Positions 1 through 64,000 of a DNA stretch of 64,000 nucleotides are shown here, in pieces. The DNA lies in contig CP031518.1 of NCBI GenBank assembly GCA_017161305.1, positions 1,612,001 through 1,676,000 of the forward strand, written 5' to 3'. The DNA comes from Treponema ruminis (GTDB lineage: Bacteria > Spirochaetota > Spirochaetia > Treponematales > Treponemataceae). Each line of letters begins with the position of its first letter. Positions within the stretch are counted from its first letter, which is position 1. The notes beneath the pieces are model-generated. The model made no database searches, was not told the DNA's origin, and was given only the letters and a program-made list of their open reading frames with translations. A program made the translations under genes and the position numbers.

Positions 1-1034
1 CTGCCCTGACCGTCCGGTATTTCACGGTAGAAATCGATGAGGGAGCGTTTGTTTGTATCGGCAGCCATTTTGTCTTCGATGTTGGCCTTTGCTTCCTGAT
101 TTTCATCGCTCTTGTTGAGAACCATGATCTGCAGGCGGCCCTGCTTACCGATAGCCGTTGAACCGCCGCCAAGCTTCCATGAAAGGGATACAAGCTCGTG
201 CTTGCGTTTGAGCTCAGCGATGATTTTGCTGCGGACTTCCGGGTCAAAAAGAAGGGCATCCAGGTCTTCAACACCGTTGTAAAGGACTTTTGCCTCTTTT
301 TTGAGGTTATTGTTTTCGGCGTTGAGGGCAAGTTCCATAAGAAGGATGGAAATGTACTCTGCAACGCGGGATTTTTCCATGTAAATTTGAAGGAGATGAC
401 GGATTGCGATGTTAATCTGAGAGAAGCCCTCTTTGTCCTTGAAAAATTTAAGGATGATGTACCAGTTCATGAGGGAGAGGCGGTTGAGGAATTTTTCGGT
501 CATGAGCAGGTAAATGTTGCGCTCTTCAAGCGAATATTCCTTGTTCTCCATGATTGACTTCCAGACAGGATCGAGGATTTCTTTTTTGGCCTGACGGATG
601 ATGATTTCTTTTTTGGAAATCATTGAACGAAGCTGCTTGTCGTCAATTTTGGTGCGCTCATCGATGAGTTCACTCGGATTGGTGCGGTTGTGCTTGCGGA
701 CACAATCACACTTGATGACATCGGCAAAGACCTGACGGTCAAACTGCTTGTAAAGGATTGAATAGACTACGACTTTTGCCAGATCCATGACTTCCTGACG
801 TACAGAAACGAATTCTGACATGGAAATTTCGATTTTGGAGATGTAGTCTACCATAATCATGTTCTGAATGGACTGTGGGGAGAAGGGATTGAGCGAAATG
901 CCATATTCTTCGAGGTTATCAGCCAGCCGGATACGAAGGAGCTTTTTTTTGTTGCTGATAAAGTGTGACGTACCCTCCTCAGTCAAAATGACTTTTAAAG
1001 GCAAGTTCAAAATGAATTTTTTTTCTGCTGGCAT
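1..1034 (-). CDS. conserved hypothetical protein, 3' end outside window
   Basis: An open frame runs from ATG at 1034-1032 to the window edge with no stop, so at least 344 residues are present and the C-terminus is missing. The start has a good Shine-Dalgarno (AGGGAGA at 1038-1044). The product begins MPAEKKFILNLPLKVIL and is charged and mostly helical in appearance, without a signal peptide or membrane segment, so it is probably cytoplasmic. A glycine-rich stretch (LGGGSTAIGKQG) lies near the visible end. I do not recognise a family. It is divergent from the gene starting at 1170, and the two share an intergenic region with a TATAAT at 1059-1064. Confidence 0.75.
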   Translation of the reverse strand, partial: MPAEKKFILNLPLKVILTEEGTSHFISNKKKLLRIRLADNLEEYGISLNPFSPQSIQNMIMVDYISKIEISMSEFVSVRQEVMDLAKVVVYSILYKQFDRQVFADVIKCDCVRKHNRTNPSELIDERTKIDDKQLRSMISKKEIIIRQAKKEILDPVWKSIMENKEYSLEERNIYLLMTEKFLNRLSLMNWYIILKFFKDKEGFSQINIAIRHLLQIYMEKSRVAEYISILLMELALNAENNNLKKEAKVLYNGVEDLDALLFDPEVRSKIIAELKRKHELVSLSWKLGGGSTAIGKQGRLQIMVLNKSDENQEAKANIEDKMAADTNKRSLIDFYREIPDGQG

Positions 1035-1169
1035 AGAATCTCCCTAAAAACCCAATACTATAATTGTACACTAAGGCACTTGAATTGTAAACTGACTAAT
1101 AAGGGCTGCCAAAATGGCAAAGATTTATTCAGATTGAACAAATCACTTTTTCCTTATATTCTAATTCAA

Positions 1170-3125
1170 ATGCATTTTCGAAAAATTATAGTTTTAGCTT
1201 TTCTATTATTTTCGGCACATTTTTCAATTTTCTCGCAAAAAAATCTTCATATTAAAGAACTTTTTGGCAACGAACTTTCCGCAGCCCTGGAGTCTGACCT
1301 TTCAGAAAAGGGATTTTCACCAATCCGTCAGGCTCTTTCTCCAACCGGTCAGGATAATTTTGCATATAACATCCTCTTGAATTTTGAAGGACAGGAAGCT
1401 GACGAAGTTATTTTCTGCTTCATGCAGGAAGACTTCTTCAGCAATGAAAAGGCGATTTTTGATTTTCTTTATTTTTTAAAAAATCAGAACCACAAGTGCA
1501 CGGCCACAGTTCTTTTTTCAGCCCTGGACAAATCTGAATACGAAAGCGAAAATTCAATCAGGGGAAGCCAGGTTTTCGCATCATCAATGGACGACACGGA
1601 TTCCTGCAGCGCAATCATAATCAACTTAAACCCAGACGAGGATACGGCCATCTACACAGGCGGCAAAAAAAATACATCCCCCCTCTGGCTCACCCGCAAA
1701 GTCACGGAAAACTTTTTCGACTCAAAAATCAATTTTTCATTCGAGAACAGGCTTTCGGCCATTTACAGACTGGGAATCGTTCAGGGGCAAAAACGACTTT
1801 CCTACTTTTTTGAGAACAAGATCCCTGCCCTGGAATTGAATTTCAAAAATTCCGAAGACTTGTTCTGCCTTAAAAAATTCGCAGACAGCTATGACTCAAA
1901 GGGCAGCGAAGAGTGGGACAAGCACTATCTTTATGTAAACCGGGGAAGTCTTTTCAAGCCTCTCTTTATCGATGAAAGGACAATCATCATATCCTGCCTC
2001 TCCGTAGGCATTTTGACCATCCTCCTTTTGTGTATTTTCTCCTTTTTGGGAGAATTCGGCGAACGTCACAAATACGAGTTCATCAGGTCCAGCTACATGA
2101 TTCCCTTCACCATCGGACTTTCCTTTCTTTCCCTGATTTTGGGTCAGCATGCGGTAGGCTTTTTTTCTTCCTTTTTCCAGCTGAATCCAATCATCCAGTA
2201 CGGAATTAAAATCGTCTTCTCCATGTCCTTTCTCTCCCTTCTCTTTACGGTTCAGGGACTTCTCAAGCTTTCACTGACGGCCTTCATGTACGGCTATATC
2301 CTTCTTGTCGTCGCGATTTTCAATATTTTCCTTTTTTCAAGCCGCGACTTAACCCTCTTCGTAATTTTTGCCGCTGAATACATTCTGATTTATCTTTCGC
2401 GGGGTGCAAAAAGCCTGCCGTCACTGAGCGTATTTTTTATCCTCATGATGCTGCCCTTTGCCCCATACGGCTTCATCATAATCAGGAGCGCCGAGGAAGC
2501 AGAACTGACAAAAACAGTTTTTACGACGGCTGGCGGAAACCTCATTCTTTCCCTTGCAATCTTTCCTTTTCAGGTTACCTGGCTTAGAATGCTGGTCTTT
2601 CTCAATGTCCGGGCCGGTCTCAAGGGCTACACTCTTAGAAGGATGATTTTAAACGCTATTTTCTCGACGATTGCCATTCTTGCCTTTATTTTCGCCGTTA
2701 TTTTTGCAATCTCACATTTCATCTACAAGCCGGAAATAAGGGCTGCTCAAAGAATCGAGACAAAAATCGAGCGGGATGAAAGATTTACCCTCTCGGCCAA
2801 ACTTACAAAAGACGAATTCCAGGGAATGGCCACCCACCACATCAGGATTTTGTCCGACGAAGATGCCCTGAGATATTCAATCGTGCTCAAAGGCAGTGAA
2901 AATGCCCACTCGATTTACGATTCAATCTACAACTACACGATTACGACTGACTCAAAGGGAAATGACTCCTATTCTTTTGTGATTCCGGATTACCCTCCAA
3001 GAAAGATTACGATTGACTATGCGGCTCCTGCAAAAACAAAGGCTGAGATTGAAGTCACAGCCTTTTACAAAAGTGACAAGCCCAACACGCTCAGGATTGA
3101 AAAAAGGGATCTTAAGGTCGAGTAA
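1170..3125 (+). CDS. secreted/polytopic membrane protein of unknown function
   Basis: I chose the ATG at 1170 rather than the upstream TTG at 1080. It gives 651 residues starting with a typical signal or anchor sequence (MHFRKIIVLAFLLFSAHFSIF). Residues about 25-265 form a mixed alpha/beta domain that would be outside the cytoplasm. Residues about 270-517 hold some seven or eight hydrophobic membrane segments, and a polar domain of about 130 residues follows. A soluble extracytoplasmic domain followed by a multi-span domain resembles membrane-bound M28-like or transamidase-like proteins, but I see no catalytic motif, so no function is assigned. The stop (3123-3125) directly abuts the GTG of dinB, so the two genes are probably co-transcribed. 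Confidence 0.8.
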   Translation: MHFRKIIVLAFLLFSAHFSIFSQKNLHIKELFGNELSAALESDLSEKGFSPIRQALSPTGQDNFAYNILLNFEGQEADEVIFCFMQEDFFSNEKAIFDFLYFLKNQNHKCTATVLFSALDKSEYESENSIRGSQVFASSMDDTDSCSAIIINLNPDEDTAIYTGGKKNTSPLWLTRKVTENFFDSKINFSFENRLSAIYRLGIVQGQKRLSYFFENKIPALELNFKNSEDLFCLKKFADSYDSKGSEEWDKHYLYVNRGSLFKPLFIDERTIIISCLSVGILTILLLCIFSFLGEFGERHKYEFIRSSYMIPFTIGLSFLSLILGQHAVGFFSSFFQLNPIIQYGIKIVFSMSFLSLLFTVQGLLKLSLTAFMYGYILLVVAIFNIFLFSSRDLTLFVIFAAEYILIYLSRGAKSLPSLSVFFILMMLPFAPYGFIIIRSAEEAELTKTVFTTAGGNLILSLAIFPFQVTWLRMLVFLNVRAGLKGYTLRRMILNAIFSTIAILAFIFAVIFAISHFIYKPEIRAAQRIETKIERDERFTLSAKLTKDEFQGMATHHIRILSDEDALRYSIVLKGSENAHSIYDSIYNYTITTDSKGNDSYSFVIPDYPPRKITIDYAAPAKTKAEIEVTAFYKSDKPNTLRIEKRDLKVE

Positions 3126-6100
3126 GTGAATAAAATTTTCCTTCACGTTGATTTAGATGCATTTTTCGCTTCCGTCGAACAGCTCGACCACCCGGAATAC
3201 CGGGGAAAGCCTGTGATTGTAGGCGGTCTTCCTGGAGACAGGCGCTCAGTCGTGTCCACGGCAAGCTACGAAGCCCGGAAATTCGGAGTCCACTCGGCTA
3301 TGCCCACTTTTCAGGCGGTAAAGCTCTGCCCCCAGGGAATTTTTGTACGCGGCAGAATGAAACGCTATCACGAAAAATCTGAGGAAGTGATGGCGATTTT
3401 CAAGAATTATTCTCCTGACATCCAGCAGATTTCAGTTGACGAGGCTTTCATCGATTTGACCGGCACAGAGAGGCTTTTCGGAGATCCGGTTGAGACGGCA
3501 AAAAAACTTAAGGCCGAGGTTCTTGAAAAAACAGGCCTGACCGTCTCTGTTGGGCTGGCATCGACAAAATACTGCGCGAAAATCGCTTCGGGCCTTAAAA
3601 AGCCAGACGGACTTACGGTCGTGCCCTTTGGCTCTGAGACAGAATTCATGCTTTCCCTTCCGATTACGAAAGTCTGGGGAGCCGGCAACAAGACTTTGGC
3701 AAAGCTTGAGAATTACGGAATCAGAAGTACGCGAGACATCTACATGAGGTCGGAAAAACTTCTTCAAAGCCTTTTCGGAAAAGCGACCGGAACTTTTTTA
3801 TACAATTCAGTCAGGGGAAACGCCGGGGCAGATTTTCGTGCAGAACCAAAATCCCGCTCAATCAGCGCGGAAAACACTTACGAATACGATTTAACAAGCC
3901 CGGATATTATCGAGACAGCACTCCTCTCCCTCTGCCACACGGTCATGTTCCGCAGCCTGCGCGAAAAGGTCCGCAGCTCTTCGGTTGCCCTTAAAATCCG
4001 CTACGAGGATTTTTCGACCGTGAGCGTTCAGTCGACCAGCGAGAGATATGTTTCCAGCGTGGACGATTTGTTCGAGCGGGCAAAATCCCTTCTTGAAAAA
4101 AAGTGCGACTCAAAGCTGGGAATCAGGCTTCTGGGCGTGGGGCTCTACAATCTTGAGGACGAGGAAAGTCCCCGCCAGCAGGAACTCTTTGACTTTGGCG
4201 AAGAAAAAAAACGCAAGCTGGAAAGCGCGATTTTAAAGGCTCAGGAAAAGGATCCGGCTTTAAAAATCACCAAGGCAAGACTTTTGGGAGCAGGCACTCT
4301 TGCCCTGGCCATGATTTTTCTTCCCCTTCAAGATGCGGGGGCTCAAAGTGCACCCAAACTTGAAAAGCCGGCCAGCTCTACTCAAAAGGAAGCAGACGGT
4401 GCGGCAGGAATCGTTTTTGATACTTCAAAACTCCCCCTTTCTGATTCAGGAAATTTCATCTCGATTTTCAACAGGGACTTCGGCGAGCAGAATGTTGAAT
4501 TTTTTGCAGAAGGTTACTGGAAAAGCACGGTCACAGGGGGAGCGACCTATTCCTTTGGATTTGGAAGTACGCCTGTCCTTACGACAAGCACGCCTGTCTT
4601 TGCCCAGAACGTTGACCTGTCCCTCTATTTCATGCTGAATCATCACTGGTACTTTGAGGCGGCCTTTGCGGACGACTTCAACAAAAATACTCTGGCGGCA
4701 GGCTACATCGGTGACGGCTTTTTAAAGTCAGCCCGAATTTCAAACCGCAAAATCATTTTTCCTTCCATATATTCAGTCGATGAAGTTAACCGGGGAATCG
4801 GCGGCGGAAACAATCAGGCTCCGGGAATCTCTTTCAACTGGGCGGGCGAAAAGTGGCAGGCAGACGCGGCCTTGCGCTACGATTTGATCCAGGCCCACGA
4901 AAAGACCTGGTACGGAAAGAATTCTGTCAGCATAAATGAAATTTCGCTCTCAAATTACAACACGGGAAGCCAGTACTTTTTGCCTGGTGCAAATCTCATT
5001 CAGAATGTAAAGGCGATTTACGTCGAATCATCCTCGGGTAGCTTCCGGGACTCAAAGGGCCGCAAGTACAAAAAACTCGACGGCAGCCAGTACCTTCTCC
5101 TGGCAGGACAGAATCAGATTTTGCTTTCAAAGGACGCAAGGGCCTACCGTCAGAAGGGAGTGCTGCCAGCTGTCGCGGTGACTTTTTATTCTTCAATTGC
5201 TAAGGAGAAAGATGGCTTTGAAGAATTTTTCTCGAAACTTGAGGCCTGGTTCGATAAAAGCCAGGGCGGAAAATTAAAAATCGAAAATTATTTTTATCCG
5301 CTCTTTGTCGAAACCGCAAAGGATGCGGGCGCCACCGGAAAAACATTGGGAGAGCCTTATTATTCGATTGACGGCGAGGACTGTCTTTTTCTCCAGCATC
5401 CGGGCGGCTTTTCACCTTTTGCCGTAGCCAGTCGCTATGACTGCGGCTCAGGTCAGGCCAGTGACGCTCAGATTGCTGATTCCCAAACTTCTACGGCGGA
5501 TTCTGACTACAATGTCGTCATTGATGAAGACAATCTCCGTTTTTCCCAGCAGGATTTTTTCTATTCAAATCATCTGTATGCTGACATTTCTTTGAGCGGG
5601 GACGAGCCGGCCGATTCTCTGGAAAAGCTGATTCATGACTCATTTCCTCTGGCCCGCTTGAATCCTCAGATTTATCTTGGCGGGGCTTATCAGGATGAAA
5701 AAGTCCTTCAAGTCAGGTCTTTCACGCCGGTAAAGAGGCTTGAAATCGGAACAGAGGCAGTTTCCGGCACGGTTACGGTTTACAAAAACGGAGTTCTCGA
5801 CGGCTCTGCAAAATATGACCCGGAATCTGGCTCCATTACTTTGACTTCAGCCGTGGCTTCAAGCGACCACATCGTCGCCCGCTGGTATGAGGAAAGCGAG
5901 GACTCAGAATCAGGGGCCGTATCTGCAGCAGGCGGCTTTAAGTATGACTTTACCGACAGATTTTCTGCCGACATTTCAACTTCAAGCCGCTGGGGCTATT
6001 CTCCGGACAGGGAATTTGCCGATTCAAGCTATTCTTCCCAGGGCTTTGCGACCCTTGCCAGCAAGGCAAGCTATGATGGCGAAAGATTTTCTGCCAAAAA

Positions 6101-9065
6101 CACGGCCGCCCTCACCTACGAAAACACAAACACCACGGGAAATTACCGCATTCTGGGAAACGACGACAGGGACAGCGAGACTTACTATCTTTCTAAAAAG
6201 GCAGGAATTGATTTACCGGACGGATTCAGCCCGGTCCTGAATGAAAAAAGTCAGGCCGGGATAAATCCAATCGAACTCAAATCTCAAAATAATGGCTCAC
6301 TCGAAGCAGAAGAAGGAAAGAGCGACCCGGAAATTTCAGGCTATGCCCTTCCCCTTGAATGGGATTTTTCAGGGAAAAGCACCGGAAGCGGAAATGACCT
6401 TGCATGGAGCGCAATCAGCATTTATACGCCGGGGCTTTCGGGAAAGCTTGGAAATGCAGGCAATTTTTCAATCGCAATCAAAAATCCCCAGCCAGAAGAT
6501 TTTTTTGACAGCGAAAATTGCTCCCTTTACCTGCAAGTGGGCCTTTCGGACGACGATGACTTTTCAGTCGAAGAAGCAGAAAAAATCCCGACATGGAAGA
6601 TTTCAGATTCAAGTGCGGAAGGAGTCAGCAGGGCTTTCGACTTTTCAAAATCTGGCTGGCAAATCGTTAAAGTCTCCCTTTCAAACGAAGACCGAAGTAT
6701 CATTTCATCCTTGCAGAACTACAATGTCCGCCTCATCCTCACAACAAGCGACATTTCATCACTTCCCAAAAACGGCACGATTTACGCGGGCCCATATGAG
6801 GCTGGAGAACTTGTCTTCAATGCGGAATCGGAAGTTGCCGTCACTACGGAAAATTATCAGGCAAGCGACTCAAGCCTTGCCTCGGCAAAAATCAAAAAAT
6901 TCAACGGCACTTCAACAAACAAGGTTCAGGTCTTTGAATGGAAATTCGATTCTGAGCAAAGCGAAACCCAGGAAATCATTTTCTCGCGCTCTTTCAAGGA
7001 AATCGACCTGTCTGATTACAAAAAGCTGAGCTTTTTCCTTAAATTCAAAAGCGATTCGGAAGATTCAGATTCATCAGTAGAAATAAGGCTTTCAAGGCCG
7101 AAAAGCCGGGGAAAGGCGGAAGAAGCCCTAGTCTACAAGATTCCTTCCAAAAATCTTTCGGAAAGCTGGCAGGAATACGAAATTGATTTGACAGGCTCAA
7201 GAGATTCAAATCTCACGAAAATCGACAGGAATGTAGTTCCGACCAGAATCGAAATTGTCGTCAGGGCAAAGGAAAAGGGCAGCCTCTCATTCGACGAGCT
7301 TTATCTGAGCGAAAACACGCCTTTCATTGTGGCTCAGGACAAAATCGAAGCAAATTATAAAATCGACGGGGCGATTCTGGAAAACGAAAATCTTGAAATC
7401 CTAAAGGACCTCAAAATCTCTGCAAGCGGTGACGGCTCAAGCTCAATCGAAAGCGAAAATTACAGCAGCAGGGAAAAGAATCTCCAGTCAACAATGTCTC
7501 TGGGCTTTACCCTCACAAATCTCAAAATCGCAGGTCAAGCAGCCCTTTCAAACGCATATCAAAATGCAAAATCAAGCGAAAGCGAACAGAAAAACGCCCT
7601 GGCCTCAGCCTCTCACTCGCTTGAAACAGAAAAAACCCTTTTCGGAATCCTTTCGTTTTCAGAAAATTATTCATTCAGTTCCAGCGACGGCAGTCTTGAA
7701 AAAGCAAACGGAGCTAAAATCGATTTTTCAAATTACTCGCTTCCACTTTCACTCGAAGGAAGGACAAAGGCTGAGTCAGATTCATGGTCGCTCTCGCAAA
7801 AGTCAGGGGCAAAAGTCTCTTTCAAACCGCAGAAATTGAATTTCAGCGCGGAATCAAATATTTCCCAAAAAATTTCCACAATTTCTGAAATTAATGACTC
7901 TTCAAAGGAAACCGAAAAATTCCGGACTGAAAATTACGCTTCCTCATGGTTCAAAATCACGGAATTCAGCTTTGACAGGGGCGACGAAAGGGCTCAGAAA
8001 AGAAGCGTGGGCGGCAAATCTTCACTTTCCTACGCCTTCGACCGGGCAAAATTAAAGCCGGAGCTTTTCTTTGAAACTGAAGGAAATTACAAGTCGTCCG
8101 CAAAAGTCACATTTTCGGATACGACGAAATCAGGATTCAACATTCCCTTCAGCCTTGCAAAAAACAATTTCTCATTTTCGTGGACAAAATCATCTGGAAG
8201 CACGAATCCAGTCGAAAAAGGCGGAAACTACGAGCGGGACACAGGCGACCTTCAAAAGTCCCTGGCCGAAAAAAACTATTACTTTACGACTCTGCCCCTT
8301 TACGACCTTGCAAGTTCTTCTCTGGCCGCAAAAGTTCATGAAGCTGACCGCCAGTCAAATTACTACACAGGAAATTACGCTTTCAACTGGCGAAGGGCTT
8401 TTTTTGCAAACAAGTACGATTTTTTCATTCCGATTTCTGCAAAACTTGAAGCCAGCCGGGACATCAGGACAGGCGACAACCTGACCGACTTTTACCAGAT
8501 TAAAAACACGCTTAACCACACGGCCCTCAACATCTTCGGACGGAACGGCCCCATACCACTTTTCTCATTTTTCTCAAACGACGAATATAATTCGAGCCTG
8601 AGCGCCGCCCTAAAAATCCCGCGCAGGGAAGCAGAAAACTTTTCCTATCTCGTGAGCGGATATTTTCAGGCCACCTTCTATTTTTCCGAAAAGAATTACC
8701 TGAAAAACGGATTTGAGGGCTCGGTCGAAGGAAAAGACGACTGGAAGGCAAAATATACCCTAGTCTGGAAGCGGGATTCAAAATCGTCGCTCGGAAAGGG
8801 GCTGGTATCGATTTTCAGCGAAAAAATGGCCGGTCAGACAAAAAGAATCACAAAAACTGACAGCCTGAATCTGGGCGCAAGCAAGGTTTCGGGAACAAGC
8901 AGCAGCACAAAGAAATACAAAATCGACTACATGCACGAAACAGAGACTCAGGTTTCAAAATATGTCTCCCTCAACACGGATCTTGGCCTTGGCTACAATA
9001 CGACCTGGGGAAAAATCGCAATAATCACGGCGACGGCGACTCTTGGAGCAACGATTAGATTTTAA
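3126..9065 (+). CDS. dinB: DNA polymerase IV (DinB) reading in frame into a giant outer-membrane/surface protein
   Basis: One 1979-residue frame starts at GTG 3126. Residues 1 to about 386 are a complete Y-family polymerase: HVDLDAFFASVEQ with the first metal-binding aspartates, SVDEAFIDLT near residue 105, then finger, thumb and little-finger regions ending in the usual DinB tail (ITKARLL). With no stop, the frame continues into LLGAGTLALAMIFLPL and DAGAQ, which looks like a signal peptide with a cleavage site. About 1570 residues of secreted, Ser/Asn-rich beta protein follow. They include a galactose-binding-like domain (about residues 1270-1420) and a C-terminal run of beta strands ending in phenylalanine, as in outer-membrane barrels. 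Candidate internal starts are TTG 4284 and ATG 4311. A cytoplasmic polymerase joined to a secreted barrel is topologically odd. Either an internal start or a lost stop is likely. Confidence 0.8.
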   Translation: MNKIFLHVDLDAFFASVEQLDHPEYRGKPVIVGGLPGDRRSVVSTASYEARKFGVHSAMPTFQAVKLCPQGIFVRGRMKRYHEKSEEVMAIFKNYSPDIQQISVDEAFIDLTGTERLFGDPVETAKKLKAEVLEKTGLTVSVGLASTKYCAKIASGLKKPDGLTVVPFGSETEFMLSLPITKVWGAGNKTLAKLENYGIRSTRDIYMRSEKLLQSLFGKATGTFLYNSVRGNAGADFRAEPKSRSISAENTYEYDLTSPDIIETALLSLCHTVMFRSLREKVRSSSVALKIRYEDFSTVSVQSTSERYVSSVDDLFERAKSLLEKKCDSKLGIRLLGVGLYNLEDEESPRQQELFDFGEEKKRKLESAILKAQEKDPALKITKARLLGAGTLALAMIFLPLQDAGAQSAPKLEKPASSTQKEADGAAGIVFDTSKLPLSDSGNFISIFNRDFGEQNVEFFAEGYWKSTVTGGATYSFGFGSTPVLTTSTPVFAQNVDLSLYFMLNHHWYFEAAFADDFNKNTLAAGYIGDGFLKSARISNRKIIFPSIYSVDEVNRGIGGGNNQAPGISFNWAGEKWQADAALRYDLIQAHEKTWYGKNSVSINEISLSNYNTGSQYFLPGANLIQNVKAIYVESSSGSFRDSKGRKYKKLDGSQYLLLAGQNQILLSKDARAYRQKGVLPAVAVTFYSSIAKEKDGFEEFFSKLEAWFDKSQGGKLKIENYFYPLFVETAKDAGATGKTLGEPYYSIDGEDCLFLQHPGGFSPFAVASRYDCGSGQASDAQIADSQTSTADSDYNVVIDEDNLRFSQQDFFYSNHLYADISLSGDEPADSLEKLIHDSFPLARLNPQIYLGGAYQDEKVLQVRSFTPVKRLEIGTEAVSGTVTVYKNGVLDGSAKYDPESGSITLTSAVASSDHIVARWYEESEDSESGAVSAAGGFKYDFTDRFSADISTSSRWGYSPDREFADSSYSSQGFATLASKASYDGERFSAKNTAALTYENTNTTGNYRILGNDDRDSETYYLSKKAGIDLPDGFSPVLNEKSQAGINPIELKSQNNGSLEAEEGKSDPEISGYALPLEWDFSGKSTGSGNDLAWSAISIYTPGLSGKLGNAGNFSIAIKNPQPEDFFDSENCSLYLQVGLSDDDDFSVEEAEKIPTWKISDSSAEGVSRAFDFSKSGWQIVKVSLSNEDRSIISSLQNYNVRLILTTSDISSLPKNGTIYAGPYEAGELVFNAESEVAVTTENYQASDSSLASAKIKKFNGTSTNKVQVFEWKFDSEQSETQEIIFSRSFKEIDLSDYKKLSFFLKFKSDSEDSDSSVEIRLSRPKSRGKAEEALVYKIPSKNLSESWQEYEIDLTGSRDSNLTKIDRNVVPTRIEIVVRAKEKGSLSFDELYLSENTPFIVAQDKIEANYKIDGAILENENLEILKDLKISASGDGSSSIESENYSSREKNLQSTMSLGFTLTNLKIAGQAALSNAYQNAKSSESEQKNALASASHSLETEKTLFGILSFSENYSFSSSDGSLEKANGAKIDFSNYSLPLSLEGRTKAESDSWSLSQKSGAKVSFKPQKLNFSAESNISQKISTISEINDSSKETEKFRTENYASSWFKITEFSFDRGDERAQKRSVGGKSSLSYAFDRAKLKPELFFETEGNYKSSAKVTFSDTTKSGFNIPFSLAKNNFSFSWTKSSGSTNPVEKGGNYERDTGDLQKSLAEKNYYFTTLPLYDLASSSLAAKVHEADRQSNYYTGNYAFNWRRAFFANKYDFFIPISAKLEASRDIRTGDNLTDFYQIKNTLNHTALNIFGRNGPIPLFSFFSNDEYNSSLSAALKIPRREAENFSYLVSGYFQATFYFSEKNYLKNGFEGSVEGKDDWKAKYTLVWKRDSKSSLGKGLVSIFSEKMAGQTKRITKTDSLNLGASKVSGTSSSTKKYKIDYMHETETQVSKYVSLNTDLGLGYNTTWGKIAIITATATLGATIRF

Positions 9066-9111
9066 GTCAGCCGACAAAAAGGCAGGACTACAATCCGACA
9101 GGCATTTATGA

Positions 9112-9117
9112 TATAAT
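9112..9117 (+). promoter_or_regulatory. -10 box giving a probably leaderless transcript
   Basis: TATAAT lies 6 nt upstream of the exonuclease ATG at 9124 (gap TTTTTT), and no Shine-Dalgarno fits between them. With normal -10 to +1 spacing, transcription would start at the A of the ATG. I see no clear -35. Confidence 0.5.
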
Positions 9118-9123
9118 TTTTTT

Positions 9124-9867
9124 ATGAACTACTTATTTTTTGATATTGAATGTGCCAACTGCTTTAATGGAATCGGCAAAATCTGTTCTTTCGGCTATGT
9201 GCTTTGTGATGAAAATTTTTCTGTAATTGAATCAGACGACCTTCTTATGAATCCGGCCACGATTTTTGACTGGTACCTCTTCAAAAAAGACTCAAAATGC
9301 AGGCTCGCATACAGCCGGGAAGATTACATCAATAATCCCAAATTCCCCCAGCACTACAAAAAAATCAAGTCTCTTTTGGAAGCAAGCAATCAGATTGTAT
9401 TTGGTTTCGGCTGCCAGAATGACGTTGCTACGATTGCCACTGAATGCATTCGTTATGATTTGGACTTGATTGACTTTAACTGCCACGACATCCACACAGT
9501 TCTTGAAAAGATTTATGAAATTAAGGGCGGACTTGGAACTTATGTCCAGAATTTTGGAATTGATACAGAAGGAATGGAATTTCACGACAGCAAGGCAGAC
9601 GCTTTCTTCACAATGAAAGTCACTGAAAAGCTGGTAAAGGATCAGAAAAAGCCGATAAGTGAGATTCTGGCAACTTATACCCCATTTTCAAGCAAGCTTC
9701 TTAAAAAACAGAAGATTAAAAAACTCTACGCAAATTATCTTGAAAGGAAAGAAGCCGCCAAGGCAAAGGACGGAAAACCTCCCCGCCCCCTCAAAAAAAT
9801 CACAGTACCAGCCTGGTTTGATTATAAGAGGGAGCTTTTGGAAGAAATCTCTTTACAGGGGAATTGA
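9124..9867 (+). CDS. DEDD-family 3'-5' exonuclease-like protein
   Basis: A 247-residue cytoplasmic protein. The N-terminus (MNYLFFDIECAN) carries the D-x-E of exonuclease motif I. A central F-G-C-Q-N-D-V segment fits motif II. HDSKADAFFTMKV near residue 155 supplies the H-x(4)-D of a DEDDh motif III, as in RNase T, the DnaQ epsilon subunit and related proofreading exonucleases. The last 50 residues are lysine-rich and may contact nucleic acid. The substrate (DNA or RNA) cannot be told from the sequence. It is convergent with the GH5 gene, with 6 nt between the two stops. Confidence 0.7.
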   Translation: MNYLFFDIECANCFNGIGKICSFGYVLCDENFSVIESDDLLMNPATIFDWYLFKKDSKCRLAYSREDYINNPKFPQHYKKIKSLLEASNQIVFGFGCQNDVATIATECIRYDLDLIDFNCHDIHTVLEKIYEIKGGLGTYVQNFGIDTEGMEFHDSKADAFFTMKVTEKLVKDQKKPISEILATYTPFSSKLLKKQKIKKLYANYLERKEAAKAKDGKPPRPLKKITVPAWFDYKRELLEEISLQGN

Positions 9868-9873
9868 CAAGTT

Positions 9874-10899
9874 TTATCGGACTTCACCGCGGAGGATTTT
9901 TCTTACAAGGAGGCCTGATGGCTGCAAATCGCTCTCGGCCCAGCCGCCTTTGGCATCACGGTCTTTGTTGTATTTGAGGACGCCAGAATCTTCTCCCTTG
10001 TTGTTGACCGACCAGTTTGCCCAAGAGATTTTGTTCTTTGCAAGGAATTTCATCCATTCCAAAGTCTCTTTTTCATAGACGCCGCCGTCACCAGAAGCCT
10101 GAGTTGTTCCCCATTCAGTTACGAAAATCGGGAGTCCCTTTTTGATTGCGTTTTCTGCAGCGTTACGGCTGTCCTGGCCATGAGTTCCTGCGTAGAAATG
10201 AAGGGTGTACATGATGTTCTTCTGACCTTCAATCGGGTTTTCAGCCGCACTCATTACATCGCTTGACCAGTATGGAGTTCCTACGACAATTACGTTGTCA
10301 CAGTGCTTTCGGATGATAGGAATGATTCGCTCAGCGTAAGGCTTGATGTTTCCTTCCCAAGTAACCTTGTCACCGTTAGGCTCATTACAGATTTCGTAGA
10401 TAATGTTAGGACAGTCTGCATAAGTTGAGGCAATCATCTCGAAGAATTCTTCTGACTGTCTGACGTACAAAAGAGGATCACATTCAGGAAGAACGTGCCA
10501 GTCAACGATGACGTACATGCCTGTTTCCTTGGCAGCTTCGATTGACTCGATAACCTTGCTTGCCATGCCGCGGTTCTGTGCATAGCCGCCGTTACCGCTT
10601 ACATACATTGCGGCACGCCAGAGGTCAGCGTTAAAATCGTCACGGAGCCATTTGAGAACGTTTGAGTTGGCATATTTTCCATACCAGTGAAGGCCGTGAG
10701 AGCTCAATCCGCAGAGCTGGACAGGATTTCCGGCAGCATCACAAAGATGTGTTCCAGAAACACTCAAAGCACCGAATCGCTCAACAGGAGTCTTTGAGTC
10801 ATTGTAAATTTTTCTTGCATCTGCGCGAGAGCAAGACGAAAGCGAAAGCAAGGCAATGAATGCCGACAAAAAAAACGAAGTTTTAATCAATTTTTTCAT
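9874..10899 (-). CDS. GH5-family endoglucanase-like lipoprotein
   Basis: I chose the ATG at 10899, which yields 341 residues beginning MKKLIKTSFFLSAF with lipobox LSSC, so the protein is a lipid-anchored exported enzyme. The fold is a glycoside hydrolase family 5 TIM barrel. YEICNEP near residue 173 holds the acid/base glutamate, and FVTEWGT near residue 261 holds the nucleophile glutamate. HGLHWYG, VIVDWHV and LHFYAGTHG are further GH5 landmarks. It probably cleaves beta-1,4-glucans or similar plant polysaccharides outside the inner membrane. This suits a gut treponeme. The gene stands alone; its -10 box is 6 nt from the start codon. Confidence 0.88.
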   Translation of the reverse strand: MKKLIKTSFFLSAFIALLSLSSCSRADARKIYNDSKTPVERFGALSVSGTHLCDAAGNPVQLCGLSSHGLHWYGKYANSNVLKWLRDDFNADLWRAAMYVSGNGGYAQNRGMASKVIESIEAAKETGMYVIVDWHVLPECDPLLYVRQSEEFFEMIASTYADCPNIIYEICNEPNGDKVTWEGNIKPYAERIIPIIRKHCDNVIVVGTPYWSSDVMSAAENPIEGQKNIMYTLHFYAGTHGQDSRNAAENAIKKGLPIFVTEWGTTQASGDGGVYEKETLEWMKFLAKNKISWANWSVNNKGEDSGVLKYNKDRDAKGGWAESDLQPSGLLVRKILRGEVR

Positions 10900-10905
10900 A
10901 GAACC

Positions 10906-10911
10906 ATTGTA
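10906..10911 (-). promoter_or_regulatory. -10 box giving a probably leaderless GH5 transcript
   Basis: Read on the minus strand, TACAAT is followed by GGTTCT and then the ATG at 10899: a 6-nt gap with no ribosome-binding site in the normal window. Confidence 0.45.
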
Positions 10912-11008
10912 CAACGGCCAGTTCTAAAAAGCAATTTAAATTTTACTTCCATAATATCCGATTTTTTGGTATATTTTACAAAATTTTATCTTAAAAGAGG
11001 AACTGCAA

Positions 11009-12181
11009 ATGAAAAAAGTTTTGCTTTCTTTGTGCGGGGCCATGCTTGCCCTTGCTCTAGTTTCATGCGGCGGTGAAAAAGCTGCAGTAGTTAAAATCGG
11101 TGTTTTTGAGCCAGCTTCCGGTGATAACGGTGCAGGCGGAAAACAGGAGACCCTGGGTATTCAGTACGCAAATTCTGTAACTCCAAATGTCACAATCGGC
11201 GGAAAGGAATACAAGGTCCAGCTCGAAATCGTTGACAACGAGTCTTCAAACGACAAGGCTGTAACAGCTGCTTCTGAGCTCATTTCAAAAGGCGTTTCAG
11301 TAGTTCTCGGTTCATACGGTTCAGGCGTTTCAATCGCAGCAAGCGATACATTCGCAGCCGCTCAGGTTGGTGCAATCGGCATCACATGTACAAACCCACA
11401 GGTAACTTTGGGCAACGACCACTACTTCCGAATCTGCTTCCTCGATCCATTCCAGGGAACAGTTCTTGCTAACCTCGCCGCAGACAAATTCGCTGCAAAA
11501 AAAGCTTACTGTCTTTCTAAACTCGGCGACGACTACTCAGGCGGTCTCGTAAAATACTTCGTTGAGGCTTTCAAAAAGCTCGGCGGAGAAATCGTTGAGG
11601 AAACATTCCCGGACGGAACTTCTGACTTCGCAGCTTACGTTGCAAATGCAAAGAAAGTCGGTGCAGACGTATTCTTCAGCCCTGTTTCAATCGAAGCAGC
11701 AGCCCTCATCATCGAGCAGGCTAACACACAGGGACTCACATTCCCAATCCTCGCAGGCGACACATGGGATTCCAACGTTGTCCTCGCACAGGCAAAAGGA
11801 ACAAACGTTCAGCTTTACGTAACAACATTCTTCGTTGAAGGTTCTACAGACGCTAAAGTTACAGAATTCGTAGACGGATTCAGGGGCTACCTCAACACAA
11901 ACGCAACTGCAAAAACAAACAACGGCGGCGACGACGAAATCGCAGCTGTTTCGGCAATGGGCTTCGACGCTTACTACACAGCACTTGAGGCACTCAAAGC
12001 TGCAGGAAGCACAAAGAGCGCTGACGTAATCAAGGCTCTCCCAGGCGTTAAATATAACGGTGTTTCTGGCGCAATCGCATTTGACAAGACTGGCGACGCA
12101 GTACGCGACGTAGCATACGTTAAGAAAGTCAACAACGAAACCGGAAAATGGGACTTCGTAGCACAGCAGAGCGTAAAATAA
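11009..12181 (+). CDS. livK: branched-chain amino-acid ABC transporter, substrate-binding lipoprotein
   Basis: A 390-residue lipoprotein: signal peptide MKKVLLSLCGAMLALALVSC with the lipobox cysteine at residue 20, then a type I periplasmic-binding fold of the LivJ/LivK family (IGVFEPASG at the start, the VLGSYGSG ligand loop, and the late SAMGFDAYYTALEAL segment). It captures leucine/isoleucine/valine or a related small amino acid or amide for the permease encoded by the next four genes. A Shine-Dalgarno (AGAGGAA) precedes the ATG. It is separated from livH by 298 nt with a long hairpin and a second promoter, so the binding protein can be made in excess of the permease. Confidence 0.92.
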   Translation: MKKVLLSLCGAMLALALVSCGGEKAAVVKIGVFEPASGDNGAGGKQETLGIQYANSVTPNVTIGGKEYKVQLEIVDNESSNDKAVTAASELISKGVSVVLGSYGSGVSIAASDTFAAAQVGAIGITCTNPQVTLGNDHYFRICFLDPFQGTVLANLAADKFAAKKAYCLSKLGDDYSGGLVKYFVEAFKKLGGEIVEETFPDGTSDFAAYVANAKKVGADVFFSPVSIEAAALIIEQANTQGLTFPILAGDTWDSNVVLAQAKGTNVQLYVTTFFVEGSTDAKVTEFVDGFRGYLNTNATAKTNNGGDDEIAAVSAMGFDAYYTALEALKAAGSTKSADVIKALPGVKYNGVSGAIAFDKTGDAVRDVAYVKKVNNETGKWDFVAQQSVK

Positions 12182-12195
12182 AATTTACAGGCTGT

Positions 12196-12292
12196 ATCAA
12201 AAACAAGCTCCCAGCAAGAACCGCCACAAAAACTCACGGTGAACAAGTTCAAGTGACTTTTGTGGCGAACCTTGCTTACGCTTGTTTTTGAA
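12196..12292 (+). terminator. long imperfect hairpin between livK and livH
   Basis: The arms TCAAAAACAAGC (left, from 12197) and GCTTGTTTTTGA (right, to 12292) close a stem of about 40 bp with interruptions. Inner pairings are GCAAG/CTTGC, CGCCACAAAA/TTTTGTGGCG and CTCAC/GTGA. It lies just after the livK stop, so it may end or protect the livK transcript. The T-run after it is interrupted, so simple intrinsic termination is not certain. Confidence 0.6.
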
Positions 12293-12439
12293 TCAACGTG
12301 CTTTTTTTTACTATTCCCCCGCCTCCGCATATTTTTGAATCGTACGGCTACTTAAACTTGAGTTTTCCACTTCAGTTACTTTTTTCCTTTTTTTTACTTT
12401 TTCCCCTTTCAGTTACTTTTTCATAAATTTAATTTTCGT

Positions 12440-12445
12440 TATAAT
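12440..12445 (+). promoter_or_regulatory. putative -10 box of livHMGF
   Basis: TATAAT lies 34 nt upstream of the livH ATG, followed by a Shine-Dalgarno AAAGGAA. No convincing -35 is visible. It suggests the permease and ATPase genes have their own promoter in addition to read-through from livK. Confidence 0.45.
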
Positions 12446-12479
12446 GGTAGGGATATTCTAAAATCTAAAGGAAAAAGTA

Positions 12480-13364
12480 ATGGACCTTTTACAGACTAAT
12501 CTCCCCTATCTTCTTGCGGGAATTTCTACGGGCGGTCAGTATGCCCTCATTGCCATCGGTTACACGATGGTTTACGGAATCCTCCGGCTTATCAACTTTG
12601 CTCACGGCGATGTCTTTATGGCGGCAGGCCTTATCATGATTTCTGCCTACAGCTTTGTTCCGCTCTGGATTTCAATTCCCTTAACAATCATCCTTACGGT
12701 TCTTCTGGGATTTGCCGTTGAACGCATCGCCTACAAGCCTCTGCGCACGGCTCCGCGAATGTCTATCATGATTTCGGCAATCGGCATGAGCTATCTTTTG
12801 CAGAACCTCGCCCTTTACTTTACAGGCGGTCTTCTTAAAAAATATCCGACAATTCCATGGATTTCTGATTCAATCACAATCGCAGGAGCCGTCACAAAAC
12901 GCGTAACTGTAATCACGCCTTTCCTTACGATTCTTCTTGTCGTTGCCCTCGTTCTTCTTATTAACCACACAAAAATCGGAATGGCAATGCGGGCAGTTTC
13001 AAAGGACTTCGAGACAGCCCAGCTCATGGGAATCAAAATCGACTCCGTAATCAGCATGACTTTCATCATCGGATCTTTCCTTGCGGCTGTCGGCTCAATT
13101 CTCTTCTTCTCAAACTATCCGGGCGTTACTCCGACGGTCGGCGGCATGCCGGGCCTAAAGGCTTTCGTCGCGGCAGTCTTCGGCGGCATCGGCTCCATTC
13201 CGGGGGCTGTAATCGGTGCCTTCCTAATCGGTATCTGCGAAAACATCATCAAGGGCGTCGGCCTCACGACATTCAGCGATGCCTTTACTTTCGTCCTTTT
13301 GATTTGTGTCCTCATGTTCATGCCGACTGGTATTTTCGGCGAAAAAGTCACGGATAAAGTTTAA
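12480..13364 (+). CDS. livH: branched-chain amino-acid ABC transporter permease
   Basis: 294 residues with about eight membrane segments. It has the LivH-family core INFAHGDVFMAAG and the cytoplasmic loop containing GMAMRAVSKDFETAQLMGI, which docks on the ATPases. It forms the inner-membrane channel with LivM. SD AAAGGAA precedes the ATG, and livM follows after 15 nt. Length and motifs are normal for the family. Confidence 0.93.
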   Translation: MDLLQTNLPYLLAGISTGGQYALIAIGYTMVYGILRLINFAHGDVFMAAGLIMISAYSFVPLWISIPLTIILTVLLGFAVERIAYKPLRTAPRMSIMISAIGMSYLLQNLALYFTGGLLKKYPTIPWISDSITIAGAVTKRVTVITPFLTILLVVALVLLINHTKIGMAMRAVSKDFETAQLMGIKIDSVISMTFIIGSFLAAVGSILFFSNYPGVTPTVGGMPGLKAFVAAVFGGIGSIPGAVIGAFLIGICENIIKGVGLTTFSDAFTFVLLICVLMFMPTGIFGEKVTDKV

Positions 13365-13379
13365 GTCGGAGTATTCAAG

Positions 13380-14486
13380 ATGGAAAACAAACTTACTTTT
13401 CTGAAAAACAAAAAATTCCTGCTCGCCGGATGGAGCCTTCTGGCTTTTCTTTTTATTCTTGTAGCTGTTCTTGAGGCTCTTGTTCCTCCAACGAACATTC
13501 TTTTCACAGTCCTCAAAAAAGGTGCCATTTATGCCCTTGTAGCAGTCTCAATGAACCTGCTCAACGGCTTTACAGGTCTTTTCAGCCTCGGTCAGGCTGG
13601 CTTCATGCTTTTGGGAGCCTACACTTACGCAATCTTCACGATTCCTCTTTCGGCACGCGAACAGGTTTACCAGTATTTTAACGGCGGTGCAATTCACTTC
13701 ACCCTCCCTGTTTTCGCAGCCCTGATTCTTGCAGGTCTTGTAGCAGCATTCTTCGCATACTTAATCGGTCTTCCGGTTTTGCACTTGAAGTCAGACTATC
13801 TTGCAATCGCAACTCTGGGTTTTGCTGAAATCATCCGCGCAATCTTCCAGTGGGACAAGCTGGGCGTAATCACAAACGGCTCAAACCTTCTCCGTAAATA
13901 TCCGGTATTCCGCTCAACTCTCTTCTATTTTGCGGTCTCTGGAATCTGTATTGCGCTAATTCTTCTATTAATTAACTCAACTTACGGACGAGCTTTCAAG
14001 GCAATCCGTGATGATGAAGTTGCGGCAGAGGCAATGGGAATCAACCTTGCAAAGCACAAGCAGCTTTCATTCACAATCAGCTCTTTCTTCGCAGGCATTT
14101 CAGGCGCCCTCCTTGCCATGTTCCAGACAACGATTCAGGCAAGCCAGTTCAAGTCGGCAATGACCTACGAAATCCTTCTCATCGTCGTAATCGGCGGTAT
14201 CGGAAGCGTAACGGGCAGCTGCATCGCTTCATTCCTCTTCATCGCATGTTCTGAATGGTGGCTCCGCTTCCTCGACAACGCAAACCTCAACATTACACCG
14301 ATTCAGATTCTCCGTCCTGGTTTTAGAAAAGTCGTATTCTCAATCGTCATCATGCTTATCGTTCTTTTCTATCAGAAGGGAATCATGGGCGAGCACGAAT
14401 TTTCTGTGACGGGAATCATCAAAAAACTCAAAGGCTGTAAAAAGTCATTCAGCAACCTGAAACTTAAATTCAAGAGGGAAAAATAA
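13380..14486 (+). CDS. livM: branched-chain amino-acid ABC transporter permease
   Basis: 368 residues, polytopic. LivM features are visible: LNGFTGLFSLGQAGFMLLGA near residue 60, HLKSDYLAIATLGFAEI, and the EAA-type loop GRAFKAIRDDEVAAEAMGIN. It pairs with LivH in the membrane. The C-terminal 30 residues are lysine-rich and cytoplasmic, somewhat longer than usual. Its stop overlaps the livG start by one base (TAATG), which implies translational coupling. Confidence 0.93.
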   Translation: MENKLTFLKNKKFLLAGWSLLAFLFILVAVLEALVPPTNILFTVLKKGAIYALVAVSMNLLNGFTGLFSLGQAGFMLLGAYTYAIFTIPLSAREQVYQYFNGGAIHFTLPVFAALILAGLVAAFFAYLIGLPVLHLKSDYLAIATLGFAEIIRAIFQWDKLGVITNGSNLLRKYPVFRSTLFYFAVSGICIALILLLINSTYGRAFKAIRDDEVAAEAMGINLAKHKQLSFTISSFFAGISGALLAMFQTTIQASQFKSAMTYEILLIVVIGGIGSVTGSCIASFLFIACSEWWLRFLDNANLNITPIQILRPGFRKVVFSIVIMLIVLFYQKGIMGEHEFSVTGIIKKLKGCKKSFSNLKLKFKREK

Positions 14487-15322
14487 TGGCAGAGCACGTA
14501 CTTGAAATGAAAAACGTCACGATGCAGTTCGGCGGTGTCGTGGCTGTAAACGACCTTTCCCTTGAAGTAAACAAAGGCGAAATCGTCTCTTTGATCGGGC
14601 CAAACGGTGCCGGAAAAACAACTGCATTCAACGTCGTAACAGGTGTTTACGCACCGACAAACGGAGCCGTCTATTTTAACGGCAAGCACATCGTAGAAAA
14701 CTATCCTCGCGGCAAAATGAAAAAGCTTTACGCTGGAACAAGCCGCGGAGTATATACAAAGCACATCGAGCCGACTCCGGACGTAATCACAAAGCTTGGA
14801 ATCGCCCGAACTTTCCAGAACATCCGATTGTGGAAGAGTCAGACCGTATTTACAAACGTTCTGATTGCAAAGCACATGAGGCGCACAAGCAACATCTTCA
14901 CGGCAACATTCCGCCTCAACCGCAAGGAAGAAAAAAAGCAGCGTGAGGAAACAGAAGAACTCCTTAAAATCTTAGGACTTTACGAAGTTCGCGACGAGCT
15001 CTGTACTTCACTTCCATACGGCTTACAGCGACGGCTTGAAATTGCCCGCGCCCTTGCCACAAATCCTAGTCTTCTTCTGCTCGACGAGCCTGCTGCCGGC
15101 ATGAACCCGCAGGAAACTGCAGAACTCACGGACTTCATCCGAAAAATCCGCGATGACTTCCACCTTACGGTCTTCATGATTGAGCACCACATGGACCTGG
15201 TTATGGACATTTCTGACCGCATTTACGTTCTGAACTTCGGTGCCCTGATTGCCCAGGGAACTCCTGAAGAGATTCAGAAAAATCCAAAGGTCATTTCAGC
15301 ATATCTGGGTGAGCAGGAATAA
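14486..15322 (+). CDS. livG: branched-chain amino-acid ABC transporter ATPase LivG
   Basis: A 278-residue ABC ATPase: Walker A GPNGAGKTT near residue 34, a Q-loop region at GIARTFQNIRLW, a signature-like LPYGLQRRLEIARAL in place of LSGGQ, and Walker B LLLLDEPAAGMNP, followed by the H-loop in FMIEHHMD. The Q-loop and signature sequences are diagnostic of the LivG subfamily. It contains a family-typical insertion of about 40 residues after the Walker A region. The start overlaps the livM stop. Confidence 0.93.
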   Translation: MAEHVLEMKNVTMQFGGVVAVNDLSLEVNKGEIVSLIGPNGAGKTTAFNVVTGVYAPTNGAVYFNGKHIVENYPRGKMKKLYAGTSRGVYTKHIEPTPDVITKLGIARTFQNIRLWKSQTVFTNVLIAKHMRRTSNIFTATFRLNRKEEKKQREETEELLKILGLYEVRDELCTSLPYGLQRRLEIARALATNPSLLLLDEPAAGMNPQETAELTDFIRKIRDDFHLTVFMIEHHMDLVMDISDRIYVLNFGALIAQGTPEEIQKNPKVISAYLGEQE

Positions 15323-15331
15323 GGGGGAATT

Positions 15332-16042
15332 ATGCTTAAAATTAGTGATTTACATGTTTCTTACGGCGGAATCAAGGCACTGCGCGGCATAAATCTTGAA
15401 GTTCCGGACGGAAAAATCGTCACCCTGATTGGCGCAAACGGAGCCGGAAAGTCAACCCTTCTCCGCTCAATCTCAGGGCTTGTTAAGCCACAGTCAGGCT
15501 CTATCCGCCTGGACAACAAGGAGCTTATCTGGAGCCCCATTAATAAAATCTGTGAGGAAGGAATCGCCCTTTCCCCAGAAGGCCGCCATGTTTTTGCAGA
15601 CCTTACAGTTCTCGAAAACCTCATGATTGGTGCATATCTGCGTAAGGACAAAGAGACAATTCAAAAAGACCTCGAATGGATTTACGAGCTTTTCCCGCGC
15701 CTCAAGGAGCGAAGCTGGCAGTTTGCAGGAACCCTTTCTGGCGGTGAGCAGCAGATGCTTGCAGTAGGACGAGCCCTCATGAGCCGCCCGAAAATTTTGA
15801 TGCTGGACGAGCCTTCACTTGGTCTTGCCCCACTCATCGTACAGCACATTTTCGAGATTATCCGCGAAATCAATAAAAAGGGAGTTACAATCCTTCTCGT
15901 TGAACAGAACGCAAACATGGCTCTCAAAACAGCCGACATCGCATACGTTCTTGAGACAGGTGAAATCGTACTCCAGGGAAGCGGAAAGGAACTTCTCGAA
16001 AATCCTGAAGTACGAGAGGCATATCTCGGAAAGAAAAAATAA
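15332..16042 (+). CDS. livF: branched-chain amino-acid ABC transporter ATPase LivF
   Basis: A 236-residue ABC ATPase of the LivF type: Walker A GANGAGKST, the LivF landmark EGRHVFADLTVLENL, signature LSGGEQQMLAVGRAL, Walker B ILMLDEPSLGLAP and the H-loop-like VEQNANMAL. It completes the KHMGF set and pairs with LivG. The next gene starts 4 nt after its stop, so that gene is probably carried on the same transcript. Confidence 0.94.
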   Translation: MLKISDLHVSYGGIKALRGINLEVPDGKIVTLIGANGAGKSTLLRSISGLVKPQSGSIRLDNKELIWSPINKICEEGIALSPEGRHVFADLTVLENLMIGAYLRKDKETIQKDLEWIYELFPRLKERSWQFAGTLSGGEQQMLAVGRALMSRPKILMLDEPSLGLAPLIVQHIFEIIREINKKGVTILLVEQNANMALKTADIAYVLETGEIVLQGSGKELLENPEVREAYLGKKK

Positions 16043-16046
16043 GGTC

Positions 16047-17015
16047 ATGGATTTCACGCACTTCACGGCAGGAAAAGACGACTCGGACCGCAGGCTGGAC
16101 AGGATTTTGCGAAGATTTTTGAGCGAGGAAAATCTTTCTTCTATATATAAACTTCTTCGCAAAGGTCTTGTCAAAGTCAACGGTAAAAAAGCAGACGGCA
16201 ATTTCCGCATAAGTGAAGGCGATGACATTCAGATTGCAGACTTTCTGCTCTCATCAGCTTCAAAGAATGAAAATCCGGGGGCAGAAAAAACCTCTCCTCT
16301 TTCAAAAGACATAATCATCTTCAAAAACGAGTCGATTTTAATCCTCAATAAGCCCTACGACATTCCGGTTCAGCCCTCATCCTCATCAAGGGGAAATTCG
16401 CTGGCAGAAATCGTCCAAAAAGACTACGAAATCAGCCACAAAAAGGACTCGCTCTCATTCAGGACAGGCCCCCTCCACCGCCTGGACCGAAAAACCACAG
16501 GTCTGATTGCCTTTTCCCAGAATCTTGAGGGGGCAAAATGGTTCAGCGAGAAAATCAAGAGCCATGAAATTCAGAAAATCTATCTTGCAGTCCTCCAGGG
16601 AAAGCTTATGGAAAAGCAGGTTTGGGAAGATCAGATAGAAAAACTGGAAAACAGCAATGAACAGGCTGGAAGCGGCAATTTTCATACGGTTTCGGTTAAT
16701 TCTTCCGGCGAGGGAAAATTTGCCCATACGGAAGTTACGCCCCTTTCTCAGGGGATTTTTTGCGGCAAGGAAGTTACGATTGTCCGCGTTCTGATTACGA
16801 CAGGCCGCACCCACCAGATCCGCTCCCAGTCTGCCTATCACGGCTTCCCTCTTTTGGGGGACACGGCTTACGGAGCAGTCAAAATTGACTCAAAACGCTT
16901 CGGACAGGATTTTTTTCTTCATGCCTCAGAACTTTACTTTCCAAAAGACAATCCCCTGTCCCTGCCGGAAAAGATTACGTCGCCTCTGCCAGAATTTTTT
17001 CCTACTTTTAATTGA
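16047..17015 (+). CDS. RluA-family 23S rRNA pseudouridine synthase
   Basis: The start is ATG 16047; the frame is open further upstream inside livF, but the S4 domain begins right after this codon and AAGG lies just before it. The product has 322 residues. An S4 RNA-binding domain occupies about residues 12-65 (DRRLDRILRRFL... KGLVKVNGKKAD), followed by the RluA catalytic domain. HRLDRKTTGLIAF near residue 146 contains the catalytic aspartate, and GRTHQIRSQSAYHGFPLLGD is the RluA signature. It converts uridine to pseudouridine in rRNA, most like RluC/RluD. Which positions it modifies cannot be told from sequence. It rides at the end of the liv operon. Confidence 0.88.
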   Translation: MDFTHFTAGKDDSDRRLDRILRRFLSEENLSSIYKLLRKGLVKVNGKKADGNFRISEGDDIQIADFLLSSASKNENPGAEKTSPLSKDIIIFKNESILILNKPYDIPVQPSSSSRGNSLAEIVQKDYEISHKKDSLSFRTGPLHRLDRKTTGLIAFSQNLEGAKWFSEKIKSHEIQKIYLAVLQGKLMEKQVWEDQIEKLENSNEQAGSGNFHTVSVNSSGEGKFAHTEVTPLSQGIFCGKEVTIVRVLITTGRTHQIRSQSAYHGFPLLGDTAYGAVKIDSKRFGQDFFLHASELYFPKDNPLSLPEKITSPLPEFFPTFN

Positions 17016-17055
17016 AAATTGAATCAGCCCGCGTTAAAATATTATCAGGAATAAA

Positions 17056-17982
17056 ATGAATCTCGAATCACTAAAAGAATTTTTCGGGCTTGAAAAACGG
17101 GGCACAACGGTCTTTGCTTTTTATGGTCCAAGCGGTACAGGAAAAAGTTTCAGGGCAAAGCTTGTCGCCCAGCAGTATGGAATTAAGACCATTATCGATG
17201 ACGGTCTTCTCATCCATGCCGATGATATTTTGGCCGGAAAGTCCGCAAAACTCGAAAAAAACTACATGGGAGCCGTGCGCACAGCCCTTTTTGATGACAA
17301 GGGGCACCGGGATTCAGTAGCGCGCGCCATTCAAAAGAACAGAATCAAAAAAATCCTTATTTTGGGAACCAGCGAAAAGATGGTCAACAAAATCGCCGTC
17401 CGTCTCCAGCTGCCCCTTCCGGAAAAATACATAAAAATCGAAGAAATCGCCACACCGGAGCAGATGGAAGAAGCAAAACGCAGCCGTCAGATTGAAGGTA
17501 AGCACGTCATTCCAGTCCGGGCCTACGAGGTCAAAAATCAGTCTTACTCAAAGATTTTCTATGACTCAATCAGGGTTTCTACGGCAAAGAACAAATTTTT
17601 TGCAAGTCTTCTGGGCAAATTCCTCGGCAAGGCAGAATCTTCTCCGTCACAAAACACCAAGCTTTTCGAAAAATCCCTGGTCCGCCCGGCCTTCTCACAG
17701 CAGGAACGCAAGGAAATTTCTCACGCAGTCCTGGCACAAATGACCATGAGCTTTATCGGGGAATTCAACGAACATGTAAGAATCAAAAAACTTACAGTCA
17801 AAAACGAAAAATCCGGCTACACATTCGTAATGACGGTAGACGTTCCTCTTGGCCGTGAGCTGACCCAAATAAGCGAACAGCTTAAGTCCTTCGTAATCTC
17901 AATGATTGAGAAGAAACTTAAGCTTCGCATCGAGGATGTTTATATTGTAGTCGACAAACTGATTTTACCTAAGACTGCCTAG
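17056..17982 (+). CDS. P-loop ATPase with C-terminal Asp23-like domain
   Basis: 308 residues, cytoplasmic. A P-loop (FYGPSGTGKSFRAKLVAQQ) sits at about residues 22-40, and DDGLLIHADDIL and ILILGTSEKMV give the look of a small kinase/NTPase fold. The C-terminal 75 residues (from about FNEHVRIKKLTVK to EDVYIVVDKLI) resemble the Asp23/YloU fold, with alternating beta strands and an amphipathic helix. I do not know its function. The stop codon overlaps the stop of the convergent flgF gene through the shared CTAG at 17979-17982. Confidence 0.65.
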   Translation: MNLESLKEFFGLEKRGTTVFAFYGPSGTGKSFRAKLVAQQYGIKTIIDDGLLIHADDILAGKSAKLEKNYMGAVRTALFDDKGHRDSVARAIQKNRIKKILILGTSEKMVNKIAVRLQLPLPEKYIKIEEIATPEQMEEAKRSRQIEGKHVIPVRAYEVKNQSYSKIFYDSIRVSTAKNKFFASLLGKFLGKAESSPSQNTKLFEKSLVRPAFSQQERKEISHAVLAQMTMSFIGEFNEHVRIKKLTVKNEKSGYTFVMTVDVPLGRELTQISEQLKSFVISMIEKKLKLRIEDVYIVVDKLILPKTA

Positions 17983-18773
17983 CGGCTGAGAGCGACTTTA
18001 TTCCAGAGAGTGCTCATCATGCTGTCTTCACTCTGAATTGTCTTCTGGCTTGCTTCGTAGGCGCGGTTGACTTCAATCATTTTGACCATTTCGTTTACTA
18101 CGTTTACGTTGCTGGTCTCCATGTAGCCCTGAAGCATTTTTGGCCGCTCCATTCCTTCTGCGATATAGGCTTCGCCAGAGATATTGTTTGAGTTCCAGAG
18201 GGAGTTTCCCATCTTTTTGAGGTATCTTTCGTTTTCAAAGCGTACGATTTTGATTCGGTCAATGACTTCGTTGTCTTTTGTGGTGATGATTCCGTCTTCG
18301 TTTACAATGAATTTGTCGTCCGGCACGCGGATTTCACCGTTTTCGCCCAAAAGAGGATAGCCATCTTTCGTGAGCAAGATTCCTTCTTTTCCAAGGATGA
18401 AGTTTCCGTTTCTGGTGTATCGCTCGCCTGCAGGAGTCTCAACGGCAAAGAAGCCCTCGCCTGCAAGTGCCATGTCAGTGCTTGTGTTTGTGCCGCGGAA
18501 AGAGCCCTGCTCAAATTCCGTGAAATTTTCGTTTGTCTCAACGCCGAGGCCAAGTTTTCCGATGATTGGTGCCGCGTCTGCTGAACCGAAAGGATGCTTG
18601 TAAACGCCGTCAGCCTCAGTCCGCCTCAAAAGAAGCTCCGGGAATGACTTTGACACGCTGACGTCACGTTTGAATCCTGCCGTATCGACATTAGCCAAGT
18701 TGTTAGCGATAGTGTCGAGTCTGTTCTGCTGTGCGTTCATTCCGCTTGAACCGATATACCAACCACGAATCAT
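17979..18773 (-). CDS. flgF: flagellar basal-body rod protein FlgF
   Basis: 264 residues. The N-terminus (RGWYIGSSGMNAQQNRLD, then IANNLANVDTAGFKRD) is the conserved rod/hook-family helix, and the C-terminus (SNVNVVNEMVKMIEVNRAYEASQK) is the matching terminal helix. The middle (FPELLLRR, APIIGKLGLGV, GEGFFAVETPAGERYTRNG) fits spirochaete FlgF rather than FlgG. It forms the proximal rod of the periplasmic flagellum. FlgG is not downstream as it often is, because the gene ends against a convergent gene. A good SD (GAGAGG) and a sigma-28-like promoter lie upstream. Confidence 0.85.
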   Translation of the reverse strand: MIRGWYIGSSGMNAQQNRLDTIANNLANVDTAGFKRDVSVSKSFPELLLRRTEADGVYKHPFGSADAAPIIGKLGLGVETNENFTEFEQGSFRGTNTSTDMALAGEGFFAVETPAGERYTRNGNFILGKEGILLTKDGYPLLGENGEIRVPDDKFIVNEDGIITTKDNEVIDRIKIVRFENERYLKKMGNSLWNSNNISGEAYIAEGMERPKMLQGYMETSNVNVVNEMVKMIEVNRAYEASQKTIQSEDSMMSTLWNKVALSR

Positions 18774-18822
18774 ATTTACCTCTCAAAACTTAAAACGAAT
18801 TTCACTTTTTCTTATACTAAAA

Positions 18823-18849
18823 TTATCGGAATCAAAAAAAAGATATTTA
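18823..18849 (-). promoter_or_regulatory. sigma-28 (FliA)-like promoter of flgF
   Basis: On the minus strand, TAAA (18849-18846), a 15-nt spacer, then TCCGATAA (18830-18823). This matches the flagellar sigma-28 consensus TAAA-N15-GCCGATAA in all but one position, and sits about 50 nt upstream of the flgF ATG. Confidence 0.6.
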
Positions 18850-18920
18850 GAATTTGTTTTTTCTAAGATTATAATGTACAATTTAATTAAATAAAAAATT
18901 AAGTTTTCAGGAAGGTCAAT

Positions 18921-20342
18921 GTGGATCTGCTCTCAATGAATTTGCTGCTCAGCTGTGTATGTCTTATTTTCTGTGTGGTGACTCTCATCTCTGCACTATT
19001 CATAGTAAGATTCACAAAAGCCAGATTTAACTACGACGAGCTTACCGGGCTCTATACAATCGAAAAGTTCAAGAGCGAAGCCAGAAAGATTCTAGCCACA
19101 GCCAAGCCTGATGAATACGCCTTTGTCTGTCTGGACATCAACAAATTCCAATACCTTACGGATTCCCTGGGCCGCGAAACAGCAAACTCAGTCCTCACCG
19201 TACTGGGCGCCCACTTCAAAAAAACAGCTCCAAACGACTCAATCCTTACCCGCCGCTATTCAGACAATTTCGTAATGATGATTCACACGAGTTTCGGCCC
19301 CATTATCGAAGATTACATCCTCAACATGATTGGTGTGGTTTCAAAAATGGGCAATCTCCTGCCCCTTCACTACACGCTTGAGTTCAGCACAGGTGTTTAC
19401 GCAGTCTCAAATCCCCACGAAGACATTGAAATCATGATTCACAAGGCCAATACAGCCCGTATGGCAGGCAAGTACAGCCCTAATCCTTCACGAATCAGCT
19501 TCTACAACGAGGAAATGAGCCTCAACAGCGAGCACGAAAAGGAAATTCTCTTCGACATGAACCGGGCTTTCGAGGCAAACGAATTCATCGCCTATTATCA
19601 GCCAAAATTCAATTTTGGTGACAGCAAGGTTATCGGTGCGGAAGCCCTTGTCCGTTGGAAGCACCACCAGAAGGGCCTTTTGGAGCCGGGATATTTCGTC
19701 CCACTTTTCGAGCGCAACGGCTTCATTTCAAAAGTTGACATCAAGATTTTCGAGCAGGTATGTCAGTTCCTCGACAAATGGAACAAGTCTGGCAAGGACG
19801 GCAAATGCCCCAAGCCTCTCACAATTTCCTGCAACCTTTCGCGCTACCAGCTTTACAATCCTGAATTCGCAAAGCAGTATTCACAAATCGCCTCAAAATA
19901 CCAGATTGAGCCTTCAAAAATTGAGCTTGAGCTTACAGAAAGCCTCATGATGGACAACAAAAAACGGCTCCTTAAGGCCATGAACGAAATCAAAAAGGCC
20001 GGATTCGACATTTCTGTTGACGACTTTGGTTCAGGATTCTCTTCACTTGCCCTTCTCAAGGACATTCCGGCAAACGTCATCAAGCTGGACAAGGAATTTT
20101 TTGCAAATACCACTCACAACGGCAGCAACGACGACAGGGACGTTCACAAAGACAATATCATCGTAAATTCCGTAATCGACATGGCAAAAAAACTCGACAT
20201 GACCACTGTTGCCGAAGGTGTAGAAGAAGAAAGCCAGGCCAAGCAGCTTCGTGAAATGGGCTGTGACATTGCCCAGGGATTTTTCTATGCCAAGCCAATG
20301 TGCGCAGAAGATTTTGAGAGATTGTTGAAGAACTCACTTTAA
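18921..20342 (+). CDS. membrane GGDEF/EAL protein, probable c-di-GMP phosphodiesterase
   Basis: 473 residues starting at GTG 18921 with SD GGAAGG. One N-terminal membrane helix (about residues 5-30) is followed by a GGDEF-type domain (YDELTGLYTIEKF... VCLDINKFQYLTD). Its active-site loop reads RRYSDNF instead of GGDEF, so cyclase activity is unlikely. The C-terminal EAL domain keeps AEALVRWKH, LELTESLMMD, VDDFGSGFSSL and AQGFFYAKP, so hydrolysis of c-di-GMP is plausible, with the degenerate domain perhaps sensing nucleotide. A TATAAT at 18870-18875 is a candidate promoter. Confidence 0.87.
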   Translation: MDLLSMNLLLSCVCLIFCVVTLISALFIVRFTKARFNYDELTGLYTIEKFKSEARKILATAKPDEYAFVCLDINKFQYLTDSLGRETANSVLTVLGAHFKKTAPNDSILTRRYSDNFVMMIHTSFGPIIEDYILNMIGVVSKMGNLLPLHYTLEFSTGVYAVSNPHEDIEIMIHKANTARMAGKYSPNPSRISFYNEEMSLNSEHEKEILFDMNRAFEANEFIAYYQPKFNFGDSKVIGAEALVRWKHHQKGLLEPGYFVPLFERNGFISKVDIKIFEQVCQFLDKWNKSGKDGKCPKPLTISCNLSRYQLYNPEFAKQYSQIASKYQIEPSKIELELTESLMMDNKKRLLKAMNEIKKAGFDISVDDFGSGFSSLALLKDIPANVIKLDKEFFANTTHNGSNDDRDVHKDNIIVNSVIDMAKKLDMTTVAEGVEEESQAKQLREMGCDIAQGFFYAKPMCAEDFERLLKNSL

Positions 20343-20344
20343 TA

Positions 20345-20350
20345 TATAAT
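20345..20350 (+). promoter_or_regulatory. -10 box close to hisS start
   Basis: TATAAT is followed by a 9-nt gap before the hisS ATG at 20360. There is no SD in the gap, so the leader would be zero to a few nucleotides. Confidence 0.35.
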
Positions 20351-20359
20351 ATCCTCATT

Positions 20360-21661
20360 ATGGCAGAACTTATTCAACCAAGAGTCCTCAAAGGATTTAG
20401 AGACATTTTACCGCAGGCAGAAATTGTCCGCACAAATTTAATGGAAAAAATCACTGGCGTTTACCGTTCTTTCGGCTTCGTTCCGATTGATACGCCGGTA
20501 CTCGAATATTCAGAGATTTTGCTTCGAAAATCAAACGGCGAAACAGAAAAACAGGTTTTCCGCTTTTTGGATAACGGCAAGCGCGACGTAGCCCTCCGCT
20601 TCGACCTCACAGTTCCTTTCGCCCGCTTTACAGCCGAGCACGAATCAGAGCTTTACTTCCCTTTCAAGCGATACCACATTGCAAAAGTATGGCGCGGAGA
20701 AAAGCCACAGGCAGGCCGCTACCGTGAATTCGTTCAGTGCGACATCGACACAGTAGGCTCAGACTCAGCTGCAAGCGATTTTGAGATCCTCAACATCATG
20801 CGCACTGCTCTGGCAGAAATCGGAGTCAAAGACGTCACCATTCATGTAAACCACCGCGGTATTTTCAACCGTTTCCTTGCAAAACTCGGAATCGCCGAAA
20901 AGAGCGAGGATATTCTGCGCTCAGTAGACAAACTTGCAAAAGTCGGTCAGGAAGAAGTCAAAAAAGAGCTGGTTGAATACACTGGCAGCGAAGAAAAAGC
21001 CTCTGAGATTCTCAAATATATCGCTGGCGCCGGTGACTTTGAATCTACACTCAAAATGATTACAGAAATGAGCGGCGGTGCAAACGAAGATTCAGACCGC
21101 ATGGCAGAAATCTACGAAATGATGAAGGCAGCCGGAATTCAGGCAACTTACGTTCTCGATCCAAGCATTACGCGTGGCCTCGACTATTACACAGGAGTCG
21201 TTTACGAAACTTTCCTCAACGAGCTTCCGTCAATCGGTTCTGTCTGCTCTGGCGGCCGCTACGACAACCTTGCAGGCCTTTACACAAAGACAAAACTGCC
21301 TGGCGTTGGAGCTTCAATCGGCCTTGACCGTCTTATCGCAGGTCTTGAGCAGCTCGGCAAGCTCGAAAGCAGGGGCAGCTACCTCGACGCTGAAATTTTC
21401 TGCATGGACAAAAATCTTGTCGTCTACTACCAGAAAGTTGCAGCCCAGCTGCGTGAAAAAGGCGTAAAAGTCGAAGTCTTCCCGGAAGCCAAGTCGATGA
21501 AAGCGCAGTATGCTGTCACAGACGCAAAAAAAATCAAATGGGGAATTCTGATTGGCTCAAACGAGGCCGAAAAACAGGCCGTAACCCTCAAGAATCTTGA
21601 AACCCGCGAGCAGTTCGCAGAAATTTCTGTAGAAGAAGCTGCCGCAAAGATTTTAGCGTAG
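20360..21661 (+). CDS. hisS: histidyl-tRNA synthetase
   Basis: 433 residues, a class II synthetase of the short HisRS type. LKGFRDILP at the N-terminus, motif 2 around HIAKVWRGEKPQAGRYREF, the histidine-binding segments DPSITRGLDYYTGVVYE and SGGRYDNLAGLY, and motif 3 GVGASIGLDRLIAGLE are all present. The C-terminal anticodon-binding domain covers about the last 95 residues. It charges tRNA-His. The 3' end overlaps the convergent SH3 lipoprotein gene by 9 bp. Confidence 0.96.
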   Translation: MAELIQPRVLKGFRDILPQAEIVRTNLMEKITGVYRSFGFVPIDTPVLEYSEILLRKSNGETEKQVFRFLDNGKRDVALRFDLTVPFARFTAEHESELYFPFKRYHIAKVWRGEKPQAGRYREFVQCDIDTVGSDSAASDFEILNIMRTALAEIGVKDVTIHVNHRGIFNRFLAKLGIAEKSEDILRSVDKLAKVGQEEVKKELVEYTGSEEKASEILKYIAGAGDFESTLKMITEMSGGANEDSDRMAEIYEMMKAAGIQATYVLDPSITRGLDYYTGVVYETFLNELPSIGSVCSGGRYDNLAGLYTKTKLPGVGASIGLDRLIAGLEQLGKLESRGSYLDAEIFCMDKNLVVYYQKVAAQLREKGVKVEVFPEAKSMKAQYAVTDAKKIKWGILIGSNEAEKQAVTLKNLETREQFAEISVEEAAAKILA

Positions 21662-22027
21662 GCTATCCCTTGCTTTCTCAGCCTTTAATTTGTTTGAGAA
21701 CACTTTAACGGCTGAGGAAGGGATCCAGCCCTCTTCTATCGCATACCATTTTTCCTTTGCTTCATCAACAATAATCGTGCAGTTACCCTTGATTTCGTAA
21801 ATTTCCCCCTTGCGGAAGGAAGCGATTACAGCTGAGTCATAGCTTGCTTCTTCATGGCAGGCGACATAGGGATCAGAAATAAGTGCCCATTCAATACGCG
21901 GCGACAAATCCTGGGGAGAAAGCTCCTGCATTTGAAGCTGGCCGTTGTTTTTTTTGCATGACATGGCCGTTGCAAGAAAGGAAATTAAAAGAAAAGCAAA
22001 AAGAGCTTCAAAAAAACGTTTTTTCAT
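21653..22027 (-). CDS. small SH3-domain lipoprotein
   Basis: Starting at ATG 22027, this is a 124-residue lipoprotein (MKKRFFEALFAFLLI, lipobox ATAMSC). After a short linker it has an SH3b-like domain (DPYVACHEEASYDSAVIASFRKGEIYEIKG... KEKWYAIEEGWIPSSAVKVF), a fold often used to bind the cell wall. The start codon overlaps the stop of the NUDIX gene (TAATG), so it is translationally coupled to it. The partner or ligand is unknown. Confidence 0.75.
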   Translation of the reverse strand: MKKRFFEALFAFLLISFLATAMSCKKNNGQLQMQELSPQDLSPRIEWALISDPYVACHEEASYDSAVIASFRKGEIYEIKGNCTIIVDEAKEKWYAIEEGWIPSSAVKVFSNKLKAEKARDSLR

Positions 22028-22437
22028 TATTTTTTGCCTGCGACCCATTTCATGACATCAGGATAAATCAGCATGTCAGAATCAACGAAATTTAATGTGG
22101 GGATTTCTGCAGGGAAAGCCCATTTGTATTCTGTGTGCTCGGTGAGGACGTACTTTTGAGCAATTCCGTCGTGGGGAACTTTGATTTCGTAGGCATGAAG
22201 GGCAATCTGCTTACCGTTGTGCATAAAAAAAGTTTCGGTGATTTTTTCGCCCACGCTGACCTTTACGCCGAATTCTTCCTCGAACTCGCGCACGATTGCA
22301 GTCTGGTCACTCTCGCCATCCTCAACCTTTCCGCCAGGGAATTCCCAGCGGTCGCCCATCTGACCTGTGGGATTTCTGTGAGCAATTAATATTTTTTCGC
22401 CGTCAAAAGCAATGCAGGCGATTGATGTCTTTGCCAT
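22027..22437 (-). CDS. NUDIX hydrolase, MutT-like (8-oxo-dGTP diphosphatase family)
   Basis: 136 residues with a complete Nudix box (GGKVEDGESDQTAIVREFEE followed by EFGV), preceded by AHRNPTGQMGDRWEFPGGK, which is typical of MutT/CTP-pyrophosphohydrolase-like enzymes. It probably removes oxidised or aberrant nucleotides from the pool. SD GGAG lies upstream of the ATG. The gene is the first of a two-gene unit with the SH3 lipoprotein. Confidence 0.88.
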   Translation of the reverse strand: MAKTSIACIAFDGEKILIAHRNPTGQMGDRWEFPGGKVEDGESDQTAIVREFEEEFGVKVSVGEKITETFFMHNGKQIALHAYEIKVPHDGIAQKYVLTEHTEYKWAFPAEIPTLNFVDSDMLIYPDVMKWVAGKK

Positions 22438-22468
22438 AAAAAATTCTCCGTAATATATCTCTACAATC

Positions 22469-24793
22469 TTACATAGACTTCAAGAAGTTTTCAATTCCTT
22501 GGGCCAGGGCCTGGGCTCTTTTTTTGAGTTCCGCCCGGCTTGTGACGGTAAATTGATTTCCAATTTCTATGTCCACCGTTGGAATCGTGCTGAATGAAGT
22601 CTGGGTAAGGTCAATGTCCATCCTGCCATCCTCGTAAACAGGCAATTCCTTATCCCTGATGGCCTCAATCAGACAGTCTCCAAGCTGGTCGCTTTTCTGC
22701 CAGTGTTTTTTTACGTTCGGAAGATATTTGATTCCGTCGGGAACAGAGCAGAAAAAGGATCCCTTGTCCTCTTCTTTATTGTCCTTGTCAAAGTGAATTG
22801 CCACATGGATTTTTGCATTGTTGTTAGCAATTACCGTGCGGGCAATGTTATCAAGCTGGGTGTCCTCAGAATCGCGGATCATGAGCACATCGTAGCCATC
22901 TTTTAAAAGAATGCTTTTTAGAAGCCGGGCCGTCCTTAAAGTCACCTGGGCCTCGGTCTTTCCGTCGTTGAAGGACATTCCGTCACTTACAGCAATCGAT
23001 TCGACCGCCCCCGCCGCATTTGTTCCGCCCGTCACTTTTGGGGATTTATCGGGATGGGAGAAAGTTTTTTGAAAGGCACCGCCTTTAGTTCCATGTCCTG
23101 CATTTACCGCGACAACGATATTCTTTCGATTGTAAGAGGCCCGATAAAGAATTGAGTGACCTGAATTGATTTTTGAAAAGGAAGCGAATTTCCATTTGGG
23201 ATTGAGGGTAATTCTTTCTTCTTCCCATGAGCCGTCGTCAGTGAAAGTCTTTGCCTGAGTCAGCATTTCAAGCCAGGTCCTGCCGTTTTTACGCACTTCA
23301 TCAATTGTGTTTATGCTGACAGAATTGGCATTGATTTTAGAAAGCCTGTCCTTGGCATCAGTTTTCTGCTCATTTTCTCTATAATATGCACCCAGCGCGC
23401 TGATTACATAATTTTTCCCGTTAACCTTTCCCAAATACATGAAGACATGCCCCGGAAAGCCCATGAGGGTGCCGGGTTCAAGAGACGAAAGGGCTGATTT
23501 TTTTGACGACAGGGATTTTTTTTCAAAGTTGACAGATTTTCCGGCCATGGCAAGTTGAGATCGGCTGTTGCGGGCAAAATTAAAACCGAAACAGCGGAAA
23601 ATATCCTTGAGGTATTCCGAGCAGTCCCTTGAATCCGCCATTCCGCCCCATCCGTAGCGAAGTCCTAGAGACTTAAATGCCAGATTGAGGACATTGGCGA
23701 CAGTATAATCAAGAAGGCCAAGACTGCACTTTCCAGAAGGAATTGAAGCATAAGCAAAGGCCAGAGAGCCGTTTTTTTTTCGGTAGGGAATTTCAACAAG
23801 GAAACTTGAATGAGGCTCCCTTTCCGAAAAGGCTGCGTCAAATCCCGGCTGATTTTGATCTGCTATAAAAAGGAAGGTTCCCATAAAAAGTTCCGGGAAA
23901 CCTGTAAAATCCTCGTCCGGGCAGGCAAGAGTATAATCAGCAGGCAGGGTGAAGCGTTCTTCGGTAATAGTCACAAAAGACTGGGGAGATTTTTCGGCAT
24001 AGTCAAAATAGCGCTCAAATTCCTCGTCTGAGCAGAAAGCAAGGTCACAAGCCCTGACCCAGCCCGTACAAAAAGAAGATTTTACGAAAAGCCAGTCGCT
24101 TCCCTTGCTTTCCCACAAGACAAGAACCGGCTCGTTCATTAAAATACCGGAATTCTGGGCAATGTCATCGTACCAGTAATTTGAATCATCAGTGTAAAAG
24201 GTTGAGTCAGGAACCAGACGCATGTCAGTCCGCTTTATGCAGACCGCCTTTCGAACGGGAAAGTCATTTTCGTATTCTTCAGGATTTAAGCTTCCGCCTG
24301 AGAAATAAGAGAAAGAGCCCAGCTGGGAATAATTCATGGCGTCGTAGATTTCATGCCAGTCCTTAAGACCTAACTCACGCTGGCTCTCGACGTTTTTCGT
24401 AACGATTTTTTTGAACCATTTTACCCTGCCCTTGTAACGTAAGATTTCACTCCTAAGCTCTTCAGCTGATATAAGGGAATCGAATTTCCGTAAGTCACTT
24501 GAAATATAGAAGCAGTTTGCTGAAAGACTGATTTTTTGATTTTCCCGGTTCCATCTTGCGATTTCCTCCCGGCTCATTTTGACTTTAAATGGCTTTTTTG
24601 ACCGGGAAATCCAGAAAGAAGAATTGAGCATCTCTGGAGAGACATCGCTTGCAAGACGAACGACAGAAGAATCAGATTCTGAGGAAGAAGACCAGAGGGG
24701 CGCTGAGCAAAAAAGGCCCGCAATGGCACAGAAAAGCGTGAAAATCGCAGAGCGGAAATTGAAAGCAGCAGGAAAACTTTTATTTATCTTCAC
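22469..24793 (-). CDS. exported bifunctional cell-wall hydrolase: SH3, NlpC/P60 and amidase_3 domains
   Basis: 774 residues starting at GTG 24793, with a signal peptide (NFRSAIFTLFCAIAGLFCSA). SH3-like modules lie at about residues 195-330. An NlpC/P60 domain of the YkfC type follows, with the nucleophile in DSRDCSEYL near residue 390 and histidine in FPGHVFMYLGK near residue 450. From about residue 558 comes a zinc N-acetylmuramoyl-L-alanine amidase domain (VAVNAGHGTKGG, then TLRTARLLKSIL, AIHFDKDN and PTVDIEIGNQF). It could cut both within the stem peptide and at the glycan-peptide bond. Only one nucleotide separates it from the upstream HAD gene, suggesting an operon. Confidence 0.85.
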   Translation of the reverse strand: MKINKSFPAAFNFRSAIFTLFCAIAGLFCSAPLWSSSSESDSSVVRLASDVSPEMLNSSFWISRSKKPFKVKMSREEIARWNRENQKISLSANCFYISSDLRKFDSLISAEELRSEILRYKGRVKWFKKIVTKNVESQRELGLKDWHEIYDAMNYSQLGSFSYFSGGSLNPEEYENDFPVRKAVCIKRTDMRLVPDSTFYTDDSNYWYDDIAQNSGILMNEPVLVLWESKGSDWLFVKSSFCTGWVRACDLAFCSDEEFERYFDYAEKSPQSFVTITEERFTLPADYTLACPDEDFTGFPELFMGTFLFIADQNQPGFDAAFSEREPHSSFLVEIPYRKKNGSLAFAYASIPSGKCSLGLLDYTVANVLNLAFKSLGLRYGWGGMADSRDCSEYLKDIFRCFGFNFARNSRSQLAMAGKSVNFEKKSLSSKKSALSSLEPGTLMGFPGHVFMYLGKVNGKNYVISALGAYYRENEQKTDAKDRLSKINANSVSINTIDEVRKNGRTWLEMLTQAKTFTDDGSWEEERITLNPKWKFASFSKINSGHSILYRASYNRKNIVVAVNAGHGTKGGAFQKTFSHPDKSPKVTGGTNAAGAVESIAVSDGMSFNDGKTEAQVTLRTARLLKSILLKDGYDVLMIRDSEDTQLDNIARTVIANNNAKIHVAIHFDKDNKEEDKGSFFCSVPDGIKYLPNVKKHWQKSDQLGDCLIEAIRDKELPVYEDGRMDIDLTQTSFSTIPTVDIEIGNQFTVTSRAELKKRAQALAQGIENFLKSM

Positions 24794-24794
24794 G

Positions 24795-25454
24795 TTAATC
24801 CACCGAGCACAAAAAATCCGCAGCTTCCTTGAGGTTTGAAAAAATCTTCCAGGCTTTTTCCTTCATCTCTGAATCAGGCTGAATTAAATCCGGGACCATA
24901 ATGCATTTTATTCCGGCATTTGTAGCGGAACGGACTCCGTTAGGACTGTCCTCAATGGCGACACATTCTTCCGGCTGCAAATTTAAGGAAGCCGCTGCCT
25001 TGAGGTAAATCTCCGGGTCAGGCTTTGAATGGGTCACGGTATCGCCTGTAGTAAAAGTCTCAAAGTAATCGTGGATTCCGGCATTGGTCAGCTGGGGATG
25101 AACCTTTGCCGCCCTGGTTGAACTTGCCACCGCCAGACGGAAGCCCGCCTTTTTGAGCGATTCAAGACAGTCAAGAACGAAAGGCATTTTATTAAGTCCT
25201 TCTTCATTTTCGACAACAGTAAAAAGCTCGCTGGTCCTGTTACGGAATTTTACGGCAGCTCCTTCGTCAGGAAGATATTTTTCAAGAAGCTTTTCCGTGT
25301 CACTTCTGCTTCGTCCGACACACTGCATAAAAATCTCATGAATATTTGAAAGCCCGATTTCATCAGCGGCCTTGGCCCAGCAGACCTCACAGACCGTCTC
25401 AGTATCAAGCAGAACGCCATCCATATCAAAAAGAATCGCACGAATTTTTTTCAT
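24795..25454 (-). CDS. HAD-superfamily hydrolase (beta-phosphoglucomutase-like subgroup)
   Basis: 219 residues. Motif I FDMDGVLLDTE (nucleophile D10 and D12), motif II VASSTRAAKVH, the lysine in HSKPDPEIYLKA, and motif III VAIEDSPNGVRSATNAG are all present, with a helical cap between motifs I and II. This subgroup acts on sugar phosphates or similar small phosphoesters; the exact substrate is unknown. The gene lies directly upstream of the cell-wall hydrolase, and its -10 box is 6 nt from the ATG. Confidence 0.88.
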   Translation of the reverse strand: MKKIRAILFDMDGVLLDTETVCEVCWAKAADEIGLSNIHEIFMQCVGRSRSDTEKLLEKYLPDEGAAVKFRNRTSELFTVVENEEGLNKMPFVLDCLESLKKAGFRLAVASSTRAAKVHPQLTNAGIHDYFETFTTGDTVTHSKPDPEIYLKAAASLNLQPEECVAIEDSPNGVRSATNAGIKCIMVPDLIQPDSEMKEKAWKIFSNLKEAADFLCSVD

Positions 25455-25460
25455 ATGGGA

Positions 25461-25466
25461 ATTATA
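25461..25466 (-). promoter_or_regulatory. -10 box giving a probably leaderless HAD transcript
   Basis: Minus strand: TATAAT, gap TCCCAT (6 nt), then ATG at 25454. TTGCAT about 18 nt upstream is a possible -35. Confidence 0.5.
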
Positions 25467-25494
25467 TCATAAACAGTCCTTAAAATGCAAAAAC

Positions 25495-25594
25495 AAAAAA
25501 AGGTGGTTGGAATCGGGGTTCTGACACAAAATCGCCTGAGCTATGCTCACTGCGATGTTTGGGGCAGGTTCCCGATGGGAGACCACCTTTTTTT
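25495..25594 (-). terminator. 100-nt elaborate hairpin, probable bidirectional terminator
   Basis: The outer arms are AAAAAAAGGTGGT and ACCACCTTTTTTT. Inside are ATCGGG/CCCGAT, AATCGC/GCGATGTT and an apical TGAGC/GCTCA. T-runs follow the stem on both strands. It lies 20 nt downstream of the LolA-like gene at 25614 (minus strand) and upstream of the HAD gene promoter, so it separates the two transcripts. It is much longer than an ordinary intrinsic terminator. Confidence 0.7.
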
Positions 25595-25613
25595 GTATCT
25601 CGTATTTTAAGGC

Positions 25614-26405
25614 TTATTTGCCTGAGCTCAAGAAGTCTGTTGTGAAGTAGCGGTCTGAAAGTGGTTTGTCCAACTCAACGTTGACCATCTTGATTGTTGA
25701 AGAATGTCCAGTCTGAACGTTTGTCATTACGTTCTCCATCGGAACGTTGTAAACGCGGCCGTTTGCGCCTGGCATTTTGTCGATTCTTTTGATTTCGTTT
25801 ACTTTCATGAGCTTGCCTTTTTTGTCGTAAAGCTCGATGTAAGTCGGAATCCATGCATCTTTTGTGATGTAAGATATTCTGTACTGATACTGGCTTGATT
25901 TAGGATCTTTTGGAGTTGATTTTACAACATACAAGTCCTTGAAGTTACCCTTGTCCTCGCTCTCCTTGATAAGCTCGTGTGTATCGTCAGCAACTTCGCG
26001 AGTGCTCATGTCGTCGTAAGAAAAATCTGTTCCGACGAATGATTTTGAGCCGTCAGATGCTGCTACACGGCGTGTTGATTTTAGTGATGGAAGATAAATC
26101 CATTTGTCATCATCCTTGCCGTCGTTCTCTTTCTGAAGGAAGCGTGTATCTTTTACAGAAGCCGGTGACAAGAAAATCATAACGACATCTGAAAGATTGT
26201 TTTTGCATCGTCCGTATTCACCGACATTGCGTGTTTCCTCAACTTTTCCGTTCTTTGCAAGTGTAAGCTGGACTGCTGCCTTTGAGAAATCCGGCTTCTG
26301 GCGGTCGAAAACCTTAGTCATGATTTCTGTTCCGTCGATTGCGAATGCAGATGTTCCCACTGTGAGAGCAAGAGCCAAAGCTGTAAATTTTTTTGAAAGT
26401 TTCAT
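25614..26405 (-). CDS. LolA-like outer-membrane lipoprotein-sorting protein (paralogue 1)
   Basis: 263 residues with a cleavable signal peptide (MKLSKKFTALALALTVGTSAFA). The mature part is the LolA-like fold found beside MMPL exporters: KDTRFLQKEN, DDDKWIYLPSLKSTRRVAASDG, FVGTDFSYDDM and SYITKDAWIPTYIELYDKKG. It probably shuttles a lipid or lipidated cargo across the periplasm for the exporters encoded upstream. A paralogue is encoded at 33023-33841. It has SD GGAGG. The putative ArsR operator at 26495-26528 and a CCCC/GGGG leader hairpin near 26434-26446 lie upstream. Confidence 0.8.
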   Translation of the reverse strand: MKLSKKFTALALALTVGTSAFAIDGTEIMTKVFDRQKPDFSKAAVQLTLAKNGKVEETRNVGEYGRCKNNLSDVVMIFLSPASVKDTRFLQKENDGKDDDKWIYLPSLKSTRRVAASDGSKSFVGTDFSYDDMSTREVADDTHELIKESEDKGNFKDLYVVKSTPKDPKSSQYQYRISYITKDAWIPTYIELYDKKGKLMKVNEIKRIDKMPGANGRVYNVPMENVMTNVQTGHSSTIKMVNVELDKPLSDRYFTTDFLSSGK

Positions 26406-26494
26406 AAAGAATGCCTCCTAAAGTTTTTTTCGTCCCCGGTCCGGGGTATTTTTTTTGAGGATGACTGATTAAATTCAGCACATCCTCCTATCTA

Positions 26495-26528
26495 ATTGGT
26501 TCAATAAATTAAACCGTTAAACCAATAT
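26495..26528 (-). promoter_or_regulatory. putative ArsR-family operator, copy 1 (upstream of LolA-like 1)
   Basis: ATTGGTTCAA at the left edge and TTAAACC and AAACCAAT further in form an inverted repeat (outer half-sites ATTGGTT/AACCAAT, inner GGTTCAA/TTAAACC). Over 31 nt it is identical at 28 positions to the site at 32484-32518, beside the regulator gene. It lies between the MMPL gene at 26542 and the LolA-like gene ending at 25614, in that gene's upstream region. Confidence 0.6.
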
Positions 26529-26541
26529 CTGGTTACAAGAT

Positions 26542-29526
26542 TTATTCGCTTTTTTCAGCGATTTTTGCCTTGTATGCTTCTTTTTCTTCTTTTGACCACA
26601 TGAATTTCGGGTCAAAGGCATTAAGAAGACCTGGAATTATCGTCATTGAAAGCATTGAGCTTGTGAACATGACGACCGCCACAAGAATTCCGATGTAGCG
26701 GAGGATTATGAACCGGCTGAGAATCAGCACGAAGAAACCTAATCCTACTGCAAGGGCATTTGTGACAATTCCCTTTCCGCTTGTGTTGAATGTACGGCGG
26801 GCAACTTCCTCAAGGTCGGCTGCCATTCCACCGCTCATTTTCTTTATAAGCAAAGCTGCCTTTTCATCACTCAATGGAACCGTTCCATCTCCGCTGAGTT
26901 CCTTTACCCGCTCGGCGTTCAGCTCAAGCTCCACTTTGTAGATCCTCTGGCGCTCAGTGCGGTAAGTCTCCATAAAGTGAATCGTGTAGTCAATTCCGAC
27001 ACCGATTGCGATTGAAGAAACGATGCTCGTGCACAAATCAAGGCGGATTCCTGCAAATCCCATGACCATGAAGTTCAGAAGGATTACAAGACCGAGCGGA
27101 ATTGCACCGATAAGGCCGGCCCATCCGCTTTTGAAGGAAAGCGCGATAATAATGAAGACCATGACCAGAGAGAACGCGATTGAAACCATCTGGCTGTTAA
27201 TTACAAGGTGGCTCATCGTATTCTCAAGAGTTGCGGCTCCTGTCGGCGTTACGGTATATCCTTTCGGGAAATACTTCTTCACATAGTCATCGATTTCATC
27301 AATCAGCTTGCCTGTTTCAACCGTTGAATGGCTTTTGAGCTGAATCTGAATTCGGATTGCCTTTGGATTCGTCATATCGTCGGCAAAATTCGTGATTTTG
27401 TCGCTCGAAAGAAGATAAAGGTACTGAGTTACCAAATCAGAAAGCTCTTCCCGGCTCGCAACAGGATATTTTGAAACATCATAAGGAATTTCATAATATC
27501 CGAGTCCAGCGTAGTTGAGTCGTTTTTCAAGCTCGTAGACAACTTCGTTTGCATTGGAACCTTCACCACCGGCAGCCGCATAGGCATCGCTGAGCATTGA
27601 AAGAAGTTCCTGCATTGAAACATTCTTGTTGAGGGCAGCAGCATAAGTTCCTGCCTCATTTCCGACAGGTACATGCATTACCTGATTCATGCGCTTGATG
27701 AAAGTAGTGAACGAAATGATTTTACCGATTTCATCAGAATGATGAAGTTCAAGGTAGTTCTGCATGTCATCCACAGCCTTAAGAATCTCAGGATTCGTAA
27801 GTGAATGATACTTCTTAGGCTTTTCAGTTTCCGCAGATTCTCCGAAATCAAAGTCACCTCCAGAAGAATCAGAAGCGCCTCCAAAGTCGAAATCACTGGC
27901 AGCAGAAGCCGAGCCTTCACCGAAGTCAAAATCACTTCCGCCGAAATCAAAATCCGACGAAGCAGAATCAGAACCAGAAGAAGAAGACTGCTCATAAGCA
28001 AGAAGTTCTTCCTCGGTAAATTCATTTCCCTGAACAACGAGGAACATGCTGTTCGTTCCTGCAAGCCTGTCATCAACATAAGCCAGATCCTGCCGGAATT
28101 TGCTCGTTTCCGGGAAGTAGTTGACCATTGCGGTATCAACAAGAAGTTTTTTAAGCCCGACAACCGAAAGAAGGACAATCATCATCATGAAGACAATGAG
28201 TCGTGGCCTTGTGCCTGCAAAGAAATGATAAATCGAGTACAGGGTATGTCCCTGCGCTTCCGTTGCAGATTTTCCACCCCGGCGAAGAAGCTCTTTTTCA
28301 AGCCTCATCTTAATTTTTGCAGTCAGGTGATTTTTGTTCTTCCAGTGCTTTCCGACAGTCTTAAGCGGCGTAATGTAAAGAATTGCCGGAATAAGAGTGA
28401 TCGAAAGAATCAGGGAGAATGCAACACCACTTGCCGCAAAGACAGAGAATGAGCGGAGCGGCCGCAGCGGGCTTGATACATTCGAAATGAAGCCGGCGAT
28501 TGTCGTAATCGAAGCGAGAAGGACTGCAATCCAGACATCCTTCAGCGCAAATTCAATCGCACCGGCATGATTTTCTTTTGTGACCTCACCCTGAATCCTG
28601 TCAAGACCGATGTAGTAATGAGTCATGACATGAATTCCGTAGGCAGAGCCACATGCAATCAAACAGACAGGAATCATGCTGCCGATGATTGTAAAAGGAA
28701 GTTTAAGGAAAGAAAGAATGCCCACAGACCAGACTGTAGAAACCAGAACCGTAACGAGTGGCAGAAGTGTTCCGCTCCATGTATGGAATGAGAAATACAG
28801 TGAAAGCAGGACAATGATTGCGACGAACGGAATGAGCTTTACAAGGTCCGAAATAAGGAAATCACGGGCATCATGCGACATTACCGGGTCACCATAGTAA
28901 CGGACGGCAAGCGAACTGCCCTCAAGTTCCTCATCACAAACCTTCTGAATCGCAGCAAGAATTGAATTCTGAACTGCAGAAGAAAGCTCCTCGCCAGTCT
29001 CATCAGAAGCCGTGAGTGAAACCACAAGCTGGGCGGCAGTAAAACTGTCATTTACAACGACGCGGTTGTACATTTCCTCCCAGTCGATGATTTTCCGCTT
29101 AATCATGCGCATGTCTTCCTGGGAGCCGGTATATTCACCGTCCTCACCGAGAAGGCTGTTTGCCCTAAGCGTACCCTCGCCGTCCTCACTCACCTCACCG
29201 AAAATATAATCGATGTTTGTAAGTGAATCCACGCTTTCAACGAATTCAATTTCCGTGATTCTATCGGTAATCTTCTGAATGATTCCGATATACTCAGGCG
29301 AAAGAATTGAATCTCCCCTCGTCTCCAGAAGAATTCCGAGCGCGAGCATGCTTCCGAAATCTTTTTCCGTCTTAAGCATGAACTGATAAGACTCGTCATC
29401 CTTCGGCATGAAAGTGCGGCTGGTGTTCTCAATCTTAATGTTCTTGAGCTGCCAGCCAAAGAAAACTGTGATAGCCGCACAGATGGCAATGACGAGCCAG
29501 GAACATTTAAGCATTCTCTTAATCAT
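26542..29526 (-). CDS. MMPL/RND-family exporter with FDFG-repeat loop (paralogue 1)
   Basis: 994 residues. Two halves each have one membrane helix, a large periplasmic loop and a five-helix bundle, with Patched/HpnN-like motifs such as GVGIDYTIHFMETYRTER in the second half. The second periplasmic loop has an acidic Ser/Gly insert at residues about 511-562 containing DFDFG four times. A charged insert of about 35 residues also interrupts the cytoplasmic region after YRTERQRIYKVE. Such exporters move lipids or hydrophobic molecules outward using the proton gradient. Its ATG overlaps the stop of the upstream paralogue (TAATG), so the two are translationally coupled and may form a heteromer. Confidence 0.85.
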   Translation of the reverse strand: MIKRMLKCSWLVIAICAAITVFFGWQLKNIKIENTSRTFMPKDDESYQFMLKTEKDFGSMLALGILLETRGDSILSPEYIGIIQKITDRITEIEFVESVDSLTNIDYIFGEVSEDGEGTLRANSLLGEDGEYTGSQEDMRMIKRKIIDWEEMYNRVVVNDSFTAAQLVVSLTASDETGEELSSAVQNSILAAIQKVCDEELEGSSLAVRYYGDPVMSHDARDFLISDLVKLIPFVAIIVLLSLYFSFHTWSGTLLPLVTVLVSTVWSVGILSFLKLPFTIIGSMIPVCLIACGSAYGIHVMTHYYIGLDRIQGEVTKENHAGAIEFALKDVWIAVLLASITTIAGFISNVSSPLRPLRSFSVFAASGVAFSLILSITLIPAILYITPLKTVGKHWKNKNHLTAKIKMRLEKELLRRGGKSATEAQGHTLYSIYHFFAGTRPRLIVFMMMIVLLSVVGLKKLLVDTAMVNYFPETSKFRQDLAYVDDRLAGTNSMFLVVQGNEFTEEELLAYEQSSSSGSDSASSDFDFGGSDFDFGEGSASAASDFDFGGASDSSGGDFDFGESAETEKPKKYHSLTNPEILKAVDDMQNYLELHHSDEIGKIISFTTFIKRMNQVMHVPVGNEAGTYAAALNKNVSMQELLSMLSDAYAAAGGEGSNANEVVYELEKRLNYAGLGYYEIPYDVSKYPVASREELSDLVTQYLYLLSSDKITNFADDMTNPKAIRIQIQLKSHSTVETGKLIDEIDDYVKKYFPKGYTVTPTGAATLENTMSHLVINSQMVSIAFSLVMVFIIIALSFKSGWAGLIGAIPLGLVILLNFMVMGFAGIRLDLCTSIVSSIAIGVGIDYTIHFMETYRTERQRIYKVELELNAERVKELSGDGTVPLSDEKAALLIKKMSGGMAADLEEVARRTFNTSGKGIVTNALAVGLGFFVLILSRFIILRYIGILVAVVMFTSSMLSMTIIPGLLNAFDPKFMWSKEEKEAYKAKIAEKSE

Positions 29527-32420
29527 TAATTCTCCTCTTGGAGCTGCTTCTTATACGCTTCTTTCTGCTCTTTTGACCACATGAACTTAGGATCGAAGGC
29601 ATTGAGAAGGCCAGGGATTACAGTCATTGCGAGGGTTGAGCTTGTGAACATTACGACTGCTACCAAAGCTCCGATATACCTCAAAATGATGAACCGGCTG
29701 AACAGGAGCACACAGAATCCGAGTCCGACTGCGATTGCGTTCGTAAGGATTCCGCGGCCACTTGTCTTGAATGTATTTTTAGTTACTTCCTCAAGGTCGT
29801 CCGTCAATGCACGCTGAGTGCGGTATGTTTCCATGAAGTGAATCGTGTAGTCAATGCCGACACCGATTGCGACCGATGCGATGATGCTTGTACAAAGGTC
29901 AAGTGCGATTCCGGCATATCCCATTACCATGAAGTTGAGCAGAATCGTGAGTCCGAGAGGGATTGCACCGATGATGCCTGCCCATGGCGACTTGAATGAA
30001 AGGGAAATGATGATGAATACCATTGCGAGCGAAAGCAGGATGCTGGTTGTCTGGCTGTCAACGACCATTTTAGTCATTGTGTACTCCATTTCACCGTTAC
30101 CAGTTGCATCAATCTTGTAGCCTTTCGGGAAATGCTTTTCAGCATAAGCCTGAGCGTCGGCAATGATTGCAGCAGTGTCGGCAGTTGAGTGAGTACGGAG
30201 CTGAACCTGAGTTCGGATTGCAGTCGGCATGGTCATGTTGTTTGCAAAACGCTGAATCTGCTGGCTCGAAAGAAGGTAAAGGTACTGAGTTACCAAGTCC
30301 CCAAGCTCTGAGCGTGTTGAGACAGGATATTTTGCAACATCATAAGGAATCTCATAATAGTCAATTCCGTTGAAGTTGAGCTGCTTTTCAAGTTCAGCGA
30401 CAATATCAGCGACATTTGACTTGTCTCCGCCGGCAAGAGTGTAAGCCTTGTGGAGCATTTCCAAGCCCTGCTGAACAGTTATAATAGAAGAAAGTTTATC
30501 ATCATTGACAGGAGCGTTCATAACCTGGTTCATTCGCTTGATGAATGTTGTGAATGAAACCATCTTTCCGATTCCGTCATGGCGTGCAAGAAGATATTCC
30601 TGCATTCCGTCAACAGCCTTGAGGATTTCCGGGTTTGTAAGCATGTAATACTGTTTCGGAGCCTCGGCAGCCTCAGAAGAATCAGCCATGTCACCAAATC
30701 CGAAATCAGCGCCTGTGTTTGAGGCATCAGCGAATACGAAGTCATCTGTAGCAGCGTTTGAAGCTTCTCCAAATCCAAAGTCATCAGCCGTACCAGGCTC
30801 AGCAGTTCCGAAGTCGAAGTCACTTGCGACAGAATCAGCCACATTGTTTTCAGCAGTTCCGAAGTCAAACTCACTTGCAACTGAATCAGCTACAGACTCC
30901 CCTGCACTTTCAGCAGGCGCTTCCTCAGCCTCTTTTTCCTCGCCGCTTACGATAAGGTAAAGAGTGTTTGAACCGGCAAGATTTTCGTCTACATAAGTGA
31001 TGTCCTGGCGGAATTTTGAATCCTTAGGGAAGTAATTTACCAGGGCTGTGTCAACGATAAGCATCTTGAATCCGATTATTGCAACCAGAAGAAGGATTGC
31101 CGTTGAAACGATAAGGCGTGGTTTTGTTCCAGAGAAGAAGTGATAGACCATGTAAAGAGTGTTTGTCGTAGCCTCTGCGGAAGTTTTTCCACCCTGACGC
31201 TTGAGCTGTTTTTCAAGCTTCATCTTAAGTTTTGCAGAAATACGATTCTTATTGCGCCAATGTTTTCCAACCTTGCTGATTGGTGTGATATAAAGCATTG
31301 CCGGGATGAAAGTCATTGAAAGAATCAAAGAGAAGACAACGCCGGCTGCCGCAAATACAGAGAATGATTTGAGTGGCATGATCGGGCTTGTGATGTTGGA
31401 AATGAAGCCTGCGACGGTTGTAACGCCTGCAAGAACGACTGCAATCCAGACATCCTTAAGGCCGTACTCGATTGCACCCGCATGATTTTCTTTTGTAATC
31501 TCACCCTCGATTTTATCAAGACCGATGTAATAGTGGGTAAGAACGTGAATACCGTAAGCTGAACCACAGGCAACGAGACAAACCGGAATTACGCTTCCGA
31601 TGATTGTGAATGTAACGTTGAGCATACACATGATGCCGACTGACCATACTGTAGCCATAAGGACGGTAATCAAAGGAAGAAGAGTGCCGCTCCATGTGTG
31701 GAATGAGAAATAAAGTGAAAGGAGGACTACAAGAGCTACGAAAGGAATCAAAATCAAAAGGTCTGAAACCATGAAAGTATAGCCGTTGTCACTCAAAACC
31801 GGGTCACCGAAGTAGCGGACTTCAAGATCTGAGCCTTCGAGGGCAGTCTCACAGATTTTCTGAATGTCGTGAAGGGCTGCCATCTGGCGCTTTGAGTTGA
31901 GCATGTCGCCGTTTTCGTCTTTTGGCTGCAGAGTAATCATGAGCTGGGTTGTTCGACCGTCATCAGTGATGATTACGCGGTTGTACATTTCCTGCCAGTC
32001 AACAAGCCGCTGCTTAATTGCGGCCATATCCTCAGGCGTTCCGCTGTAGTCCTCGCCAAGCATGCTTGATGCCTTGAGGCTTCCGTCCTCGCCCACGATG
32101 AAGTCCATATTTGTGATTGAGTCAATGCTTTCTACATAATCAACATTGGCAATCTGTTCTGTAACGTCCTGAACAATCTTAAGGTACTCAGGAGTGAGGA
32201 TTGTCTCACCGCTAGTCTCCATGGAGATTCCAAGGACCATCATGCTTCCGTAATCTTCCTCAGCCTTCAACATACGCTGATAAGACTCAGAACTTTGCGG
32301 CATGTACATTCGAACTGTATTCTCAATAGAGATTTTTCGAAGCTGCCAGCCGAAAAATGCAGTAATAGCGAGACTCAGGAAAATAATGAGCCAGGAGCAT
32401 TTAAGCATCTTTTTAATCAT
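29526..32420 (-). CDS. MMPL/RND-family exporter with FDFG-repeat loop (paralogue 2)
   Basis: 964 residues, clearly paralogous to the neighbour along its length (shared WLIIFLSLAITAFFGWQL-type start, GSAYGIHVLTHYYIGLD, GVGIDYTIHFMETYRTQR). At residues about 505-585 the second periplasmic loop carries five diverged units of about 15 residues around FDFG: two near-identical ADSVAS-x-FDFGTAE units, then DDFGFG, DDFVFA and ADFGFG. It lacks the long cytoplasmic insert of its partner. It is the first gene of the minus-strand unit, divergent from the ArsR gene across the operator region. Confidence 0.85.
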   Translation of the reverse strand: MIKKMLKCSWLIIFLSLAITAFFGWQLRKISIENTVRMYMPQSSESYQRMLKAEEDYGSMMVLGISMETSGETILTPEYLKIVQDVTEQIANVDYVESIDSITNMDFIVGEDGSLKASSMLGEDYSGTPEDMAAIKQRLVDWQEMYNRVIITDDGRTTQLMITLQPKDENGDMLNSKRQMAALHDIQKICETALEGSDLEVRYFGDPVLSDNGYTFMVSDLLILIPFVALVVLLSLYFSFHTWSGTLLPLITVLMATVWSVGIMCMLNVTFTIIGSVIPVCLVACGSAYGIHVLTHYYIGLDKIEGEITKENHAGAIEYGLKDVWIAVVLAGVTTVAGFISNITSPIMPLKSFSVFAAAGVVFSLILSMTFIPAMLYITPISKVGKHWRNKNRISAKLKMKLEKQLKRQGGKTSAEATTNTLYMVYHFFSGTKPRLIVSTAILLLVAIIGFKMLIVDTALVNYFPKDSKFRQDITYVDENLAGSNTLYLIVSGEEKEAEEAPAESAGESVADSVASEFDFGTAENNVADSVASDFDFGTAEPGTADDFGFGEASNAATDDFVFADASNTGADFGFGDMADSSEAAEAPKQYYMLTNPEILKAVDGMQEYLLARHDGIGKMVSFTTFIKRMNQVMNAPVNDDKLSSIITVQQGLEMLHKAYTLAGGDKSNVADIVAELEKQLNFNGIDYYEIPYDVAKYPVSTRSELGDLVTQYLYLLSSQQIQRFANNMTMPTAIRTQVQLRTHSTADTAAIIADAQAYAEKHFPKGYKIDATGNGEMEYTMTKMVVDSQTTSILLSLAMVFIIISLSFKSPWAGIIGAIPLGLTILLNFMVMGYAGIALDLCTSIIASVAIGVGIDYTIHFMETYRTQRALTDDLEEVTKNTFKTSGRGILTNAIAVGLGFCVLLFSRFIILRYIGALVAVVMFTSSTLAMTVIPGLLNAFDPKFMWSKEQKEAYKKQLQEEN

Positions 32421-32483
32421 TTCGTACTCCTATTTAAAGAATTTTTTGTTGAACCACTTGAAATTCAGTGTAGAATCGTTTAT

Positions 32484-32518
32484 ATTGGTTCAAGTAATTA
32501 AACCGATAAACCAAATAT
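32484..32518. promoter_or_regulatory. putative ArsR-family operator, copy 2 (divergent promoter region)
   Basis: An inverted repeat of half-sites TTGGTT/AACCAA (outer) and GGTTCAA/TTAAACC (inner), 28 of 31 positions identical to the site at 26495-26528. It lies between the divergent MMPL gene (start 32420) and the ArsR gene (start 32628). A TATAAT at 32516-32521 for the rightward direction overlaps its edge, so binding would block transcription of the regulator itself. Confidence 0.65.
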
Positions 32519-32627
32519 AATGACAAGACAAAAAAGTGTCAAGTAAATTCTTAAAGGAAATTATAAATTATTTTCAAGAATAAATAAAGCCTTTTTTGTG
32601 GAGTCAAAATCTATGGGGGATTCAAAT

Positions 32628-32963
32628 ATGATTGACCCGAAAAAAATCGAACAGGCTCTTGTTGACTTCAAGGCGTGTTCAAAAATCTTTCTCGCCCTCG
32701 GTGACAGCACCCGGCAAAAAATCTGTCTGGATCTTGCCGAGGCCGGCCTGAACGGAATAAATGTCGCTGACCTCTCAGGGAAGACGATTCTCTCACGACC
32801 GGCAATTTCCCATCACCTCAAGGTTCTAAAGGATGCAGGAATCGTAGAACCGGTCAAAAGGGGCACGCAGATTTTCTATAAACTGCGGCTGAAAGATGCC
32901 TTTATACCAATGAAAGCCCTTATGGAAACAGTAGAAGAAATTCTTTCTGAAGAAGAAAGTTGA
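32628..32963 (+). CDS. ArsR-family transcriptional regulator
   Basis: I chose ATG 32628 because a GGGGGA Shine-Dalgarno lies 7 nt before it; GTG 32598 and ATG 32613 are alternatives. The product has 111 residues with a winged helix-turn-helix: FLALGDSTRQKICLDLAEA, then TILSRPAISHHLKVLKDAGI as recognition helix and VKRGTQIFYKL as wing. The CxC metal site of classical ArsR/SmtB sensors is absent, so the ligand is probably not a metal bound there. Divergent placement beside the exporters and the two matching operators suggest it represses the envelope-export locus and itself. Confidence 0.8.
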   Translation: MIDPKKIEQALVDFKACSKIFLALGDSTRQKICLDLAEAGLNGINVADLSGKTILSRPAISHHLKVLKDAGIVEPVKRGTQIFYKLRLKDAFIPMKALMETVEEILSEEES

Positions 32964-32988
32964 AATATACTTAACCATATGCTATAAT
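32960..32988 (+). promoter_or_regulatory. promoter of LolA-like 2 / DUF1302-like genes
   Basis: TTGAAA (32960-32965), a 17-nt spacer and TATAAT (32983-32988): near-consensus sigma-70. The -35 overlaps the stop codon of the ArsR gene. No copy of the palindromic operator is present here, so these genes may be expressed independently of it. Confidence 0.7.
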
Positions 32989-33022
32989 CAAACAATATCA
33001 CTTTTGAATTCAAGGAGTATCT

Positions 33023-33841
33023 ATGAAAATTCTAAAAAAACTTGCATTGGCTTCACTTGCATTTGCACTCTCTACAGCCGCTTTCGCAGATGAAGCTTAT
33101 GATATCATTCAAAAATCATCGACATTGAAAGCTCCGGACACCTCTACAGCAACAATGATGCTTCACAACATCGAAAAAAGCGGTCAAACCGAAGAAATGC
33201 CAATGAAACAGTACGGACGTACAAATAAAAACGGACTCATCGACACTGTATTCGACATCCGTGGACCAGCCGGCAAAAAAGACACCCGCGTTCTCCAGAT
33301 GGAGCGCAACAAACGCGAAGATGACCGCTGGATTTACATGCCAAAACTCAAGCAGGTACGCCGAATTCCTATGGGCGAGCGCTACAAGCAGTTCGTCGGC
33401 TGTGAATTCACATACAACGACATGGCAGTCCGCCACGTTGACGACGACAAGCACGAAATGCTCGAAAAAGAAGTAAAGATTACTGTTCCTGGTGGAAGAA
33501 ACTACACTTGCTGGAAAATCAAGTCAGTTCCATACAAAAAGAGCGAAGTTGAATATTCATACCGCATTCAGTACATCGACAAAGAGACATATCTGCCTGC
33601 AAAAATCGAATATTTCGACAAAAAGAACCAGAATCAGATCATGAAGACATACACTACTGAAGACTGGATTTACCTCACATCAAAAACAGGCAAAAAATAC
33701 ACAATGCGTATGAAAGCCCGCATCTCAAACAACAAGACCGGCCGTGAAACTGTCCTCGAGATTAAAGAACCAATCATGGACGGACCAATGCCAGACAGCT
33801 ACTTTACACAGCAGTACCTTTCAACAGGAAAAGCTAAGTAA
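33023..33841 (+). CDS. LolA-like outer-membrane lipoprotein-sorting protein (paralogue 2)
   Basis: 272 residues with a signal peptide (MKILKKLALASLAFALSTAAFA). It shares the family blocks with the protein at 25614-26405: KDTRVLQMERN, DDRWIYMPKLKQVRRIPMGERY, FVGCEFTYNDM, QYIDKETYLPAKIEYFDKK and PDSYFTQQYLSTGKAK. It is periplasmic and probably carries lipid or lipoprotein cargo between the MMPL exporters and the outer membrane. The DUF1302-like gene follows after 41 nt and is likely co-transcribed. Confidence 0.82.
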   Translation: MKILKKLALASLAFALSTAAFADEAYDIIQKSSTLKAPDTSTATMMLHNIEKSGQTEEMPMKQYGRTNKNGLIDTVFDIRGPAGKKDTRVLQMERNKREDDRWIYMPKLKQVRRIPMGERYKQFVGCEFTYNDMAVRHVDDDKHEMLEKEVKITVPGGRNYTCWKIKSVPYKKSEVEYSYRIQYIDKETYLPAKIEYFDKKNQNQIMKTYTTEDWIYLTSKTGKKYTMRMKARISNNKTGRETVLEIKEPIMDGPMPDSYFTQQYLSTGKAK

Positions 33842-33882
33842 TATTTGGAGCCCGTTAAAACTGGCTTATAAAGGAGTAATTT

Positions 33883-35703
33883 ATGAAAAAGATTATATTT
33901 ACATTAGCAGCACTTTCTTTTGCCGCATTCTCATTTGCTGATGACTTTGATTTCGGCGGAGACTCAGGTGACGACTTCGGAGGCTCAAGCTTCGAAGAGT
34001 CTTCTGCTCCTGCAGTAACTGTCTCTGGCGAAGTCGGTGCAGAAACTCGTGCCTGGCTCGGAACTACAAACAAAGACACAGGCAAGTTCGACACTAAAAA
34101 CTATAAGGGTGCCTATGATTTGAGCAAAACTCAGATGGACGCAGGCGCTTACGCAAACCTCGAGCTCAACTACGAGGGCGACTACACTGGAGCCAACCTC
34201 AAGCTCAAACTCGACTCAACTTCACTCACAGAGCATCATGAAGACGTTATCGATGAATTGTATGCAAGCGGTTCATTCAAAGAGGGAAAATTCCAGCTCA
34301 AAGCCGGTAAAATGAAGGAAGTCTGGGGCAAAGGCGACAAAGTTCACGTCCTCGACAACTTCAACGCAAACGACTACTCAGATTTCATCTTCCCTGACTA
34401 CATTGACCGCCGAATCGGTGAGGTAATGTTCAAGGCAACTGCAAACCTTTCATGGGACTACAACCTCAAATTGGAAGGAATCTTTACTCCATGGATGACA
34501 GCAGACCGCTTTGCAAGCGAGGGATTCTTGGTTCCAGCTGCTCAGAAAAAACTTACAAATGAAGTTACAAAACTTGTAAAAACTCAGGCAGCAAGTCAGC
34601 TTGAAGGCTATATCGGACTTGCAGGCACAGGAACTACAGACGATCCATACAAAATCAAATTGAACAGTGACGGTCTTATCACAGGTCTTATGGGTCTTTC
34701 AAGTTTTTCTGCTGACAGTCTTTACGAGGATAATATCAAAACCATTAAATACGGTCAGGCAGGTCTTCGAATGACAGGAACTTTGGGCGGAATTGACTGG
34801 GGTGCAAGCTACTACTACGGTCACTACAAACAGCCGTCTGCAAAATTGCTTGGTGCAACATCAATGACCTACTATGCAAATGCAGCACAGAAGTACGCTG
34901 ACGGTGCAACTAAAGCAAAAAATGCCGCTGAACAATATGCTAACGCTGCTAAACAGTATGCTACTGCTGGAGATACTGTAAATGCACAGGCTGCTCAGGC
35001 AAAAGCACTTGAATATCAGGCTCAGGCTGAACAGGCAGCAGCAACAGCTCAAACTCTTGGAGCACTTGCAAAGGCATCTCTGGCAAAAGATCCTTCGGAA
35101 CTTATTTCCCTCAACTACGACCAGTTGCAGGTATTCGGTCTTGAAGCAGCATTCGTTCTCTGGAAGCTCAACACACGATGGGAAGTTGCCTACAACCTCA
35201 CAGAAGATACTGCCGGTGACAATCCATGGATTAAGAACAACTCAGTCTCATGGCTTGTAGGATTTGATATTGACCTTCCAATCCACAACCTCAACTTGAA
35301 CGTTCAGGAAACAGGTAAATACATCCTTAAGAACGATAAAATCAAAGACGGTGGCATTGATATCGACGGAGTTGGAAGAGTCGGCTGGGAAACTCTCGGC
35401 AACCTTGACACAGACTACAACAGCGATGACAAATACATCAACAACAAAATCATCGCCCTTATTTCTGACAAATGGTTGAACGAAAAGCTCACAACAGAAG
35501 TTCAGGGAATCTACTGTATCGAAGACAAGGGCTACATGGTAGCTCCAAAAATCGAGTACAATGTTTCTGAAGGACTCACATTCGGTCTCCGCGGCGTTTA
35601 CCTCCACTGTGACAATGAAAACGGCGAGTTCTACAACTTCACTGCCGACACAGAGAATAACGACAAAGCATTTCTGCAGTTGACAGCAAAATATCAATTC
35701 TAG
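33883..35703 (+). CDS. DUF1302-like outer-membrane beta-barrel protein with N-terminal FDFG motif
   Basis: 606 residues with signal peptide MKKIIFTLAALSFAAFSFA. The mature protein starts with an acidic DDFDFGGDSGDDFGGSS stretch, the same motif as in the periplasmic loops of the two exporters. The barrel shows DUF1302-type features (LKAGKMKEVWGKGDKVHVLD, FPDYIDRRIGEVMFK) and ends in LQLTAKYQF with a terminal phenylalanine. At residues about 326-402 it carries an alanine/glutamine-rich helical insert unlike the rest. It is probably the outer-membrane component of the export locus. A clear terminator follows. Confidence 0.78.
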   Translation: MKKIIFTLAALSFAAFSFADDFDFGGDSGDDFGGSSFEESSAPAVTVSGEVGAETRAWLGTTNKDTGKFDTKNYKGAYDLSKTQMDAGAYANLELNYEGDYTGANLKLKLDSTSLTEHHEDVIDELYASGSFKEGKFQLKAGKMKEVWGKGDKVHVLDNFNANDYSDFIFPDYIDRRIGEVMFKATANLSWDYNLKLEGIFTPWMTADRFASEGFLVPAAQKKLTNEVTKLVKTQAASQLEGYIGLAGTGTTDDPYKIKLNSDGLITGLMGLSSFSADSLYEDNIKTIKYGQAGLRMTGTLGGIDWGASYYYGHYKQPSAKLLGATSMTYYANAAQKYADGATKAKNAAEQYANAAKQYATAGDTVNAQAAQAKALEYQAQAEQAAATAQTLGALAKASLAKDPSELISLNYDQLQVFGLEAAFVLWKLNTRWEVAYNLTEDTAGDNPWIKNNSVSWLVGFDIDLPIHNLNLNVQETGKYILKNDKIKDGGIDIDGVGRVGWETLGNLDTDYNSDDKYINNKIIALISDKWLNEKLTTEVQGIYCIEDKGYMVAPKIEYNVSEGLTFGLRGVYLHCDNENGEFYNFTADTENNDKAFLQLTAKYQF

Positions 35704-35723
35704 TTAATTGATTAGCTGATTAG

Positions 35724-35751
35724 GCCCTGCTTTTAGCAGGGCATTTTTTTT
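35724..35751 (+). terminator. intrinsic terminator
   Basis: GCCCTGC (35724-35730) and GCAGGGC (35736-35742) with loop TTTTA, followed by a run of eight T. It ends the LolA-like/DUF1302-like transcript. Confidence 0.9.
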
Positions 35752-35753
35752 GA

Positions 35754-35759
35754 TATAAT
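35754..35759 (+). promoter_or_regulatory. -10 box giving a probably leaderless rlmJ transcript
   Basis: TATAAT, gap AGAAAT (6 nt), then the ATG at 35766. It follows the terminator directly, and no SD is present. Confidence 0.5.
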
Positions 35760-35765
35760 AGAAAT

Positions 35766-36662
35766 ATGCTGTCTTATATTCATGCCTATCATGCGGGCAA
35801 TCATGCTGACATCTTAAAGCACCTTACACTTTCGCTGATTCTTGAGCACCTTTGCAAAAAGGACAAGCCCTTCTGTGTCATCGACACTCATGCAGGAAGC
35901 GGACTTTACCGCCTTGACGACGAGCGCGCGCAAAAGACCGGGGAAGCGGATTCCGGGGTCAAAAAGATTCTGGCACAAATAAACGCAGAAAAATCATCCT
36001 TTGAAAGTCAGGCAGGAAAAAGTTTTTTTTCTTTGATTCAAGAATATTATGCACGCGGAGAATATCCGGGTTCACCTTTGATTGAGAACTTCTTTTTACG
36101 GCCGGGTGACGAACAGATTCTTTCGGAGCTCCACCCTACCGCCTTTGAAGAACTGAAAAACTGCTATTATAATAGAAGAAAGTTTTGCGACGAAAATGGC
36201 TTGAATTTCATTGAGCCTGCCCTTCACAAACGCGACGGCTACGAGCTTTTAAAAGCCCTAACGCCGCCAAAAATCAAGCGCGGCCTTTGCGTTATCGATC
36301 CTTCTTTTGAGGATGCAAGCGACTTTGAAAAGTGCGGCCAGGTAATTTCGCGGGTCCACAAAAAATGGAGTGCGGGAATAATCGCCCTCTGGTATCCGCT
36401 GGTCGCCCACAGAAGCGCAGAAATCTCGATGATGAAGGAACAGATTGCGGCAAGCGTAGAAGCCACAGAGCCAAAAATCCTCGACGTGCAGATGGAAATC
36501 AAGCGCAAGGAAGACATGACAGGCCTGGCCTCGCTCTACGGCAGCGGCATGTTCATCGTAAACTTCCCCTACCAGCTTGATGAAGAGCTGAAGGAAATCA
36601 TGCCAGAACTAAGCAAAATCCTAGGCGAAACAGCAGCTGTTTGGAGCGTTGAAGCGCTCTAG
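35766..36662 (+). CDS. rlmJ: 23S rRNA (adenine2030-N6)-methyltransferase RlmJ
   Basis: 298 residues. The N-terminus YIHAYHAGNHADILKHLTL, the SAM-binding region CVIDTHAGSGLYRL and the substrate-adenine motif DPSFED (in place of the common DPPYE) identify RlmJ. GMFIVNFPYQLDEELKEIMP near the end is also typical. It methylates one adenine of 23S rRNA using S-adenosylmethionine. The proline-to-serine change in motif IV deserves note but lies in a tolerant position of the loop. Confidence 0.92.
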   Translation: MLSYIHAYHAGNHADILKHLTLSLILEHLCKKDKPFCVIDTHAGSGLYRLDDERAQKTGEADSGVKKILAQINAEKSSFESQAGKSFFSLIQEYYARGEYPGSPLIENFFLRPGDEQILSELHPTAFEELKNCYYNRRKFCDENGLNFIEPALHKRDGYELLKALTPPKIKRGLCVIDPSFEDASDFEKCGQVISRVHKKWSAGIIALWYPLVAHRSAEISMMKEQIAASVEATEPKILDVQMEIKRKEDMTGLASLYGSGMFIVNFPYQLDEELKEIMPELSKILGETAAVWSVEAL

Positions 36663-36699
36663 ATATTGCGTAAAAACTCTTTTTTGTCTAATATTGCAA

Positions 36700-36742
36700 C
36701 AGTCAGTTCGAGACCATCCTGACTTAAAACAAAACTAGGGGG
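36700..36742 (+). promoter_or_regulatory. preQ1-I riboswitch in front of queF
   Basis: GTCAG (36702-36706) pairs with CTGAC (36719-36723) around a 12-nt loop TTCGAGACCATC, followed by the A-rich tail TTAAAACAAAACTAGGGG. This is the compact stem, pyrimidine-containing loop and A-tail pseudoknot layout of class I preQ1 riboswitches, closest in form to the Thermoanaerobacter example. The tail ends in the Shine-Dalgarno AGGGGG (36737-36742), 8 nt before the queF ATG. Ligand binding would therefore hide the ribosome-binding site of queF. Confidence 0.8.
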
Positions 36743-36750
36743 ACATTTCA

Positions 36751-37224
36751 ATGCGTTCAGATTCTGAACTTGCGGGCGTTACTTTGCTCGGCAACACGGC
36801 CACAAAGTATCCAAACGACTACGCACCGGAAATCTTAGAGAAATTTCCAAACAAGCACCCGGGCAACGACTACATGGTCACATTCAACTGCCCGGAATTC
36901 ACTTCACTTTGCCCGAAAACAGGGCAGCCGGACTTCGCAGAAATCAAAATCAACTACATTCCAGACGGATTTCTTGTCGAATCAAAATCACTCAAGCTTT
37001 ATCTCTTCAGTTTCCGTAACCACGGCGATTTCCATGAGGACTGCGTGAACATCATCATGAAGGACCTCGTAAAGCTTTTGGAGCCGAAGTACCTTGAGGT
37101 CGAAGGTATCTTCACTCCACGCGGCGGAATCTCAATCTACCCTTTTGCAAACTACGGCAAGCCGGGCACGGATTACGAAAACATCGCCAAAACACGCCTT
37201 TTCGCGGCTATCGACAGACGATAG
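36751..37224 (+). CDS. queF: NADPH-dependent 7-cyano-7-deazaguanine reductase QueF
   Basis: 157 residues, the short unimodular Que[15 protein letters not shown] holds the active-site cysteine and aspartate, and [20 protein letters not shown] is the QueF signature that binds NADPH and substrate. It reduces preQ0 to preQ1 in queuosine synthesis. A preQ1-I riboswitch lies just upstream, and a precursor transporter follows after 24 nt, so both genes respond to the pathway product. Confidence 0.96.
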
Positions 37225-37248
37225 GAAAGTAAAAATCAGGAGTTAATT

Positions 37249-37956
37249 ATGAATGAGATTTTAATGGCGGCATCGGTCTTTGTCTTTTTTGGCGGACTCG
37301 TTGCTTTTTTCAGGATTTTCGGTAAAAACGGAATTTTTGCATGGACTGTTATCTGCACTATTGCGGCTAACATTGAAGTTTTGATTTTGGTTCACGCTTA
37401 CGGCATGGACACAACCCTGGGAAACGTAATTTTTGCCTCGTCTTTCCTCGCAACAGACATCATGAGCGAGATTTACGGCAAGGAAGAAGCAAACAAATGT
37501 GTCAAAATCGGAATTGCGGCTAACATCACCTTCATTCTGATTTCACAGAGCTGGTTCCTGTATGTTCCCGCTGAGGCTGACACGATGGCAAGCCCAATCC
37601 GCACGGTTTTTGCAAACACTCCACGTGTCATGCTCTCAAGTCTTTTTGCCTACGCCGTATGTGAAATCTACGACGTCTGGGCTTATCACCACATCTGGAA
37701 GTGGAGCGAGAAGAAGTTCGGAAACAGAAAGGGATTTTTGTGGCTGCGCAACAACGGCTCAACAATGGTCAGCCAGCTGATTAACGTCCTTGTTTTCAAC
37801 CTGCTTGCATTCGCAGGCGTTTTCCCAACCAGAGTACTTATTCAGATTCTGATTTTCGGATACTTGATTTTCCTTGCAACTTCGATTCTGGACACTCCAT
37901 TCCTTTATCTTGCAAGAAGAATCGCCGAAAAGCACCCGGAATTACTCAGCAAGTAG
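37249..37956 (+). CDS. yhhQ: queuosine precursor transporter (YhhQ/VUT family)
   Basis: 235 residues with about six membrane helices. The family blocks FASSFLATDIMSEIYGKEEANKCVKIG, LSSLFAYAVCEIYDVWAYHHIWKW and TMVSQLINVLVFNLLAF are clear. It imports preQ0/preQ1 or related deazaguanines across the inner membrane. It is the second gene of the riboswitch-controlled unit with queF, with SD AGGAG before the ATG. The organism may therefore salvage as well as make queuosine. Confidence 0.9.
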   Translation: MNEILMAASVFVFFGGLVAFFRIFGKNGIFAWTVICTIAANIEVLILVHAYGMDTTLGNVIFASSFLATDIMSEIYGKEEANKCVKIGIAANITFILISQSWFLYVPAEADTMASPIRTVFANTPRVMLSSLFAYAVCEIYDVWAYHHIWKWSEKKFGNRKGFLWLRNNGSTMVSQLINVLVFNLLAFAGVFPTRVLIQILIFGYLIFLATSILDTPFLYLARRIAEKHPELLSK

Positions 37957-37970
37957 ATTCTTAAAATCAA

Positions 37971-37999
37971 CTGACAGAAAAACTTTTTTCTATTATAAT
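37971..37999 (+). promoter_or_regulatory. promoter of the alpha-2-macroglobulin gene
   Basis: CTGACA (37971-37976), a 17-nt spacer and TATAAT (37994-37999). The expected start point, about 38005-38007, falls inside the hairpin that ends the queF-yhhQ transcript. Confidence 0.7.
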
Positions 38000-38000
38000 G

Positions 38001-38034
38001 GCCCTATCAATTTTTTTGAGAGGGCTTTTTTTTT
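38001..38034 (+). terminator. intrinsic terminator of queF-yhhQ, overlapping the next gene's leader
   Basis: GCCCTAT (38001-38007) and AGAGGGC (38019-38025) form the stem, followed by nine T up to the ATG at 38035. The 3' arm contains AGAGGG, the only candidate ribosome-binding site of the following gene. Confidence 0.75.
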
Positions 38035-41000
38035 ATGAAGAAGTTTTTTCTTATCCTTACCCTGCTTTTTGCTTCAATTCTTGTTCTTTTTGGAATTGCT
38101 TCTTGCAAAAAAAATGCGCTGACTGCTGATTCAGACAAATCAAGCGACATTTCGCCCAAAGTCCTTTCTCTGGATTCCACAAGCGACCGGGTATTTGACG
38201 CCGGGAATTTCTTTACGCCGGACTACACGCCCTACGAAGCTGAGCCGGAATCAAAGGCCGGTAAAATCAAGCTCTTTTCACCAAAAGCAGGCAGCAAGGC
38301 CGAAAGCATCGTACCAGGCCTGCGTAAACTTTCTGACTATCAGACTTCCTACAAAACAAGAAAAAGCGATTTGAACCTGAGCGAACTTGCAAAAATGTTC
38401 GGGGAGCAGGATTCAGCGGAAAAATCCCCGATTAAAACCCAGCCTCTAAAAATCATATGGAGCGCGCCCGGCTACTCAAAAAACAAATGGATAGACAGCA
38501 ATGAAGTTGCTCCTGAATTTTCACATGAGCTTCGGGTTCAGTTCAATTATCCGGTCACAAGTGACGAAATCAAGGACATTTCAAAAATCGAATTCTACAA
38601 AGGTGACGAAAAAAACGGCAGTCCAATTCAGTTTAAACTAAAACAAGAGAGCATCGACACAATCACCTACTTCTGGGAAAAAAATATTCCATTTGAGTCA
38701 AAGGTCATTCTCACGGTCGAACAGAATCTCGATGGCAAAAAGATTACAGCAAGGGCAAATTTCAGCACACTCTCGCCCTTTATCTATGAAGATAAAAGTT
38801 CCGGCCGTTCTTACGGAAAATACACCAATCCCCTCTGCCTTTATTTTTCACATCCGGTAGATTATGAGTCAGTTTTGACTTCGGTCTCGGCAAAAAAGGC
38901 TTCCGGTGAAGAACTTTCTTTGACAAAGGAAAATATCGAAGTGAGGGGCGGCTGCCTTAAAATCTTCGCCCTGCCCCTTTCATTTCATTCAAAATATTCT
39001 GTCCAAATCTCAAAAAATCTGAAGGATATATATGGAAGAAAACTTTCAAGTGACGGCGAAAAAGACATTGAGCTTGAGATTGAGGTTCCGGGAGCAGAAA
39101 GCAAGGTTTCATTCACTGACTCTGGAGTAAGGATGCTTGAAAGCAATTTCCCCCACAGGATGGTTTTCGAGTATCAGAATATTTTTGAAGGAGCCTATGT
39201 CCTGAACCGGACTGAAAATCCATTTGCGGTTACGGACTGGTCCAAAATCAAGGCAAGCGTATATGACGAAAAAAATGAAAGCCTGCGCATAAATCTTGAG
39301 TCATATCCCAAAGATGAAAGAATTTTTAAAATCATCAATCTCGATGAAAAACTTTCCGGCGGCAAGGGCTGGACTGAAATCTACTCGGCAATCAAGCTTC
39401 CCAAAAAGCCGACAAAGTGGGATCCGGAGACTTTCTACTGGTCAACAAACGCGACATCAATTCAGGTCACAAATCTTGGAGTTACGGTTCGCTATGCCAT
39501 GAACAAGGTCTGCGTGCTGGTCACACAGCTTTCTGACGGCCGGGCAGTCGAAGGAGCAAGGGTTTTCGCCTATGCCGACAAAAATGCAAGCACAAAAGAA
39601 ATCATAAACAATGCCCCTCTTGCAGTAACGGACAAAAATGGTCTTGCCCTGATAAATCTCAGCCAGGAAGATTCACCAAAGGTAATTTCAGGCGGCTGGT
39701 GGGATGCTCCGGTCATTTATGTCGTAAAGGACGATGACAGGGTGATTTTCCAGCCGGACGACCATTCTCCTTGGCGAAGCGGAATCTATTCATATTCAAA
39801 AGTTCCAAATAAAATCGAAGCCGAGCAAAGAACCTTCATGTTCAGCGACCGGGGACTTTACAAACCGGGCGAAAGGGCTTCATTCAGGGGAATCGACCGC
39901 GACCAGGTTCTCGGAAGCTTTATCCCCTACAGCGGAAATTATACGGTCACTTTGATGGAAGACAAATGGCGGGATTCAAAGGAATACGGAAAGCTTACAG
40001 GAAAGGCAAGCGAATCCGGCGGCTTCTACGGCAGCTTTGAAATTCCAGAGGACATAGAGCCGGGAATCTACAAAATCCGCTATCAGAGGGATGGAGACGA
40101 AAAAAGTCAGGAATTGAGGATTAACGTAGCCTTCTTTGAAAAAGTCAAATTCCAGAGCGAAGTATCAATGCCAAAAACACCTGTAATCGCAGGCGAAAAG
40201 ATTCAGGCTGGAATCGGAGCCAGCTATCTTGCAGGCGGTGCCCTTTCAAGCGCAAAATTCGAGACAAACTGGTTCCGTGAGCCATGGTATTTTACCAGCG
40301 ATGAGGCGGAATTCAGGCAATATAAATTCGGCCCGGTAAATTCTCAGGAAGGAAGAAGCCATATCCGCGAAGATTCAGGAAGCCTGGACTCAAACGGAAG
40401 CGCCACAGTCTCATGCGAGACAAGCGGAAACAGCATCAAGGGAGCCCCCTACCGCTACAGAGTCAGCGCCGACATAACAGACATTTCAAACCAGCAGATT
40501 TCAGCCTCAGCAGCTACAGTCGTTCATCCGGCTTCATTCTATATCGGTCTTTCAAAGCCTGAAATGTCTTCGGCATTCGCAAAAAAAGGCGAAAAAATCA
40601 CCTTCACATACAAGCTGGCCCTGCCGGACGGAAAAGCCCTTGTCTCATCAAAAAGTCTGGGTGCCCTGGCAGGAAAAGACAGAAAAATCGAAGTCAAGCT
40701 TACCCGCGACGAATGGAACCTGGTCCAGCAGCAGGGAATCTACGACATTTACAGCCGCTACGAAAAGACTGAAATTGAGGAAAGCTGTCAGACCGTCGCT
40801 CTCGATGAAAGCGGAAAAATTTCGGTCACAGCCCTGGAGGCCGGCAACCACAAGATTCAGCTTAGCGCAATGGACAGCCAGGGGCGGCCCGTCATCACGG
40901 AATACGAATTCTTCGTCACAGGAAGCGGAAGATGCTCATGGTATCAGGATGACGCAACTTCCCTGCGACTGACTCCAGACAAAAATCAGTATAATCCGGG

Positions 41001-43791
41001 CGAAACAGCCCATCTTCTTCTTGAAAGCACTCTCCCAGAAGGAAACTACCTGATTACGGTTGAGCGGGAAGGTATTTTCACTGAGGAAGTCCGCCATCTT
41101 GAAGGATCAGTCAACGTAATTGACATTTCTGTCGCCCGAAATTATGTTCCGGTCTTCTATGTTTCAATTTCTTCTTATTCAGTAAGGCAGGGAGAACCGA
41201 AACACGAATACGGCGAGGCGGATTTGGACAAGCCAAAGGGATTTTACGGAGCCACGGAAGTTTTCGTAAATCCTAGGGTAAAGTCATTCTCGGTAAAGCT
41301 TGAAAGCAAAAAACCATCTTACAGGCCGGGAGAAATGGCAGAAGTCACAGTATACGCGACAAAGGGCGGAAAGCCTCTGGCAAATTCAGAAATCACCCTC
41401 ATGGCAGTAGACCGGGGCGTACTCGACCTGATTAACTATCATGTTCCAGACCCGATTTCCTTCTTCTACAGCAAGGCCAACTTCCCTCTCCGCGTAAAGG
41501 GCGGCGACTCAAGAGCCTACCTCATGGATCCGGTCACTTACGAAGTCAAAAACCTCAAGGGCGGCGACAATGGTGATGACGAAAAAATTAACGAAAGAAG
41601 TGACTTTAATCCGACGGCAGTATTCGAGCCTATGCTCAAAACCGACGAAAACGGCAGAGCTACGGTAAGCTTTAAGCTGCCGGATAATCTTACGACCTAC
41701 AGGCTGACGGCATTCGGCGTAAACGGAGAACTTCTTGCCCTGCAGGAAGACGAAATCGCAGTTCAGAATCCGATAAACATCCAGCAGATTCTTCCGCGCC
41801 AACTCAGGGAGAGGGACACATCAGAAGTCGGAGTCCTCATTTCAAATCTTGACGACAGGGAGCATGAGATTACGGTTTCACTTGCAGTCGGAGAAATCGA
41901 TGCGGCTAAGGCAGAGGAAAAGGGAATCACAAGCAAAGCGGGACAGGCCTTTGTCGACGGAAAGAGCGAGCACAAGATTAAGGTTCCGAGCGGAGCAAAC
42001 GCAAGCGTATTCTTTGACATTGCGGCAAAGAAAGCAGGCATGGTCAGCACGGAATTTACAGTCAAAAGCGATATTCTCAACGAAAAACTGGTCTGCCCGC
42101 TAAAGATTGAAAAGCCATACATTTTTGAGACAGTGACAAAGACAGGTCAGCTTTCAGAAAGCGAAGAATCAGCTAGTGAGAAAATCACAATTCCTTCTTA
42201 CACGGAAGACATGAATGGCAGCCTCTCGGTCACGCTCGACGCTACAAGACTGGGACTTTTGGGAAACTCAGTTCAGTATCTTTTTGAATATCCATTCGGC
42301 TGCCTTGAACAGCAGTCTTCCCGACTCCTTCCGCTCGTAATTTTTGAGGACTACATCGACACCTTCAATCTCGAAAGCCAGGTCACTGACATCCGCAAAG
42401 TGGTAAAATCATGCTTTGCCAGCTGGAAAAACTACCAGCACTCAGACGGCGGCTTCGGTTACTGGCCGACCTCATATGCTTCAAACGCCTTTGTCTCAGC
42501 AAGAATCGCCCACATCTACGCACTTGCAATCCAGCGTGGCTACAAGGAAAAAGACCTTGCCATCGACATTGAAAAGCTCTGCAAATACATCAGTGAAAAT
42601 TCTAGCGATGACTACAGCAGGGCCTACAATTACTATGTCCTCGCCCTCAACGGAAAAACGGTTTCAGACGAAAAGCTCGAAAAAATCATCAGAAAGGAAA
42701 AGCAGGAACTTGATGCCCTGGCACTCGCAGGACTTTGCTCACTGGAAAAAGACGGGAAAGACTCACTTCTTGCAAAGGAAGCAGCTTCTGAAATCCGGAC
42801 TTTGATGAGGCCGGCTTCACGCGGAGTAGACCTTGCAATTAAAGCTTCAAGCTCTGGCAGATACGCATATTACGGCGACGAATCAGAAAAAATTGCCCTG
42901 ATTTTGCAGCTTTTCACCCAGCTGGACAAGGATGACGAGACCAACACAAGGCTCATCTACTCACTCATGAGCAAGCAGCGCGCGGGTTACTGGAAAAACA
43001 CCGCTACAACTGCAAGGGTTCTTGAGGCTATTTATCATGTAATTAAGACCAACAACCTCGACAAGACCAACCTGAACGCGACAGCCCTATTCCAAGGAAA
43101 GCAGTTCGCTTCGGGTACCTTCAAGGGAGCGGCGGCAAGGCCTGTGACAGTGACACTTCCTTTTAGGGACGAAAAAATCTGCTCGCTTAAAAAGGACAGG
43201 GAGCTTGATCTTGACTTCAGCAAAAAGGGAAAAGGCTCACTCTACTACACGGCTTCGATGCGCTATGCAATTCCACAGGAGCTTCAGGAGGCTAAGGACA
43301 AGGGAATCGGACTTGTAATGCAGCTCTTTGATAACGCGACAGGAGAAGAAATCAAGATAAGCAAGGAGAATCCGGTTACAGAGCTTGAAAGCGGAAAGAC
43401 CTACAAGGTCAAAATCACCCTTTCTTCAAATTACGACAGGGACTATCTGGCACTGAGGGCGCCAGTTCCAAGCGGAGCCGAGATTCTGGACGCGACTTTT
43501 GTAACAAGAGCGGATGCAGCCGAAAATGCAAGCGGAAAGGAAGTTTACTCAGATGACGGTGACGGAGATTCAGGATACTGGGGCGGAGACCACTTCATGA
43601 GCAATCAGGTGATTTATAACTCAGAAATCCACTTCTTCTGGGACTCATTCAAGATGGGAAAAACGACCGCAGAATTCAAGTTCCGTGCCGTTCGAAGGGG
43701 CGTATTTCCAACACCGCCGGCTAACGCAGAATGCATGTACGAGCCGGAAACATTCGGACGCACAGGCGGAATCCTTTATACGATTAAATAG
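38035..43791 (+). CDS. bacterial alpha-2-macroglobulin lipoprotein (YfhM-like)
   Basis: 1918 residues. The signal peptide (MKKFFLILTLLFASILVLFG) with lipobox IASC anchors it in a membrane. Repeated macroglobulin-type beta domains fill the first two thirds: the MG2-like FSDRGLYKPGERASFRG near residue 600, and a second such block with RLTPDKNQYNPGETAHLLLE and KPSYRPGEMAEVTVYA. The thioester motif YPFGCLEQQSSRLLPL lies near residue 1425 inside an alpha-toroid domain. These proteins trap proteases that breach the envelope. They normally work beside penicillin-binding protein 1C; here pbpC lies about 10 kb away, with an inserted element between them. Confidence 0.92.
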   Translation: MKKFFLILTLLFASILVLFGIASCKKNALTADSDKSSDISPKVLSLDSTSDRVFDAGNFFTPDYTPYEAEPESKAGKIKLFSPKAGSKAESIVPGLRKLSDYQTSYKTRKSDLNLSELAKMFGEQDSAEKSPIKTQPLKIIWSAPGYSKNKWIDSNEVAPEFSHELRVQFNYPVTSDEIKDISKIEFYKGDEKNGSPIQFKLKQESIDTITYFWEKNIPFESKVILTVEQNLDGKKITARANFSTLSPFIYEDKSSGRSYGKYTNPLCLYFSHPVDYESVLTSVSAKKASGEELSLTKENIEVRGGCLKIFALPLSFHSKYSVQISKNLKDIYGRKLSSDGEKDIELEIEVPGAESKVSFTDSGVRMLESNFPHRMVFEYQNIFEGAYVLNRTENPFAVTDWSKIKASVYDEKNESLRINLESYPKDERIFKIINLDEKLSGGKGWTEIYSAIKLPKKPTKWDPETFYWSTNATSIQVTNLGVTVRYAMNKVCVLVTQLSDGRAVEGARVFAYADKNASTKEIINNAPLAVTDKNGLALINLSQEDSPKVISGGWWDAPVIYVVKDDDRVIFQPDDHSPWRSGIYSYSKVPNKIEAEQRTFMFSDRGLYKPGERASFRGIDRDQVLGSFIPYSGNYTVTLMEDKWRDSKEYGKLTGKASESGGFYGSFEIPEDIEPGIYKIRYQRDGDEKSQELRINVAFFEKVKFQSEVSMPKTPVIAGEKIQAGIGASYLAGGALSSAKFETNWFREPWYFTSDEAEFRQYKFGPVNSQEGRSHIREDSGSLDSNGSATVSCETSGNSIKGAPYRYRVSADITDISNQQISASAATVVHPASFYIGLSKPEMSSAFAKKGEKITFTYKLALPDGKALVSSKSLGALAGKDRKIEVKLTRDEWNLVQQQGIYDIYSRYEKTEIEESCQTVALDESGKISVTALEAGNHKIQLSAMDSQGRPVITEYEFFVTGSGRCSWYQDDATSLRLTPDKNQYNPGETAHLLLESTLPEGNYLITVEREGIFTEEVRHLEGSVNVIDISVARNYVPVFYVSISSYSVRQGEPKHEYGEADLDKPKGFYGATEVFVNPRVKSFSVKLESKKPSYRPGEMAEVTVYATKGGKPLANSEITLMAVDRGVLDLINYHVPDPISFFYSKANFPLRVKGGDSRAYLMDPVTYEVKNLKGGDNGDDEKINERSDFNPTAVFEPMLKTDENGRATVSFKLPDNLTTYRLTAFGVNGELLALQEDEIAVQNPINIQQILPRQLRERDTSEVGVLISNLDDREHEITVSLAVGEIDAAKAEEKGITSKAGQAFVDGKSEHKIKVPSGANASVFFDIAAKKAGMVSTEFTVKSDILNEKLVCPLKIEKPYIFETVTKTGQLSESEESASEKITIPSYTEDMNGSLSVTLDATRLGLLGNSVQYLFEYPFGCLEQQSSRLLPLVIFEDYIDTFNLESQVTDIRKVVKSCFASWKNYQHSDGGFGYWPTSYASNAFVSARIAHIYALAIQRGYKEKDLAIDIEKLCKYISENSSDDYSRAYNYYVLALNGKTVSDEKLEKIIRKEKQELDALALAGLCSLEKDGKDSLLAKEAASEIRTLMRPASRGVDLAIKASSSGRYAYYGDESEKIALILQLFTQLDKDDETNTRLIYSLMSKQRAGYWKNTATTARVLEAIYHVIKTNNLDKTNLNATALFQGKQFASGTFKGAAARPVTVTLPFRDEKICSLKKDRELDLDFSKKGKGSLYYTASMRYAIPQELQEAKDKGIGLVMQLFDNATGEEIKISKENPVTELESGKTYKVKITLSSNYDRDYLALRAPVPSGAEILDATFVTRADAAENASGKEVYSDDGDGDSGYWGGDHFMSNQVIYNSEIHFFWDSFKMGKTTAEFKFRAVRRGVFPTPPANAECMYEPETFGRTGGILYTIK

Positions 43792-43798
43792 AAAAAAT

Positions 43799-43826
43799 AA
43801 GCCGCCCTTCAAAAAAGAGCGGCTTT
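43799..43826. terminator. bidirectional terminator between convergent genes
   Basis: AAGCCGC (43799-43805) and GCGGCTT (43818-43824) flank a loop of 12 nt. A-rich sequence precedes the stem and T-rich sequence follows it. It serves the alpha-2-macroglobulin gene and the convergent diguanylate cyclase. Confidence 0.8.
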
Positions 43827-43843
43827 GCTTTTTATTGAGATTT

Positions 43844-45283
43844 TTAATCTTCGCGGGTAGCCTTCATGGCTTTTTTGCACTCATACATGTTCTGGTCGGC
43901 CCGCTTGAATACGTTGAGTACATTCGTATCGATTGATTTGTCGTAGAATGCAATTCCGATTGCGGCGGAAACCTTTTCCCATGGCTCAAGCTTGTCGTCT
44001 CCTGCAAGTTCCGCGAGTTTTTTGTTGAAGGAATCGACAAGGCTGTTGATGTTTTCAAGGTCAGCGCCTTTGAGGACGACTACAAATTCATCGCCTCCGA
44101 TTCGGAATACAGGCGAATGCTCGAAAGTGGTACAGACAAGGAAGCAGAGTTTTTTGATTGCGACGTTGCCCTGCTCGTGGCCGTAAGTGTCGTTTATCTT
44201 TTTGAGGAAGTTCAGGTCAATCATGCCGATGCCGAAAGCTGAAATCTTATTGGTGCTGAGGTCATATTCCAGCTTTTTGATTTCCTTGTCATAGGCAGTC
44301 TTGTTGCGGATTCCGGTCAAGGCATCCTTGTTGGCAAGCTCGTTCATCTGGGCCGCCTGCTTCTGCATTTCAGCAGCCTTCTTTTCGGCGAAGACAATCT
44401 CAGAAACATAGTCGCGGATGTCCTGGGTCATCTGAGTGACGGCTTTTGAAAGATAGTAGACTTCGTTCTTTGAGTTAAGCTCAGGCGGATTGAATTTAAG
44501 CATGGAAATATCCCGCTGGCCGTGACTGGTCTTTGCAAAAAGGCCGACCGCCATTTCAAGCAGCTTGAGAGGATTGGTAACTGAAATGCGGGTCCACATG
44601 AGGAAATTGAAAGTAAAGAAGAAACCGAGGATAAAAATGATGACCAGGGTTTCAATCATGTGAACACGGATCAGTCTTGAGATTTCAGAAATGTTGACAT
44701 CAACACAAAGAAGGGCGTAAGGCTTTTTGTTTGAATCAAGAAGCGGAAGGGAGCCGGTGTAGTCAATTCCCCACTCCGTATTTTCTTCTGTATAAACGAT
44801 TTCCGTCTGCCTCATTATGGAAATGAGATTTTTTACGGTTTCTTCGTCATATTCATCATCAGAAGTCCAGCCCAGATAGAGGTTCCCTTCGGTGTCGATG
44901 TAGCGGTCGTAGTAGTTTTCGGCAGAAATAATGCTCATGATGCAGTGCTTTCCGTCCTTGAACATGGGCTTTAAAATGTAAAGATAGTGGATTTTGAAGT
45001 CTTCCTTGATGCCGTCCATGAACTTTTCAAGCTCGTTGAACTTTTCACTTCGCTGTAAGGAAACAGCACATTCGGCAAGGTCGTCGTCATCAATGTGACG
45101 CTCAACATAGCACAGGATATCCGTGATGTAGGCTTCGTATCTGCGGTAAAGAGAGCGGCGGTAATTGAAATAGCTGATGACAGTAAGGGCAATCCCCAAA
45201 ATTACGATAAAAGAAACACAGCTGATTGTAATGCTACGACCCAAAGGCTTGGCTACCCTCTTTTTCTGAACCTCTGCTTCCAT
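43844..45283 (-). CDS. membrane-bound diguanylate cyclase with extracytoplasmic sensor domain
   Basis: 479 residues. Two membrane helices (about residues 18-40 and 207-230) bracket a periplasmic domain of about 165 residues that may bind a ligand. A HAMP-like linker and a short coiled coil (AEKKAAEMQKQAAQMNELANK) lead to the GGDEF domain. That domain is intact: DALTGIRNKTAYD, DLNFLKKINDTYGHEQGN and FRIGGDEFVVVL (near residue 396). It probably makes c-di-GMP in response to an envelope signal. TATAAT and SD GGGGG lie upstream. Confidence 0.9.
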   Translation of the reverse strand: MEAEVQKKRVAKPLGRSITISCVSFIVILGIALTVISYFNYRRSLYRRYEAYITDILCYVERHIDDDDLAECAVSLQRSEKFNELEKFMDGIKEDFKIHYLYILKPMFKDGKHCIMSIISAENYYDRYIDTEGNLYLGWTSDDEYDEETVKNLISIMRQTEIVYTEENTEWGIDYTGSLPLLDSNKKPYALLCVDVNISEISRLIRVHMIETLVIIFILGFFFTFNFLMWTRISVTNPLKLLEMAVGLFAKTSHGQRDISMLKFNPPELNSKNEVYYLSKAVTQMTQDIRDYVSEIVFAEKKAAEMQKQAAQMNELANKDALTGIRNKTAYDKEIKKLEYDLSTNKISAFGIGMIDLNFLKKINDTYGHEQGNVAIKKLCFLVCTTFEHSPVFRIGGDEFVVVLKGADLENINSLVDSFNKKLAELAGDDKLEPWEKVSAAIGIAFYDKSIDTNVLNVFKRADQNMYECKKAMKATRED

Positions 45284-45358
45284 AAAGTCCCCCGAATTGA
45301 CAAACTACCCATATTATAACACGGAAATTCAGAAAAAGAAAGATTTTTTAAAATATTA

Positions 45359-46075
45359 TTAAAATTGTTTTATCATATTCTCGCGCAAATACTCCAGCAG
45401 AGGGATTTTTTCTGACTTCATCGTGAGCCAGAAGTGAAGTTTTTCCTTGTTTTCCTCGTTCTTGAGACGGATATTCTGCTGAAGCTCTGCAAGCTGGACG
45501 ATGACTTTATTTTCCCGGGCAAAACGACGGATCCGGGTCATAATATGAAGGGAATAAGTGAGGTCCGCACAGAGAAGTCCGTAGAAAAATCCGACGACAA
45601 AACTGAATTCAATATGATTTGTGAACCAGAAAAGCCATTCCAAAATCTTCGGATGAATCAAAAAGTAATAAATGGCGCTCAAAAGCCACCAGTAAAAGGT
45701 GAACTGGGGACAGACGATGCCCTTGATGTTGCCCCAGTTTTTAGAATAGTCCCAAAGCCTGATTTTCATGCCGACAATAAAAATCATCCCTGCAATGAAT
45801 TCGAAAAAAGTGATGCAGAGAGCCATGAGCGCGAACAAAACGGCCTTCTGCAAATGGGGATTTGAAATAAAACTGACATCAATGTAAGAAAGCAAAAAGA
45901 GAATCACAAGGCTGAATCCATAAAGCGGAAGATAAGGCCCTGTCAAAAAGCCTGGATTAATCCACTTGCGCTCAGGATTGTTCTTAGAAAAAAAACGTCG
46001 GAAAATCAGCTCAATCCCCCAGCCAATCAAACTGCCTGTAAAAAATAAAAACGTGATTACAAGAAAGAATTTCAT
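45359..46075 (-). CDS. CmpB-like putative ABC-transporter-type membrane protein
   Basis: Starting at ATG 46075 (the frame is open further upstream), this is a 238-residue protein with about six membrane helices. GWGIELIFRRFFS near the N-terminus, NPGFLTGPYLPLYGFS, LITFFEFIAGM-like and RLWDYS with GIVCPQFTFYWW match the PF06541 'putative ABC-transporter type IV' family. Its C-terminal tail is charged and helical. Members are common in Firmicutes and spirochaetes, and no transport substrate is established. It is the last gene before the mobile-element insertion. Confidence 0.7.
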   Translation of the reverse strand: MKFFLVITFLFFTGSLIGWGIELIFRRFFSKNNPERKWINPGFLTGPYLPLYGFSLVILFLLSYIDVSFISNPHLQKAVLFALMALCITFFEFIAGMIFIVGMKIRLWDYSKNWGNIKGIVCPQFTFYWWLLSAIYYFLIHPKILEWLFWFTNHIEFSFVVGFFYGLLCADLTYSLHIMTRIRRFARENKVIVQLAELQQNIRLKNEENKEKLHFWLTMKSEKIPLLEYLRENMIKQF

Positions 46076-46136
46076 AGGTTTAAATATACGGCATTGGGGG
46101 ATTATGTCAACTGCTTGGGGAGGGGCTACTCTATCC

Positions 46137-46214
46137 TTACTTCGCCTCAATCTCCTGCAACTCAAAGCGGTATTTCTGCTTTACTTCCGGGTATTTTACA
46201 TGGTCGACTTCGCT
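46137..46214 (-). pseudogene. C-terminal remnant of the DUF1653 gene split by the element
   Basis: Reading the minus strand from 46214 gives SEVDHVKYPEVKQKYRFELQ and then EIEAK and TAA (46139-46137), the typical DUF1653 C-terminus. It has no start codon or promoter of its own. Joined to the fragment at 53384-53545, it restores a continuous 79-codon gene. Confidence 0.8.
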
Positions 46215-46243
46215 CAATTATCCTAATATTCGGATAACCGATG

Positions 46244-46328
46244 TTATCCTAGCAAATTTATTATCCTCATAATTTCCACTATCTGCTTATAGTATAAACA
46301 AATAAAAATGAAAATATGAGGATAAAAT
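46244..46328 (+). repeat. left terminal inverted repeat of the element (85 bp)
   Basis: Nearly identical to the reverse complement of 53296-53380. It contains TTATCCT (46244), TTATCCTCAT (46261-46270), the central ATCTGCTTATAGTATAAACA block, and ATGAGGATAA (46316-46325). An extra 27 bp with TTATCC and GGATAA lies outside it, up to the chromosome junction. Confidence 0.9.
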
Positions 46329-46442
46329 ATACAAGAGTCAAACCATTAGAAGATAATTTTGGCCCTTACCTCACAAGAGAAAACTGAGGTTTCCGTGTTG
46401 TGCGTATTGCCAATAAATAAAAATTATCAGTTAAAATCAATC

Positions 46443-46474
46443 AAAAAGACTTGTCACATCTGGCAAGTCTTTTT
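46443..46474 (+). terminator. perfect hairpin with T-run
   Basis: AAAAAGACTTG (46443-46453) and CAAGTCTTTTT (46464-46474) form an 11-bp stem. It lies among decayed sequence inside the left part of the element and could stop transcripts entering from the chromosome side. Confidence 0.7.
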
Positions 46475-46494
46475 GATCTTAAAAAAAATGCAGT

Positions 46495-46640
46495 GTAACC
46501 GCCACACTAAAGTATGCGGAAAAATCGACAGCGTAAAAAATCCTCTTGCAGGAAAAATCACAGCAGATTCAATCGGTCAGATAATTATGGAAGAAGAAAT
46601 CTGCGATAAATCAAAAACGCAAATTATCTGCAAAGAATAA
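46495..46640 (+). pseudogene. short degenerate coding remnant
   Basis: The plus-strand frame ending at TAA 46638-46640 reads KIDSVKNPLAGKITADSIGQ and IIMEEEICDKSKTQIICKE. It looks like a protein C-terminus, with a terminator hairpin just upstream and no start codon. I cannot name the family. Confidence 0.3.
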
Positions 46641-46658
46641 AATATCAGGAGAAATAAA

Positions 46659-46706
46659 ATGGCAATTACAGTAAATCTTCGTTACACAGGAAGACTTCCA
46701 GAATAA
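46659..46706 (+). pseudogene. 15-codon remnant of a monooxygenase-like N-terminus
   Basis: SD CAGGAG precedes ATG 46659, which reads MAITVNLRYTGRLPE and then stops. The start resembles small antibiotic-biosynthesis-monooxygenase-type proteins, which suggests a truncated gene whose ribosome-binding site is still intact. Confidence 0.3.
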
Positions 46707-46712
46707 AAATAT

Positions 46713-46741
46713 GAGCTTCAGTCCTACTTGGGCTGAAGCTC
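46713..46741 (-). terminator. terminator of the radical-SAM operon
   Basis: GAGCTTCAG with TCC, a short loop, then GGGCTGAAGCTC form a 12-bp stem including G-T pairs. On the minus strand it is followed by a T-rich run (ATATTTTT). It lies 34 nt after the radical-SAM B stop. Confidence 0.75.
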
Positions 46742-46774
46742 CTTTGTGCGATTATCTTCCGGTTTATTCTTCCA

Positions 46775-47698
46775 TCAAGGATTATGTATTACATTTCTCT
46801 TTCCACTATTGGCAGTTCCTCTTACTTCTTCGTGGTAAAAGTAATTTACGATTGTTGGATGTCCTTTCTCTACTCTCTCATACGGAGTTTCATTATCAAC
46901 AAACCTGCAATCATACTTTTTAGCCAGCTCTTCTGCTTTCTTTTCCAGCGCTTCAAAATAGCTGCGGTTCTTTTTGTTATAGATTTCGTCATACAACGGC
47001 ACCAGATCCGGATATTTATCGGAAATATATTTCATGATATCTGCTTTAAAACCTCCGCGAAGATTCAGATTCTCAAGCCATACAAGGTCACACTGATCTT
47101 TTGTCCTGTCTATGATTGCTTCTATATCCGTAATCCCCGGGAACACGGGTGAAATGAAGCAAATTGTACGAATGCCTGCCGCATATACCTCTTTCATTGC
47201 AGCAAGCCTTCTTTCTATGCTTACTGCCGCATCCATATCATCTTTAAACTCTTCATCGAGAGTATTGATTGACCATGATACTGTAAGTCTGCTATTTTCA
47301 TTGATCTCTCTTAGCAGATCCAGATCTCTTAGTACAAGGTCTGACTTTGTGCAGATAAGTATGTCCGCACCACTGTTCTTTAGTTCTTCCAGAAGTCTTC
47401 TTGTATTTTTATATGTTTCCTCTAGCGGATTATAACCATCCGTAACTGTTCCAATGATTACCTTCTGGCCGGCATACTTCTTTGGATTCTTTACTTCAGG
47501 CCAGTCTTTCACATCCATGAAAGTTCCCCATTCCTCCGTATGCCCTGTAAAGCGTTTCATAAAAGATGCGTAGCAGTATTTACAGGCATGGGGACACCCC
47601 ACATAGGGATTCACCGAATATCCTCCAATAGGAGTATTCGATTTTGTCATTACACTTTTTGTTTCTATATGATTTACTTTGATTTCTGGTTGTTCCAT
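46775..47698 (-). CDS. radical SAM protein, SPL-like (mobile pair protein B type)
   Basis: 307 residues. The radical-SAM cluster motif CPHACKYC is at residues 35-42 (C-x3-C-x2-C), inside GGYSVNPYVGCPHACKYCYA, as in spore-photoproduct-lyase-like proteins. The middle (VIIGTVTDGYNPLEETYKNT, ILICTKSDLVLRDLDLL, LTVSWSINTLDEEF) is the SPL-type barrel. It binds a 4Fe-4S cluster and S-adenosylmethionine; the substrate is unknown. Its start lies 25 nt inside the preceding radical-SAM gene. This gene order matches what is annotated elsewhere as the 'radical SAM mobile pair', a naming I recall but could not check. Confidence 0.85.
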   Translation of the reverse strand: MEQPEIKVNHIETKSVMTKSNTPIGGYSVNPYVGCPHACKYCYASFMKRFTGHTEEWGTFMDVKDWPEVKNPKKYAGQKVIIGTVTDGYNPLEETYKNTRRLLEELKNSGADILICTKSDLVLRDLDLLREINENSRLTVSWSINTLDEEFKDDMDAAVSIERRLAAMKEVYAAGIRTICFISPVFPGITDIEAIIDRTKDQCDLVWLENLNLRGGFKADIMKYISDKYPDLVPLYDEIYNKKNRSYFEALEKKAEELAKKYDCRFVDNETPYERVEKGHPTIVNYFYHEEVRGTANSGKRNVIHNP

Positions 47699-48372
47699 AT
47701 CCTCTGTTCCTCCAGCACTTTGTTAAAAGCATCCGGCATTTCCTGTATCATTTCTTCTCCCATAATCGGAACAAGATCTTCTTTCCAGAATACAGGAATG
47801 TTCAGTTCATGAGCCTGTTCTGTCAATGAATAAACCCACCCGGGATCTGTTTTAACAGTCCTGCTCTTTGCACCTGTCATGGTTCCCACCACAATCCAGT
47901 CAATGCCTGTAAGATCAACCTTACCCGGATCATCGAACAAAGGCTCAAAGGTAACATGATATTTTTTTGCCTTCACATTGCTCCGTAGTGCATCAATACG
48001 CCATAACTCAGACTTTCTCGTAACTGTAACGCCAAACCATGCATTATCAAGATTTGTTTCAAAAGACAGAAGATCCGGTCGTTTGGTAAGAAAAAGAAAC
48101 TGGTGCTGAGGATTCTCTGCTATCTTTTTAAAGACTTCCTCTCGCCATTCCTCATGCCAGCCCGAGAGATCGCTCATGCCGGTCAGCAGAAAATTCTGCG
48201 GCTTTTTCTTTTCCATCATACGAAGCTTGCCTTGAAAAAACTGTGGCTTTTCAAAATCATCTATGATGTGATAACGCCTCGTATTGTTTCTGGCATAGCA
48301 GTACGGACATCCAACAGTGCACCCTATAACAAGATTCATGTTCTGAATTTGATCTTTAATACAGATACTCAT
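47674..48372 (-). CDS. radical SAM protein (mobile pair protein A type)
   Basis: 232 residues. The cluster motif CTVGCPYC at residues 18-25 comes right at the N-terminus, followed by YARNNTRRY. LLTGMSDLSGWHEEW, FLFLTKRPDLL and WFGVTVTRKSELWRIDALR fit the Gp37/DUF5131-like radical-SAM group. It ends with DWIVVGTMTGAKSR and a basic tail. Its ATG overlaps the MarR stop by 4 nt (ATGA), and its 3' end overlaps the B gene, so the three form one tight operon. Function unknown; it likely acts with the B protein. Confidence 0.82.
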   Translation of the reverse strand: MSICIKDQIQNMNLVIGCTVGCPYCYARNNTRRYHIIDDFEKPQFFQGKLRMMEKKKPQNFLLTGMSDLSGWHEEWREEVFKKIAENPQHQFLFLTKRPDLLSFETNLDNAWFGVTVTRKSELWRIDALRSNVKAKKYHVTFEPLFDDPGKVDLTGIDWIVVGTMTGAKSRTVKTDPGWVYSLTEQAHELNIPVFWKEDLVPIMGEEMIQEMPDAFNKVLEEQRIWNNQKSK

Positions 48373-48806
48373 TTGTCACTCCATTCCTCAAGGTTTACCC
48401 TGATGCGGTTAAGATACTCTTCAAACTGAAGAATCTCTTTATCCGTAAAATCACGATAATAAATATTCCCCATCTCATTGGATACGGAGTCATAAGCTTC
48501 TTTAAGTTCTTTGGTTTTATCTGTGAGGAACAGAAGAGTTTTTCTCTTATCAGCTTCATCCGTTTTGCGGCTTATCAGTCCGTTTTTTTCCATCCGCTCA
48601 AGCATGGTCGTAAGTGAAGTAATTGCAAGTCCGCTTTTCTCGGAAATAATTTTAATAGGAACGCCATCTTCCTGCCATAAGACATACAGAATCCTTCCCT
48701 GAGCTCCGTTAAATGCATCAATGTTTTTTTCTGCCAGTATCCTTTCAAATATACGATCACCCAGCTGTTTTATTTTTGTAACAAGAAATCCACCATTTGT
48801 CTTCAT
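48369..48806 (-). CDS. MarR-family regulator of the radical-SAM pair
   Basis: 145 residues with a MarR winged helix: ILYVLWQEDGVPIKIISEKS, GLAITSLTTMLERMEKNGLI as recognition helix, and SRKTDEADKRKTLLFLTDKT as wing. A strong SD (AGGAG) precedes the ATG. A perfect 14-bp inverted repeat (48811-48824 and 48842-48855) covers its promoter and leader, so autoregulation is likely. It is the first gene of the operon MarR, rSAM A, rSAM B. Confidence 0.85.
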   Translation of the reverse strand: MKTNGGFLVTKIKQLGDRIFERILAEKNIDAFNGAQGRILYVLWQEDGVPIKIISEKSGLAITSLTTMLERMEKNGLISRKTDEADKRKTLLFLTDKTKELKEAYDSVSNEMGNIYYRDFTDKEILQFEEYLNRIRVNLEEWSDK

Positions 48807-48810
48807 AATT

Positions 48811-48855
48811 AAATACTCCTATATCGTAGTTTTATACTACCATATAGGAGTATTT
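48811..48855 (-). promoter_or_regulatory. palindromic operator in the MarR-rSAM promoter
   Basis: AAATACTCCTATAT and ATATAGGAGTATTT are perfect inverted copies separated by 17 nt, which themselves contain GTAGT/ACTAC around TATAAA. The copy nearest the gene includes the Shine-Dalgarno AGGAG. MarR binding would block both promoter and leader. Confidence 0.7.
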
Positions 48856-48958
48856 GTATCAAGCACACATATCATAACTTCCAATTTTGTGTTCCAGCAT
48901 TCATCACGACAAACAGGAATTTGTATCACAGAACCATCAGCAATGTTCCGGCTCCAAT

Positions 48959-49219
48959 TTAGAATGAAGGACGGACATTTTGAAAACATCTGTCCTTATT
49001 ATCATGAATTGTGAAAACGGACTGACCTCTGATCCATTCATCAATAAACTTCATCTCTTTAATCTTATAATTTCCGATGAGGCTAGATTGAAAGCGGCCG
49101 TCAAAGACCTCTTTTGGGAAAATGTGACTGTATGTAACCCGCCAGACTTCATCTAAAAGAGTATACCATTCATATCCGTCTTCTTTTCTAACGTATCCGC
49201 AAATTAAATTTAAGTTTAG
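48959..49219 (-). pseudogene. GNAT-acetyltransferase-like fragment
   Basis: An uninterrupted minus-strand frame without a start codon reads GYVRKEDGYEWYTLLDEVWR then VTYSHIFPKEVFDGRFQSSL and stops at TAA 48961-48959. The W-x-x-TY-x-x-I-x-P pattern resembles the first helix-strand region of GNAT acetyltransferases. It is truncated at both ends relative to a full gene, and identity is tentative. Confidence 0.35.
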
Positions 49220-49235
49220 CTAATTATAGCACACA

Positions 49236-49393
49236 TTAAATCCATTCTCCACGAATTTTATAAGGCGTAATTTCAATATTCCATGGAAGAAGTTTTTTCC
49301 AGTCCTCTTTTGTCTCACAGAAAAGTGCTTATTCAAAAACATTCCTGAGATAGTCTTTTGAATTCAGGCCGTTAAGTTTGATAGTAGATAATA
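49236..49393 (-). pseudogene. IS66-family transposase C-terminal remnant
   Basis: The minus strand reads TIKLNGLNSKDYLRNVFE, a stop codon, then ALFCETKEDWKKLLPWNIEI and TPYKIRGEWI. The end pattern (LNGLNxxDYL ... LLPWNI) is typical of IS66 TnpC transposase C-termini. The in-frame stop and missing upstream part show that it is dead. Confidence 0.55.
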
Positions 49394-49439
49394 ATTTTTT
49401 TCGATAATGAATATAACTAAATGTATTTAGGAGGTCTTC

Positions 49440-51323
49440 ATGGAAAATTATGAAGCAATATTCAAAACTTTTATCGAAAAATACTCTCAAAATGGGTATT
49501 CAAATTCACTTTGCAGCTCATACTATAATCTATTAGCTGCAGCAACTTCGTTTTTCAGTCGTAATGGTGTGTATATAACTGAAGAAAGTATTCAAAAGTT
49601 TACAAAAAATTATTCTGTAAGAGTAAAAAAAATCTACTGCAGAATATTAAGAGAATTAGCAATATTCAATGCTACTGGTTTTGTAAAGCATAAACAACTA
49701 CGGCCATTATTGAAATTGGATACTTATTATTTATTGTATTTGGACAATTACCTGACAAATACGTTTTCTAATAAAAAATATCGCAACTCTATCAGGAATA
49801 TGATAGTTCCTTTTTTTGAGACCTTACAACATGAACAGATTAAGGTTAGTGATATAAATTACATCGATTGTATGCGTGTTTATAAGGAATTGGACTTACC
49901 TTTATCTGTTCTAGGAAGAGATAATTTTGATCAACATGTTCGAGGTTTTCTGCATTACATTTCAGATATTGGTATAAACGAGCGAAAACTTTGGATTGTA
50001 TTTAATCATTGGAATCCGCCATATTTGTTTTCGGTTGAAAAATTAAGCCGTGAGTCAAAAGAAGAACTTTCTTCTATTAGAAAATTCCATTTTAAAACAC
50101 GATCGGAATTGTGGGATTCAATAGATTCTTTGAAAATTATCTTTGAGAATTGCGGTTATGCAAAAAAAAATTATGCAGGACTAAAACGGACAATTGAATT
50201 ACTATATGCCTTTTTTGATATGAATGATATGGACTATTCCATTGAATATTCATGGATTTGGTTTAATGAGATAGAAAAAAAACTTAAAACAGACAGAAAC
50301 TGGTTCAAAAGAACAGTCAATATTATTGAATTGTTCTTTCAAGATGAAATATCAACATCTTCGACCTTTATTCCTAAGCGTCGTTTATTTATTCCACAAA
50401 TAGAATATTTATATAGAAGAAAAACGGTAAAAAGGGAATCTATTTTTAATAAATTAACACCATATTATCAATCCTTAATCAAAGCTTTCCAAAAATATAA
50501 ACAACTAGAAGGCAGATGCGAAAAGACCGTAAAAAATTATCAGTATGCCCTTCAAAAGTTTACTTTGTATTTGATTTCTAGAAATATTCTAAACATAAAA
50601 GATTTAACAAGAGATGTTTTATCTGACTTTATCTCATCAGATTTCAACGATTTTCCTGGAAAACTAGTGAAAATAAGGATGTTTTTATATTTTCTGTATG
50701 AGACACAATTAATGAGTACAGACTTGTCTGAATGTGTTCCTGTAAAAACAGCTTCAAAAGAAAAAAATGTTACAGTATTAAATAAAAATGAATTATTGCA
50801 GATTGATAATTATCGGAAAAATTGTAAATCTGCTTCTGAGTATAAAAATGCAGCTGGAGTCCTGTTGGGGCTTTTTATGGGCTTAAGAGCTTGTGATGTC
50901 GCTAATCTGAAATTTACTGATATAGATTGGAAAAGTAAAATTCTACATTTAATTCAGACCAAAACAAAAGTTCAATTAAACCTTCCGATTCCAAATCCTG
51001 TATATGAAGCCCTAGTTCTATATATAAAAAAAGGAAGACCCAAAGCTAATAGCCCTTACATATTCTTAGAAGACAATCCTCCTTTTAAGAAAATTGGTTA
51101 TCAAAGCGGTAAATACATGATTAAAGGAGTTCTAAAAAACAGGATTAATTTTCATATTTTACGAAGAACATTTGCTTCAAATATTCATGAAACATCAAAA
51201 TCATTGAATACAGTTATCAATTGTCTTGGGCATACGGGAGAAACAAGTGTTGGCAAGTATGTGAACATTTCGAAAAAGATGATGGAAGAATGTACTCTTT
51301 CCTTATCGGATTTACATATATGA
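49440..51323 (+). CDS. tyrosine recombinase 1 of the trio (large)
   Basis: 627 residues, first of three tandem site-specific recombinases. The N-terminal 330 residues are AT-rich-encoded, helical and of unknown role. A core-binding domain (about 335-435) and the catalytic domain (about 440-620) follow. Catalytic residues are visible: R in GLRACDVANLKF, K in QTKTKVQLN, H-x-L-R-R in FHILRRTF, H in LGHTGETS, and Y in GKYVNI. The size is close to TnpB of Tn554 and larger than typical RIT recombinases. SD GGAGG precedes the ATG. The next recombinase starts 10 nt after its stop. Confidence 0.87.
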   Translation: MENYEAIFKTFIEKYSQNGYSNSLCSSYYNLLAAATSFFSRNGVYITEESIQKFTKNYSVRVKKIYCRILRELAIFNATGFVKHKQLRPLLKLDTYYLLYLDNYLTNTFSNKKYRNSIRNMIVPFFETLQHEQIKVSDINYIDCMRVYKELDLPLSVLGRDNFDQHVRGFLHYISDIGINERKLWIVFNHWNPPYLFSVEKLSRESKEELSSIRKFHFKTRSELWDSIDSLKIIFENCGYAKKNYAGLKRTIELLYAFFDMNDMDYSIEYSWIWFNEIEKKLKTDRNWFKRTVNIIELFFQDEISTSSTFIPKRRLFIPQIEYLYRRKTVKRESIFNKLTPYYQSLIKAFQKYKQLEGRCEKTVKNYQYALQKFTLYLISRNILNIKDLTRDVLSDFISSDFNDFPGKLVKIRMFLYFLYETQLMSTDLSECVPVKTASKEKNVTVLNKNELLQIDNYRKNCKSASEYKNAAGVLLGLFMGLRACDVANLKFTDIDWKSKILHLIQTKTKVQLNLPIPNPVYEALVLYIKKGRPKANSPYIFLEDNPPFKKIGYQSGKYMIKGVLKNRINFHILRRTFASNIHETSKSLNTVINCLGHTGETSVGKYVNISKKMMEECTLSLSDLHI

Positions 51324-51333
51324 GAGGATACTG

Positions 51334-52278
51334 ATGAAGAATACTATATTTTCAAGTTCACTTGGATATTTGTTCGAAGGGTTTATACGGCAGAAACAAA
51401 ATGAAGGTTTTAGTTACGAGGAGCAAATTTCTCGACTAAAAAATTTTGATAAATATTGTTTAAAAAAGAATATTACTGCTGATTCTATAACAAAAGAAAA
51501 CCTGAGAGACTATTTGACTATAAAAGAAACTGAATCAAAAAATTCGTTTTATGCACGATTCTGTTTAATTCGACAATTTTTGATTTATATGAATGCACGG
51601 GGGATTCATGTTTCTATACCTAATATTTCAATTTCAAAATCTAAGCCAGTTCCTTTTTTAATGACTGATGAGCAGGTAGAGGCATTTATTTCTAGTGTTG
51701 ATAAGAATCCACCAAAGAGAAATTTTAATTATTCTGTGTTTTTCAGACTGCTATGTACAACAGGATTAAGAGTAAACGAGGCTCTTAAGTTACGAATTAA
51801 TGATTATGACGAAATTAATAAAAGTTTGACTGTCATACATGCAAAAGGAAACAAGGATAGAATTATTTATCTGGCAGATGATATGAATCAGTTGCTAAGA
51901 ACTTATTTGAACAGCAGGAAGAGAAGGTCACCATTCATATTCTATGGAAATGATATAAATAAACCACATACTTATGGAGTTGTGAGTAAAACTTTTAGAA
52001 AAAGATGGATGCAAACTAAATTTTATACGAATACAGGGAAAAATCCAACTGTTCATTCTCTAAGACATTATTTTGTAATTAAAAGAATCAATTTATGGGC
52101 TTCCGAGGGAATCTCTATTAATTCAATGATTCTTTATCTATCGAAACATCTGGGGCATGCAAGTCCAAATGAAACTTATTATTACTATCACCTCATTAAG
52201 GATTCCTTAAAAATAATGTCTACAAAGGATGTTACAGGAAAAAAAATTATGGAAGGTATTAAATATGAAGAAGAATAG
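51334..52278 (+). CDS. tyrosine recombinase 2 of the trio
   Basis: 314 residues. The SAM-like core-binding domain covers about residues 1-105 and the catalytic domain about 110-305. The full active site is visible: R in TTGLRVNEALKL, K in HAKGNKDRI, H-S-L-R-H, LGHASPNE, and a tyrosine within ETYYYYHLI. The adjacent tyrosines make the nucleophile ambiguous. The 3' end overlaps the start of recombinase 3 by 14 nt, so translation is probably coupled. Confidence 0.88.
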   Translation: MKNTIFSSSLGYLFEGFIRQKQNEGFSYEEQISRLKNFDKYCLKKNITADSITKENLRDYLTIKETESKNSFYARFCLIRQFLIYMNARGIHVSIPNISISKSKPVPFLMTDEQVEAFISSVDKNPPKRNFNYSVFFRLLCTTGLRVNEALKLRINDYDEINKSLTVIHAKGNKDRIIYLADDMNQLLRTYLNSRKRRSPFIFYGNDINKPHTYGVVSKTFRKRWMQTKFYTNTGKNPTVHSLRHYFVIKRINLWASEGISINSMILYLSKHLGHASPNETYYYYHLIKDSLKIMSTKDVTGKKIMEGIKYEEE

Positions 52279-53293
52279 TGAATTATTTTTTTCTAAGACA
52301 AAAAATTTTTTAACTGTGTATTTAGTTAAACAATGTAATAAGAGTGTTCATACGGTTAAGTCATATAAAGACACATTAACAATATTCAGAAGATTTATTG
52401 GTGAGGTTGAAAATATTTCAATCAAGACATTTAAATTTTCAGATTGCAAGCGTGATGTATTGCTTAAGTTTATTGAATATTTAAGAAATGGCAGAGCCGC
52501 AGTAAGCACAATCAACAACAAATTGGCAGGCATACGTGCTTATTTATGGTATTGTTCTGACGAAGATGTAGAATTGCAACCAATAGCAATTATGGCTTCA
52601 AGAATTCCTTTATTAAAGGAACCCAAATTGATAAGACCTATAATCTCACCTGAAATTATGACCGATTTTCTTTCGGGTGTTTTTTCTCATACATCAAAAA
52701 GTAAAAGAGATCAATTAATGCTTATGCTGCTGTATCAGACTGCTGGAAGAGCAAGTGAGATAACTGCAATTAAAATAAAAGATATTATACTGTCAGAAAG
52801 AATTATTCTTTTTCATGGGAAAGGGGATAAGGAAAGAATTGTAACTTATGATGAAGTAGCAGCTTTACACTTAAAGGCATTCCTTAAAACAGACCATAAA
52901 AACATGAATCCTGATGATTATTTATTTTTCACAAAAATAAAAGGAGTTAAATATCAAATGTCTTTAGGAAATGTTGAGCGCATTGTAAATAAATATGCAG
53001 AGTTACTAAAAGAGCTACATCCAGAATTACCTGAAAGTGTTTATCCACATATGTTTCGAAGAACCAGAGCAACTAATTTATATCAGGATGGAGTTGATTT
53101 AGAGCTGATTTCGAGATATATGGGCCATTCCTCTACTGTAACAACAAGAATATACGCACAACCATCTATGGCTATGTTAAAAGAAATTATGGATCGAGCA
53201 AATCCGTTTTCAGAATACGATTCTACCAATAAAGATGAATTTGATAACTTAACAGAAAATGATATTATAGAGATGTGTGGTTTAAGACCATAA
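52265..53293 (+). CDS. tyrosine recombinase 3 of the trio
   Basis: I chose ATG 52265, which overlaps recombinase 2 by 14 nt and gives 342 residues starting MKKNSELFFSKTKNFL. The active-site set is complete: R in QTAGRASEITAIK, K in HGKGDKERI, H-M-F-R-R, MGHSSTVTT and the nucleophile in RIYAQPSM. It is closest in look to XerC/D-like proteins. Only 2 nt separate its stop from the right terminal inverted repeat, typical of a compact recombinase-trio element. Confidence 0.88.
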   Translation: MKKNSELFFSKTKNFLTVYLVKQCNKSVHTVKSYKDTLTIFRRFIGEVENISIKTFKFSDCKRDVLLKFIEYLRNGRAAVSTINNKLAGIRAYLWYCSDEDVELQPIAIMASRIPLLKEPKLIRPIISPEIMTDFLSGVFSHTSKSKRDQLMLMLLYQTAGRASEITAIKIKDIILSERIILFHGKGDKERIVTYDEVAALHLKAFLKTDHKNMNPDDYLFFTKIKGVKYQMSLGNVERIVNKYAELLKELHPELPESVYPHMFRRTRATNLYQDGVDLELISRYMGHSSTVTTRIYAQPSMAMLKEIMDRANPFSEYDSTNKDEFDNLTENDIIEMCGLRP

Positions 53294-53295
53294 TA

Positions 53296-53380
53296 ATTTT
53301 ATCCTCATATTTTCATTCTTATTTGTTTATACTATAAGCAGATATTGAAAAATATGAGGATAATAAATTTATTAGGATAA
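53296..53380 (-). repeat. right terminal inverted repeat of the element (85 bp)
   Basis: The reverse complement matches 46244-46328 over the full 85 bp with only a handful of mismatches. Its outer end supplies the codons TCC TTA TCC TAA that now terminate the interrupted DUF1653 gene. Confidence 0.9.
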
Positions 53381-53545
53381 GGACAGGAACATGTCTTTCG
53401 GGCGGATCCAGAGCGAACAGTCTCCGTAAAGACGGCGGTAAACGACATATTCTTCTTGAGTTTCTGAGTGAAGGGCTACATCCTCGACGATGTAGAGATT
53501 TCCTTTAAAGTGCTTGTAGATTCCGTGGATTTTTAATGTGTTCAT
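53372..53545 (-). pseudogene. DUF1653 gene, N-terminal part truncated by the element
   Basis: ATG at 53545. It reads MNTLKIHGIYKHFKGN, then HSETQEEYVVYRRLYGD and WIRPKDMFL, the DUF1653 core, and ends after three foreign codons (SLS) encoded by the element's terminal repeat. The missing 25 C-terminal codons are found at 46214-46137. The 57-residue product could still fold in part. Its -10 box is 6 nt from the ATG. Confidence 0.85.
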
Positions 53546-53551
53546 GGAGAT

Positions 53552-53557
53552 ATTATA
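53552..53557 (-). promoter_or_regulatory. -10 box giving a probably leaderless DUF1653 transcript
   Basis: Minus strand: TATAAT, gap ATCTCC (6 nt), then the ATG at 53545. No SD of normal spacing is possible. Confidence 0.5.
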
Positions 53558-53576
53558 GCATGTTCTTGTATTTTTA

Positions 53577-53663
53577 GGGGGCGTTACGGGAGATTTTCCC
53601 CCGTAGAAGGGGTAGCGCAAAACGCAAAGCGGTTGGAACGAGGGGAAGAATCGCTTTCCCCGC
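53577..53663 (+). repeat. GC-rich intergenic repeat, copy A (upstream of pbpC)
   Basis: An 87-bp element starting GGGGGCGTTACGGG, with AGAAGGGGTAGCG in the middle and CGAGGGGAAG plus CTTTCCCCGC at the end. It can fold into GGGG/CCCC-type hairpins. A second copy lies at 63824-63905 on the other strand. Both copies read toward a downstream start codon (pbpC here, fic there). Confidence 0.75.
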
Positions 53664-53693
53664 ATTTTTGGGGATTATTTTTCCGCTTCGTGC

Positions 53694-53699
53694 TATAAT
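53694..53699 (+). promoter_or_regulatory. -10 box giving a probably leaderless pbpC transcript
   Basis: TATAAT, gap TTCTTCA (7 nt), then the ATG at 53707. No SD is present. Confidence 0.45.
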
Positions 53700-53706
53700 T
53701 TCTTCA

Positions 53707-55854
53707 ATGAAAAAACACCTCCAGCTTGCCTTAAAAATTCTTTCCGCACTTTTTATCCTCTCCGCGGTTTTTCTTCTCATTTTGCGCTTTTCGCCTTATC
53801 CGGCTTTGAAGGAATTCCGAAAGCATCCTGTTTCTACGCGGATTTTTGACTGCCGGGGAAATTTGATTCAGATTCATGCGCTTGAAAACGGTGTCAGGCG
53901 GGAATTCGTGCCGCTTGATGAGATTCCGGTTTTTGTCGCCCAGGCTTTTACCGAGGGCGAGGACAGGCATTTTTATTCTCACCACGGAATTGACTTTGCC
54001 GCCATCGTCAGGGCTGCTTTTCAGAATACAAAGGAGCTTCGAACCGTAAGCGGGGCTTCCACAATCACCATGCAGCTTGCGAGAATGATCCGTCCGAACA
54101 AGAATCGCACGATTTTAGTTAAAATGCGTGAGGCCTTTGATGCGCTCAGGCTTGAAGCCCGCCTTTCCAAAAAGGAGATTCTGGAAGCTTACCTGAACAA
54201 CGTGCCCTTTGGATTTAATGCCGAGGGAGTCGCCAGTGCAGCCCGAACTTTTTTCAGCAAGAATCTTTCAGAGCTGACCGAGGATGAGGCCCGCTGCCTT
54301 TCGGTTAGCGTCCGCCGCCCTGCCCTTTATAATCCATTTGAAGTTTCTGAGACTGCAAGGGCTTTTTCATATCCTTTTGAGATGCCGCATTTTGTCCGCT
54401 ATCTTTCAAATATTCCCGATTCTCCGATTGGAAGGCTTTCCGAAGTGCGCACCACGGCTGACCTTTCCATCCAGCATCACGCAGAAGACCTTCTTTCGAG
54501 TGCAGTCGCCCAGTACGGCGAAAACAGGCTTTCTAACGGCGCGATTCTTGTCTGTGACACGCAGACTGGAGCCATCCTTGCATGGGTCGGAAGCGCGGAC
54601 TTTTTTGACGAGGCTCACAATGGTCAGGTTGACGGTGTCCTTTCTTTCCGCCAGCCGGGTTCAAGCATGAAGCCATTCCTTTACGCCCTTGCCCTAGAAT
54701 CAGGATTTCTGCCCACTTCGGTTCTTCCTGACATTCCCATGGAATTCGGCTTTGAAAATCTTTACGTTCCCCAGAATTTCAACAACCGCTTCAACGGTCC
54801 TGTGAGATTCCGGGTTGCACTCGCCTCAAGCCTAAACATTCCGGCGGTTTACCTTCTGAACGAAATCGGGCTTGATTCATACCTCAAAAAACTTTCCTCA
54901 CTGGGCTTTAAGTCGCTCGAAGATGCCGATCCGGGACTTTCGGTGGCACTTGGCAGCGCGGAAGTTTCAATCTTCGAGATGACTCAGGCATTTTCGGTTT
55001 TCGCTCGTGACGGCATTTTTATTCCACTTTGGGCGATTGATGATGATAGATGCTGGACTGAGCAGGATGTGGCGGAAGGAAAGCAGGTCTTTGACGTGAA
55101 CACGGCGCGAATCATTTCGGACATTCTTTCGGACAAGGATGCCCGCGCCCTCGGTTTCGGCTACAGTCAGACTTTTCAGACTCCTTTCCCGGCTATGTTC
55201 AAGACAGGAACGGCAAACCAGTATCAGAACATCACCGCCTTGTGCTCGACTCCCCACTACACGGTCGGTGTCTGGATGGGAAATTTCTCTGGCGAAACGG
55301 TCATCGGAAAGACAGGAAGCTCGATTCCGGCAAAAATCGCTCGCGAGATTCTGGTCGGTCTCCAGGGAAACAGCGGAAAAGACTTCAAGAAGCCAGCTCA
55401 GTTCAAAAAAGAAAGAGTCTGCGCGCTTTCAGGACTAAAGGCAGGCGAAAACTGCCCTGACACTGTAAAGGAATTTGTCCCGGTCTCAGAAAAGATTGAA
55501 AAATGCAGCTGGCACACGCAAAATGGAACGAACTACCCCGCCCAGTACGCGACCTGGTTCCGCCTCAAAAACAGGAGCGGTCAGGTAAGCGAAAAAGGCA
55601 CGCCGCTAAAAATCGTCTCGCCCCGTAACGGAAGTGTATTCTACTACGACGACTCAGTTCCGCCTTTCCGCCAGAAACTCGTTGTCGAAGTCACAGGCGG
55701 AAGCGAAGACGAGGCAGAATTTTTTGTTGACGGAAAGCTGCTTGGAAAGACAGCAAGACCATTCGTTCAGCAGGTGCCCTTGACTCGGGGAAGAAAAAAA
55801 ATCTCCGTGCAATGCGGAAATGAAAGCACGGAGATTGAAATTAACGTGAAATAG
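53707..55854 (+). CDS. pbpC: penicillin-binding protein 1C
   Basis: 715 residues from ATG 53707; an in-frame ATG at 53668 is less likely, as the -10 box lies between the two. A membrane anchor (about residues 8-28) is followed by the GT51 glycosyltransferase (AFTEGEDRHFYSHHGIDFAA, ASTITMQLARMI), the transpeptidase (SFRQPGSSMKPFLYALAL with SxxK, SLN, and KTGTANQYQN), and the PbpC-type C-terminal module with CALSGLKAGENCP and a beta domain. It polymerises and crosslinks peptidoglycan. Family members usually sit next to an alpha-2-macroglobulin gene. Confidence 0.93.
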   Translation: MKKHLQLALKILSALFILSAVFLLILRFSPYPALKEFRKHPVSTRIFDCRGNLIQIHALENGVRREFVPLDEIPVFVAQAFTEGEDRHFYSHHGIDFAAIVRAAFQNTKELRTVSGASTITMQLARMIRPNKNRTILVKMREAFDALRLEARLSKKEILEAYLNNVPFGFNAEGVASAARTFFSKNLSELTEDEARCLSVSVRRPALYNPFEVSETARAFSYPFEMPHFVRYLSNIPDSPIGRLSEVRTTADLSIQHHAEDLLSSAVAQYGENRLSNGAILVCDTQTGAILAWVGSADFFDEAHNGQVDGVLSFRQPGSSMKPFLYALALESGFLPTSVLPDIPMEFGFENLYVPQNFNNRFNGPVRFRVALASSLNIPAVYLLNEIGLDSYLKKLSSLGFKSLEDADPGLSVALGSAEVSIFEMTQAFSVFARDGIFIPLWAIDDDRCWTEQDVAEGKQVFDVNTARIISDILSDKDARALGFGYSQTFQTPFPAMFKTGTANQYQNITALCSTPHYTVGVWMGNFSGETVIGKTGSSIPAKIAREILVGLQGNSGKDFKKPAQFKKERVCALSGLKAGENCPDTVKEFVPVSEKIEKCSWHTQNGTNYPAQYATWFRLKNRSGQVSEKGTPLKIVSPRNGSVFYYDDSVPPFRQKLVVEVTGGSEDEAEFFVDGKLLGKTARPFVQQVPLTRGRKKISVQCGNESTEIEINVK

Positions 55855-55874
55855 ATTTTTCTGCGATGATTTTT

Positions 55875-57119
55875 CTATTTAAACACAACTCGGCAGAACT
55901 TTTTCTTTCCTGCGCGGAGAACCATTTCACCGTCTTTGTCGAGGTTTGCGGCCGTGACTTTTAGAGTTGGGTCAGAAAGAGACTCGCCGTTGAGGCTTGC
56001 ACCGTTACCCTGAATGAGGCGGCGTGCGTCACCGTTTGAAGCACAGAGGCCAGCCTTTACGAAGAGAGCGAGAACGCCCAATCCTGCGTCAAGCTCTGCC
56101 TTTGCGACCTCTACAGTCGGCATCTGGGTTTTATCACCCTCACCGCTGAAAGCTGCCTTTGCTCCGGCGAGAGCTGAATCAGCCTTTTCCTTGCCGTGGA
56201 TTTCTTTTGTAACTTCGTATGCGAGGCGCTCTTTTGCCTCGTTGATGTTTCCTGCACAAATCTGCTTGATTTCATCGATTTCAAGGAATGTGAAGAGCTT
56301 GAAGAATTTTTCTACATCCGGGTCAGCGACATTTCGCCAGTACTGGAAGAAGTCGTAAACGCTTGTCATTTCCTCGTTGAGGAAGATTGCGCCCTTCTCA
56401 GTTTTACCCATTTTTTTGCCGTCGCTTCGTGTGATGAGCGGGAATGTGAGGCCGAATACGTTGTGCTGTGCGTTGAGTTCCTCAGTTCCTCCGAGCTTTC
56501 GGCGGATAAGGTCAACGCCCGCAGTGATGTTGCCCCACTGGTCGTCGCCACCAATCTGAAGCTGAACATTGTGCTTTTCGTGCAGGCGAAGGAAGTCGTA
56601 GCTCTGCAAAAGCTGGTAGTTGAATTCGATGAATGAAAGACCGCGCTCAAGTCGCTGCTTGTATGCCTCGTAAGAAAGCATTTTGTTTACAGAGAAGCAT
56701 GAGCCGATGTCACGCAGGAAGTCGATGTAATTGAGGTCAGCCAGCCAGTCCTTGTTGTTCTCTGAGTAGGCAGTCTTGCCGTCAAAGCCGATGAATTTGT
56801 CGAGCTGAGCCTTGATTGTCTCTACGTTCTGGTCAATCTGCTCGTATGTAATCATCTTGCGCATTTCAGTTTTGCCAGAAGGATCGCCGATTCGTGCAGT
56901 GCCGCCGCCAATCAATGCGATACCGATGTGACCAGCCTTTCTCAAATGGCGGAGAGCGAAGAATGGAACCATGTGTCCGATGTGGAGGGAAGGGCCTGTC
57001 GGGTCACAACCTACATAGAAAGTGACAGGACCTTTGTCCATAAGATCTGAAAGCCCCTGCTCGTCAGTACACTGTGCGTAAAAACCGCGCTCTTTAAGTA
57101 TTTCAAGTGCCTTATTCAT
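55875..57119 (-). CDS. tyrS: tyrosyl-tRNA synthetase
   Basis: 414 residues, class I. The HIGH motif is PSLHIGHMVP near residue 45, tyrosine-binding and dimer segments include YQLLQSYDFLRLHEKHNVQLQIGGDDQWGN, and the KMSKS loop reads KKMGKTEKG. A C-terminal S4-type RNA-binding domain spans about the last 65 residues. It charges tRNA-Tyr. SD AAGGAAAT precedes the ATG. It is convergent with pbpC, with 20 nt between them. Confidence 0.96.
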   Translation of the reverse strand: MNKALEILKERGFYAQCTDEQGLSDLMDKGPVTFYVGCDPTGPSLHIGHMVPFFALRHLRKAGHIGIALIGGGTARIGDPSGKTEMRKMITYEQIDQNVETIKAQLDKFIGFDGKTAYSENNKDWLADLNYIDFLRDIGSCFSVNKMLSYEAYKQRLERGLSFIEFNYQLLQSYDFLRLHEKHNVQLQIGGDDQWGNITAGVDLIRRKLGGTEELNAQHNVFGLTFPLITRSDGKKMGKTEKGAIFLNEEMTSVYDFFQYWRNVADPDVEKFFKLFTFLEIDEIKQICAGNINEAKERLAYEVTKEIHGKEKADSALAGAKAAFSGEGDKTQMPTVEVAKAELDAGLGVLALFVKAGLCASNGDARRLIQGNGASLNGESLSDPTLKVTAANLDKDGEMVLRAGKKKFCRVVFK

Positions 57120-57163
57120 TTTAATTTCCTTAAATGCCTTTATTTTTTAGATAGCAAGATATT

Positions 57164-59701
57164 TTACCCTAGATTCGAGTTCTGTTCAATCAGAGCAGTT
57201 TTCTCTTTCTTTACCTTTGCCGCCTTGACTACAAGCTTATCCTTTTCGAAAGTGACGTCAACTTCCCCGCTCTCACCGATTTTTCCGGCAAGAATAAGGT
57301 TTGCAAGCTGGTCTTCGATTTCGTTCTGAATCAGCCTTCTCATCGGGCGCGCACCCATGCTCGGCTCATATCCGTGGTCGAGAAGATAGTCGCGTGCCTT
57401 TGGCTTGATTGCAAGGTGAATGTTCTTTTCTGAAAGGCGTTTTTCAAGCTCGGCAATCTGGATGTCGAGGATTTTTGAGATTTCATCACGCTTGAGCGGA
57501 TCGAAGACAACAATGTCATCGATTCGGTTGATAAGCTCAGGAGCCATAATCCGCTTGAGTTCTTCCATTGCGTTTGCCTTGATTTCTGCAGGCGGAAGGA
57601 AACCGTCGTCGAGCTGGGCAAAGCCGAGTTTTTTATCGGCGGTGATGCTGCGAGCTCCAGCGTTACTCGTCATGATGATTACAGTATTCCTGAAATTGAC
57701 CGTGTGCCCCAGGTTGTCGGAAAGCTCGCCTTCCTCAAGAATCTGAAGAAGAAGATTGAAAACTTCGTTGTGGGCCTTTTCGATTTCGTCAAAAAGAACG
57801 ACAGAATATGGCTTCTGCAGGACCTTGTTTGTGAGCATGCCGCCCTCTTCGTAGCCGACATAGCCCGGAGCCGAGCCTACCAGACGGCTTGAAGTGTGCT
57901 TTTCCATGAAGTCAGACATGTCGATTCGGATCAAGGCATCTTCCGTTCCAAAAAGGAATTTTGCCATCGCCTTTGCAAGCTGAGTCTTACCAACACCAGT
58001 AGGACCAAGGAAGATGAACGAGCCCATCGGACGGTTTGGACTTGAAACGCCAGCCCGGCTTCGACGGATTGCGCTTGAAAGATATTTTACAGCCTCGTCC
58101 TGACCGATTACATCCCTGTGGATTTCCTTTTCCATGTCCAGAAGCCGGCCTGCCTCGTTTGCATCAAGCTGCTGGGCAGGAATTCCAGTCATGTCGGAGA
58201 TGATTTTTGCAACGTCAGCCACAGTGACATGCTTTCGTACGGTGACCGCATTGTTCTTCCAGTAATTATTGAAGTCATCAAGCTTCTGCTTTAAATCGCG
58301 GACTTTGTCTCGAATCTGGGCAGCCCGCTCGTAATCCTGATTTGCAACCAGGGCATCCTTTTCGTGACTCAAGTCTTCGATGGACTTTTCAAGCTCGGCA
58401 AGCTCTGCAGGACGTGACTCAGAGGCAATTTTCTTTGCACTTCCCGCCTCGTCAAGAAGGTCAATCGCCTTGTCCGGCTGAAATTTTTCAGGGATATAGC
58501 GTGAAGAAAGCTTGACGATGGACTCAATCGCACCGTCATCATAAATGACATTGTGGAATTCTTCGTATTTTGGCTTGAGACCGTTGAGAATCTGAATTGT
58601 CTCGTCGTTTGAAGGCTCGTCAATCTTAACAAGCTGGAATCTTCGGGCAAGAGCCGAATCCTTTTCAATATGCTTGCGGTATTCCTTGTAAGTCGTGGCT
58701 CCCAAAAGCTGAAGTTCACCGCGTGAAAGAGCCGGCTTTAAGATATTGCTTGCATCCATCGTGCCGTCAGGACTTCCCGCCCCGATAATCATGTGAAGCT
58801 CGTCGATGAAAAGGATGATGTCTCCTGATTCCTTGACTTCCTTCATCATGCGCTTCATGCGTTCCTCAAAGTCACCGCGGTATTTCGTACCGGCGACCAT
58901 TGCCGTGATGTCAAGAAGAAGGACCCGCTTCTGCAAAAGATTGTAGGGAACTTCCCCGCTTGCAACACGCTGGGCTAAGCCCTCTGCAACGGAAGTCTTA
59001 CCGACACCAGGCTCACCGACAAGGATAGGATTGTTCTTAGTGCGGCGGCTCAAAATCTGAACGACGCGCTCGATTTCAGTTGAACGGCCGATTACAGGAT
59101 CAAGTTCGCCCTTTTTTGCAAGGTCGGTCAAATCACGGCTGAACTCAGCAAGGAAAGACTTTTTCTTCTGACCAGGCTGATCGTTGTTTCGTGCGTTGGC
59201 ATATTCAATTTCGCGGGAATTCTGGGAATTTTCAGGATTCTGATCCTCACCACCGTTTTCATTCATAAGGTCGCGGATAACGTTTCGCACTGTTTCAAGG
59301 GCAATACCGCACCTCTGGAAAAACCTGTAGCTAGCAGAATTTTCCTCACGGACAGCGGCAAGAAGAATGTGCTCCGAGCCGACATATTCACTTCTAAGAG
59401 AGCGGGACTCAATCACGGCAACATCAAGCATAGTCCTGAGGCGGCGTGAAGGAGGAAGTGCTGAAAAAGAAGGAGGATTCTGAACGCGAGGCTGAGCAGA
59501 CAGACTCTGTTCAAGCATAAGCTGGAAAGAAAGCACATTTATATTGAGGGTTTTAAGGGCATTGAAGCCCATACTGTCAGCAGTTTTGAGCATGGCAAGA
59601 ATCACATGCTCCGGAAGAAGCTCAGTAAGCCCGGAATTACGCCCTTCGACCTGGGCATCCTGTGTAAGCAATTTTTGAGCCTTTGTTGAGAGACCTTTCA
59701 T
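57164..59701 (-). CDS. clpC: ATP-dependent protease ATPase subunit ClpC
   Basis: I chose ATG 59701, which gives 845 residues starting [14 protein letters not shown], the normal ClpC N-domain start; the frame is open upstream to 59896 but that part overlaps hsdR. Two Clp-N repeats come first, then AAA1 ([28 protein letters not shown]), a UVR-type middle segment ([19 protein letters not shown]) and AAA2 ([16 protein letters not shown]). [15 protein letters not shown] marks the C-terminal D2 small domain. It unfolds proteins for ClpP. TATACT sits only 2 nt before this ATG, so the true start or promoter is not settled. Confidence 0.9.
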
Positions 59702-59767
59702 ACAGTATAAGGATAAGATTTTTTCGAGGAAAGAGCAAGGGTACAAGCGGGGATGGGATTTTATGTA

Positions 59768-59786
59768 GGGGTACGAATTGTACCCC
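59768..59786 (-). terminator. hairpin between hsdR and clpC
   Basis: GGGGTAC and GTACCCC form a perfect 7-bp stem around GAATT, 19 nt after the hsdR stop. The following minus-strand sequence is only weakly T-rich, so termination is possible but not certain. Confidence 0.4.
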
Positions 59787-59804
59787 AGATGAGGTTTCGC
59801 TACA

Positions 59805-62800
59805 TTACTCTGTATATTTCTTAAAATTTTCAGCCTGCTCAAAGACTTCATTGTAGACTTCATTTCTTGGAACCGGTGGATAGCCGTTTTCATCAAGAAG
59901 AATCATTAAGTCTGCTTCCATTTCTGCCTTTACGTCAATTCGCTGGTCCCAGTCGGTGTAACGGGTTTTATCATCAACAAGCGCTTTAACTTTCTTTGCT
60001 AAATCTTTCATCTTTGAATCAGAATATTGATTTTCAAAATTGAACTTCTTTGCACAACTTACAAGAATATCGTAGAAAGCTTTTTCCTCAAAACTGATTC
60101 CAAGCTCTTTAAATTTCTCTTTATCAACTTTTATATCGTTAAGCAAATCATTCAACTGCTTTGTAACTTCATCAAGAACCTGTGCTGTAAAGTCATCAAG
60201 ATGACGGTTGTTATATGCTTCAACAAGTTTCTTCATTCGCTCAGAAAATTCCATTGCTTTAATCTTGTTTGTCTTTTTATAGTCGGCAATGACTTGCTGT
60301 AAAAGCTGCTGAAGGATTTTGATTTTTGTATTAGGCAATTTGATGGCGTTAATCTTTTCAAGATATTCAGAAGTAAAGATATCAAAGTTGATATTCTTTC
60401 CAACCTGGAACAATTCTTCAACACCATCAGATTTAATGGCTTCGCTAATCATCTGAGCAACGTGATGATTCATTGTTGTAATATCTGGCGCATCACCTTT
60501 TGTAAGCTTAAAGAGTATAGAACGTATTGCAACGTAGAAATTGATTTTATCCTTTTCGCTCTTAGAGATTTTCTCACTAGAAGAACAAAGATTAAATGCT
60601 TTCTTCATCCTTCTAACAGCTTCCATAAATCTTTTTTCAAGTTCTTCTGTAGTCTGTACAAACTCAACTGCGCGGTTCAAACATTCAAGCTGTTTAAGGG
60701 GACTTCCATTGTAATAATCAGAAGTATCAAAATCATTAAACATTGCATCAAGAACACTTATCTGGTCTTTTACAATTACGACAGCTTTGTCTGTATCTTC
60801 AAACTCTTCGTTTTCGTCACCGGTATATTTCTTCAAGGCTTCATTCATTGCTCGCTTAATACCAATGTAGTCTACAATCAAACCGCGGTCTTTTCCTTTG
60901 TAAGTTCTGTTTACACGGCTAATTGTCTGAATCAAAGTATGTTTCTGCAGTGGCTTGTAGATGTAGATTGTATCAAGAGACGGAACATCAAAGCCTGTAA
61001 TCCACATATCAACGACAATCGCAATCTTAAAGTTTGATTTGACATTCTTAAACTGTCGATCCAGTTCTCTTCTGTATTCATGATTACCAAGAAGTTCAAA
61101 AAGCCCTTTTGTATCTTTTGCTTTGTTCTCAGTCATTACCATTTTAATTTTTTCAATTGGTTTATAATCTTTATCGCCGAAGTCTTTTTTCTCATTCCAT
61201 TCAGGGCGGAGTTCTACAATCTTTTGCCAGAGTTTGTAAGCAATCTCGCGATTTGAGCAGACAAACATTGCTTTACCTTCAACTGTTGCGCCTTCACGTA
61301 CACGAGTTTCATAATGATCAATAAAGTCCTGTGCAACGCTAGCTACTACATCATCATCACCAATAATTGCATCAAGGTTTGCGACGGCCTTTTTGCTTGC
61401 AGCAATCTGAGCTTCGTTTGCACCTTCATCCTCGCACTGAGCATAATACTCTTCAATCTCGCGGACTTTCTTCTGGTCAAGAATTACCTTTGCGGCACGA
61501 CCTTCATAAACAAGATTTACAGTAATTCCATCGGCTACAGATTCTTTCATTGTGTAAGCTTCTACAACATTACCGAATACTTGTGCCATCTCGTCTATAG
61601 GAGTTCCTGTAAAGCCAACATAAGTTGCGTTAGGGAGCGAGTCATGCAGATACTTTGCAAAACCATATTTATGTTCAACGCCGTTATCAGTAATTACAGT
61701 TTTTTCTTCAAGGTTATGCTGACTGCGATGAGCCTCATCACTTATACAAATAATATTTGAACGCTCAGAAAGCAGTTTTATATCCTCACAGAATTTCTGA
61801 ATTGTAGTAAGGAAGACGCCTCCACTTTTTCTGTCTTCAAGTTTTTCTTTCAAAAGTGCGCGGCTTTCTATACATTCAACATTTTCATCGCCAATATAGT
61901 TTTTACTTTCAATAAAGATTTTGCTTAGCTGAGCATCCAGGTCTGTTCGGTCGGTAATTACAACAATTGTCGGGCTGTTCAATTCGCGGGACTTCATCAA
62001 AAGCCTGCTCAAGAAAACCATTGTATAGCTTTTACCGCAGCCAGTAGCACCAAAGTAAATACCGCCTTTACCATTTCCGTTTGGACGGATTGCAGAACCA
62101 ATACTTTTATACAAAGATTCAGCTGCAAAAAACTGAGGATAACGACAAACAATCTTTGTTTCTTTATCGCTGGAATCAGGAAAGTAAACAAAGTCTTTTA
62201 TAACTTTTACAAGCCTGTCTTTACGGAAAAGACCTTTTACCATTGTAATAAGAGAAGAGATTCCATCAACTTTTTTGTCTGTACTTTTAATCTTACGCCA
62301 TGCATAAAAATATTCGTAAGGGCTAAAGAGCGAACCAATCTTATTATTTACCCCGTCGCTGATTACAACAAAAGCATTGTATTTGAAAAGCTCAGGAATA
62401 TCGCGGCGATAGCGGATTGTAAGCTGTTTATAAGCATCTTCAATTGTTGTGTTTTCTTTGATTGCCGACTTAAACTCAAGGACAACAAGAGGAAGGCCGT
62501 TTACATAAATAATTCCGTCTGGAATACGAAGCTGTTCCCGCCCCTGAATCTCAACCTGATTTACAATTTCAAAAAAATTTCGTTCTGGTTCTTCAAAATC
62601 AATCAGCTGAATAAAAAGGTCTTTTTGGCTTTTGTCTTCCCGGCGGAAGGTAAAGCCGTTGCAGATTAAATCCAGCATCCGCTTGTTTGCATCATAATCA
62701 GAGCCGCTTATGTTTTTGAGCTGAATAATAATGGAAGAGATTTCACTTTCAGACAGAAAATCTGCAGCATATCTATGGCGCAAAAATGTCGCAAGCAATT

Positions 62801-62918
62801 CAGGCAGAAGAACATCAGTCTTTTCACGGTGAATATCCTGCCCGGTCTGGTGAGTATATCCTTCGTTTTCAAAGAGCTCCATTACTGAAAGTTCAAGACT
62901 GTGTTCGGTGAATTGCAT
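59805..62918 (-). CDS. hsdR: type I restriction endonuclease, R subunit
   Basis: 1037 residues from ATG 62918 (SD GGAGGAG). The N-terminal nuclease domain has the PD-(D/E)xK-type PDGIIYVNGLPLVVLEFKS. The SF2 motor follows: Walker A GATGCGKSYTM, DEAH box in ISDEAHRSQH, FTGTPID, and motifs near ISRVNRTYKGKDRG. A helical C-terminal region would contact the M and S subunits. It translocates and cuts unmodified DNA. The start overlaps the region just after the fic stop, so the genes form an operon; hsdM and hsdS should lie beyond the right edge. Confidence 0.93.
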   Translation of the reverse strand: MQFTEHSLELSVMELFENEGYTHQTGQDIHREKTDVLLPELLATFLRHRYAADFLSESEISSIIIQLKNISGSDYDANKRMLDLICNGFTFRREDKSQKDLFIQLIDFEEPERNFFEIVNQVEIQGREQLRIPDGIIYVNGLPLVVLEFKSAIKENTTIEDAYKQLTIRYRRDIPELFKYNAFVVISDGVNNKIGSLFSPYEYFYAWRKIKSTDKKVDGISSLITMVKGLFRKDRLVKVIKDFVYFPDSSDKETKIVCRYPQFFAAESLYKSIGSAIRPNGNGKGGIYFGATGCGKSYTMVFLSRLLMKSRELNSPTIVVITDRTDLDAQLSKIFIESKNYIGDENVECIESRALLKEKLEDRKSGGVFLTTIQKFCEDIKLLSERSNIICISDEAHRSQHNLEEKTVITDNGVEHKYGFAKYLHDSLPNATYVGFTGTPIDEMAQVFGNVVEAYTMKESVADGITVNLVYEGRAAKVILDQKKVREIEEYYAQCEDEGANEAQIAASKKAVANLDAIIGDDDVVASVAQDFIDHYETRVREGATVEGKAMFVCSNREIAYKLWQKIVELRPEWNEKKDFGDKDYKPIEKIKMVMTENKAKDTKGLFELLGNHEYRRELDRQFKNVKSNFKIAIVVDMWITGFDVPSLDTIYIYKPLQKHTLIQTISRVNRTYKGKDRGLIVDYIGIKRAMNEALKKYTGDENEEFEDTDKAVVIVKDQISVLDAMFNDFDTSDYYNGSPLKQLECLNRAVEFVQTTEELEKRFMEAVRRMKKAFNLCSSSEKISKSEKDKINFYVAIRSILFKLTKGDAPDITTMNHHVAQMISEAIKSDGVEELFQVGKNINFDIFTSEYLEKINAIKLPNTKIKILQQLLQQVIADYKKTNKIKAMEFSERMKKLVEAYNNRHLDDFTAQVLDEVTKQLNDLLNDIKVDKEKFKELGISFEEKAFYDILVSCAKKFNFENQYSDSKMKDLAKKVKALVDDKTRYTDWDQRIDVKAEMEADLMILLDENGYPPVPRNEVYNEVFEQAENFKKYTE

Positions 62919-62922
62919 GATT

Positions 62923-63801
62923 TTACTCCTCCACTTCCTCATAATAATATGAATAATCAATGCCTTTCATAAACATTTCGCGGTCATCAATTTTATCGGT
63001 CAAAGCGGTTTTTAAAAGGTCACGAATCTTTGTACTGTCAGAATGACTTTCCATCATAGCCTGTAAATATTCATTCTTGCCAATTTTACTCCAGTCTACG
63101 CACTTTTTAAGGCGTTTTTTCAAAATCAAATCAAGCCATATTCGAGTGCTGCGACCATTTCCTTCCATAAAAGGATGAGCCACATTCATTTCTACATATT
63201 TATCTACAATTTCATCAAAAGAGTTTTCGCTCATATTGTCTATATTCGCCAATGCCTCATTCAGATACTGAGCAACGCAAAAAGTAAAATCCCCTTTGCT
63301 TATAGTTTTTGTTCTTATTTTTCCTGCAAAATCATAAAGACCGCCAAAAATATACGCATGAATCTGTTGTAAAGCCTTTGTAGTTCCAACATCTTCATCC
63401 GAAACCAAATCACTATTTAAAAATGTATAGGCTTTTTTCTTGCTTTGTCCGTCAATCGTGTTGTCGCTGTAATTGAACCAATCAAGAAATTTGACGGCAT
63501 TGTTATTAGGAAAATGCTTTGCAAGAATCTGAACACAGTCATAATCAAGGGCATCTGCCGCACGCTTTTTACCGTCTGGAGCTGTAAATTTGAAGTCGTG
63601 AGTGATACTCACGAGTTGAACTCCTTCTGAGCTAAATTTCTTTTTTAGCCATCGCCAGTAGTTTCCAGCCTTTACATAATCTTCTTCATTGTTTATTGCC
63701 CTTATAATATCAATCGCAGAAAACCACCATTTAGAATTCTCCTCATCCCAAACAGCGCGAACTTCCCTGTCATTAAAAAAGCGAATAGAAATCTTGCTCA
63801 T
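62923..63801 (-). CDS. Fic-domain protein with BRO-N/RhuM-like N-terminus
   Basis: 292 residues. The first 110 residues (REVRAVWDEENSKWWFSAID ... DALDYDCVQILAKHF) look like a BRO-N/RhuM-type domain, usually linked to DNA binding. The C-terminal Fic domain has the motif HPFMEGNGRSTR (canonical HxFx[D/E]GNGRxxR) near residue 213, so AMP transfer to a protein is plausible. No inhibitory [S/T]xxxE[G/N] helix is obvious. The gene sits directly upstream of hsdR, as fic genes often do in type I restriction loci. SD GGAGG. Confidence 0.85.
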   Translation of the reverse strand: MSKISIRFFNDREVRAVWDEENSKWWFSAIDIIRAINNEEDYVKAGNYWRWLKKKFSSEGVQLVSITHDFKFTAPDGKKRAADALDYDCVQILAKHFPNNNAVKFLDWFNYSDNTIDGQSKKKAYTFLNSDLVSDEDVGTTKALQQIHAYIFGGLYDFAGKIRTKTISKGDFTFCVAQYLNEALANIDNMSENSFDEIVDKYVEMNVAHPFMEGNGRSTRIWLDLILKKRLKKCVDWSKIGKNEYLQAMMESHSDSTKIRDLLKTALTDKIDDREMFMKGIDYSYYYEEVEE

Positions 63802-63823
63802 CGGTTGAACCTCCTTCTTACAA

Positions 63824-63905
63824 GAGGGGAAAGCCTTCCCCTCGCTCCAGCCCGCACAGCGATCTTACGCTACCCCTTCTAGCGGGGATACCCCGCAACG
63901 CCCCC
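63824..63905 (-). repeat. GC-rich intergenic repeat, copy B (upstream of fic)
   Basis: Minus strand: GGGGGCGTTGCGGGG, then AGAAGGGGTAGCG, then GAGCGAGGGGAAGG and CTTTCCCCTC. It aligns along its length with 53577-53663. It ends about 20 nt before the fic ATG. Confidence 0.75.
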
Positions 63906-63958
63906 ACCGACATCAATAAAAATCTAACATCAAAATATTTATTTTAAGAAAAATAAAT

Positions 63959-64000
63959 CTACTTCTTTATTATTGAATCCTGTATTTTATCTATTTCTTT
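63959..64000 (-). CDS. C-terminal end of a gene beyond the right edge
   Basis: The minus strand reads KEIDKIQDSIIKK and then TAG (63961-63959). Only 13 codons are visible. The lysine-rich helical tail and the position upstream of fic-hsdR would fit the end of hsdS, but identity cannot be shown. Confidence 0.35.
   Translation of the reverse strand, partial: KEIDKIQDSIIKK

Follow-up and report, generated by a model that had tools for sequence, protein, structure and literature searches.

Recombinase-in-trio (RIT) elements consist of three adjacent, co-directional tyrosine recombinase genes in the order ritA-ritB-ritC, flanked by terminal inverted repeats (TIRs), and are typically about 3.5 kb long. 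The available text of PMC3414803 describes gene overlaps of 4-8 bp as characteristic of RITs, mentions an inverted repeat with an overlapping palindromic sequence and calls the need for three recombinases difficult to understand. RitA is reported to have two sequential core-binding domains and RitC an extra C-terminal helix (PMC8138268, available text). To the knowledge of the authors of PMC10214605, as worded in its available part, transposition of a RIT has never been reproduced in the laboratory. The same part describes other elements with recombinase sets, namely Tn554, which encodes TnpA, TnpB and TnpC, and the strand-biased elements (SE) and GInts, which encode four proteins. By these descriptions their gene sets differ from that of a RIT, while their 6-bp junction hexamer and choice of target are alike. 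A further described mobile system, the radical SAM (rSAM) mobile pair, comprises proteins matching TIGR04470, TIGR04471 and the regulator model TIGR04472.

The window analysed here is a 64,000-nucleotide stretch of the Treponema ruminis contig CP031518.1. Judged from its sequence, the element at 46218-53380, which lies inside a DUF1653 gene, is a member of the known RIT class and an unusual one, being 7.1 kb long instead of about 3.4 kb, with a 627-aa RitA and with cargo (Table 1). It measures 7137 bp from outer TIR base to outer TIR base. The earlier note on this DNA had placed the boundaries at 46217 and 53383, at most a few bases from those found here, where the palindrome begins at 46218 and the right tip ends at 53380. 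Taken jointly, the observations are probably best explained by a cargo-carrying RIT that would move by 6-bp crossovers, leave a palindrome behind and hold the rSAM cassette as a passenger, a reading in which we have good though not full confidence.

Table 1. Features of the RIT element and its flanks (window positions).
Feature	Position	Strand	Description
DUF1653 gene, 3' piece, SEVDHVKYPEVKQKYRFELQEIEAK	46137..46211	-	stop 46137-46139; in frame when flanks joined
Outer hexamer GCTCAA (gene sense TTGAGC)	46212..46217		outside palindrome
20-bp palindrome TTATCCTAATATTCGGATAA	46218..46237		six bases outside left TIR
Inner hexamer CCGATG	46238..46243		separates palindrome from TIR
Left TIR	46244..46328		85 nt, 93% complementary to right one
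rSAM cassette	46744..48883	-	2.1-kb unit; 98.7% DNA identity with pSRC6
rSAM mobile pair protein B	46775..47698	-	307 aa; TIGR04470 549.3 bits, cut-off 410
rSAM mobile pair protein A, DUF5131	47674..48372	-	232 aa; TIGR04471 447.8 bits, cut-off 355; PF07505
MarR-type regulator of pair	48369..48806	-	145 aa; TIGR04472 282 bits, cut-off 240
Palindrome over predicted marR promoter	48811..48855		20-nt arms, 95% complementary
GNAT acetyltransferase gene tail, remnant	48957..49016	+	98% DNA match to GNAT gene end, same genome
ritA	49440..51323	+	627 aa, long N-terminal part
ritB	51334..52278	+	314 aa
ritC	52229..53293	+	354 aa as listed
Right TIR, bare end	53296..53380		palindrome absent outside
Outer hexamer GGACAG (gene sense CTGTCC)	53381..53386		outside right TIR
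DUF1653 gene, 5' piece	53387..53665	-	PF07866 positions 1-48 of 62 only

The three recombinases are adjacent and co-directional, and each scores best against its own RIT subfamily (RitA 91.8, RitB 114.8 and RitC 126.3 bits). The catalytic residues are R483, K508, H572, R575, H598 and Y607 in RitA, R146, K171, H241, R244, H275 and Y284 in RitB, and R174, K198/K201, H274, R277, H300 and Y309 in RitC. In an alignment with five reference RITs the R, K, HxxR, H and Y of all three fall in invariant columns. The earlier note had called the locus a RIT with three tandem plus-strand recombinases whose active sites are complete, and subfamily scores, gene order and catalytic residues bear this out. It had also singled out the large RitA, rightly so: the five reference RitA proteins have 365-413 aa, and the annotated frames of two further ones imply 510 and 508 aa. 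As to the two core-binding domains, residues 4-82 of T1 match the RitA N-terminus weakly (4.3 bits); the two distant solved relatives found for RitA by sequence are XerA-type chains. Near relatives of RitA were not found in viral contigs. A gap of 10 nt separates ritA from ritB. The ritB-ritC overlap is 50 nt as listed and 14 nt if ritC begins at a later ATG at about 52265, which, judged by eye, may be its true start; the short overlaps typical of RITs are thus not seen in this trio. A relative of Tn554, SEs or GInts, elements that likewise have a large recombinase and whose footprints are 6 bp long, is a very improbable alternative identity, one that the single large recombinase and the 6-bp junction hexamer nevertheless recall (PMC10214605, available text). 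Against it stand the three catalytically complete proteins in A-B-C order, each closest to its own RIT subfamily, and an end layout equal to that of reference RITs; the comparison with Tn554, SE and GInt was one of descriptions.

The earlier note had reported 85-bp terminal inverted repeats, and these are present; the next longest inverted pair in the same 11 kb has 28 nt at 71%. The TIR tips carry two repeats 17 bp apart, the layout of RITs, and a palindrome lies at one end only, as observed in reference RITs and in keeping with the mention cited above. TIRs were not found at 6 of 14 reference RIT loci. Among the eight where they were, six have the palindrome on exactly one end and two lack it; this count leaves out pHG1, which has nested copies, and Geobacillus L110, which is without annotation. 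The palindrome is built on the tip sequence of its own element, TTATGCCG in proteobacterial RITs and TTATCC in Treponema, so it follows the element. Exact copies of the window's palindrome occur at five places in 200 genomes, four of them element ends. The exact TIR tip is present in 6 of the 200 genomes, in each case at a copy of the element or where a contig ends, so that no gene-free TIR pairs (MITEs) were found; with one or two mismatches the tip appears in three more genomes, and a reversed control pattern matched once.

The 3' piece of the interrupted gene matches query residues 94-119, and a search of 59 genomes found the DUF1653 gene uninterrupted at 13 places, spread over 13 genomes. 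In further genomes of the genus, closely related elements sit in DUF1653 in the opposite orientation (L023, L047 and L048); the contig of L023 includes a single end of its element, and those of the other two stop at or soon after the element end. At four comparable target genes the side next to the bare end never varies and the palindrome is always found on the opposite side, with both element orientations present at three of the four. This rule holds at an IS66-type site (8 loci, not counting L137, whose tip was not found; the recombinase genes of L134 are degenerate) and at a DUF3489-like site (5 loci where the two ends were seen; in L127-L129, three of eight viral loci, a single end was seen). 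Flank similarity at these two sites was judged by eye and confirmed by Pfam for one locus of each. Some of the compared insertions may share descent, so not all are independent events. The rule does not appear in the passages of the literature that were consulted; the original RIT publications, in subscription journals, lie outside that coverage, so it may be partly known there, given the palindromic sequence mentioned in PMC3414803.

A lone palindrome (L088) stands at the second target gene in the window's own genome, and two other genomes carry the element at that gene (L045, L046). The inner hexamers of the window's element and of L023 equal hexamers observed at this second target (2 of 4), a match noticed after the fact that has a chance of about 6e-6 under a uniform model. 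The degenerate pattern TTATCC-N8-GGATAA is present in 29 of 200 genomes (reversed control, 11 genomes), and one copy in the window's genome is flanked left and right by the same hexamer. It was not counted as a further lone palindrome, as copies similar to it (L162, L151 and L166) fall within non-coding DNA and RIT models did not find the trio in L168, L169 and L170. From these sequences we infer that the palindrome may be a scar or landing pad left after excision and insertion by 6-bp crossovers. It might conversely be a pre-existing 20-bp target site that RITs recognise and insert beside, which would account for its presence without an element at a target gene and always on the same target side. 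We consider this unlikely: the palindrome is absent from uninterrupted DUF1653 homologues, where matches of the listed lengths run gap-free through the insertion point, and an intact second-target homologue likewise lacks it; exact copies of the palindrome are as few as given above, and its sequence changes with the element group.

On the preferred reading, with the palindrome as scar or landing pad, the recombinases would exchange strands over a 6-bp overlap. The junction hexamers would then be coupling sequences, which the element can bring along from sites it occupied before. In the target, one side would be reserved for the bare TIR and the opposite side for the palindrome. A circular TIR-N6-palindrome-N6-TIR form would be nearly symmetric, so that either hexamer could be used and two orientations would result while the palindrome kept to its side of the target. 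A lone palindrome would remain after excision between the bare-end crossover and the palindrome/TIR crossover. More tentatively, and with somewhat less than even confidence, we propose that the RIT class as a whole moves by 6-bp crossovers around a 20-bp palindrome acting as a third, neutral end, that this palindrome renders the circle nearly symmetric, so that entry into one asymmetric target is possible in either direction, that it persists as a scar able to serve as landing pad, and that each recombinase is tuned to one half-site (TIR, palindrome or target). Such tuning, if true, would answer why three recombinases are needed. The end layout, fixed-side rule, exchanged hexamers and lone palindrome yield concrete junctions and gene-removal predictions.

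The cargo is a compact operon on the minus strand with 4- and 25-nt overlaps, as the earlier note had described it, and its three adjacent products all score above the curated NCBIfam cut-offs for the rSAM mobile pair and its MarR regulator. The palindrome over the predicted marR promoter is probably the MarR operator; a similar one persists in copies that share about 72% DNA identity (L009, L078 and L080). MarR would probably repress the cassette there until a small molecule releases it. As to function, a role of the pair in stress, repair or detoxification is a guess. Protein A resembles the PADLOC candidate models PDC-M30B and PDC-M41B (110 and 107 bits), two matches that are too little for a claim of a defence role. 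For protein B, no solved relative was found by sequence at E 0.001. An integron reading of the cassette was rejected. At the cassette edges a short sequence, TTTGTCGKGATGAAYGYTGGAACA, stands after different genes; on the evidence gathered it is not an attC array. It is present in 5 of 7 genomes, in a single copy that always adjoins the cassette. It folds not clearly better than shuffles (z -0.04, -1.29 and -0.65), and exact matches to a longer form were absent from viral contigs.

Outside the element, the cassette occurs on the Selenomonas plasmid pSRC6 and in two Treponema-genus genomes (G018 and G028). The near-identical plasmid copy indicates that the cassette crosses phyla, and the rSAM pair appears to be a passenger with a mobility of its own that would have its own history. 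In a DNA alignment with mixed strands some L020 and L021 stretches look misplaced, and only rows L012, L013, L015 and L018 of it were used. The earlier note had suggested looking for trio and pair together elsewhere, and G001 shares the left part with cargo (98.3% DNA identity), its trio being cut by an insertion; G015 has the left end and cargo (98.9%), and the trio was not seen in the 18 kb read. The intact trio was found in two Treponema genomes only. RGIG28/G140 carries a same-lineage trio at 98.8% DNA identity in the opposite orientation with other DNA upstream; rSAM A over the cut-off was not found in this 87%-complete MAG. Among plasmid and phage records, 449 and 25 respectively had a match and none covered 80%. 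The related elements in G001 and G015 show the rSAM pair carried by such elements elsewhere. The earlier proposal that this element moves the pair between gut bacteria and spirochaetes is not supported in that form: the cassette also occurs without the element, and a same-lineage trio was seen without rSAM A over the cut-off. Losses of the trio, part or whole, in G001 and G015, together with the gene fragments between cargo and trio (the GNAT homologue of the remnant in L076 is confirmed by Pfam), would also fit a dead relic in which the cassette dropped into a decayed RIT and all is now immobile. The window's full-length recombinases with catalytic residues, and the near-identity of the trio to an oppositely oriented copy in another genome, render that reading quite improbable, and a RIT with passenger cargo remains our preference.

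Compared with the reference RITs of C. necator pHG1, S. meliloti pB and P. piscinae pP13_b, the window's element has the same gene order, subfamilies and catalytic residues. Its ends are likewise those of reference RITs, in which the tips bear two repeats 17 bp apart and one end a 20-bp palindrome with 6 bp between. The dimensions differ. The whole is 7.1 kb versus 3.4-3.7 kb in eight reference RITs, the left TIR lies about 3.2 kb from ritA versus 0.13-0.76 kb, the TIRs have 85 bp versus 24-63 nt, and RitA has 627 aa versus 365-413. Among the eight reference RITs whose two TIRs were both located, none offers room of this size. The host is a spirochaete, unlike those of the reference RITs. SE, GInt and Tn554, compared by description and not by sequence, differ from it in the three complete recombinases, the long TIRs and the external palindrome. 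The rSAM mobile pair is represented by the same three proteins as in the described system, here inside a RIT. About 3 kb of this RIT is extra DNA, which includes a mobile radical-SAM system.

By its sequence, the element is a recombinase-in-trio (RIT) element, and the earlier note's reading of its three recombinases is borne out by subfamily scores, gene order and catalytic columns alike. Against models from five reference RITs, the first recombinase scores 91.8 bits as RitA (RitB 28.2, RitC 3.5), the second 114.8 bits as RitB (RitA 40.8, RitC 38.5), and the third 126.3 bits as RitC (RitA 64.1, RitB 20.8). blastp concurs with this assignment, the trio follows the RIT gene order, and the catalytic residues sit in columns invariant with the reference RITs. 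Each element gene is named by family models, and the terminal inverted repeats (TIRs) span 85 bp (93%). G+C is 30.0% in the trio, 40.2% in the cargo, and 46.5 and 48.7% in the flanks. The host genome is one contig of 2,895,582 bp with a listed completeness of 81%.

The insertion interrupts a DUF1653 gene, whose right-hand part covers only positions 1-48 of 62 of PF07866; the remainder lies beyond the element's left end, and the flanks, once joined, are in frame. Among 59 genus genomes searched, the gene was matched in 15, and the insertion point was uninterrupted at 13 places in 13 genomes (counting the second copy of the window's own genome; 2 of the 13 contain a stop). Two stretches inside the element recur in the genus. 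Positions 49193-49357 resemble by eye the tail of an IS66 transposase gene; of the 71 genus genomes with DNA-search matches, many repeat this stretch at ~80-88%. Positions 48957-49016 are the tail of a GNAT acetyltransferase gene; at least nine other genomes of the genus share its last 54 bases at 100% identity, and the full gene therefore seems recently mobile in the genus.

Copies were sought by DNA search of 200 genus genomes and follow-up of loci; the exact TIR tip occurs in six. In RGIG28/G140 (L023, L026), a 98.8% identical trio occupies the same DUF1653 gene in the opposite orientation; its upstream DNA differs, with a DUF1858 gene plus an unknown one, and the left TIR is absent from the contig. 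G001 (L045) has the left part with cargo (98.3%) and a complete ritC, with other genes, two of which we take by eye to resemble IS21 istA/istB, in place of ritA and the start of ritB. It lies not in DUF1653 but at a second target, beside what is presumably a crcB-like gene by eye. G015 (L046) has the left end and cargo (98.9%) at this same target, and the 18 kb read there contain no trio; in its expected place downstream of the cargo, genes at L046 12861-17032 resemble a conjugation module by eye (VirD4/VirB11-type). G200 (L047) and G124 (L048) have left ends in DUF1653 on contigs that stop ~86 and ~450 bp into the element.

Features of the element, and end sequences listed from the flank inward to the element
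Feature	Position	Strand	Content or sequence
Three tyrosine recombinases, within	46218-53386	plus	627, 314, 354 aa
MarR/rSAM A/rSAM B operon	inside element	minus	
Window left end			CTTC-GCTCAA-palindrome-CCGATG-TIR
Window right end			ATGTTC-CTGTCC-TIR
L023 right end			CTTC-GGACAG-palindrome-CCTATG-TIR
L045 right end			ATGTAT-TCGATG-TIR
L045 left end			CTTT-CATCGG-palindrome-TTAAGT-TIR
L046 left end			CTTT-CTGTGC-palindrome-CTGGCA-TIR
L047 left end			ATGTTC-CTGTCC-TIR
L048 left end			ATGTTC-CTGTCA-TIR
L088 lone palindrome			ACATGTTT-GCACAG-palindrome-CCTATG-AAAGGC

All 4 ends on the target's ATGT side are bare and all 4 on its other side bear the palindrome, although the L023 element has the opposite orientation to that of the window. 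Five exact copies of the palindrome exist in the 200 genomes: four lie at element ends, and the fifth stands by itself in the window's own genome, within the second target gene (L088), at the point where L045 and L046 bear the element. About 0.87 kb from it, at G000 C1:1216616-1216635 (L088 2575-2594), lies a second palindrome, TTATCCGGAATTCAGGATAA, with a TATCTG hexamer on each side; similar palindromes come after TTTATCTTG in L162, L151 and L166, with no RIT trio found near them.

The window's DUF1653 hexamers, CTGTCC and TTGAGC in gene sense, both code Leu-Ser, and other genomes have them in homologues without an insertion (L015 and L013), as if one of them had come from another host. The inner hexamers CCGATG (window) and CCTATG (L023) have equals among the hexamers that L045 and L088 show at the second target. 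Such a match for 2/4 inner hexamers has a chance of ~6e-6 under a uniform model, in a comparison made after the fact to which shared descent could contribute.

We infer that strand exchange would occur across 6 bp at TIR-N6-palindrome and target sites. The circular form, TIR-N6-palindrome-N6-TIR, would be nearly symmetric, so either hexamer could be used, giving both orientations while the palindrome keeps to one side of the target. If excision ran from the bare-end crossover to the palindrome/TIR crossover, a lone palindrome like that of L088 would stay behind and the circle would lack one; on re-entry, such a circle would produce a RIT with no palindrome at either end, a state seen in two references. 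The palindrome may mostly travel, or mostly wait as a landing pad.

TIRs were found in 8/14 reference loci. In six of these eight, one end and not the other bears a 20-bp palindrome, and in two (Rhodococcus, P. phymatum) both ends lack it; in S. baderi, among the six loci without a TIR by script, a palindrome is visible by eye. At an IS66-type site, 8/8 loci have the bare end towards the same side; IS66 is confirmed by Pfam for L106, as is DUF3489 for L131, and the remaining flanks were assessed by eye. At the IS66-type site the ritC end bears the palindrome in L106, L114, L133 and L136 and the ritA end does so in L115, the 6-bp gap being free in these five and set by the search pattern in viral loci. 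In L132, L134 and L135 the ritC-side end alone was seen, and is bare (L134 has degenerate recombinase genes, its end being assigned via 98.6% DNA identity). At a DUF3489-like site on viral contigs, the side rule holds in 5/5 loci with both ends seen, L126 being reversed relative to L124, L125, L130 and L131. The IMG/VR contigs classed viral (L124-L131) have RIT-type ends, and 5/8 contain a whole trio with both ends, located in a DUF3489-like gene.

Compared across genomes, the rSAM cargo looks like a passenger with its own mobility. The rSAM A model exceeds its cut-off in 11/200 genus genomes, and 3 of these 11 have the TIR tip (G000, G001, G015). The cassette (46744-48883) is also present with no element around it: on Selenomonas ruminantium plasmid pSRC6 (98.7%) and in G028 its edges agree within 1 bp, and in G018 the shared stretch is slightly longer (46688-48915). 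That related elements carry the pair is supported by G001 and G015; the proposed role of the element in moving it between gut bacteria and spirochaetes is not supported in that form. Of 67 plasmid records matched by protein B, 26 have at least 80% of it covered, and 23 of those 26 are Bacteroides, Parabacteroides or Phocaeicola. A ~45-bp sequence at the cassette edges (window 48883-48930; L077 about 177-224; L008 11048-11094) is found after the stop codon of a gene that differs between loci (EamA transporter, rSAM B, CatA-like).

The palindrome ahead of marR persists in Lachnospira and in two copies within the genus (~72% DNA identity), a conservation that supports autoregulation. The regulator's protein sequence has no cysteine, and a thiol sensor of the OhrR kind is therefore unlikely. 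In other loci the genes beside the cassette include those for a flavodoxin and an aldo-keto reductase (L077, L078) and, on pSRC6, a CatA-like acetyltransferase, a weak hint of redox or xenobiotic stress. The name of the radical SAM mobile pair was not found in the literature searched. On a Parabacteroides plasmid (L010 7548-9861), the gene of a hydrolase with the metallo-beta-lactamase fold shares 4 nt with rSAM A and occupies the place that marR has in Treponema, Lachnospira and pSRC6.

A long RitA form, apparently truncated, exists elsewhere, since a 559-aa recombinase of a Pseudobutyrivibrio rumen plasmid aligns with RitA residues 101-543 (23%, E 2e-32) and ends there. The 627-aa RitA was matched in 3/247 genomes sampled from the phylum (E 1e-20), and outside the window's own genome no match starts before residue 325. 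In two Rhodobacterales RITs the annotated ritA frames are 510 aa (L117 1478-3010) and 508 aa (L120 1463-2989) long, so RitA length is more variable than its usual range. The first recombinase is as unusual in size as had been remarked, with 627 aa against 365-413 aa in five reference RITs, and the left TIR lies 3196 bp from ritA in the window element, whereas this distance is 125-762 bp in eight references.
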